A DNA stretch of 27,591 nucleotides, from IMG/VR virus record IMGVR_UViG_3300020452_000722, positions 1 to 27,591 of that record; one strand, 5' to 3'. This document shows, one piece after another, positions 1 to 27,591 of this stretch; positions within the stretch are counted from its first letter, which is position 1; every line of letters begins with the position of its first letter. The notes under the pieces are model-generated. The model did not search any database and was not told the origin of the DNA. It saw only the letters and a program-made list of their open reading frames with translations. The stretch is from a virus. Both the position numbers and the translations under genes were made by a program.

Positions 1-2
1 CA

Positions 3-413
3 TCGGAAATGGAAAATCACGTGGTGTGTACACCAACACTTGCTAGTGTAAGTGTTAATGGTATTTTAGATGTTGACCAAACCACTAAACTTATTAATAG
101 TGCCCAAGGCGCTGGAGAGTTTAGAGCAAGATTTGAACATAGTGATAAATTTAAAACTGTACAAAGTGCCGCTGATCCACATCATACATGGATTGGTATT
201 GACGATAGTGTCCATGAAACACAGATTATTGCAGTGATGAATTTTGTTACAATGACATATACTAGAACTGCATACACAAAATTTTGGACACATGTAGGTA
301 GTGACCGAAATGGGGTTGTGCATTCAATAACAAACCATTGTACCAAAAAAGAAATAGCAAATAATAATGCATCAGCTAAATTACCTACTGTGAATTTACT
401 AGGTTCTAATTAA
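3..413 (+). CDS. Unknown protein, C-terminal part (possibly virion)
   Basis: The frame is open to the left edge of the window, and the first ATG at 9 has no visible ribosome binding site, so this is probably the C-terminal part of a longer gene. At least 134 residues are present, rich in Thr, Asn, His and Val, with no signal peptide, membrane segment or motif that I recognise. A factor-independent terminator follows 18 bases after the stop, so this is the last gene of its transcript. The composition would suit a virion structural protein, but that is only inference. Confidence 0.55.
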   Translation, partial: SEMENHVVCTPTLASVSVNGILDVDQTTKLINSAQGAGEFRARFEHSDKFKTVQSAADPHHTWIGIDDSVHETQIIAVMNFVTMTYTRTAYTKFWTHVGSDRNGVVHSITNHCTKKEIANNNASAKLPTVNLLGSN

Positions 414-431
414 TTCTAAAAAAAAGATGAG

Positions 432-459
432 AAAAAGACGTCTTCCTGGCGTCTTTTTT
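432..459 (+). terminator. Rho-independent terminator
   Basis: A perfect 9-bp stem AAAAAGACG/CGTCTTTTT encloses a 9-base loop and its 3' arm ends in a T run. It closes the transcript of the gene ending at 413 and sits immediately before a strong promoter. Confidence 0.85.
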
Positions 460-460
460 G

Positions 461-489
461 TTGACAGTATGACATCTTGGTGCTATACT
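461..489 (+). promoter_or_regulatory. Sigma70-type promoter (copy 1 of a duplicated promoter)
   Basis: TTGACA at 461-466, a 17-base spacer, then TATACT at 484-489. The last 13 bases of the spacer, the -10 box and much of the initial transcribed region are nearly the same as in the promoter at 20275 ahead of the DNA ligase. It starts the operon of small genes from 517. It is probably an early promoter read by host RNA polymerase. Confidence 0.85.
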
Positions 490-516
490 ATATACATAAT
501 TAAAAAAGAGGACATG

Positions 517-861
517 ATGAAATACAAACTTTTCCAAATACATCTTACTGAAGCTGAATACAACAAGGTAAATGCAGAAGGACGTGATAGTGTTCCTAAG
601 CATATAGCTCATCTTGATATGTCATTCAGTGAAGATACTGGTGCATTAGCTAAAAAAGCTATGAACAACAACTGGTATACACATGTATCAAACATTACTG
701 CTTCTAGCATTGAAAAAGTGTTTGAAGTTGGTAACATTGGTCCAGAAGAAAACATAGAGCGACTTGCTCCTATGTATAGTGTTAGTGTTGGTGATGTAGT
801 TGAAGATGAAACAGGTAGCCAATTTGTGTGTGCAAGTTTTGGATGGAAGGCGGTAGCTTAA
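517..861 (+). CDS. Hypothetical small phage protein with SVGDVV...SFGW C-terminus
   Basis: A soluble protein of about 114 residues and the first gene behind the promoter at 461. The frame is open from 427, but the terminator and promoter lie there, so I use ATG 517 (or the adjacent ATG 514), just after GAGG at 508-511. The C-terminal pattern S-V-S-V-G-D-V-V, then a glycine, then S-F-G-W, resembles a motif of small phage and plasmid proteins (YodL-like). I know of no established function. The stop overlaps the next ATG, so the two genes are probably translationally coupled. Confidence 0.7.
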   Translation: MKYKLFQIHLTEAEYNKVNAEGRDSVPKHIAHLDMSFSEDTGALAKKAMNNNWYTHVSNITASSIEKVFEVGNIGPEENIERLAPMYSVSVGDVVEDETGSQFVCASFGWKAVA

Positions 862-1019
862 TGTTTGAAGTGTTTATGGTAAATTTTGGATTTACTCACA
901 GTAGTCATCCAACATTGGAGGCGGCAAAAAAAGCCGCTAAAAAAACTGGATATCAATGTACAATTTTTAAAAAGGATAATCCATTTGATATTATCACTTG
1001 GGTGTTTCCTAGACCATGA
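861..1019 (+). CDS. Hypothetical 52-aa protein
   Basis: The ATG overlaps the TAA of the preceding gene and follows a GGAAGGCGG purine stretch. An earlier in-frame ATG at 828 lies inside the preceding gene and is less likely. The protein has a hydrophobic start (MFEVFMVNFGF), a basic Ala/Lys helix in the middle and a W-V-F-P-R-P end. I do not recognise a family. It is part of the small-gene early operon. Confidence 0.6.
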   Translation: MFEVFMVNFGFTHSSHPTLEAAKKAAKKTGYQCTIFKKDNPFDIITWVFPRP

Positions 1020-1156
1020 TGGTAAGTGTAGATTTTATGAATGACTCTATGGACAAATTAGATGAGGTATTTTTCTTATCTGATTGGGAAATAATAGGTT
1101 ATACTGTAGGAATAATGGGTATATTTTTAATTTTTATGTGGATAAGGAACTATTAA
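1016..1156 (+). CDS. Small single-span membrane protein (46 aa)
   Basis: An ATG-ATG start overlaps the TGA of the preceding gene, and the TAA overlaps the next ATG. This nesting is typical of coupled phage microgenes. Residues about 1-24 are acidic and polar. Residues about 25-43 are one hydrophobic segment followed by R-N-Y, which predicts a single transmembrane helix. There is no clear ribosome binding site, so expression probably depends on coupling. Function unknown. Confidence 0.5.
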   Translation: MMVSVDFMNDSMDKLDEVFFLSDWEIIGYTVGIMGIFLIFMWIRNY

Positions 1157-1341
1157 TGAACGTAAGATTTATAAACAGAGGTTTTGGAACCGACGATGGC
1201 TTTAAAGAAGTTGATGTTGTAGCAACTGAACTAAATGAGTTTACTAATGCTCCTCAACTTAGAATAGCAAATCCTTGGTGGACTGGTGATACACTAGTTT
1301 GCGAATGGAGTAACAATGAATGGGTCTGTGACCTAGACTAG
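1156..1341 (+). CDS. Hypothetical 61-aa protein
   Basis: The start is ATG 1156, which overlaps the preceding TAA and has AAGGA 11 bases upstream; the frame is open from 1084 but that part lies inside the neighbour. The protein is acidic, Trp-rich (PWWTGD, CEWSNNEWVCD) and has two cysteines near its C-terminus. No family recognised. It is followed at once by a ribosome binding site and another small gene. Confidence 0.6.
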   Translation: MNVRFINRGFGTDDGFKEVDVVATELNEFTNAPQLRIANPWWTGDTLVCEWSNNEWVCDLD

Positions 1342-1349
1342 GAGACGTT

Positions 1350-1535
1350 ATGAACGATTTAATCCAAGACATTGAAACACTTGAAAGTGCAATTATTTGT
1401 TTAACTGAAGGTGCAAGTGATGAAAAGCGAATGGCAATTGATTCGCTTGAATATATGATTTCTAAGAAGAAAGAAATCGTAGAACAGTTTGAAGCAGAAC
1501 ATGCTCCTGATTATCAGTTTGAACTTGACATTTAG
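1350..1535 (+). CDS. Hypothetical acidic helical protein (61 aa)
   Basis: AGGAG lies 6 bases before the ATG. The sequence looks fully helical, with heptad-like leucine and isoleucine spacing and an acidic C-terminus (EQFEAEHAPDYQFELDI), so it could be a small coiled coil. The -35 box of the next promoter (1525-1530) lies inside its last codons. Function unknown. Confidence 0.6.
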   Translation: MNDLIQDIETLESAIICLTEGASDEKRMAIDSLEYMISKKKEIVEQFEAEHAPDYQFELDI

Positions 1536-1553
1536 TAGCTAAAGTACTATATT
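1525..1553 (+). promoter_or_regulatory. Sigma70-type promoter
   Basis: TTGACA at 1525-1530, a 17-base spacer, then TATATT at 1548-1553. The -35 hexamer is inside the end of the upstream gene. It would drive the genes from 1575 and, by readthrough, the cell-wall hydrolase. Confidence 0.75.
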
Positions 1554-1574
1554 AAAAGTATAGGAGAATTGCAA

Positions 1575-1802
1575 ATGTCTACATATGAAGTTGAAACAGT
1601 ATTTTATAATAATTATGGTGGAGTACAGACCAAAAGTTGTGATCTTTTTGGTTCTAAACAAATGGCTATCAAACACATGAATAAATTAGCAAAACAAAGA
1701 TATGGTTTGAGGCAAAAAGGCAAAGCCAAAGATGGTACAATAGTTTTTACAGATGATTCAGGTAAAGTAAAAGAACGTATTATTTTTGGACAATTAATAT
1801 AA
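1575..1802 (+). CDS. Hypothetical basic protein (75 aa)
   Basis: The ATG is preceded by AGGAG at 1562-1566. The first residues (STYEVETVFYNNYGGVQTKS) look like a beta-strand opening, followed by a basic helix (about 28-50) and two further strands. No family recognised. It is the first gene behind the promoter at 1525. Confidence 0.6.
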   Translation: MSTYEVETVFYNNYGGVQTKSCDLFGSKQMAIKHMNKLAKQRYGLRQKGKAKDGTIVFTDDSGKVKERIIFGQLI

Positions 1803-1817
1803 CAAGTGAGGCAAAGT

Positions 1818-2474
1818 ATGAAAAGAGTATTTACAATTATAAGCTACGGCTTTAATTTTTTACTATTAATAGGTTTTATGTTTTTTGGTGTTGTTTTAGT
1901 ACAAGCTAGTAAAGCTGAAAATGGAGCAATGGCAGATGCTGAAACTGCAGGCCCTGATATAGAGTTACTTAAAATATCAATGCCTGAAATAACTCCAAAG
2001 TTAGTAGGAGAAGACGTCCAAGCATTATGTATGGCTCTTAATATCTACTACGAAAGTCGTAGTGATAATTTAGCTGGGCAGTATGCAGTAGCTGATGTTG
2101 TATTGAATAGAATGCACGACGATAGGTATCCAAATACAGTCTGTGATGTAGTACGACAAGGACCGGTTAGGGAAAGTTGGAAAACAAAACAACACGAAGA
2201 TTTACCTGACCACGAAAGAATTTATAATCCTATAAGAAATATGTGTCAATTTAGTTGGTATTGTGATGGTAAGAGTGATGATCCTAAAGACGAAACTGGA
2301 TGGGCTCAAGCACAATATGTAGCTGGTGCTATTATGTATAGTGGAAAATACAGAGGTATTACAGAAGGTGCAACACACTATCATGCAACATATGTAAAAC
2401 CAAAATGGCGTTTAGATAGAGGCATGAACCACATTGGAAGGGTAGGATCCCACATTTTTTATAGATGGGATTAA
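1818..2474 (+). CDS. SleB-type cell-wall hydrolase, membrane anchored
   Basis: This 218-residue protein has a basic N-terminus, a hydrophobic signal-anchor (about 11-30) and, from about residue 65, a Hydrolase_2/SleB-type domain. The domain shows the A-L-N-I-Y-Y-E-S-R block, with Glu79 the expected catalytic acid, then V-A-D-V-V-L-N-R, a Cys/Trp patch (MCQFSWYCD) and the conserved A-T-H-Y-H end. Family members are N-acetylglucosaminidases or lytic transglycosylases that cut peptidoglycan glycan strands. I chose ATG 1818 behind GAGG rather than the GTG at 1806. In a phage this is either an endolysin-like enzyme secreted through its anchor or one that loosens the wall. Whether the signal is cleaved cannot be seen. 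Confidence 0.85.
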   Translation: MKRVFTIISYGFNFLLLIGFMFFGVVLVQASKAENGAMADAETAGPDIELLKISMPEITPKLVGEDVQALCMALNIYYESRSDNLAGQYAVADVVLNRMHDDRYPNTVCDVVRQGPVRESWKTKQHEDLPDHERIYNPIRNMCQFSWYCDGKSDDPKDETGWAQAQYVAGAIMYSGKYRGITEGATHYHATYVKPKWRLDRGMNHIGRVGSHIFYRWD

Positions 2475-2485
2475 GCCTAAATTAG

Positions 2486-2493
2486 CATAAATA
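2486..2493 (+). promoter_or_regulatory. T4-type late promoter, leaderless spacing
   Basis: CATAAATA, one mismatch from the T4 late box TATAAATA. It ends exactly 5 bases before the ATG at 2499, so the expected +1 is the A of the start codon. No Shine-Dalgarno sequence is present. Confidence 0.6.
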
Positions 2494-2498
2494 CACTT

Positions 2499-3203
2499 AT
2501 GCTAGTTAAAGAAATAATTAACAACAAAAATCTGAGTGAGGGTCCAAACGATCCTCACATTTTTAAAGCAGTATTCCTTGCAGGAGGTCCAGGTTCCGGC
2601 AAGGGTTTTGTTGTGGATAATATGATGGGTAGAGATGCTACTGGTTTAAAGATTGTAAACAGTGATGATGTTTATGAGAAATTAGCCAGTATGGCAAAAC
2701 CAGAACCGCTGGATCTAAGTGATCCAGAAGTTGTTGCAAGCCCACAAGGACAACAAACTAGAGATAAAGCAAAAGACTTAACTATTAAACGTGAAGGTAA
2801 CTACATTGATGGTAGATTAGGTTTAATTATAGATGGCACAGCCAAAGACGTAACAAAAACAAAACGTCAAAAAGAGAGATTAGAATCATTAGGTTACGAA
2901 ACAATAATGGTATTCGTTAACACTAATTTAGAAATGGCCCAAGCAAGAAATAAAATGCGACCACGTCAGCTACCCGATGAGATGATTGAAAAAATGTGGC
3001 ATGCAGTACAAGATAATATGATGAAGTTTCAACAGTTGTTTGGTAACCAAAATTTTTATATAGTTGATAATAGTGGCGGTTTGGAAGATCCAGATCGTAG
3101 GGAAAATTTTGAGAATATAGAAAAATCTATTAGAGCTTTTCTTAGTTCTCCACCACGTAAACCTGAAGCAAAATCCTGGCTGACCGGACAACGGTCACAA
3201 TAA
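2499..3203 (+). CDS. P-loop kinase (zeta-toxin / polynucleotide-kinase-like)
   Basis: A 234-residue protein with a Walker A motif G-G-P-G-S-G-K-G at 29-36 after a beta strand (AVFLA). This is followed by V-N-S-D-D (about 64-68), a common substrate-binding acidic motif in AAA_33/zeta-toxin kinases, and a strand-acid block L-I-I-D-G-T (Walker B-like). An arginine-rich segment (ARNKMRPRQLP) could be the lid. The fold suggests phosphotransfer from ATP to a nucleotide, polynucleotide or other small substrate, but the substrate cannot be read from the sequence. It has no ribosome binding site; a late-promoter box lies 5 bases before the ATG. Confidence 0.75.
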   Translation: MLVKEIINNKNLSEGPNDPHIFKAVFLAGGPGSGKGFVVDNMMGRDATGLKIVNSDDVYEKLASMAKPEPLDLSDPEVVASPQGQQTRDKAKDLTIKREGNYIDGRLGLIIDGTAKDVTKTKRQKERLESLGYETIMVFVNTNLEMAQARNKMRPRQLPDEMIEKMWHAVQDNMMKFQQLFGNQNFYIVDNSGGLEDPDRRENFENIEKSIRAFLSSPPRKPEAKSWLTGQRSQ

Positions 3204-3206
3204 ATA
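3200..3206 (+). promoter_or_regulatory. T4-type late promoter
   Basis: ATAAATA overlapping the stop of the kinase gene. The expected start near 3212 gives a short leader carrying AAAGGA before the ATG at 3224. Unlike the box at 2486, this one leaves room for a ribosome binding site. Confidence 0.55.
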
Positions 3207-3223
3207 TTAAAAAGGATTTTGTT

Positions 3224-3571
3224 ATGTATACATATCAGTGCAACACATTAAGAGTGATAGATGGAAATACAGTTGATGCAATCATTGATTTGGGATTTAA
3301 TGTTACTATCAGACAAAGAATAAAATTGTACGGGGTCAATGTAAAAGACATTAGAAGTATAGACGAAGATGTAAGACAACAAGCTATAGCTAGTAAACAA
3401 AAACTAACTGAATTATTGGGAAATAATTTTGTATGTGAAACGATAGTCAACAAACGAGGAAAATCAGGACGAGTAATGGGTAAACTAAGTACTATTGATA
3501 AAGATGGTAAAAAAGTCGATATTAATCAACAACTCATTGAAGTAGGTTTTGCGGAACGTTTTGGAGAATAG
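3224..3571 (+). CDS. Thermonuclease-like (SNase fold) protein with altered active site
   Basis: A 115-residue protein aligning along its length with staphylococcal-nuclease domains: L-R-V-I-D-G-N-T-V-D (9-18), I-D-L-G-F (21-25), Q-R-I-K-L-Y-G-V-N-V-K-D (31-42). Active family members cut DNA and RNA with Ca2+. Here the metal aspartates of the usual D-G-D-T and Y-G-I-D-T-P-E motifs are Asn15 and Asn39, the catalytic Arg position is Lys34 and the catalytic Glu position is Asp42. No signal peptide is present. The fold call is firm; nuclease activity is doubtful. The next gene starts one base after its stop region. Confidence 0.8.
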   Translation: MYTYQCNTLRVIDGNTVDAIIDLGFNVTIRQRIKLYGVNVKDIRSIDEDVRQQAIASKQKLTELLGNNFVCETIVNKRGKSGRVMGKLSTIDKDGKKVDINQQLIEVGFAERFGE

Positions 3572-5515
3572 ATGTTTCTAGGTTTATTAGTTTTTATAAC
3601 AGCTCTTTCAATATCAGCAGTAGCAATTTATTATAGTATAGCAGGTTTAGTTGCTATATTTGCCGCCGCGGCTATACCTATCATGGTTATGGGCGGTGCT
3701 TTAGAAATAGGCAAGTTGGTAACCGCAGTATGGTTACACAGGTATTGGAAACGTACTGTCTGGTGGTTGAAATACTATCTAAGTGTGGCTGTGCTAGTAT
3801 TAATGTTTATTACAAGTATGGGCATATTTGGTTTCTTATCCAAAGCACATATTGAACAAACTTCGGCAAGCACAGAAAGTATTGAACAAGTTGAACGTAT
3901 TAAAACTGAACTTGCTAGAATGGAAAGTATTATTGTTCGTGCTGAACAAAAGATTGAAAAAGCTGAAACAAGTACAGGCAATCGTAATGATGATATTAAT
4001 GCACAAATTGAAAAAGAACAAAAAAGAATTGATAGTGCATATACAAGAATACAACCTGCAATAGAAGAACAACAAAAAATTATTGCTGATGCTAGAGATG
4101 CTGACAGTGATAGAACAAAACCTTATGAAGACCAGCTTACAAATATTAAAGAAGAAATTAAAAGATTAGAAACAACCGCTAGAGAATATGAAGAGAAGAT
4201 AGCTGGTCTAAAGGTTGACAATAGTGCAGTTGAACCAATACAAGCACAAATTGCTAATATAAATGATACAATTAATAAAGTAGAAGGTCAAATTGCTAGT
4301 GGTGAAAGTGAACAAATCAAGCAAGCACAATTAACAATTGGATCTAATGCAGACGGTCAAGCAGGACCAAATACAAGACGTAGTGCAAATACTTGGATTG
4401 TACTGCAAAAAGAACGTATAAGTGAATTACAAAATCAAATAGCACAGATTAGAATTGAAGCAAAAACTACAGTTGACAGTGAACGTACAAGACTTGGCTC
4501 TATTGTAAATGATATAAGAGAAAAGCAAATACCTGCACTCAAAGATAGAGAAATACAAATGCTTGCTAAAATTGATACAGTTCGTGCAACAGAATCTCCG
4601 ATAGTAACTACAGCCAGAGATGAGATTGCTAGAATTAGAAAGAGTGCAGACGATCAAGTAAAAGCCAGCAACGAACTAATACAACAACTCAGAGAAAAAA
4701 TTAAAGTAGATGGTGGAGTTGATGTTGATGCTATTGTTGATGAACAACTAGCAAAAATTAAAACAGCCAACACAGAAATTGACAAGTTAACTGAACAAAA
4801 GTATACTTTAGAAGCAGAATATAGAAAACTAGAAGCTGAAGTAGGTCCAATCAAATATATCGCAGAACTCATCTACGGCGAAGACGTTGATAGAGATATA
4901 TTAGAAAAAGCAGTTAGATGGGTTATCATTACAATTATATTTGTATTTGATCCTCTAGCAGTTTTATTACTAATAGCGAGTCAATATACATTTGAATGGA
5001 GAAGAAATGATGTCAATGCTATTCGTAAGGATGATGGAGATGTCGAACCAGAACCACAAAAAGAACCAGAGCCAACCCCAGACGACAAAATGGAAGAAGC
5101 TATGGAAGATAATAAGTTCGAAGATGTCTCTGATGAAGTTTTGGAAGAAGAAAACAAAAAAGAATTTTGGGAAGACAATCAAGTAGACTGGAATAAAAAT
5201 GCTATGGAGTATGGTACAGAAAACGAAGATGACCTAAAGTTTATGTTGGAAAAAGCTGACCCAGAAGTATTAGAGGAAGTAGCTAAAGAACTAAACATCG
5301 AGAAACCGGTTGACAAAGAACCATATGATCCGTATAATGATAATAGAGAAGATGAAGAACTTACACAAGAAGAACTTGAAGAACGACAGAGTATGAAGTT
5401 ATATTCACCAAATGGTAAGTTAGCAATTAATCCAGGAAATAAAAAAGTAAAAAGTGTCAAGATAAAAAGCATAGCTGAAAAAGCTGAGGATAATAAAAAG
5501 GACAATGAGGAATAA
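3572..5515 (+). CDS. Large membrane protein with long coiled coil
   Basis: 647 residues. Three hydrophobic segments lie at the N-terminus (about 2-20, 22-45 and 68-92), followed by a long charged helical region (about 95-430) with near-continuous coiled-coil character, a fourth membrane segment (about 451-472, ending in F-D-P-L-A-V-L-L-L-I-A-S) and a very acidic C-terminal tail of about 170 residues. GGAG at 3563-3566 supports ATG 3572. Proteins of this layout occur in T4-like marine phages as unassigned membrane proteins. The coiled coil probably sits on one side of the host inner membrane, held at both ends, but orientation and role are not known. Confidence 0.75.
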   Translation: MFLGLLVFITALSISAVAIYYSIAGLVAIFAAAAIPIMVMGGALEIGKLVTAVWLHRYWKRTVWWLKYYLSVAVLVLMFITSMGIFGFLSKAHIEQTSASTESIEQVERIKTELARMESIIVRAEQKIEKAETSTGNRNDDINAQIEKEQKRIDSAYTRIQPAIEEQQKIIADARDADSDRTKPYEDQLTNIKEEIKRLETTAREYEEKIAGLKVDNSAVEPIQAQIANINDTINKVEGQIASGESEQIKQAQLTIGSNADGQAGPNTRRSANTWIVLQKERISELQNQIAQIRIEAKTTVDSERTRLGSIVNDIREKQIPALKDREIQMLAKIDTVRATESPIVTTARDEIARIRKSADDQVKASNELIQQLREKIKVDGGVDVDAIVDEQLAKIKTANTEIDKLTEQKYTLEAEYRKLEAEVGPIKYIAELIYGEDVDRDILEKAVRWVIITIIFVFDPLAVLLLIASQYTFEWRRNDVNAIRKDDGDVEPEPQKEPEPTPDDKMEEAMEDNKFEDVSDEVLEEENKKEFWEDNQVDWNKNAMEYGTENEDDLKFMLEKADPEVLEEVAKELNIEKPVDKEPYDPYNDNREDEELTQEELEERQSMKLYSPNGKLAINPGNKKVKSVKIKSIAEKAEDNKKDNEE

Positions 5516-5524
5516 GTATACCCT

Positions 5525-5950
5525 ATGAGGGAAAACCCAATCTATACTGTTACACCACCGGACATGCTTTTACCAGAAAATGGTCCGATTATATCTGTAC
5601 TAAGCAATGAAATAAAATTTGTACGGGAAATTGAATTATTATATGAAAATCTATTTAAATCTGTGCCGATTACATTATGCCACCCAGGCGGAAATATAGA
5701 CGAAACCAATGTTGCCTGGGTTGTAAGCATGATGAGATTTAGTGATACTATATATCTTGATTTAGATAATGTTACTGAACTTGGGGTAGTTTGTGCCTTG
5801 ACACAAAAGACAAACAATGTTATTATAATAAGTAAAACAAGCAAAAGGAAAGGTATGCAACAACTTTTAAACACTATGAGAAAGTATAATATATACGATA
5901 GTATCGAAGATTACGCCGACCTTATGATGGACAGTCTTGAGACAGTTTAA
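5525..5950 (+). CDS. Hypothetical protein, possible Rossmann-like (nucleoside-deoxyribosyltransferase-like) fold
   Basis: A 141-residue soluble protein with alternating predicted strands and helices: P-I-I-S-V-L-S, V-P-I-T-L-C-H-P-G-G, S-D-T-I-Y-L-D-L-D, N-N-V-I-I-I-S-K-T. The order strand, then small-residue loop, then an acidic strand end and E-L-G-V-V-C-A-L resembles nucleoside 2-deoxyribosyltransferase or TIR-like folds. The similarity is weak and I do not assign a function. Its 3' end overlaps the start of the IF3 gene by 14 bases, so IF3 translation is probably coupled to it. Confidence 0.6.
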   Translation: MRENPIYTVTPPDMLLPENGPIISVLSNEIKFVREIELLYENLFKSVPITLCHPGGNIDETNVAWVVSMMRFSDTIYLDLDNVTELGVVCALTQKTNNVIIISKTSKRKGMQQLLNTMRKYNIYDSIEDYADLMMDSLETV

Positions 5951-6473
5951 ACATAATAGGCAAAAAGCTGACGACCAATTGGTCAATGGAGCTATTAGAT
6001 TTCACCAACTTAGAGTAGTAGGAGAATCTGGACAACTAGGTGTTATGAGCAAGAGCGAAGCCCTTAGAGTTGCTGAGCAACAACAAACAGATTTAGTAGT
6101 TATTAATCCAACTGGAAATCCTCCAGTAGCAAAATTATTGAATGCTAACAAGTATTTTTATGAGCAAAAGAGAAAAGAAAAAGAAACTGCTAAAAAACAA
6201 AGAGAAAATCAAGTTGTAATTAAAGAGATGCAATTTAGATTAGGCATTGATCAACATGATTTCGAAACCAAATGCAGAAACATAATTAAGTTTTTAGAAA
6301 AAAACAACAAAGTAAAATGTGTTATACGATACAAAGGCAGAGAGAATGCGAACAAACAACAAGGGTTTGTAGTAATGGATCGTATGTTTGAATTTGTCAG
6401 TCTTGGCGTTTGGGAGACAAAACCTGCAATAAATGGCAACCGAATGATCGGTACTTTGATGAGGAAAGAATGA
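5937..6473 (+). CDS. infC: Translation initiation factor IF3
   Basis: 178 residues, the full length of bacterial IF3. The N-domain is recognisable as N-G-A-I-R-F-H-Q-L-R-V-V-G-E-S-G-Q-L-G-V-M, then D-L-V-V-I-N-P-T and P-P-V-A-K-L. A Lys/Glu-rich linker and the C-domain follow (K-E-M-Q-F-R-L-G-I-D-Q-H-D-F, then K-C-V-I-R-Y-K-G-R-E). IF3 binds the 30S subunit, prevents early 50S joining and checks the start codon and initiator tRNA. The start is TTG 5937: a stop lies four codons upstream, and the next ATG would remove part of the N-domain. The stop overlaps the start of the bS21 gene (ATGA). This is a phage-borne copy of a translation factor normally encoded by the host. Confidence 0.92.
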   Translation: MRQFKHNRQKADDQLVNGAIRFHQLRVVGESGQLGVMSKSEALRVAEQQQTDLVVINPTGNPPVAKLLNANKYFYEQKRKEKETAKKQRENQVVIKEMQFRLGIDQHDFETKCRNIIKFLEKNNKVKCVIRYKGRENANKQQGFVVMDRMFEFVSLGVWETKPAINGNRMIGTLMRKE

Positions 6474-6709
6474 GAAAACCCCCAATGACTGATGTGAATG
6501 ACAGAAAAGGATTGTATGTAGAAGTACGAAACAATGATGTCACACGAGCACTTAGAAAATTAAAAAAGTTAATGAACAACGAAGGTATGATCAAAGACAT
6601 GAGAAAAAATGAATACTTTGAGAAACCTAGTGCTAAGAATAGAAGAGAAAAAGCACAAGCTCGTAAACGTTGGTTAAAAGAAGTTGAAAAAAATAAAGAT
6701 AATTGGTAA
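6470..6709 (+). CDS. rpsU: Ribosomal protein bS21
   Basis: 79 residues with a typical bS21 core: V-E-V-R-N-N-D-V-T-R-A-L-R-K-L-K-K, E-G-M-I-K-D-M-R-K-N-E-Y-F-E-K-P-S, then a basic tail (N-R-R-E-K-A-Q-A-R-K-R-W). bS21 sits on the 30S platform beside the anti-Shine-Dalgarno end of 16S rRNA and helps mRNA binding. ATG 6470 follows GAGG with good spacing; the frame open from 6410 lies inside infC. The ATGA overlap couples it to IF3. Phage-encoded bS21 is known from pelagiphages; the pairing with IF3 is notable. Confidence 0.92.
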   Translation: MRKPPMTDVNDRKGLYVEVRNNDVTRALRKLKKLMNNEGMIKDMRKNEYFEKPSAKNRREKAQARKRWLKEVEKNKDNW

Positions 6710-6715
6710 AAAAGG

Positions 6716-6744
6716 TTGACAAACGAGTCAATCAGTATTATATT
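6716..6744 (+). promoter_or_regulatory. Sigma70-type promoter of the structured RNA
   Basis: TTGACA at 6716-6721, a 17-base spacer and TATATT at 6739-6744, starting 7 bases after the bS21 stop. The expected +1 is near 6751, at the start of the structured RNA. Confidence 0.8.
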
Positions 6745-6749
6745 AAGTA

Positions 6750-7126
6750 TTAATAAGGCGACGGTCTTGTTAGAGTAGTGCAAGGAAATGTGTCTGACCA
6801 AGAGGCATAACTTGATTGCTTAGGCGTGGTAGCCAGGTTCAAAGTCTAGCGACTGAGAATCACATCGCTCTCCCGAGCGGAAGTAAGTTCCAGGAGTCAA
6901 TGAGAATGGTATCTCGGTCGACCTGGTTGGAGGTGAAACCCAAGCCCTCCCTACTCATTATAACGTGTCGTGCGATTGGGCACAGACAGACCATACTGAT
7001 AAGAACATATGTGAGAGACAAGAAATACACATAAGTACAAAACAAACCCGATAAGAAGACGGGAAACGATATACAAGAAAAGGGTAGCTACTTAATAAGC
7101 TCGTTAGGGACCACGGTTAGTCCCTA
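6750..7126 (+). ncRNA. Structured non-coding RNA of unknown class (about 375 nt)
   Basis: Between the promoter at 6716 and the hsp20 leader there is no credible gene but many helices. CCAGGT 6833-6838 pairs with 6921-6926; GACTGAGA 6851-6858 with TCTCGGTC 6912-6919 (8 bp, one G-U); CGCTC 6866-6870 with 6875-6879; GGAGG 6929-6933 with 6946-6950; TGTC-GTGC 6966-6973 with 6980-6988 (one bulged A); TATGTG 7008-7013 with 7028-7033; CCCG 7047-7050 with 7060-7063; TAGGGAC 7105-7111 with 7120-7126. The first two nest around the third. I searched by eye for RNase P, 6S, SRP, group I intron and tmRNA signatures and found none. It could be a free RNA, or the long leader of hsp20; the separate late promoter at 7128 favours a free RNA ending near 7126. 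Confidence 0.7.
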
Positions 7127-7127
7127 G

Positions 7128-7134
7128 ATAAATA
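7128..7134 (+). promoter_or_regulatory. T4-type late promoter of hsp20
   Basis: ATAAATA just after the last hairpin of the structured RNA. The expected start near 7140 gives a leader of about 57 bases with a GTAGA...TCTAC hairpin (7140-7162) before the hsp20 ribosome binding site. Confidence 0.5.
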
Positions 7135-7196
7135 AAAGTGTAGATGCCAAATATGGGTCTACTTACATTAATCTTGCTTAATAAAGGAGATAGCAA

Positions 7197-7634
7197 ATGA
7201 ATAGATTAACAACCCTCGACATCAATAAATTAACCCCCTATGCAGTAGGATTCGACAGAGTTTTCGATAACATGTTTAACTACATCGAACATCAAACATC
7301 CAGCACAGGCGGATATCCTCCCTACAACATTGTTAGAAACGGTGAAAAGTTTCAAATTGAAATAGCACTAGCAGGTGTTAAGAAAGAAGATCTGACAATT
7401 ACTGTAGCAGAAGGTGTGCTTACTATTGAACACGACACCAAAGACGGTGACGTAGAAAGTAACTCATTTGAATGGCTACACAAAGGTATTGCTCAGAGAA
7501 AGTTCAAAAGAAACTTTACACTAAGTGATGACATTATTGTACAAGGTTCACGAATGGAAAACGGAATGCTCTATATTGAACTAGAGCGAATCGTTCCAGA
7601 GGAAAAGAAACCAAAAACAATCGCTATCAAATAA
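7197..7634 (+). CDS. hsp20: Small heat shock protein Hsp20 (alpha-crystallin family)
   Basis: 145 residues, the usual length for IbpA-type small heat shock proteins. The alpha-crystallin domain covers about 42-135, with Y-P-P-Y-N-I-V, then I-E-I-A-L-A-G-V-K-K-E-D-L and G-M-L-Y-I-E-L-E-R, and the C-terminal I-x-I anchor is present as I-A-I near the end. Such proteins hold unfolding proteins as an ATP-independent chaperone; T4-like cyanophages carry related genes. A strong AGGAG precedes the ATG. A G/C-rich hairpin follows the stop, and ClpS is next. Confidence 0.92.
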   Translation: MNRLTTLDINKLTPYAVGFDRVFDNMFNYIEHQTSSTGGYPPYNIVRNGEKFQIEIALAGVKKEDLTITVAEGVLTIEHDTKDGDVESNSFEWLHKGIAQRKFKRNFTLSDDIIVQGSRMENGMLYIELERIVPEEKKPKTIAIK

Positions 7635-7642
7635 AATAAAGT

Positions 7643-7660
7643 GGGGGGAGAAATCCCCCC
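7643..7660 (+). terminator. GC-rich hairpin with GAAA loop after hsp20
   Basis: GGGGGGA (7643-7649) and TCCCCCC (7654-7660) form a perfect 7-bp stem closed by GAAA. No T run follows, so it may stabilise the 3' end of the hsp20 mRNA or pause polymerase rather than fully terminate. The next late promoter starts 11 bases later. Confidence 0.6.
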
Positions 7661-7670
7661 TCATATCTGG

Positions 7671-7677
7671 GTAAATA
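7671..7677 (+). promoter_or_regulatory. Late promoter, leaderless spacing (clpS)
   Basis: GTAAATA ending exactly 5 bases before the ATG at 7683, with no ribosome binding site between. It is a weaker match to the T4 late box, but its spacing is the same as at 2486, 9091, 18006 and 18342. Confidence 0.5.
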
Positions 7678-7682
7678 CTAGT

Positions 7683-7982
7683 ATGGATACAGAAGTCGAA
7701 ATAAAACAAACTGATAAGTTAGATATTTCAAAACCAAAGAAATATAGTGTTATCCTTTACAATGACGATAGCACTCCAATGGAATTTGTTATCGAATTAT
7801 TAATTAATGTTTTTTCTCATACAGAAGAAAGAGCAAAAGAAATTACATTGACTGTACACAATGACGGCAAAGGTGTTGCTGGTGTATATTATTATGAAAT
7901 AGCTGAACAAAAGATAGCAGAAAGCATAACAATAAGTCGCGGAGCAGGATTTTCGTTGACTTTGGATCTAGAAGAACTATAA
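7683..7982 (+). CDS. clpS: ClpS adaptor protein
   Basis: 99 residues. The N-degron pocket is intact: Y-N-D-D at 26-29, T-P-M-E-F with Met33, and T-V-H-N-D-G-K-G with His59 (equivalents of E. coli Asn34, Asp35, Met40 and His66). G-V-A-G-V-Y-Y-Y-E-I-A-E-Q-K also matches the family. ClpS brings proteins with destabilising N-terminal residues to ClpA and in E. coli reduces ClpAP degradation of ssrA-tagged proteins. I start at ATG 7683; the open frame from 7641 runs through the hairpin. A late-promoter box ends 5 bases upstream and there is no Shine-Dalgarno sequence. Confidence 0.9.
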   Translation: MDTEVEIKQTDKLDISKPKKYSVILYNDDSTPMEFVIELLINVFSHTEERAKEITLTVHNDGKGVAGVYYYEIAEQKIAESITISRGAGFSLTLDLEEL

Positions 7983-8000
7983 TAGTATAGAGGTTCCCAA

Positions 8001-9092
8001 ATGAGAATAGAGACTGAAATTAAGTTAGACTACAGTGATGTCTTGATTAGACCCAAGCGAAGCACACTAGGTAGTCGTAAAGAAGTGCGTATGGAACGCC
8101 GATTCACTTACAGACATGGAAATGATTATCAAGGTATTCCTTTAATTGCTAGCAACATGGATGGCGTTGGCACATTTGAAATGGCTGATAGATTAGGTGA
8201 ACTTAACATTTTTACTTGTTTAGTTAAAACTTATAGTGTAGGTGAACTAGTAGGTTATTTTGATGAACAAGAAGTACCTAGCTGGCGTAAAGATTATGTT
8301 GCTCTAAGTATTGGAATTAAAGATGAAGATGAGCAAAAATTTAGAGATGTATATGAACAAGTAGGCGACAACCTTAAGTATGTTTGTATAGATGTTGCAA
8401 ATGGTTATAGTCAACGTTTTATTGAATTTGTAAAAGAATTTAGAAACAAATATCCAAAACTAGTAATTATTGCAGGAAATGTAGTTACTGCGGATCAAAC
8501 ACAGGAGTTAATATTAAATGGAGCAGATATCGTCAAAGTCGGAATCGGACCAGGGAGTGTTTGCACGACTAGGATTCAAACTGGGGTGGGCTATCCACAG
8601 TTGTCAGCTGTCATTGAATGTGCTGATGCGGCGCATGGCCTCGCCGGACATATTATTGCTGATGGCGGCTGTACTTGTCCCGGTGATGTTGCAAAGGCCT
8701 TTGCAGGAGGTGCTGACTTTGTTATGTTGGGTGGTATGCTTGCTGGGCATGATGAAGGTGGCGGGGAAGTAATTACCAAAACATACCACACACAAGAAGT
8801 TGATGTGACACAAGAAAAAAAATTTGTACAGTTTTACGGAATGAGTAGTACAACTGCAAATGATAAACATTTTGATGGATTAAAAGACTATAGAGCCAGT
8901 GAAGGCAGAACTGTATTAGTTCCATATAGAGGTCCAGTTATTACAACACTCCAGGACATTCTAGGTGGAATTAGAAGCACACTAACATATGTAGGTGCTG
9001 ATAAGTTAAAGCAACTTAGTAAGTGTACAACTTTTATAAGAGCTAATAACCAGTTCAACAAAACTTATGAAACTACGACTATTGGTAACTGA
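8001..9092 (+). CDS. guaC: GMP reductase
   Basis: 363 residues forming one (beta/alpha)8 IMPDH/GMPR domain without CBS inserts. Motifs: [12 protein letters not shown] (51-62), [11 protein letters not shown] (181-191) with catalytic Cys188 and Thr190, then S-D-G-G-like [15 protein letters not shown] and F-Y-G-M-S-S. These fit GMP reductase rather than IMP dehydrogenase. It turns GMP into IMP with NADPH, feeding guanine back to the adenine branch. The segment from about 8540 to 8770 is somewhat richer in G/C than the rest of the gene. GAGG precedes the ATG. It sits between ClpS and a candidate nuclease. Confidence 0.9.
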
Positions 9093-9098
9093 TAAATA
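9091..9098 (+). promoter_or_regulatory. T4-type late promoter, leaderless spacing
   Basis: GATAAATA ending exactly 5 bases before the ATG at 9104. There is no ribosome binding site. It overlaps the stop codon of guaC. Confidence 0.65.
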
Positions 9099-9103
9099 CT
9101 TTT

Positions 9104-10156
9104 ATGAAAGCAATACATTTTTTAAAAGAGTATCAAGATCCGGCACAAGCCAAACAAGAGATTATATCTGCGGTCGGCAGTTTAGATCCTAATGACGAAG
9201 AACAACTAAAACTGATTGATAGAGTATATAGTCTTGTTAATAAAACTGGTGTGGTTGACAGATTTTTACCTATAGTACAAAGTAAGTTAGCTGGCGAGTA
9301 TAAAGACGAAGCATTAAAAGTAATTACAGCCAAAATTGTTGCTAGTGACAGACTTAACCTTGCACAAAAAAGTGAGTTTTTAGATTTATTTCAAGCTAAT
9401 AAATGTATTAATGCTGATACATTTACAAAAGATGGACATTACAGTATAAGTGAAATATTCAATGGACCTCTAGTAGAACAAATGTTTTTAGAGTTTATTG
9501 ACTTTGGTGCAGGACAAGCTCGTGCTGGTAAAGGTGAACATGCACTTGCAATACTAAGTCAAGACATTACACAAAAAGGCACTGGTGATATTGATGTTAA
9601 TGGTGTTCCTGTGGAACTTAAAGTTTCCAGCAGTACTAAATCTACCGGTAGTGGTAGAATGGGCGAAGGTGGTATAAGCAAAGATAGAGGCTTAGCCGCA
9701 CTTGCTAAATTTGAAGAACTAAATGAACCAGTACAAGCATATTTCTCTGGTGGTAAAAAAACCATGAATGTAGAATTGTTTACTAGCATGTGTAACGAAA
9801 TAGAATTCCAACCAGGTAGAAGAGAAGCACTTGGAAAAGAAGTATTCAATATGTTCTTCCAAACATATGGTGATATGATTGTAAACGTATTCAAACAACC
9901 TAATGCAAATCCTGCGGCAGTTTTAGATGCATACATTGAAGCAAACTTTGAATGGTATAAAGCAAATCCAGACATGGGTGGTGCATGGAATAACATTAGC
10001 AGTTTAGCACTAAGTACTGCAAGTATGGTAACTTGCTCATCGGGTAAAAGTGTTGTGCAAATGATGAGAGGCGGACAGATTGGTAAGAACACACCAATGG
10101 TTATAGTTTCTCAAGCCCCGGACGCATTTTTCCAAATAAACCCAGCTCGTAAATAA
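9104..10156 (+). CDS. Candidate PD-(D/E)XK nuclease-like protein
   Basis: 350 residues. The N-terminal half is helical. Around 143-175 lies a pattern typical of PD-(D/E)XK folds: G-K-G-E-H-A-L (Glu145), G-T-G-D-I-D-V (Asp162) and V-E-L-K (Glu171, Lys173). A Gly/Ser-rich loop (T-G-S-G-R-M-G-E-G-G) follows. In T4-like marine phages related proteins are usually unassigned or listed with structural genes; the late promoter fits a role in packaging or the virion. The nuclease call rests only on the motif. No other domain recognised. Confidence 0.65.
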   Translation: MKAIHFLKEYQDPAQAKQEIISAVGSLDPNDEEQLKLIDRVYSLVNKTGVVDRFLPIVQSKLAGEYKDEALKVITAKIVASDRLNLAQKSEFLDLFQANKCINADTFTKDGHYSISEIFNGPLVEQMFLEFIDFGAGQARAGKGEHALAILSQDITQKGTGDIDVNGVPVELKVSSSTKSTGSGRMGEGGISKDRGLAALAKFEELNEPVQAYFSGGKKTMNVELFTSMCNEIEFQPGRREALGKEVFNMFFQTYGDMIVNVFKQPNANPAAVLDAYIEANFEWYKANPDMGGAWNNISSLALSTASMVTCSSGKSVVQMMRGGQIGKNTPMVIVSQAPDAFFQINPARK

Positions 10157-10162
10157 GGTGTG

Positions 10163-10168
10163 TAAATA
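10163..10168 (+). promoter_or_regulatory. Candidate late promoter of the 10363 operon
   Basis: TAAATA in GTGTAAATATT, 4 bases after the TAA at 10156. If used, it starts a leader of about 190 bases that is full of hairpins. Confidence 0.4.
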
Positions 10169-10169
10169 T

Positions 10170-10362
10170 TACGCACTCGCTATGCACTAAAAGCATAGCT
10201 TAGGACAGTATTCCTGTACTAAATATCAGTGAACAGTTCTGTTCACATTAGAGCGACCTCAGCTCAGAAAAAATGAGTGGCACTTGGGAAAGACTAAGTG
10301 ACGCCGGAAATAGACCGGGGTATTGCTTCCCTCAAGCATCCAAACAACAAAGGAGACAAGCG
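10170..10362 (+). promoter_or_regulatory. Structured 5' leader, possible cis-regulatory RNA
   Basis: This stretch carries a chain of hairpins. GCTATGC 10179-10185 pairs with 10193-10199; TTAG/ACAG (10200-10208) with CTGT/CTAA (10214-10222), with one G-A mismatch; GTGAACA 10229-10235 with 10240-10246. CTCA then pairs with TGAG across an A run (about 10262-10277). A final compound helix CTT-GGGAA/TTCCC-tc-AAG (about 10291-10337) encloses CCGG...CCGG. The ribosome binding site AGGAG follows at 10351. An open frame from 10273 covers part of it, but the start at 10363 is better. It could be a riboswitch-like leader or a separate small RNA; I do not recognise the class. Confidence 0.5.
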
Positions 10363-10524
10363 ATGGCTAGATTAGTCAATGTACTTGTGAGCATGTTTGG
10401 TCCACGCAATAGTGCCCAAAACGACATACTCACATTTGTAAAAACAGAATATAGAAACGAATGGCAAACAAAATATAATCAGTTATTAGACGAATACAAT
10501 AGAACAGGAGCATGGAAACTATGA
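10363..10524 (+). CDS. Hypothetical 53-aa protein
   Basis: ATG 10363 follows AGGAG at 10351-10355. The open frame continues upstream to 10273, but that part runs through the structured leader. The protein has a hydrophobic N-terminal helix (A-R-L-V-N-V-L-V-S-M-F) and a Trp/Tyr/Asn-rich second half. No family recognised. Its TGA overlaps the next ATG, so it starts a run of five overlapping genes. Confidence 0.6.
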   Translation: MARLVNVLVSMFGPRNSAQNDILTFVKTEYRNEWQTKYNQLLDEYNRTGAWKL

Positions 10525-10676
10525 AATGGTTTAAAAAATTATTTACATTTGGTTGGGAATATCAAAGTCCTCAAGAGAAATACCTAAGTCAAGCAACAGA
10601 TTTAGTAGACTTAGAAAGAAGACAAAAACAACTATTACATGGTAACGTAAACCCAAACCTTAAAGGTTGGATATAA
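10521..10676 (+). CDS. DUF3563-like small protein (51 aa)
   Basis: It overlaps its upstream neighbour (ATGA) and its downstream neighbour (TAATG). The segment Q-E-K-Y-L-S-Q-A-T-D-L-V-D-L-E-R-R-Q-K-Q-L matches the core of DUF3563, a family of proteins of about 50 residues common in proteobacteria, with the usual Y-L-x-Q-A-x-D-x-x-D-L-E-R-R pattern. The N-terminus is basic and hydrophobic (M-K-W-F-K-K-L-F). The family has no known function that I can cite. Confidence 0.7.
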   Translation: MKWFKKLFTFGWEYQSPQEKYLSQATDLVDLERRQKQLLHGNVNPNLKGWI

Positions 10677-10801
10677 TGAACTGTATAATGGATTGGTTTG
10701 AAGCAATAGGTAAAGCAAGAGCCGCTTCAGTACTTACATCAATGGGTATGCACAAAGAAGCAAAAGCTCTAATGACAGGAAAACCACTAAGTGAACTATA
10801 A
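10676..10801 (+). CDS. Hypothetical 41-aa helical protein
   Basis: The ATG overlaps the preceding TAA and the end overlaps the next GTG-start gene by 11 bases. The protein is one or two amphipathic helices (W-F-E-A-I-G-K-A-R-A-A-S-V-L, then H-K-E-A-K-A-L-M). No family recognised. The tight nesting is the main support that it is real. Confidence 0.5.
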   Translation: MNCIMDWFEAIGKARAASVLTSMGMHKEAKALMTGKPLSEL

Positions 10802-11204
10802 GAGTATAGTTTCTACGATTCCTGAATTCTGTATGAGCCATTGGCTACTGAGAATACCTCTAGCCATTGTGTTCATACAACAGGGTTTAAGTAAGTTTCC
10901 AGTATCTGTAGAAGATGCTGAATCATTCAACCTTCCATACTTGGTATGGTGGGTTGTTAGCTATGGAGAACTAGGCGCAGGTGTTGGTTTGCTTGTGGGT
11001 GGTTTATTAGCCAGTTGGGCATGGGCACGTGAACATGGCGATATGCTAACACGTTTTTGTGGTATTACAATTTGTAGTATTATGACAGGTGTTATATGGG
11101 TAGGAGAACCTGAAAGTTTAATGGATGTAATACTGTATGATAATCTACATGTACTGTTATGGGTAGGTGGATTATTTTTTGCACTAAGAGGTAATAGAAC
11201 ATGA
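10791..11204 (+). CDS. DoxX-like integral membrane protein
   Basis: 137 residues with four predicted membrane segments (about 18-32, 45-72, 86-104 and 115-133). The opening W-L-L-R-I-P-L-A-I-V-F-I-Q-Q-G-L-S-K-F resembles the first helix of DoxX/DoxD-type proteins, and the length fits. I use GTG 10791, which has AGGA upstream and overlaps its neighbour; an internal ATG at 10833 would still keep all four segments. DoxX proteins are loosely linked with redox balance at the membrane; the role in a phage is unknown. Confidence 0.65.
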   Translation: MNYKSIVSTIPEFCMSHWLLRIPLAIVFIQQGLSKFPVSVEDAESFNLPYLVWWVVSYGELGAGVGLLVGGLLASWAWAREHGDMLTRFCGITICSIMTGVIWVGEPESLMDVILYDNLHVLLWVGGLFFALRGNRT

Positions 11205-11422
11205 CTCCAAGAGAATCTGCACAACAAGAAGCAGAAGTAACCTACAAATTGTTTTTAAAATTTTGCAAATATGTCAGTTACTTGATAATTGCAGGACTAT
11301 TAGTTGTAGCAAGTTGTAACTTTGGAGTTGACGGTACAGGTGGTGGATATGATCCTGATAATGCTAAAGAATATCAACAACGCATGATTGAGATGGGCGA
11401 AAAATTCAAAAATAAACACTAG
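11201..11422 (+). CDS. Small single-span membrane protein (73 aa)
   Basis: The ATG overlaps the preceding TGA. A soluble N-terminus (about 1-22) is followed by one hydrophobic helix (about 25-42, ending V-A-S-C-N-F-G) and a polar, Gly/Asp-rich tail. The topology is a single-pass protein with its tail on the far side of the membrane. No family recognised. It is the last gene of the forward run and converges with the minus-strand island. Confidence 0.6.
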   Translation: MTPRESAQQEAEVTYKLFLKFCKYVSYLIIAGLLVVASCNFGVDGTGGGYDPDNAKEYQQRMIEMGEKFKNKH

Positions 11423-11785
11423 TTACTGTTGAAACATCCATATTGTTTCAGGTACTGGTTTAAGTTCTGTGCCGTATGCAATAATGCAGTACGTTGAATA
11501 AGGCGCTTTATGATATTCTAAAATTGAATAAGTTCCGGTATTAGCATTGCCATAAAAAGCAAAAGGTAGTTTTGCTGGAACTTGATGTAGACCATCTTTC
11601 TCATCTGGATCTCTTACTTTAGCAAATTCTTGCCCTGTAAAAAGTAGTACTTCTTCTTTTTCTTCTAGTATAGAAAACACTTCTTCTTCAGGTCCACACA
11701 TTACAGGCTTTTCGTTCCATTCACCTGCGTTTACTGGATGACAACTTGCCATAATTATTGTTAAAAATGTTAGTAGTATTCTCAT
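11423..11785 (-). CDS. Secreted or lipoprotein-like small protein
   Basis: 120 residues. The N-terminus is a signal peptide: M-R, a hydrophobic stretch L-L-T-F-L-T-I-I, then M-A-S-C-H-P-V-N-A-G. It may be cut by signal peptidase I after V-N-A, or lipidated at Cys15 if M-A-S-C serves as a weak lipobox. The mature part is acidic with no motif I know. Its start overlaps the end of the lipase (ATGA), so the two are coupled. The product probably lies in the periplasm or envelope. Confidence 0.65.
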   Translation of the reverse strand: MRILLTFLTIIMASCHPVNAGEWNEKPVMCGPEEEVFSILEEKEEVLLFTGQEFAKVRDPDEKDGLHQVPAKLPFAFYGNANTGTYSILEYHKAPYSTYCIIAYGTELKPVPETIWMFQQ

Positions 11786-12558
11786 AATATAATCATTCCA
11801 TCTGTTTGACTTTTGATACGTTTTATGTAATTAGGCATGCCATGGTCATAAATGCTATCAAACCATTCACGTTTTTTAAAAGCAAATCTGTATCCTCTGA
11901 ATCTGTCTTTGATACGTTGCCATGCACTGGCATTTCTAATTTTTCCATATGTATTAATATAATGTAATTCACCTGCGTGTTTGTACCACATTATCGCAAA
12001 TGGTACTCTTGGAACTATATCATTATTGTTTACAAATCTATGTAATGTAAACTTACTGTTAAACTCTTTGACCCAGCCGGGTGTACCAACTCTAGGTGAT
12101 CCGTAGTTGTAGCAAACTGTACCTTCTGGTAATCTACTACAAGCAATAGTACTCATAGCACCACCTAAACTGTGTCCACAAGTATAGGCTTGTTTAAACT
12201 TTCTTTTTGATAACCAAGTTTCTATTTGTTCCCAGATATCATCTACTTCACGTTTGAATCCTTTGTGTACTCTTCCACAACCTAGTTCATTGCGTACATG
12301 TAGTGCATTGAGGTCTGCTTTGATATCATTCCATTTGTTAGGTTCCGTACCCCTGAACGCTAACACAATGTAATCTTTTTTTGCCATACCATATGCTTGA
12401 GCACCATCAACATTAAAATATTTGATATTCTTATAACCCATAGCAGAGGCAGTTTTTTTAAATTGTTTTTCTTCTTGGTATGCTAGATTACTAAGTTCAG
12501 CAAAGTGTTCTGCTGTTCTATAACTAAACTTTTGTAGGTCATAGATTATGGCGACCAT
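11782..12558 (-). CDS. Class 3 lipase (alpha/beta hydrolase)
   Basis: 258 residues. Strand-turn F-R-G-T-E (68-72, oxyanion region), nucleophile elbow G-H-S-L-G-G with Ser130, acid Asp180 in N-N-D-I-V-P-R-V-P and His239 in Y-D-H-G-M make a full triad of the Lipase_3 family (triacylglycerol or phospholipid hydrolases). No signal peptide is visible. GAGGAG precedes the ATG. It overlaps the MscS-like gene upstream and the secreted protein downstream. A role in membrane breakdown at lysis or in lipid turnover is inference; the substrate is unknown. Confidence 0.88.
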   Translation of the reverse strand: MVAIIYDLQKFSYRTAEHFAELSNLAYQEEKQFKKTASAMGYKNIKYFNVDGAQAYGMAKKDYIVLAFRGTEPNKWNDIKADLNALHVRNELGCGRVHKGFKREVDDIWEQIETWLSKRKFKQAYTCGHSLGGAMSTIACSRLPEGTVCYNYGSPRVGTPGWVKEFNSKFTLHRFVNNNDIVPRVPFAIMWYKHAGELHYINTYGKIRNASAWQRIKDRFRGYRFAFKKREWFDSIYDHGMPNYIKRIKSQTDGMIIL

Positions 12559-12994
12559 TTTTTATCTCCTCAATAGCATTTTTATTTGCACCGATTTGAG
12601 TGTCCTGAGTTCTATCAATCATTGCTTGTAGTTTCTCTGCTTTTTCAGCTTCGGTATCTAAGTGGAGATCCTTGTTAATAACTTTCTCTAATTTTAAAGT
12701 TGGAATTCGTTCGTTAGGAACATATCGCCAAGTATAGCCTTTGTCACTGTAAACACCAAACACAGTTTCACTAAGTCCTATTTTTACAATTAATGCATCT
12801 GAGCCGTCGAGTATTACATTATCGCCTTCATTGAAACTTTTGTTCATTTTAAATTTAAGACCTTTTGCGATTCCTGTTGCAAAGTCTTTGAACCATAGTG
12901 TAACAACTAGTAAAACTAATGCACTAATAAAAGGCATCAGCAGGTTGGTAATCTCTAAACCTACACCTGAGGCACTCATTATTTCTGCGTCCAT
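12539..12994 (-). CDS. Membrane protein with MscS-like beta domain
   Basis: About 151 residues from the second ATG, which has GGAG at good spacing; the first ATG (13006) is probably untranslated or marginal. One membrane segment (about 19-37, L-M-P-F-I-S-A-L-V-L-L-V-V-T-L-W-F) is followed by a domain resembling the MscS beta domain: F-N-E-G-D-N-V-I-L-D-G, then I-V-K-I-G-L-S-E-T-V-F-G-V-Y-S-D-K-G-Y and W-R-Y-V-P-N-E-R-I-P. A charged helical tail follows. Full MscS channels have at least three membrane helices, so this shortened form may lack a pore. It heads the minus-strand operon with the lipase. Confidence 0.65.
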   Translation of the reverse strand: MDAEIMSASGVGLEITNLLMPFISALVLLVVTLWFKDFATGIAKGLKFKMNKSFNEGDNVILDGSDALIVKIGLSETVFGVYSDKGYTWRYVPNERIPTLKLEKVINKDLHLDTEAEKAEKLQAMIDRTQDTQIGANKNAIEEIKNGRHNL

Positions 12995-13009
12995 ATCTTT
13001 CTCCATAAC

Positions 13010-13016
13010 TATTTAT
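13010..13016 (-). promoter_or_regulatory. T4-type late promoter, minus strand
   Basis: On the minus strand ATAAATA is followed by GTT and the MscS-like gene; the expected +1 gives a short leader with GGAG before the second ATG. Its last base overlaps the -35 box of the divergent forward promoter (13016-13021). Confidence 0.6.
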
Positions 13017-13056
13017 TGACAATGCGGTTAAATATGTGTATAATGTTTTATAAATA
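13016..13056 (+). promoter_or_regulatory. Stacked early (sigma70-type) and late promoters
   Basis: TTGACA 13016-13021, a 17-base spacer and TATAAT 13039-13044, followed by a perfect T4 late box TATAAATA at 13049-13056. A further TAAATA lies inside the spacer (13029-13034). The arrangement would allow expression of the 13073 operon both early and late. Confidence 0.75.
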
Positions 13057-13072
13057 TAGATTGGATTAACGT

Positions 13073-13273
13073 ATGACAAATCATAGTGTAGAAGATTATT
13101 ATAAGAAAATAAATGTACTTCACGACAAAGCCATTGAGTTGCACAGAGAAAGATTTAAGACAAGCGGATCATATGACAAAACTAGATGTAAATTTATAAT
13201 AGATGATATAAAATATTTGGCAAGACTGATATCTGAGACAGATATAGATATGGATAAAGATTTTGGAAAGTAA
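13073..13273 (+). CDS. Hypothetical helical protein (66 aa)
   Basis: A soluble, charged, fully helical protein (Y-Y-K-K-I-N-V-L-H-D-K-A-I-E-L-H, then C-K-F-I-I-D-D-I-K-Y-L-A-R-L-I). No family recognised. It is the first gene behind the stacked promoters and overlaps the YqgE gene by 11 bases. Confidence 0.6.
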   Translation: MTNHSVEDYYKKINVLHDKAIELHRERFKTSGSYDKTRCKFIIDDIKYLARLISETDIDMDKDFGK

Positions 13274-13826
13274 TGAACTTAAAGCTCACGATAACTTTTT
13301 ACTAAGTTTACCACACATGCACGATAACAATTTTCGTAATAGCATTGTTTATCTTAACAAACATGATGGAGATGGAGCAAACGGGTGGGTTATTAATAAA
13401 GAGTTAGAATCAAGAGTTACAACAAGATTAAGAAAAAGTATACAGTTAGGAATTGTTTGTCCAATTTATTATGGCGGACCAGTTGACGTAACTCAAGTAT
13501 ATGTGTTACACTCAGATGATAAACACATTCAAAATAATACTATAACACTGAATGAAAATTTGTGTATGACCAGAGACAAGATGATGATTAATATGCTTAA
13601 CAACAACGAATTTCCAAAGTTTTGGAGAGTAATGGTAGGAAGTTGCAGTTGGGGAGCAGGGCAACTAGAATCAGAATTATTGGGTAGTAGAACAGGCGGA
13701 AGAAGTATGTGGAATATATTACCGTATTGTAAAGACCTTATGTGGAATATAAATCCACAACAACAATGGGATCATGGGATTAAACAAGTTGCAACTATGA
13801 TGACCAAGAGTTATTTAAATTTTTAA
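13263..13826 (+). CDS. YqgE/AlgH family protein
   Basis: 187 residues matching the UPF0301/DUF179 family over its length: F-L-L-S-L-P-H-M-H-D-N-N-F-R-N-S-I-V-Y-L, D-G-A-N-G-W-V-I-N-K, then Y-Y-G-G-P-V and the late A-G-Q-L-E-S-E-L block. I use the TTG at 13263 because the family needs about ten residues before F-L-L-S-L-P and no ATG is available. The family is widespread in proteobacteria and has no settled biochemical role, though some members are called transcription regulators. Its occurrence in a phage is unusual. The last base of its stop codon is the first base of tRNA-Trp. Confidence 0.85.
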   Translation: MESNELKAHDNFLLSLPHMHDNNFRNSIVYLNKHDGDGANGWVINKELESRVTTRLRKSIQLGIVCPIYYGGPVDVTQVYVLHSDDKHIQNNTITLNENLCMTRDKMMINMLNNNEFPKFWRVMVGSCSWGAGQLESELLGSRTGGRSMWNILPYCKDLMWNINPQQQWDHGIKQVATMMTKSYLNF

Positions 13827-13900
13827 TCGGTTTGGTGTTAGTGGTAGCACGGCAGTCTCCAAAACTGAAGGCGGGGGTTCGATTCCTCCAACCGGTGCCA
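13826..13900 (+). tRNA. tRNA-Trp (CCA anticodon)
   Basis: Seventy-five bases forming a full cloverleaf. The acceptor ATCGGTT/AACCGGT has one G-U pair, the D stem is GTG/CAC, and the anticodon arm CAGT-CTCCAAA-ACTG carries CCA at 13859-13861. The T arm GGGG(G)TTCGATTCCTCC holds the standard loop. Discriminator G and an encoded CCA end are present. It reads UGG. It overlaps the YqgE stop by one base, so it is cut out of the same transcript. Confidence 0.95.
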
Positions 13901-13942
13901 AATTGTATGGAAATTATTCCATAAGAGAAGAAAGGAAGAAAG

Positions 13943-14152
13943 ATGATTGCATTAACCTTAGCAGTAATGAGCGGATTATTCATGTACGATAATTATGAAT
14001 TTCTTGACTTAGCTGATAAACAAATTAAACAAGGATACACTTGGAGTATGATAGACGAAGGCTGTAGAGCGCCACTAGAAGGGACACTACATATTGCCGC
14101 CGAAAATACCGAAACAGGTGAAAAGTTTGTTTGTCTAAAACTGGAGAAATAA
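13943..14152 (+). CDS. Small protein with N-terminal hydrophobic segment (69 aa)
   Basis: AGGAAG precedes the ATG. Residues 1-14 (M-I-A-L-T-L-A-V-M-S-G-L-F-M) are hydrophobic but short with no basic start, so it may be a weak signal or anchor. The rest is soluble with two Cys. No family recognised. It opens a run of three small genes between tRNA-Trp and tmRNA. Confidence 0.6.
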   Translation: MIALTLAVMSGLFMYDNYEFLDLADKQIKQGYTWSMIDEGCRAPLEGTLHIAAENTETGEKFVCLKLEK

Positions 14153-14155
14153 TAA

Positions 14156-14389
14156 ATGTATACTGTGGAATATGAATGGGACAATGTTGAAATTGTTATA
14201 TTAGATGATGACGGCTACGAAGATGATTTACACATCGATGTAGAAGAATCAGGCGTTTATATCTCTCAGTGGAACACGATTCTCAATGAAGAATCAAGTA
14301 TTCGTATAAGCCATAAGCAATGGATGGAACTTATCGCGGCTATTAATAGTCCAGAAGGAGCATTTGTGATACGAAATAGGAAAAGTTAA
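14156..14389 (+). CDS. Hypothetical acidic protein (77 aa)
   Basis: GGAG is followed by ATG 14156. The protein is acidic, beta-rich in its first half (Y-T-V-E-Y-E-W, V-E-I-V-I-L-D-D-D-G-Y), with a W-M-E-L-I-A-A-I helix near the end. No family recognised. The TAA ends one base before the next ATG region. Confidence 0.6.
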   Translation: MYTVEYEWDNVEIVILDDDGYEDDLHIDVEESGVYISQWNTILNEESSIRISHKQWMELIAAINSPEGAFVIRNRKS

Positions 14390-14577
14390 TGGATATAGTT
14401 TGGGTTTTAATGTTGAGTGTTTGTAGCACAAATCAGTGTGTTACTCAAACTATTTCTTCATATCAAAATGAAGAACAATGCCTAGTAATTAAAAATGAAC
14501 ATGAAACAATACCACCAGATGGTTATTGGAAAAGTATAAATTATATATGCAAACCAGAAAATAGTATAAAAATTTAG
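14389..14577 (+). CDS. Small Cys-containing exported protein (62 aa)
   Basis: A hydrophobic start (M-D-I-V-W-V-L-M-L-S-V-C) precedes a region with spaced cysteines (12, 17, 31, 53) that could form two disulfides outside the cytoplasm. The layout resembles DUF1482-type small phage proteins, but the match is loose. The tmRNA promoter begins 2 bases after its stop. Confidence 0.55.
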   Translation: MDIVWVLMLSVCSTNQCVTQTISSYQNEEQCLVIKNEHETIPPDGYWKSINYICKPENSIKI

Positions 14578-14578
14578 G

Positions 14579-14609
14579 TTGACAAGTAAGACATTTTGCT
14601 TTATAAATA
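14579..14609 (+). promoter_or_regulatory. Hybrid early/late promoter of the tmRNA gene
   Basis: TTGACA at 14579-14584, a 17-base spacer and TATAAATA at 14602-14609. The last box works both as a -10 hexamer (TATAAA) and as a perfect T4 late-promoter box, so tmRNA could be made through the whole infection. Confidence 0.75.
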
Positions 14610-14882
14610 TAACTTGTAAACGTTGAAGCAACGTGAACGCATACTGGACCCGGGGGCGGTACCCGGCGCCTCCACCAAAATACTTTTAAGACGAGAGTCT
14701 TTTTATGGGGGCGAACTAGGATCGACAGGTGTTGTAGTGAAGTGGAGTTTACCGGATGACTGCGTTATTGGTCAAACTTTATAATTGCAAATGACAATTA
14801 TGCGCCAGAAATGGCAATGGCGGCCTAATTAGGCTTTCCGGGGTTGGCAACTGACCTAGCAACAGAATAGTTGCACTTTTAA
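14610..14882 (+). ncRNA. ssrA: Circularly permuted (two-piece) tmRNA
   Basis: The alphaproteobacterial permuted order is clear. First comes the acceptor piece, with T stem CCGGG/CCCGG (14650-14666), acceptor strand CGCCTCC 14667-14673, then A and CCA (14675-14677). A 29-base spacer contains hairpin AAGAC-GAGA-GTCTT. The coding piece begins with GGGGGCG 14707-14713, which pairs with CGCCTCC and places a G-U wobble at position 3, the alanine identity element. The tag reading frame at 14787-14828 encodes ANDNYAPEMAMAA and a stop. A GCAAC/GTTGC hairpin with TTTT (14859-14880) ends the gene. tmRNA with SmpB frees stalled ribosomes and tags the nascent chain for proteolysis. Processing of the spacer must rely on host RNases. 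Confidence 0.95.
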
Positions 14883-14902
14883 TTGTAAACTAAGGATAGA
14901 AT

Positions 14903-15415
14903 ATGTATAAAGTAACTGCCTACTTTAGAGATTATAAGGTTGTACAAAAGTTTTATAATCTTTATGATGCAATAGATTTTAGAGATAGTGCAGATGCAAA
15001 CTACCCTAAAGAAGTAAAATTTGAAAAGGTTAAAGATATGAGAGAATGGATATATAGTTGCTGGAATCATGTTATGAATGCAGAAGTTAACCCTTTACGA
15101 AACATTCCAGATCTAAGCACACGACATATGATTATGCAGGTACTAGCATGGATGTGGTGCATTGCTTTTGCAATTATTGTAGGTAGCTATACTGTTTTTG
15201 CAATAAGTGCCATTGCACACGTTGTATTAATAGGAGCAATAGTAGTTACAGTTGGTACTTTCAAAGTTGCAGAATACAAGCCCCAAGCATTTGAATTTGT
15301 AAAAGGATACAATTCCTATGGTAGGGGAAGAAATTCTGTGTACTATAGAGATGAAAAAGGTAATGCAGTTAAAGTAGAATTACCAAAAGGTGACCCTGGC
15401 GGAGAGCATGAATAA
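14903..15415 (+). CDS. Membrane protein with two spans (170 aa)
   Basis: AAGGA precedes the ATG. A soluble N-terminal part (about 1-70) is followed by two hydrophobic helices (about 77-98 and 101-122) and a hydrophilic, Gly/Arg/Lys-rich C-terminus. Both termini probably lie on the cytoplasmic side. No family recognised. It lies between tmRNA and the oxygenase gene, whose late promoter overlaps its stop. Confidence 0.65.
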   Translation: MYKVTAYFRDYKVVQKFYNLYDAIDFRDSADANYPKEVKFEKVKDMREWIYSCWNHVMNAEVNPLRNIPDLSTRHMIMQVLAWMWCIAFAIIVGSYTVFAISAIAHVVLIGAIVVTVGTFKVAEYKPQAFEFVKGYNSYGRGRNSVYYRDEKGNAVKVELPKGDPGGEHE

Positions 15416-15418
15416 ATA
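15412..15418 (+). promoter_or_regulatory. T4-type late promoter of the oxygenase gene
   Basis: ATAAATA across the stop of the upstream gene. The expected start near 15424 gives a leader of about 20 bases with GAGGAG before ATG 15445. Confidence 0.55.
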
Positions 15419-15444
15419 GAGTTGCGGTACGAGAGGAGATTATC

Positions 15445-16533
15445 ATGCCAGCAAGAAATCACAAAAATTGGTTAAAAAAGCCTGTAGTAGAATATGTGGA
15501 TAGTCGTATCTATTCAGACTATAAAATTTTTGAAGAAGAAATCAAAAATATTTTTAGTAAAGTTTGGATCCCTATGTGTCATAAAAGTGAACTACCAAAC
15601 GAGTTAGACTTTAGAACAACACAGATAGCAGGTATCAATGTTCTTGTGTATAACACAGGAAAAGAATTCAAAGCATATCGTAACTATGGTAGTCAAACAC
15701 CAGCAGGAACACTAGAAGCACCCATTGTAACTGTTGAACCTCAGTTGCATTTAGAAGTAAAGCACGGAGGTATGATATGGGTAACACTAGATCCAAACCC
15801 AACACAGAGTGTAGAACAATGGACGGCAGGTGCATTTGATTGTATTGCTGATGCTATTGATACAGAGGAACTAGAAGTATTTCATTATCACAAAGCAATT
15901 ATTCCTACTAATTATAAACTGTGGCATGATACTAATAGTGAATTCTATCACGACTTTATGCATTATTTTAATCGTATAACTGGTTTTAATGATGAATATT
16001 TTGCAAGAAAAAATGTTCCTTTTGATAATGGACATGTAAATGTAAGTAGCTTCACAGTCAATTATACAGAGTTTGATAAAGATGGGGATAGAGGCGAGCT
16101 AAGTTTTCCTTACCTACCACCCAACCAATGGTACATGGTAGACTTATTTCCTGGCTTTAACTTTAACCTTAGAGGTAGTGCTTATCGTTCGGATAGTGTT
16201 ACTCCACTAGGACCTGATAGTGTATTAATTGAATTTAGAGGATATGGATTGCTAAAAGATACACCCGAAGAACGTGCAACTCGAATAAGACATCACAATA
16301 CTATTTGGGGACCTTTTGGAAGAAACTTACACGAAGACTTAATTGGAGTTACCGGACAAGGTGTAAGTATGGCACAAGGAACAGAACGCAGAAACATATT
16401 ACATGGTAGACACGAAAACGAAACCATACATGACGAAGTAGGTATGCGACACTATTATGAAGAATGGGGTCAACATATGGAATTAGATCCAAGTAATCCA
16501 GTTTTTGAAGAATCAGAAAAGATGGTAGCTTAA
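15445..16533 (+). CDS. Rieske-type ring-hydroxylating oxygenase alpha-subunit homologue lacking the Rieske cluster
   Basis: 362 residues. The N-terminal part follows Rieske oxygenases (I-F-S-K-V-W-I-P-M-C-H-K-S-E-L-P, then I-A-G-I-N-V-L-V-Y), but after A-Y-R-N-Y-G (77-82) the sequence passes within about 25 residues to V-K-H-G-G-M-I-W-V-T-L (105-115). The two loops carrying C-x-H and C-x-x-H that bind the [2Fe-2S] cluster are missing. The catalytic domain has N-x-x-E-F-Y-H169-D-F-M-H173 and E-D298, a plausible 2-His-1-carboxylate iron site, though the His spacing is one residue shorter than usual. A normal enzyme hydroxylates a substrate with electrons passed through the Rieske centre; here another electron route or a lost activity must be assumed. 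A ribosome binding site and late promoter precede it and a terminator follows. Confidence 0.8.
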   Translation: MPARNHKNWLKKPVVEYVDSRIYSDYKIFEEEIKNIFSKVWIPMCHKSELPNELDFRTTQIAGINVLVYNTGKEFKAYRNYGSQTPAGTLEAPIVTVEPQLHLEVKHGGMIWVTLDPNPTQSVEQWTAGAFDCIADAIDTEELEVFHYHKAIIPTNYKLWHDTNSEFYHDFMHYFNRITGFNDEYFARKNVPFDNGHVNVSSFTVNYTEFDKDGDRGELSFPYLPPNQWYMVDLFPGFNFNLRGSAYRSDSVTPLGPDSVLIEFRGYGLLKDTPEERATRIRHHNTIWGPFGRNLHEDLIGVTGQGVSMAQGTERRNILHGRHENETIHDEVGMRHYYEEWGQHMELDPSNPVFEESEKMVA

Positions 16534-16543
16534 CACTTATCTT

Positions 16544-16572
16544 TGTTGTGTGGTTTATATACAACATCTTTT
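16544..16572 (+). terminator. Rho-independent terminator after the oxygenase gene
   Basis: TGTTGTG (16544-16550) pairs with TACAACA (16560-16566), 7 bp with one G-U pair, followed by TCTTTT. It lies 11 bases after the oxygenase stop. Confidence 0.65.
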
Positions 16573-16627
16573 GATACCTAATAGGTGCATAATACTATAT
16601 ATAGTACCCTTTATTTCTTAAGATCCA

Positions 16628-16634
16628 ATAAATA
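16628..16634 (+). promoter_or_regulatory. Candidate late promoter
   Basis: ATAAATA ahead of the hairpin at 16643. Transcription would begin near 16640, almost at the foot of the hairpin. Confidence 0.4.
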
Positions 16635-16642
16635 ATAATGAG

Positions 16643-16673
16643 CAAAACAGAAGTGTTTTGTTCGTTTTTTTTT
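16643..16673 (+). terminator. Hairpin with long T run (terminator or 5' stabiliser)
   Basis: CAAAACA (16643-16649) pairs with TGTTTTG (16654-16660) around a GAAG loop. It is followed by TTCG and nine T. As a terminator it would end transcripts from upstream; as the 5' end of a late transcript it would be a protective hairpin. It makes an open frame starting at 16638 unlikely as a gene start. Confidence 0.65.
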
Positions 16674-16697
16674 GGCAGATTTGAAGGAGATAAGATT

Positions 16698-17087
16698 ATG
16701 AATCGTTTACTAGCCACACTTGCACTACTTGGTGCATTCACAACCTCAGCCTATGCAGAAGGCAAAATCTGGAGTTGGTCAAATGAGGTGACTGCAGAAT
16801 ATGCAGTTGACGCAGAAAAAACAACCTTGGTTTATGAACCAGACCTTGATATCAGTGTTAGACCAGACTGGACATTGTCTTTAGGCACTACAATTAGCAT
16901 GTACGACAGTTCAGCTACTGATAGTGTTACAGTATTTGATGTACTAGATGATGGTAGCAGACCTGATTTAGATATGGAACTTTCTTGGGCAATAAGAGCA
17001 AATACAGAAGCCTATGCTAAAACATCATGGGATATTGATGCTTCAGAAAGAAAAGATATCACACTCGGTATGAGTTTTTCATTCTAA
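16698..17087 (+). CDS. Exported outer-membrane-like beta protein (129 aa)
   Basis: AGGAG is at 16685. A clear signal peptide (M-N-R-L-L-A-T-L-A-L-L-G-A-F-T-T-S-A-Y-A, cleaved after A-Y-A) is followed by alternating-residue beta strands (V-T-A-E-Y-A-V-D, T-T-L-V-Y-E-P, W-T-L-S-L-G-T-T, I-T-L-G-M-S-F-S-F) and a terminal Phe. These features suit a small outer-membrane or periplasmic beta barrel. The frame is open from 16638 but passes through the hairpin, so ATG 16698 is preferred. Function unknown. It could coat or alter the host surface. Confidence 0.7.
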   Translation: MNRLLATLALLGAFTTSAYAEGKIWSWSNEVTAEYAVDAEKTTLVYEPDLDISVRPDWTLSLGTTISMYDSSATDSVTVFDVLDDGSRPDLDMELSWAIRANTEAYAKTSWDIDASERKDITLGMSFSF

Positions 17088-17090
17088 TCG

Positions 17091-17119
17091 TTGACATTTG
17101 GTAATAAGTATACTATATT
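17091..17119 (+). promoter_or_regulatory. Sigma70-type promoter
   Basis: TTGACA 17091-17096, a 17-base spacer and TATATT 17114-17119, directly after the beta protein gene. It drives the 69-aa membrane protein at 17156. Confidence 0.8.
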
Positions 17120-17155
17120 ATAAACATATAGTAGAAACAACTAAAGGAGTCGGCA

Positions 17156-17365
17156 ATGTTAATAGGATACGAAGGCTATATAGCCGTAGCAATATGTTTA
17201 TTTTGTACATGGCTTGGTTATATACAAGGTCGTAGAACTGGAATTGAAGTAGCGGTAAACGGTATGATCAATCTGAGAATTTTAGAAGTTCTCGATAATG
17301 GAGAATTAGTAGCCGGCTCCCAACTAAATGTAAATGCAAAGAACAGGAAATTTGAGAAGAATTAG
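17156..17365 (+). CDS. Small membrane protein (69 aa)
   Basis: AGGAG precedes the ATG. Residues 7-24 form one hydrophobic helix (Y-I-A-V-A-I-C-L-F-C-T-W-L-G-Y-I) followed by Q-G-R-R-T-G, so the C-terminal 45 residues are probably cytoplasmic. No family recognised. A hairpin terminator follows 42 bases later. Confidence 0.65.
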   Translation: MLIGYEGYIAVAICLFCTWLGYIQGRRTGIEVAVNGMINLRILEVLDNGELVAGSQLNVNAKNRKFEKN

Positions 17366-17406
17366 AGACAGAAAATAAGAAATATATAAAACAAAGGAAT
17401 TTAGAC

Positions 17407-17434
17407 ACACCCTTGCTTAAAAAAGTAAGGGTGT
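17407..17434 (+). terminator. 12-bp hairpin, probable terminator
   Basis: ACACCCTTGCTT and AAGTAAGGGTGT pair fully (one G-U) around an AAAA loop. The T tail is weak (TGTCTT). It closes the 17091-17365 transcript. Confidence 0.7.
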
Positions 17435-17448
17435 TGTCTTGAGTGATA

Positions 17449-17535
17449 ATGACAGACGCAGATTTTACATTTATGATACTTTTAAGTATAGGTATATTTG
17501 TACTAGTTTTATACGTTGTAGATAGACGTAAATAG
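17449..17535 (+). CDS. Possible 28-aa single-span microprotein
   Basis: ATG 17449 to TAG 17535 encodes M-T-D-A-D-F, one hydrophobic helix of about 19 residues and V-D-R-R-K. The ideal membrane-anchor pattern supports it, but there is no clear ribosome binding site. Its stop overlaps the late promoter of the next gene. Confidence 0.4.
   Translation: MTDADFTFMILLSIGIFVLVLYVVDRRK
17529..17534 (+). promoter_or_regulatory. Late promoter, near-leaderless spacing
   Basis: TAAATA in CGTAAATAG ends 6 bases before the GTG at 17541; the predicted +1 leaves a one-base leader. No ribosome binding site. Confidence 0.5.
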
Positions 17536-17540
17536 TTCTA

Positions 17541-18038
17541 GTGAGAGTTATACTAGTAATATTATTTTTTACCCTTATTACAAATTGTGCGGGTACAGTT
17601 AACCATGTTTCCGTGGCAGAAAGTAAGATTGGATTAAATGAATATCAACACAAAACTGTACTCAAAGAATATGTAGGTTTTGATCCACGTTATACAGAAT
17701 GGTGTGCGGCTTTTGTAAATGCAGTATTGGCTGAAAGTATGATGACTAACCTACATGACATGGACCATCCACAACCGCTAACTGCTAGAAGTTTCTTGGA
17801 TTGGGGAGAAAAAGTTGACTTACCCCAAGCAGGTGATATTATAGTGTTTCCGAGAGGAACTAGCGATTGGCAAGGACATGTTGGTTTTTATGTTGGATCA
17901 ACTGAAAAAAATGGTAAAAAATATTACCGTATACTAGGTGGTAACCAAAATGATAGTGTTAGCATTGAATTATATCGTGCAAATCAAGCACTAGGAATAA
18001 GGCGATATAAATATTTGTATGGACCCAATAATACATAA
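17541..18038 (+). CDS. CHAP-like (TIGR02594-type) peptidoglycan hydrolase with signal peptide
   Basis: 165 residues with a GTG start. Signal: R-V-I-L-V-I-L-F-F-T-L-I-T-N-C, where Cys16 could be lipidated although Asn at -1 is unusual. The catalytic region has E-W-C-A-A-F-V-N with Cys55, G-D-I-I-V-F, G-H-V-G-F-Y with His113 and G-G-N-Q-N-D with Asn135, the Cys-His-Asn set of NlpC/P60-CHAP-type cell wall hydrolases. It would cut peptide bonds in the wall, making it a second lysis candidate besides the SleB-type protein. No ribosome binding site; a late-promoter box lies 6 bases upstream. Its 3' end overlaps the next gene by 20 bases. Confidence 0.8.
   Translation: MRVILVILFFTLITNCAGTVNHVSVAESKIGLNEYQHKTVLKEYVGFDPRYTEWCAAFVNAVLAESMMTNLHDMDHPQPLTARSFLDWGEKVDLPQAGDIIVFPRGTSDWQGHVGFYVGSTEKNGKKYYRILGGNQNDSVSIELYRANQALGIRRYKYLYGPNNT
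18006..18013 (+). promoter_or_regulatory. Perfect T4 late promoter, leaderless spacing
   Basis: TATAAATA, an exact match to the T4 late consensus, inside the 3' end of the CHAP-like gene and ending 5 bases before ATG 18019. No ribosome binding site nearby. Confidence 0.7.
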
Positions 18039-18345
18039 ACAAGTACAAGCAATGCAGGATAGCTTCCAAAGACTGGAAGATGCTGAATCAAAAGTTAGTA
18101 ATATAAAAACAAGAATTCAGTTAATAAAAAACTCTTTGGGTGTAAAAGAAAAATCTATCAGTGAAATATTAGGAACACAACCACCCAAAGAAGAACCTAA
18201 AGATGACTTAAATGATCTTAGAGCTAAGTTAGTTCCTAAAAATGCTAAAAAATCTCTGCCGTATAACATTGTAAAAAGCGAAGTTGAGCAAGCAGACGAA
18301 GATTTAAAAAAAGCACTTGACGATGCTTTCGCAAAAATTAAATAA
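18019..18345 (+). CDS. Coiled-coil protein (108 aa)
   Basis: Nearly all helical: two heptad-rich segments (about 5-48 and 83-107) flank a Pro/Glu/Lys linker (T-Q-P-P-K-E-E-P-K-D-D). No membrane segment or signal. The late promoter and the following virion-type gene suggest a structural or chaperone role in particle assembly, as inference. No family recognised. Confidence 0.65.
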   Translation: MDPIIHKQVQAMQDSFQRLEDAESKVSNIKTRIQLIKNSLGVKEKSISEILGTQPPKEEPKDDLNDLRAKLVPKNAKKSLPYNIVKSEVEQADEDLKKALDDAFAKIK

Positions 18346-18348
18346 ATA
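18342..18348 (+). promoter_or_regulatory. T4-type late promoter, leaderless spacing
   Basis: ATAAATA across the stop of the coiled-coil gene, ending exactly 5 bases before ATG 18354. No ribosome binding site. Confidence 0.65.
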
Positions 18349-18353
18349 GTTGT

Positions 18354-18908
18354 ATGGGAATACTAACAGGATATCAACCAGCACAACCAGTTAATCCACA
18401 TGATGCCAATGGCATATCAAGGATCAATCCAAAAGCTGATAGAGCGGCGGCTAAGACTGCATATGTAACTTGGCTTGCAAACAAAAAGAATCAACTTTAT
18501 GGAGGTGGTGCAAATCCAGGCTTATTTGATCATACTGGATTGACATATTCAGACGAAACCGGTGGATTTGGTGGGGAGGCATATTATGTTACAGTTTCAG
18601 GTGGCAAGTATTTTATTGACGGTGTAGAAACGCCTACACTTGACTTATTGTACGTTTATAATCCGTCAGTTCCAGGATCTTTTGTAAATCATATGTTTAT
18701 AACAACAGACGGTAGTGTTGGTAGCCATCCATTTAGATTTAGTACTACTCCTGATGGCACTCATGGCGGCGGCGTTGAATTAGTAAACGTCCAGTACTCT
18801 ATAGGTAGTGGTTATACAAATCTTTTCTCAAAACCTGTACTTCCTTCAATACTCTATTATTACTGTTCATCTCATCCTGGCATGGGTGGAAAACTTACAT
18901 TATCATAA
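18354..18908 (+). CDS. Virion-type protein with cupredoxin-like domain
   Basis: 184 residues. After an N-terminal region (about 1-75) comes Y-Y-V-T-V-S-G-G-K-Y-F-I-D-G-V, L-L-Y-V-Y-N, G-S-H-P-F-R-F-S, D-G-T-H-G-G-G-V and the end L-Y-Y-Y-C-S-S-H-P-G-M-G-G. This block recurs in structural proteins of T4-like cyanophages and pelagiphages. It also fits a cupredoxin fold with His125, Cys171, His174 and Met177 placed like type 1 copper ligands. The protein is probably a tail or capsid-surface component; metal binding is not shown. It converges with the minus-strand island (14-base stop overlap). Confidence 0.78.
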   Translation: MGILTGYQPAQPVNPHDANGISRINPKADRAAAKTAYVTWLANKKNQLYGGGANPGLFDHTGLTYSDETGGFGGEAYYVTVSGGKYFIDGVETPTLDLLYVYNPSVPGSFVNHMFITTDGSVGSHPFRFSTTPDGTHGGGVELVNVQYSIGSGYTNLFSKPVLPSILYYYCSSHPGMGGKLTLS

Positions 18909-19260
18909 ACACATATAGCAAATAACAACTGAAATGAGCTATTTGATCTATGGCTTGTACTTTCCAAAATTTATCTTGATTAGGATTTACATTAGTTCGT
19001 AGTGTGTAGATTCGTTTTACATAATCAATTATACTATGCAACACAAAATCTACTATACCAATAATCAATGCCCAATATAATCCTGCAAAAACTAATGTAA
19101 CACCAGCAGTAAGAACAGCATGATCCAAACCATGCAACCATAATTTAGGTTTCAATAACTGTTCTTTTTCGCCGAGATGTTTTTTACCGTTAAATCTACT
19201 CTGAAGCCATAGGTCTGCTATTGCATGTTTGACTAAAAGCAAGTAAAAATATAAGGTCAA
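18895..19260 (-). CDS. DUF3307-like membrane protein
   Basis: 121 residues with three to four hydrophobic segments and the conserved histidine and aspartate pattern K-H-A-I-A-D-L-W-L-Q-S, L-W-L-H-G-L-D-H-A, F-V-L-H-S-I-I-D-Y and D-Q-I-A-H-F. These fit DUF3307, a family of small integral membrane proteins of unknown function. The start is TTG 19260, overlapping the TGA of the upstream gene. The last gene of its minus-strand operon. Confidence 0.7.
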   Translation of the reverse strand: MTLYFYLLLVKHAIADLWLQSRFNGKKHLGEKEQLLKPKLWLHGLDHAVLTAGVTLVFAGLYWALIIGIVDFVLHSIIDYVKRIYTLRTNVNPNQDKFWKVQAIDQIAHFSCYLLYVFMIM

Positions 19261-19499
19261 CGTTTACCGCCTGTTTTCCAAACTGTGTGTGCCGGTACCC
19301 TAATCATTGGTTTGTTAGTTTCGTTTTTATTAGGATTAGGAATTGTCAGCATAACTTTTTTGCCTTTTAGAAATGCAGTAAGTTGATTCATAATTCTCTG
19401 ACTTTCATAACCTTCGTCAAGATGTCTGAGTCTGCTTCTCATTGGTCTTCCAATTTCACCTTTACTAGTATAGCTTGTTTTTGAACTTTTCTTACCCAT
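19257..19499 (-). CDS. Hypothetical basic protein (80 aa)
   Basis: A strongly basic soluble protein, Ser/Lys-rich at the start (G-K-K-S-S-K-T-S-Y) and with an R-S-R-L-R-H-L helix. It is Pro/Asn-rich in the second half and ends K-T-G-G-K-R. It may bind nucleic acid, but no family was recognised. GGGAAG lies upstream. It overlaps the DUF3307 gene. Confidence 0.6.
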   Translation of the reverse strand: MGKKSSKTSYTSKGEIGRPMRSRLRHLDEGYESQRIMNQLTAFLKGKKVMLTIPNPNKNETNKPMIRVPAHTVWKTGGKR

Positions 19500-19500
19500 A

Positions 19501-19692
19501 TTAACTTCCCATCATGTTTATAAGTGGAGGTCCGTATGTACCACCTGCCCAGGCAAGTGCTACTATAGTGATTACACCATATACTAACCATTTCATTTTG
19601 AAATCATCTACTTCCATTTTTAGTGCTACAAGTTCGTTTCCTAAAATACGAACTGCAACTTCTAATTTACCTTTATCATCTGGTTGTGCCAT
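19501..19692 (-). CDS. Small tail-anchored membrane protein (63 aa), holin-like size
   Basis: AAGGAG precedes the ATG. A charged helix (about 1-33) is followed by one membrane segment (about 35-55, W-L-V-Y-G-V-I-T-I-V-A-L-A-W-A-G-G) and a short tail. Similar small proteins with a coiled helix and a single span occur near lysis genes, but no motif proves a holin. First gene of the minus-strand operon behind the late box at 19769. Confidence 0.6.
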   Translation of the reverse strand: MAQPDDKGKLEVAVRILGNELVALKMEVDDFKMKWLVYGVITIVALAWAGGTYGPPLINMMGS

Positions 19693-19768
19693 GTCTTTCT
19701 CCTTCTGAGTTTGACGTCAGCATGTTCTATGCTTGACTTTTCTTAAAATATGTACTAAATTATACCAG

Positions 19769-19784
19769 TATTTACCACTAAATA
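19769..19784. promoter_or_regulatory. Divergent late promoter region
   Basis: On the minus strand GGTAAATAC (box 19774 to 19769) faces the 19692 operon. On the plus strand CTAAATA (box 19779-19784) faces the small gene at 19792. The two boxes lie back to back within 16 bases. Confidence 0.5.
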
Positions 19785-19791
19785 AATTACC

Positions 19792-19899
19792 ATGAACAGT
19801 TCGGTAGAGGACGAATGGGCGTATAACTATTGCGACGACCCCTGTGATGATTGTACACATTGGATAGTACATATAACTGGATCTAGACTATATGAGTAG
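19792..19899 (+). CDS. Possible 35-aa Cys-rich microprotein
   Basis: ATG 19792 to TAG 19899. Acidic, with C-D-D-P-C-D-D-C-T-H, a closely spaced Cys/Asp/His set that could bind a metal. No ribosome binding site, but a late-promoter box lies 7 bases upstream and the stop overlaps ATG 19892. Supported by position more than by sequence. Confidence 0.5.
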   Translation: MNSSVEDEWAYNYCDDPCDDCTHWIVHITGSRLYE

Positions 19900-20119
19900 A
19901 ACGCCTTTAAAAGATTTCACCCTACAGCCCGATAAAAAATATACTTTCTACTTAGTAGATAGTAGTGGCTGTATCATAGAAACCTTGCCTGATGAGCATC
20001 ACGCTCATACAGTATATCAATGGTATGTTGAAAATGGCAAAGAAGTACACATAGAGGTTGAACACAGACCCGAACTTAAAGGTTTTAGTAAGTTAGGTAG
20101 GGATCCTGATTTGCACTAG
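19892..20119 (+). CDS. Hypothetical protein (75 aa)
   Basis: Its ATG overlaps the stop of the 35-aa frame. Soluble; strands K-K-Y-T-F-Y-L-V-D and I-I-E-T-L-P, a His patch D-E-H-H-A-H and a helix V-Y-Q-W-Y-V-E-N-G-K-E-V. No family recognised. AGGAG of the next gene follows its stop directly. Confidence 0.55.
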   Translation: MSRTPLKDFTLQPDKKYTFYLVDSSGCIIETLPDEHHAHTVYQWYVENGKEVHIEVEHRPELKGFSKLGRDPDLH

Positions 20120-20128
20120 GAGAGTACA

Positions 20129-20269
20129 ATGAAAAAATTATTTGCATGGCACAACAAACAAATAGACTGGTGGATGGTCAAATTGGGCATCAGTTGGTAT
20201 GGTGTAGCTTGGATATCATTCTTTAAAGGCATAATTCTAACTGTATTATTTTACACATTTTTAATATAA
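20129..20269 (+). CDS. Small Trp-rich membrane protein (46 aa)
   Basis: ATG 20129 has AGGAG 7 bases upstream. The sequence is M-K-K-L-F-A-W-H-N-K then W-W-M-V-K-L-G-I-S-W-Y-G-V-A-W-I-S-F-F and a final hydrophobic helix to the end. Five tryptophans in 46 residues and a likely membrane hairpin or single span. No family recognised. The ligase promoter begins 6 bases after its stop. Confidence 0.6.
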   Translation: MKKLFAWHNKQIDWWMVKLGISWYGVAWISFFKGIILTVLFYTFLI

Positions 20270-20274
20270 AAAGG

Positions 20275-20303
20275 TTGACAATAAGACATCTTGGTGCTAT
20301 ACT
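20275..20303 (+). promoter_or_regulatory. Sigma70-type promoter of the DNA ligase (copy 2 of a duplicated promoter)
   Basis: TTGACA 20275-20280, a 17-base spacer and TATACT 20298-20303. From GACATCTTGG through the -10 and into the transcribed region it is nearly identical with the promoter at 461. Confidence 0.85.
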
Positions 20304-20332
20304 GTATACATAATTAAAAAACAGGAGCATTT

Positions 20333-21475
20333 ATGCAAAATATAGTTAATCTAAACCCGTTATATAAAAGAGATAGCAAAGGCAAAGTCCGTGTTTGGAC
20401 TATGGAAGTTGGCTTTAATAATGATAATGAAGCGGGTATTAGAACTATATCAGGACTAGTTGATGGTCAAAAAGTGACCTCAGAATGGAACTTGACAGAA
20501 GCTAAAAATGTTGGTAGAAGCAATGCTACTACTGCTAAAACACAAGCAGAGTTTGAAGCAGAAGCTGAATGGAAAAAGAACGTAGAAAAAGACTACTTTG
20601 AAGACGTAAATGCTATTGATAGCTATGTTGCGTTCAAACCAATGCTAGCACATGATTTTACAAAGACTCCTGTAACAAGTGGATATTGTCAGCCTAAGCT
20701 AGATGGTATTAGAATGGTTGTTAATACAAGAGGCTTGTATAGTAGAAGCAACAAAGAAATAGTTGCAGTACCTCACATAGCAGTAGAACTTGAAGAGTTT
20801 ATTGCAAATCATCCAACTATTACATTAGATGGTGAACTTTACAATCATGAACTTAAGGATAACTTTCAAAAGATTACAAGTTTAGTTAGAAAAACTGTAA
20901 ACTTGGGTGCTGATGAACTAGCAGAAAGTGCAGAGCTTGTTGAATATCATGTGTATGATATGTTTGATAGTGCAAATCCAGAACTAACATTTAGCGAAAG
21001 AATGCAATGGTTAGCATTAAACTTACCTGTTGGTGATAGCGAATATGAAGCTGATAAGAAAGTTAGGCTTGTACAAACAGACAAGTGTTATGATGCAGAG
21101 CAAATAGATACACACTACGGTGAATATACACAAGCTGGTTATGAAGGTCAAATGGTCAGACAGGATACTGCTTATGAAAACAAGAGAAGCAAAAACTTGT
21201 TGAAGAGAAAAGAATTTATTACTGAAGAATATCAAGTAGTTGAAGTACATGAAGGGCAAGGTAATTGGGCAGGATATGCTAAAAGACTTACTCTTAAGAT
21301 GCCCAATGGTACTACATTTAGTAGTGGTATTAGAGGGTCGCAAGCCAAGTTAAAGGAACTGTTAGACAACCCAAACATAGACTGGGCAACTTGCAGATAC
21401 TTTGAACTAAGCAATGATGGTGTTCCTAGATTTCCTGTAACAATAGATTATGGAACAGGTGTAAGAAACGATTAA
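20333..21475 (+). CDS. lig: ATP-dependent DNA ligase
   Basis: 380 residues. All nucleotidyltransferase motifs are present: I C-Q-P-K122-L-D-G-I-R-M (Lys122 takes the AMP), III D-G-E168-L-Y, IIIa Y-H-V-Y-D-M-F, IV E271-G-Q-M-V-R and V S-K-N-L-L-K-R-K. An OB-fold follows from about 297. The first 80 residues (V-R-V-W-T-M-E-V, S-E-W-N-L-T-E-A-K-N-V-G-R-S-N-A-T-T) resemble a WGR-like domain that may bind nicked DNA. It seals nicks during phage replication and repair. AGGAG and an early promoter stand just upstream, so early expression is likely. Confidence 0.93.
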   Translation: MQNIVNLNPLYKRDSKGKVRVWTMEVGFNNDNEAGIRTISGLVDGQKVTSEWNLTEAKNVGRSNATTAKTQAEFEAEAEWKKNVEKDYFEDVNAIDSYVAFKPMLAHDFTKTPVTSGYCQPKLDGIRMVVNTRGLYSRSNKEIVAVPHIAVELEEFIANHPTITLDGELYNHELKDNFQKITSLVRKTVNLGADELAESAELVEYHVYDMFDSANPELTFSERMQWLALNLPVGDSEYEADKKVRLVQTDKCYDAEQIDTHYGEYTQAGYEGQMVRQDTAYENKRSKNLLKRKEFITEEYQVVEVHEGQGNWAGYAKRLTLKMPNGTTFSSGIRGSQAKLKELLDNPNIDWATCRYFELSNDGVPRFPVTIDYGTGVRND

Positions 21476-21478
21476 AGG

Positions 21479-21507
21479 TTGACAGTTGGTTAAATACAAT
21501 ATATAAT
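21479..21507 (+). promoter_or_regulatory. Sigma70-type promoter with late-box in spacer
   Basis: TTGACA 21479-21484, a 17-base spacer and TATAAT 21502-21507. The spacer contains GGTTAAATA (TAAATA at 21491-21496), as in the promoter at 13016. Confidence 0.85.
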
Positions 21508-21535
21508 CGAGTAAACAGTTAAGGAGTTGAGCCAC

Positions 21536-21706
21536 ATGTCAGTTGAGGTTGCTAAAAAGGATATGGACTTTTGGCATAGTTATTATGAGAACAAAGACGA
21601 ACGGTTCTATTATAAAGATCCAGAACTAACACCAGAAGAGTTTTATGAAGTGTGGATTAACAAAGAGAAATTTGAAGAATCTTTAACCGAATGGAGTGAG
21701 AAATGA
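21536..21706 (+). CDS. Hypothetical acidic protein (56 aa)
   Basis: ATG 21536 has AAGGAG upstream and lies 29 bases behind a consensus promoter; the TGA overlaps the next ATG. Rich in aromatic and acidic residues (D-F-W-H-S-Y-Y-E-N-K-D-E-R-F-Y-Y-K-D-P, P-E-E-F-Y-E-V-W). No family recognised. Position and control signals make it a confident gene despite its size. Confidence 0.7.
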   Translation: MSVEVAKKDMDFWHSYYENKDERFYYKDPELTPEEFYEVWINKEKFEESLTEWSEK

Positions 21707-22230
21707 AAAAGATACTAGGGATATTTGGCGTAATTGCAATGGTAGCATGTGCTCCAGCTCATGCTGGAAGTAATATAGTAACGGGTAAAGTTACTAACGT
21801 AAAACCAGTTTATACACAAGTTGTACAGAGAACACCACATCAAGTATGTAAACAAGTACAAGTTCCTGTATATGGAAACAACGGTCAGACCAACAATGGT
21901 AATGCAATACTAGGTGCTATTATAGGTGGTGTAGTTGGTAACCAATTTGGCAAAGGTGATGGTAACAAAGCCGCCACTGCATTAGGCGCCGCCATTGGTG
22001 CTGTCAAAGGTTCTCAAACAGGACAGAGCAAAGAAATTGTTGGTTATCAAATGGTAAACCAGTGCCATACCGAACACACTAATAATACAAGATCGATTGT
22101 AAATGAATATGATATCACTTACCTTGTAAATGGTACATATATTACAATGCGAGTAAATAAGGCAGTAGGTGGTAACACCTGGGTCGGTAAAAACCAAAGA
22201 TTTCGCCTAAATTATCAACTAATTAACTAG
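21703..22230 (+). CDS. Glycine-zipper 2TM surface protein (17-kDa antigen-like)
   Basis: 175 residues. Signal peptide M-K-K-I-L-G-I-F-G-V-I-A-M-V-A-C-A-P-A-H-A; the V-A-C may be a lipobox (Cys16), or cleavage may follow A-H-A. A glycine-zipper block N-A-I-L-G-A-I-I-G-G-V-V-G-N-Q-F-G-K-G-D-G-N-K-A-A-T (about 66-91) is followed by A-L-G-A-A-I-G-A-V-K-G. A beta-rich C-terminal domain has a Cys pair with C49. Related proteins are small envelope lipoproteins of proteobacteria. Likely in the outer membrane or periplasm; its phage role is unknown. Confidence 0.8.
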   Translation: MKKILGIFGVIAMVACAPAHAGSNIVTGKVTNVKPVYTQVVQRTPHQVCKQVQVPVYGNNGQTNNGNAILGAIIGGVVGNQFGKGDGNKAATALGAAIGAVKGSQTGQSKEIVGYQMVNQCHTEHTNNTRSIVNEYDITYLVNGTYITMRVNKAVGGNTWVGKNQRFRLNYQLIN

Positions 22231-22238
22231 AGGTCATA

Positions 22239-22469
22239 ATGAATAATAAAGTCGTTTATGCTAACGAAGCAGTAGTTGTCTGTACAAGTAATGATAAAGA
22301 AGTTACTGCTGAAATTGATAACTTTAAGTTTGAACAACACTTAGATGCCTACATTGCAACAAACAGAATACCCATGCGTTGGACTGGAAGAGTATATGTG
22401 GGTAATGCACATGGTATGGAATTTACAACTACAGGCCCTAAAGAGTCTGTAAAGTATTCAAGGAGTTAA
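22239..22469 (+). CDS. Hypothetical protein (76 aa)
   Basis: AGAGG lies 5 bases before the ATG. Soluble, beta-rich with W-T-G-R-V-Y-V-G-N-A-H-G-M-E-F-T. No family recognised. Two bases separate its stop from the next start, in line with one operon from 21479. Confidence 0.6.
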   Translation: MNNKVVYANEAVVVCTSNDKEVTAEIDNFKFEQHLDAYIATNRIPMRWTGRVYVGNAHGMEFTTTGPKESVKYSRS

Positions 22470-22471
22470 AT

Positions 22472-22855
22472 ATGAGTATGCATCTAGTGGGTCCTTACAT
22501 GACCACCACCAGTTATAAAAAGCGAAAAGCCAAAAAGAAAACACAAAGACAAATAGAGGCAGATGCTAGACATGAAAAGTGGTTGCGAAAGATGAATGCC
22601 CACCCTGAGCAAATAGCCAGGAACAAGGAAAAGAATGCTAACGTTTCTATTTTATCTGTCCCTAATTATAGCTCTGATAGGTCAACTATCCCTACTAGTG
22701 ATGTTATTCCTGGAGGAAGCACCGCCCAAAAAGAAAGACAGGTTTACTCGGGTGAAAGACGACTATTGGGAATAGCTACTATGCACAAGAGCAATATGGT
22801 TCCTGTGTTTGATAGTAAAGATGCAAAAGATATAGCAAAAATGAGGCGTAATTAA
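22472..22855 (+). CDS. Conserved-type phage hypothetical protein (127 aa)
   Basis: AGGAG precedes the ATG. The N-terminal half is very basic (K-K-R-K-A-K-K-K-T-Q-R-Q, H-E-K-W-L-R-K-M) and the C-terminal part holds Y-S-G-E-R-R-L-L-G-I-A-T-M-H-K-S-N-M-V-P-V-F. I recall this last block as common in unassigned T4-like marine phage proteins. The charge suggests contact with nucleic acid. Overlaps the exonuclease start by one base. Confidence 0.65.
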   Translation: MSMHLVGPYMTTTSYKKRKAKKKTQRQIEADARHEKWLRKMNAHPEQIARNKEKNANVSILSVPNYSSDRSTIPTSDVIPGGSTAQKERQVYSGERRLLGIATMHKSNMVPVFDSKDAKDIAKMRRN

Positions 22856-23418
22856 TGGCTATACATGCAATGATTGATTTGGAAACACTAGCAACTGATC
22901 CTCATGCGACTATATTAACTATAGGTGGTGTAAAGTTTAATCCAAACAACAACAGTGATCCACACAGTGATTTCTATTTTCGATTAGATGTAGATGAACA
23001 AGAAAAACTTGGAAGAACGCAAGACCAAGGAACTATAGATTGGTGGGGCAAACAAGACCCTGCAATAATGGAAGAAGCCTTTGGAGAAGAAGACAGAGTT
23101 GGGCTGGTACACTTTCTTACCCATTTGACCAGATGGATGGTTGGTGTTGATGTACTCTGGGGTCATGGATATGGTTTTGATGTTACTATTGTTGAAACAA
23201 TGTATCGTCAAATGTCCTTACCAATCCCTTGGAACTTTTGGCAAGTTAAAGACGGAAGAACATTAATAGGATTGCTTAACAGAGATCCAAGAAAAGATAT
23301 GCAAACAGATTTACACAATGCATTAAAAGATAGTTATTATCAAGCCAAAGCAATACAGGTTGCATATTCTAAAATATATGCTAATATGAATACAAAGGAT
23401 AGGAGGATATATGCCTAA
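22855..23418 (+). CDS. DEDD-type 3'-5' exonuclease (DexA-like)
   Basis: 187 residues. Exo I M-I-D8-L-E10-T, Exo II G-Y-G-F-D109-V-T-I-V-E and Exo III H154-N-A-L-K-D159 give the DEDD(h) metal site of RNase T/DexA-type nucleases. T4 DexA degrades DNA 3' to 5', and such enzymes also trim RNA; the substrate here is open. GAGG stands upstream and the ATG overlaps the previous TAA; the end overlaps the QueD-like gene by 8 bases. Confidence 0.85.
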   Translation: MAIHAMIDLETLATDPHATILTIGGVKFNPNNNSDPHSDFYFRLDVDEQEKLGRTQDQGTIDWWGKQDPAIMEEAFGEEDRVGLVHFLTHLTRWMVGVDVLWGHGYGFDVTIVETMYRQMSLPIPWNFWQVKDGRTLIGLLNRDPRKDMQTDLHNALKDSYYQAKAIQVAYSKIYANMNTKDRRIYA

Positions 23419-23857
23419 ATATTTAAGTACAAAAACGTATGGACATAATATAGGGCTTAGTGCTTGCTTTAGACAACCACTAGCCCACAGTCATTGCAAA
23501 TACCTACATGGTTATGCACTACAGTTTAAATTTACATTTGGCTGTGATCATTTAGATGAACGTAATTGGGTAGTAGACTTTGGTGGATTAAAACCGCTTA
23601 AAGCATGGTTAGAAGATAACTTTGATCACAAAGTTGTATTAGATGAAGATGATCCAATGATGGAACATTTTGAAAAGATTGCATCAGTTGGATTATGTGA
23701 ACTTTCGGTATTCGATGGCGTTGGTGTTGAGAAGTTTGCAGAACATGCTTTTATGTTTGCAGATAAATTAGTTAAAGAGATGACAGACAATCGTTGCTAT
23801 GTTATAAGTTGTGAATGTGCAGAACATGGTGCTAACTCAGCGATATATGAAGGTTAA
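23411..23857 (+). CDS. queD: QueD-like 6-pyruvoyl/6-carboxy-tetrahydropterin synthase
   Basis: 148 residues. The N-terminal zinc and catalytic block is A-H26-S-H28-C29-K-Y-L-H33-G-Y35-A; the family usually has C-x-x-x-H-G-H, so the third zinc His is Tyr35 here, perhaps replaced by His26 or His28. W-V-V-D-F-G-G-L, F-D-H-K-V-V-L-D and the end glutamate region C-E-C-A-E-H-G-A-N-S also match. QueD converts 7,8-dihydroneopterin triphosphate to 6-carboxytetrahydropterin on the way to 7-deazaguanines (queuosine, or modified bases in phage DNA). The other pathway genes are not in this window. AGGAGG precedes the ATG. Confidence 0.85.
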   Translation: MPKYLSTKTYGHNIGLSACFRQPLAHSHCKYLHGYALQFKFTFGCDHLDERNWVVDFGGLKPLKAWLEDNFDHKVVLDEDDPMMEHFEKIASVGLCELSVFDGVGVEKFAEHAFMFADKLVKEMTDNRCYVISCECAEHGANSAIYEG

Positions 23858-23858
23858 G

Positions 23859-24092
23859 ATGCAAGATTTAGAATGGTGTGCAAATTGGCAAATGGACAAT
23901 AGGTATTATTGTACAATTTTTATAAGAGAAAACTATTCCAAACCCAAAGGGTTTGCTAGATTATTAGAAGACCTTTTTGGTCATAAATACGGTGGATTTA
24001 GATATGACCAACACCGACATGGTTATGAATGTTGGTTTCGTAACAAAGAGGATATGCTGACTTTAAAGTTATTATCGGCTAATAACAACTAA
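23859..24092 (+). CDS. Hypothetical protein (77 aa)
   Basis: ATG 23859 follows AAGG with 5-base spacing; the open frame from 23811 lies inside queD. Aromatic and basic: W-C-A-N-W-Q-M-D-N-R-Y-Y-C-T-I-F, K-Y-G-G-F-R-Y-D-Q-H-R-H-G-Y-E-C-W-F. No family recognised. Confidence 0.55.
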   Translation: MQDLEWCANWQMDNRYYCTIFIRENYSKPKGFARLLEDLFGHKYGGFRYDQHRHGYECWFRNKEDMLTLKLLSANNN

Positions 24093-24105
24093 CGGGAGAT
24101 TATAA

Positions 24106-24396
24106 ATGAAATGGCTTAAACAAATATTCGGTGTAAAAGAAGATGAACCCGAAATTAAAGAAGGTGCTCTTGATGCTCTTATGGCTAAAAAGTTTCAAGA
24201 TGCAACACCTACTAACGAGCTAGTTGTATCATCTCATGGTGTAAATACTAGTGAAGCTAAAACATACACACAAAATTCTCTTTCAAAGTACACAAAGGTA
24301 CAATTAGAAGAGTTGGCAAGAAGTGAGTTTGGGTTAGAGTTAGATAGAAGAAAGAAAAAAGACATGTTAATCACAGAGATCGTCAATGCCCAATGA
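24106..24396 (+). CDS. Protein with C-terminal SAP/HeH-like helix-extension-helix motif (96 aa)
   Basis: GGGAG precedes the ATG. The C-terminal 35 residues ([20 protein letters not shown], then [12 protein letters not shown]) fit a SAP/HeH or Rho-N-like fold that binds nucleic acid in many phage proteins. The N-terminus M-K-W-L-K-Q-I-F-G is an amphipathic helix. The middle is disordered. Overlaps the ferredoxin start by four bases. Confidence 0.6.
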
Positions 24397-24767
24397 CATA
24401 CTTTGTCAATGACAAGTGTATTAAATGCAAGTATACTGATTGTGTGGAAGTTTGTCCTGTTGACTGTTTTTATGAGGGTGAAAACATGTTGGTTATTAAC
24501 CCCGACGAGTGTATAGATTGTGGTGTCTGTGAACCTGAATGTCCTGCTGGTGCAATTTTTCCTGACACTAATATAGATCCTAGTAAAGGTGATGAATTTT
24601 GGTTAAAAATGAATGATGAATATTCTAGAGGTAAATGGCCCGTTCTCACACAACAAAAAGACCCAATGCCAGATGCAGATAGTTTTAATCCAGAGATGGA
24701 ATATGTAGAAGATCCTGATGATCCTAAGGGAAATTATTTTAGTGGTAAACCTGGAGAAGGCGATTGA
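24393..24767 (+). CDS. fdxA: 7Fe ferredoxin (FdxA / Azotobacter FdI type)
   Basis: 124 residues. C9-x2-C12-x4-C17-x3-C21-P-x2-C25 and C40-x2-C43-x2-C46-x3-C50-P match the pattern of 7Fe ferredoxins: a [3Fe-4S] cluster by Cys9, 17 and 50 and a [4Fe-4S] cluster by Cys21, 40, 43 and 46. The whole N-terminal 60 residues and the later [14 protein letters not shown] are very close to alphaproteobacterial FdxA. It carries electrons at low potential in the cytoplasm. It adjoins SufT- and SufB-like genes and could supply or receive clusters from them. The acidic C-terminus is its own. Confidence 0.93.
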
Positions 24768-25090
24768 CAGTAGATAAAAAGAAAGATGAAATTGTTGCCA
24801 AGGTTGTAGAAAACCTAAATGAAGTTTATGATCCTGAAATACCCAGTGTATCTGTTATGGCTCTTGGTTTAATATATGATATTGAAGTATTAGAAGATTA
24901 TACTACGGTTAAAATTACACACACATTAACCAGTGCATTTTGTCCAATGGCAGATGAAATAAATCAAAATATAAAAGAAGCAGGAATGGTTGACGGCATT
25001 AAAGAAAGTATAGCAAATATTACTTTCCAGCCTCCCTTTGGTATGGAAATGGTTCCTGAAGAAACTAAAATGATAATGGGTTGGGAATAA
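24764..25090 (+). CDS. MIP18/DUF59 (SufT-like) Fe-S assembly protein
   Basis: 108 residues from TTG 24764, which overlaps the ferredoxin TGA and has GGAG upstream. Y-D-P-E-I-P (22-27), A-L-G-L-I-Y-D-I and T-L-T-S-A-F-C60-P-M-A-D-E-I are the family hallmarks, with Cys60 the conserved reactive cysteine. Members (SufT, PaaD, yeast Cia2) help in maturing or handing on Fe-S clusters. Placed between ferredoxin and SufB, it supports an Fe-S role for this cluster. Confidence 0.9.
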
Positions 25091-25102
25091 GTATAGTTAA
25101 CA

Positions 25103-26542
25103 ATGTCAGATGCACTAGATAAACATTTAGAGAAAAAATATGAACAAGGTTTTATTACAGAAGTAGAAGCCTTTACCCTGCCACCTGGATTGAACGAAGG
25201 TGTGATAACAAAAATATCACAGTTTAAAAAAGAACCACAGTGGTTACTTGATTGGAGATTGAAAGCCTATCGTAGATGGCTTACAATGGAACCACCAGAA
25301 TGGCATCAACTTGATATACAACCAATTGATTATCAAGCCATATCATATTACTCAGCACCTAAGCCAAAACTTAAATCAATGGACGAGGTTGATCCTGAAG
25401 TTATAGCTACTTTTGAAAAGTTAGGGATACCAACACAAGAACAGGCGGCACTAGCAGGTGTAGCAGTAGATGCAGTATTTGATAGTGTATCGGTTGCAAC
25501 AACATTTAAGAAAGACTTGGAAAAAGTAGGAGTTATATTTTCATCTTTTGGTGAAGCAGTACAAGAACACCCTGAGCTAGTCAAAAAGTATTTGGGATCA
25601 GTTATACCTCCAGGCGACAACTATTTTGCTTGTTTAAATTCAGCAGTATTCACAGACGGAAGTTTTTGTTATATACCTAAGGGCGTAACATGCCCAATGG
25701 AACTTTCCACATATTTTAGAATCAATCAAGCAAACACAGGACAGTTTGAAAGAACATTGATTGTATGTGAGGACGATGCTTATGTAAGTTACCTTGAAGG
25801 TTGTACTGCACCTGCTAGAGACGAAAATCAATTACATGCGGCTTGTGTAGAAATTGTTGCTAAAGAAAGAGCTGAAGTAAAATATTCAACAGTACAAAAC
25901 TGGTATCCTGGAGATCCTGAAACAGGCAAAGGCGGAGTTTATAATTTTGTTACAAAAAGAGGAATGTGCAAAGGATTTAGAAGTAAAATTACATGGACTC
26001 AAGTTGAAACAGGATCAGCATTAACATGGAAGTATCCTAGTTGCATATTAAAAGGTGACGAAAGTCAGGGAGAGTTTTATAGTGTCGCAGTTAGTACAGG
26101 TAAACAGCAAGCTGATACAGGAACAAAAATGATACATCTAGGTAAAAACACTACTTCAACTATTGTTTCAAAAGGTATTAGTGCAAAACAAGGAAAACAA
26201 ACATACAGAGGATTGGTAAAAATGAACAGTCGTGCAGGAAACAGTCAATCCAAAAACTTTACACAATGTGATAGTATGTTAATTGGCGATAAATGTGCGG
26301 CGATTACAATACCATATATTCAACAAAAAGGTCCAAGTGCTAGTATAAATCATGAAGCCACTACATCTAAAGTATCTGAAGAGATGCTATTCTATTGTCA
26401 ATCTCGTGGAATGGATGAAGAACAAGCAATGAATCTTATTGTTAATGGTTTTGCAAAAGATGTAATAAGCAAACTACCAATGGAGTTTGCCGTTGAAGCA
26501 AATAACTTATTAGCAATCACATTAGAAGGATCTGTTGGCTAA
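25103..26542 (+). CDS. sufB: Fe-S cluster assembly scaffold SufB
   Basis: 479 residues, full length for SufB. Conserved parts include [36 protein letters not shown]389-D-S-M-L-I-G and N-H-E418-A-T-T-S-K. By spacing, Cys389 and Glu418 correspond to the E. coli SufB Cys405 and Glu434 used in cluster building. SufB normally acts with SufC (ATPase) and SufD; neither is seen here, so the phage protein would have to join the host SufC/SufD. The start lacks a clear Shine-Dalgarno sequence. Confidence 0.95.
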
Positions 26543-26544
26543 AA

Positions 26545-27186
26545 ATGTCCAAGATAATAATAGCATTAGACAATACAAGTGCAAAAGCAAACGTTGAAAT
26601 TGCATCTAAACTAAAAAATAAAGTAGATGGATTTAAAGTTAATCATCTAATGTGGGAATATACTGATGCAATACGAGATTTAGCAGATGAACTTTTTATT
26701 GACTGTAAATTATGGGACACTCCAAATACTATTAGTCAAGTAATGAAACGTATTGTTAGCAAAGGCGCAACAATGACTACTATATCCACATTAAATAATT
26801 CAGCAGTATTTGAAGAATTACAAGATTTTAGAAATAAAATTAAGTTGTTGGGTGTAACTTATCTCACAAGTTGGAACGGTGAAGACTTATTGAGTATTGT
26901 ACATCAAAATGCTCCATTGTTATGGAGAGAAAACATTGATAGGGTAAGACCATACGGGTTTGCTGGTATGATATGTAGTCCTAAGGACTTACAAACAGTG
27001 AACCCGTTGGCACCTCAAATGATAAAAGTATGCCCTGGCATAGGTACTAATTCAGGTCAATCAAGAACTACTACACCTCAACAAGCAAAAGAGCTAGGTG
27101 CAGACTATTTGGTTATTGGAAGAACTGTTACTGAATCAAATGATCCTGTACAAACTGTATTAGATATAAAGGAAAGTTTACAATGA
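26545..27186 (+). CDS. pyrF: Orotidine 5'-phosphate decarboxylase
   Basis: 213 residues. The active-site D53-C-K55-L-W-D58 (D-x-K-x-x-D) follows F-I, and later P-G-I-G-T, then A-D-Y-L-V-I-G-R-T-V-T bind phosphate. The enzyme makes UMP from OMP, the last step of de novo pyrimidine synthesis. The start lies 2 bases after the sufB stop; its end overlaps purC (ATGA), so the three are coupled. Full length and no key residue lost. Confidence 0.93.
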   Translation: MSKIIIALDNTSAKANVEIASKLKNKVDGFKVNHLMWEYTDAIRDLADELFIDCKLWDTPNTISQVMKRIVSKGATMTTISTLNNSAVFEELQDFRNKIKLLGVTYLTSWNGEDLLSIVHQNAPLLWRENIDRVRPYGFAGMICSPKDLQTVNPLAPQMIKVCPGIGTNSGQSRTTTPQQAKELGADYLVIGRTVTESNDPVQTVLDIKESLQ

Positions 27187-27591
27187 ATGACTTGTTCTTG
27201 TATGAAGGTAAAGCAAAAAAGATATTTAAGTATGGCGACGATGAAGTTATGATTTATTTTAAAGATGATGCTACTGCTGGTAATAGAGCCAAGGAAGCAA
27301 AGTTCAAAGGTAAAGGTGAACTAAACGCAGATATTAGTGGTAGATTGTTTGGTGTATTACATCAACATCAAATTGACACACACTTTATAGGATACAATGG
27401 AACAAGAGAACACCGTTGTCACAAAGTAAACATTATACCAATTGAAGTTATAGTCCGTAACAGAGCGGCAGGCACATTTTGTAAAAGATATGGTGTACAA
27501 GTAGGAGCATCTCTAAGAAATACAGTAGTTGAATTTTGTGTTAAAGATGATGAACTAAATGATCCTCCAATATCTGAAGATGCTATTGTAG
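27183..27591 (+). CDS. purC: SAICAR synthetase, partial (cut by the window edge)
   Basis: The first 136 codons, open to the end of the window. Y-E-G-K-A-K-K-I-F, K-D-D-A-T-A-G-N (where D-x-T-A is typical), G-K-G-E-L-N-A, and P-I-E-V-I-V-R-N-R-A-A-G-T-F are the PurC signature blocks. It joins aspartate to CAIR in de novo purine synthesis; T4-like cyanophages also carry it. Overlaps pyrF by ATGA. Confidence 0.95.
   Translation, partial: MNDLFLYEGKAKKIFKYGDDEVMIYFKDDATAGNRAKEAKFKGKGELNADISGRLFGVLHQHQIDTHFIGYNGTREHRCHKVNIIPIEVIVRNRAAGTFCKRYGVQVGASLRNTVVEFCVKDDELNDPPISEDAIV

Follow-up and report, generated by a model that had tools for sequence, protein, structure and literature searches.

A divergent manA RNA and an undescribed structured element form a promoter-led non-coding stretch upstream of hsp20 in a T4-like phage contig

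The locus and the leader of hsp20

The window analysed in this study is a 27,591-base IMG/VR virus contig, the gene content of which is that of a T4-like phage. At the locus under consideration the genes for IF-3 and ribosomal protein S21 are followed by a non-coding stretch and then by the genes for hsp20, ClpS and IMP dehydrogenase/GMP reductase (Pfam assignments), and all features of this locus described below are located on the plus strand. The stretch is headed by a sigma70 promoter, TTGACA-N17-TATATT (6716..6744), which scores 11/12, is kept in the relatives L015 and L018 and has a predicted transcription start at approximately 6751. An earlier note, made from the sequence, had proposed a consensus promoter ahead of a stretch containing no gene, and both proposals were borne out: scores of at least 11 were obtained in just 10 of 4,720 control windows, and no conserved gene was identified within 6751-7126, where the 72-aa and 61-aa ORFs overlap conserved helices and where relatives carry indels at these ORFs with lengths that are not multiples of three.

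The folding energy of 6750-7128 was calculated as −109.8 kcal/mol, compared to −93.6 ± 6.3 kcal/mol in shuffled sequences (z −2.57; 2 of 100 shuffles were equally good). The 8-bp helix (6851-6858/6912-6919) to which the same note had drawn attention can form in the window and is largely retained among close relatives, but it competes with the consensus helices of the manA RNA described below, and it was rejected as a core helix because it is lost in divergent copies (L015 and Mosig).

The hsp20 gene (7197..7634), encoding a small heat-shock protein (Pfam PF00011, E 2.8e-17), is preceded by a T4-type late-promoter-like sequence, GATAAATA (7127..7134), conserved as NATAAATA. The latter is found 14-16 nt upstream of the core of ROSE hairpin I in 46 of 63 related loci, against a background of 0.02 per 40 nt, in agreement with the earlier suggestion of a late promoter for hsp20 past the last hairpin; given this position, late transcripts would begin at the thermometer. 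This predicted ROSE-type RNA thermometer (7138..7202; RF02523, 35.3 bits, E 1.4e-5) consists of hairpin I, GUAGAUGCC..GGGUCUAC, followed by UUGCU paired with the AAGGAG ribosome-binding site. Its scores in the window lie below the gathering scores (ROSE_3, 35.3 against 43; ROSE, 21.8 against 45). Hairpin I displays 31 double changes in the covariation test, for which the comparison figure is 8.7, and U[U/C]GCU lies opposite AGGA in all 30 aligned phage hsp20 leaders, named cyanophages and pelagiphages included. A ROSE-type element upstream of hsp20 appears to be general in marine T4-like phages (L002-L076, L318, L320-L322, L324 and L325), and the literature searched, coverage of which was incomplete, yielded no mention of ROSE elements in marine phages. 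In L010, L018 and relatives ROSE and hsp20 are separated by a small ORF, phasin-like as judged by eye, which the thermometer would then control too. The presence of this motif ahead of hsp20 in marine T4-like phages provides a testable case of temperature control of a phage gene.

Elsewhere in the window, a permuted tmRNA of the alphaproteobacterial type is present at 14575-14919 (alpha_tmRNA, 152 bits; tag ANDNYAPEMAMAA), within which a late-promoter-like TATAAATA occurs at 14602, and a tRNA-Trp is located at 13826.

The manA RNA of the 5' part and its distribution

The manA motif, a riboswitch candidate since 2010, has so far lacked an explanation. Nucleotides 6751..6960, which begin at the predicted transcription start, constitute a divergent, full-length manA RNA (Rfam RF01745), identified in a permissive Rfam scan of 6650-7220 with 58.9 bits, above the gathering score of 55.2 (E 1.7e-14), and a match spanning positions 1-192 of the 192-position model. 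In the window this RNA was missed by default cmscan and by an Rfam search of the whole record; these misses are false negatives of the fast speed filter, which overlooks divergent manA copies, and the stretch could for this reason look undescribed. It is therefore wrong to say of 6751-6960 that no known RNA can be recognised in it, and the label 'undescribed' must be withdrawn for the 5' 210 nt while it is retained for the 3' 46 nt, here termed element X, which has no Rfam match. With a threshold of E ≤ 10, the permissive check returned just manA, ROSE and one chance-level match, and no GOLLD, ROOL or IMES. BLAST comparison of the region with phages yielded one match, the manA of Mosig, which is located upstream of rubrerythrin.

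The conserved 5' sequence of manA is GGGaGUGaCUGAAUAA; the window reads AGAGUAGUGCAAGGAAAUG and has thus kept it in parts only. When the Rfam structure was applied to 11 local copies (alignment A3), 90.5% of cells were paired and 18 pairs were changed on both sides, compared to 4.7 in shuffles and 2-5 when the structure was slid, the covariance model employed being one that omits a pseudoknot which the published consensus depicts as possible. These closer copies were used since MAFFT did not align very divergent manA copies well enough for pairs to be counted.

A survey of viral contigs resulted in 96 validated canonical copies of manA, the downstream genes of which (named by eye) include gp32 (approximately 20), transaldolase/talC (approximately 8) and hsp20 (6), with HAD-type phosphatases, capsid-like and mannose-isomerase-like genes as other neighbours, likewise assigned by eye and not by family search. 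A sigma70 promoter of at least 11/12 ends no more than 10 nt from manA in 76 of the 92 copies that had enough upstream sequence for this test (controls, 10 of 4,720 windows), which supports the earlier view of a structured RNA with its own promoter and extends it to manA RNAs of other viral contigs. An intrinsic terminator follows within 130 nt of manA in 15 of 96 cases, compared to 3 of 354 controls, and these include four cyanophage-like contigs in which hsp20 is the next gene; in L113 the order is promoter, manA, terminator, ROSE and hsp20. No record that matched manA had more than one copy of it (16 of 16 and 13 of 13 such records), counts which represent lower bounds as many of the records are fragments. 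Most copies sit 5-140 nt from a start codon, and manA lies upstream of hsp20 in the cyanophage-like contigs and in the window, where X, the late promoter and ROSE are situated between the two. Since a promoter would be expected at the head of a riboswitch leader as well, the single copy and the unrelated neighbours provide the stronger argument for a unit of its own, and copy number, neighbours and promoters together argue that manA is an RNA gene in its own right in phages.

In the window the manA RNA is followed by a variable linker (6961..7080) that carries small hairpins and GATAAGA motifs at 6998-7005 and 7050-7057. In the manA-X linkers of the window and related loci this motif was observed at 6.9 per kb, compared to a background of 0.19 per kb (approximately 36-fold), and it is often placed in hairpin loops.

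Element X in phages and in SAR11

Element X (7081..7126, 46 nt) is present as a sole copy in the window (model R1, 66.4 bits, E 1.2e-17). It comprises an H-type pseudoknot, in which 7081-7082/7091-7092 crosses 7086-7089/7098-7101, and a 7-bp hairpin (7105-7111/7120-7126) with the loop CACGGUUA, both displaying covariation. When 75 viral contigs that carry a related hsp20 were compared, the block 7081-7126 proved to be conserved, and it is also present without manA. A pattern search of viral contigs located X at more than 100 places, and both helices form in 84 of 118 among the matches listed. In 49 distinct copies (alignment A1) 98.7% of cells were paired, a level that is partly due to selection as these sequences were chosen for the two helices, and 205 cells were changed on both sides, compared to 50.5 in shuffles and 13-28 when the structure was slid. 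The pseudoknot pair 1-12, which was outside this selection, was AU in 22 copies, CG in 12, GC in 8, UA in 3 and other in 4. The loop bases UAAUA and CANGGUUA (with one variable base) are invariant, and the acceptance of G-U pairs on the plus strand points to an RNA. Of the GC hairpin and U-run that define an intrinsic terminator, X in the window possesses the hairpin, which is followed by GAUAAAUAAAAG in place of a U-run; U-runs do follow X in some other loci. Neither the window copy of X nor the copies at eight other loci gave an Rfam match, and no description of X was found in the literature searched, the coverage of which was incomplete.

By R1, one copy of X occurs in each of eight viral contigs of 59-203 kb, and among 50 hsp20-phage records 44 contain a single X and none contains two; here too the counts are lower bounds, since many of the records are fragments. 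A small contig, L302, is the sole one in which two copies were seen (204-249 and 667-712). The sites vary: X is located 3' of genes that are gp32-like, transporter-like or code for membrane proteins, upstream of genes for the clamp loader (all named by eye) and, in L199, between two tRNA genes, and it often lies 0-25 nt past a stop codon, is situated between convergent genes and is followed by T-runs. In G007, G407 and G415 manA and X are far apart, and they are thus separate modules that are joined in the window. No convincing X was found in the isolates P-SSM3, Syn33, P-RSM1, S-CRM01, S-SCSM1 and DSL-LC03, or in HTVC008M, HTVC115P, Mosig and phage C48C1; methylophage Melnitz contains one match of 37 bits. 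T4 rnaC/rnaD were rejected as relatives of X, as T4 has no confident X match (best E 0.81).

A strict X pattern applied to 84,980 bacterial and archaeal genomes produced a single match, in a Pelagibacteraceae MAG, and with R1 the element was detected in 23 of the 52 genomes searched from that SAR11 family. In 22 of the 52 there is one copy, located 3' of a sfuC-like gene for an Fe(III)-binding protein, with 21 genomes having one closely similar X sequence 3' of the same gene, and in the MAG it is found 3' of a similar gene fragment; a T-run (TTTTT) follows X in the SAR11 loci and in the MAG. In L341 and L357 the gene 5' of X codes for a solute-binding protein and is preceded by a Fur-family gene (Pfam for L357). 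The gene beside X in SAR11 resembles sfuC, a name which may by this resemblance apply to these loci; in P. ubique, sfuC is induced 16-fold under iron limitation (PMC2864753). X-like matches of approximately 40 bits were also observed in three alphaproteobacterial genomes (L362-L364, near 1501-1546), where they coincide with the beginning of an ORF for a putative outer-membrane protein. SAR11 bacteria are likely to be the hosts of X-bearing phages. Judged by its sequence, X is an uncatalogued RNA structure common to abundant marine phages and SAR11, and it offers a concrete handle on phage-host interaction at the RNA level in the ocean's most abundant bacteria.

Interpretation and relation to known RNAs

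The stretch combines a known orphan RNA, manA, with the undescribed element X and has a promoter of its own. We consider, with a probability of roughly 0.55, that it represents one phage non-coding unit, a free-standing early RNA composed of manA and X, and that hsp20 is expressed separately. Early in infection host RNA polymerase would initiate at the consensus promoter, and the product, approximately 375 nt in total, would consist of the manA-family RNA, a short linker and X as its 3' end; hsp20 would be expressed at a later stage as a separate transcript, from the late promoter that precedes it and under the control of the ROSE thermometer. The likely mechanism is that of a trans-acting RNA, in which the manA part would supply a folded domain with conserved unpaired bases, while X would mark or protect the 3' end and present its two invariant, exposed loops (UAAUA and CANGGUUA) to a protein or RNA partner. 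The free-standing nature suggested in the earlier note is therefore favoured over a riboswitch leader of hsp20, in view of the single copy per genome, the unrelated neighbouring genes, the promoters and the late promoter and ROSE element that hsp20 itself possesses, though this is short of proof: since X in the window is without a U-run, the end at 7126 is presumptive and the transcript could continue into hsp20.

A cis-acting leader, in which manA would be the riboswitch-like 5' UTR of an early hsp20 transcript and X part of the expression platform or an intercistronic stability element, is consistent with the cis-regulatory classification of manA by Rfam and by Weinberg et al. 2010 (PMC2864571), where ibpA chaperones downstream of manA were already noted, with the position of manA ahead of hsp20 in the window and in cyanophage-like contigs, and with the short distance of most copies from a start codon. 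We nevertheless deem it unlikely, given that manA occurs once per genome ahead of unrelated genes, that hsp20 is equipped with a late promoter and a thermometer of its own, that X and not a start codon follows manA in the window lineage, and that a terminator separates the cyanophage-like copies from hsp20.

Compatible with the preferred reading of manA is a humbler role for X, namely that of a mere structured terminator or 3' exonuclease block with no trans function, which has a real but lesser chance of being correct: its frequent position just past stop codons and between convergent genes, the T-runs that follow it and the TTTTT after X 3' of the iron-binding-protein gene in SAR11 would all suit such a role, whereas a generic terminator would be expected to recur within a genome, X is located between tRNA genes in L199, the window copy is without a U-run, and neither the invariant loops nor the pseudoknot is needed for termination. 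As a generic repeated terminator, X is disfavoured by its single copy. That same single copy, in variable places, would fit a DNA-level signal such as a replication origin or packaging site, but the acceptance of G-U pairs on the plus strand and the occurrence of X in SAR11-family genomes too, at one fixed gene, render this very improbable. That the structure arose by chance, in an intergenic region that is simply read through, would accord with the just moderately unusual folding energy and is hardly credible in the face of the family match, the promoter conservation and the covariation counts that contradict it.

In its widest form, which we advance tentatively and rate a little short of an even chance, the proposal is that X represents a new RNA family of SAR11 and their myophages that acts in phages as a trans-acting sRNA, that manA is a stand-alone, once-per-genome early RNA, and that the two have become fused in this phage lineage. 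If manA is a phage RNA gene in its own right, this changes what experiments should look for.

The T4 stable RNAs C and D are small RNAs of the phage tRNA cluster with unknown function, and X is similar to them in that it can sit inside a tRNA cluster (L199). The candidate structured RNAs of P. ubique (Meyer et al. 2009, PMC2704228) are comparable to X as SAR11 intergenic motifs, and a sfuC-adjacent intergenic region is listed among them; in the part of that paper available to us no description of X was found, and the sfuC region, unlike X, lies by strand 5' of sfuC and has no motif there. The ROSE element of the window shares hairpin I, UYGCU opposite AGGA and a downstream hsp20 with known ROSE thermometers (RF02523/RF00435), including the short ROSE-like elements at Pseudomonas ibpA (PMC3669281), from which it differs in its marine phage setting and its score below the gathering threshold; it would form part of the hsp20 transcript, apart from the manA/X RNA. 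With the manA motif (RF01745, PMC2864571) the 5' part has in common a full-length model match, the same helices, a marine T4-like phage setting and an ibpA/hsp20 neighbourhood, while it is distinguished from known manA RNAs by its divergence, by its being missed by default filters and by the element X that follows it. In contrast to the view of manA as a gene-specific riboswitch, the present survey suggests a single-copy transcription unit.
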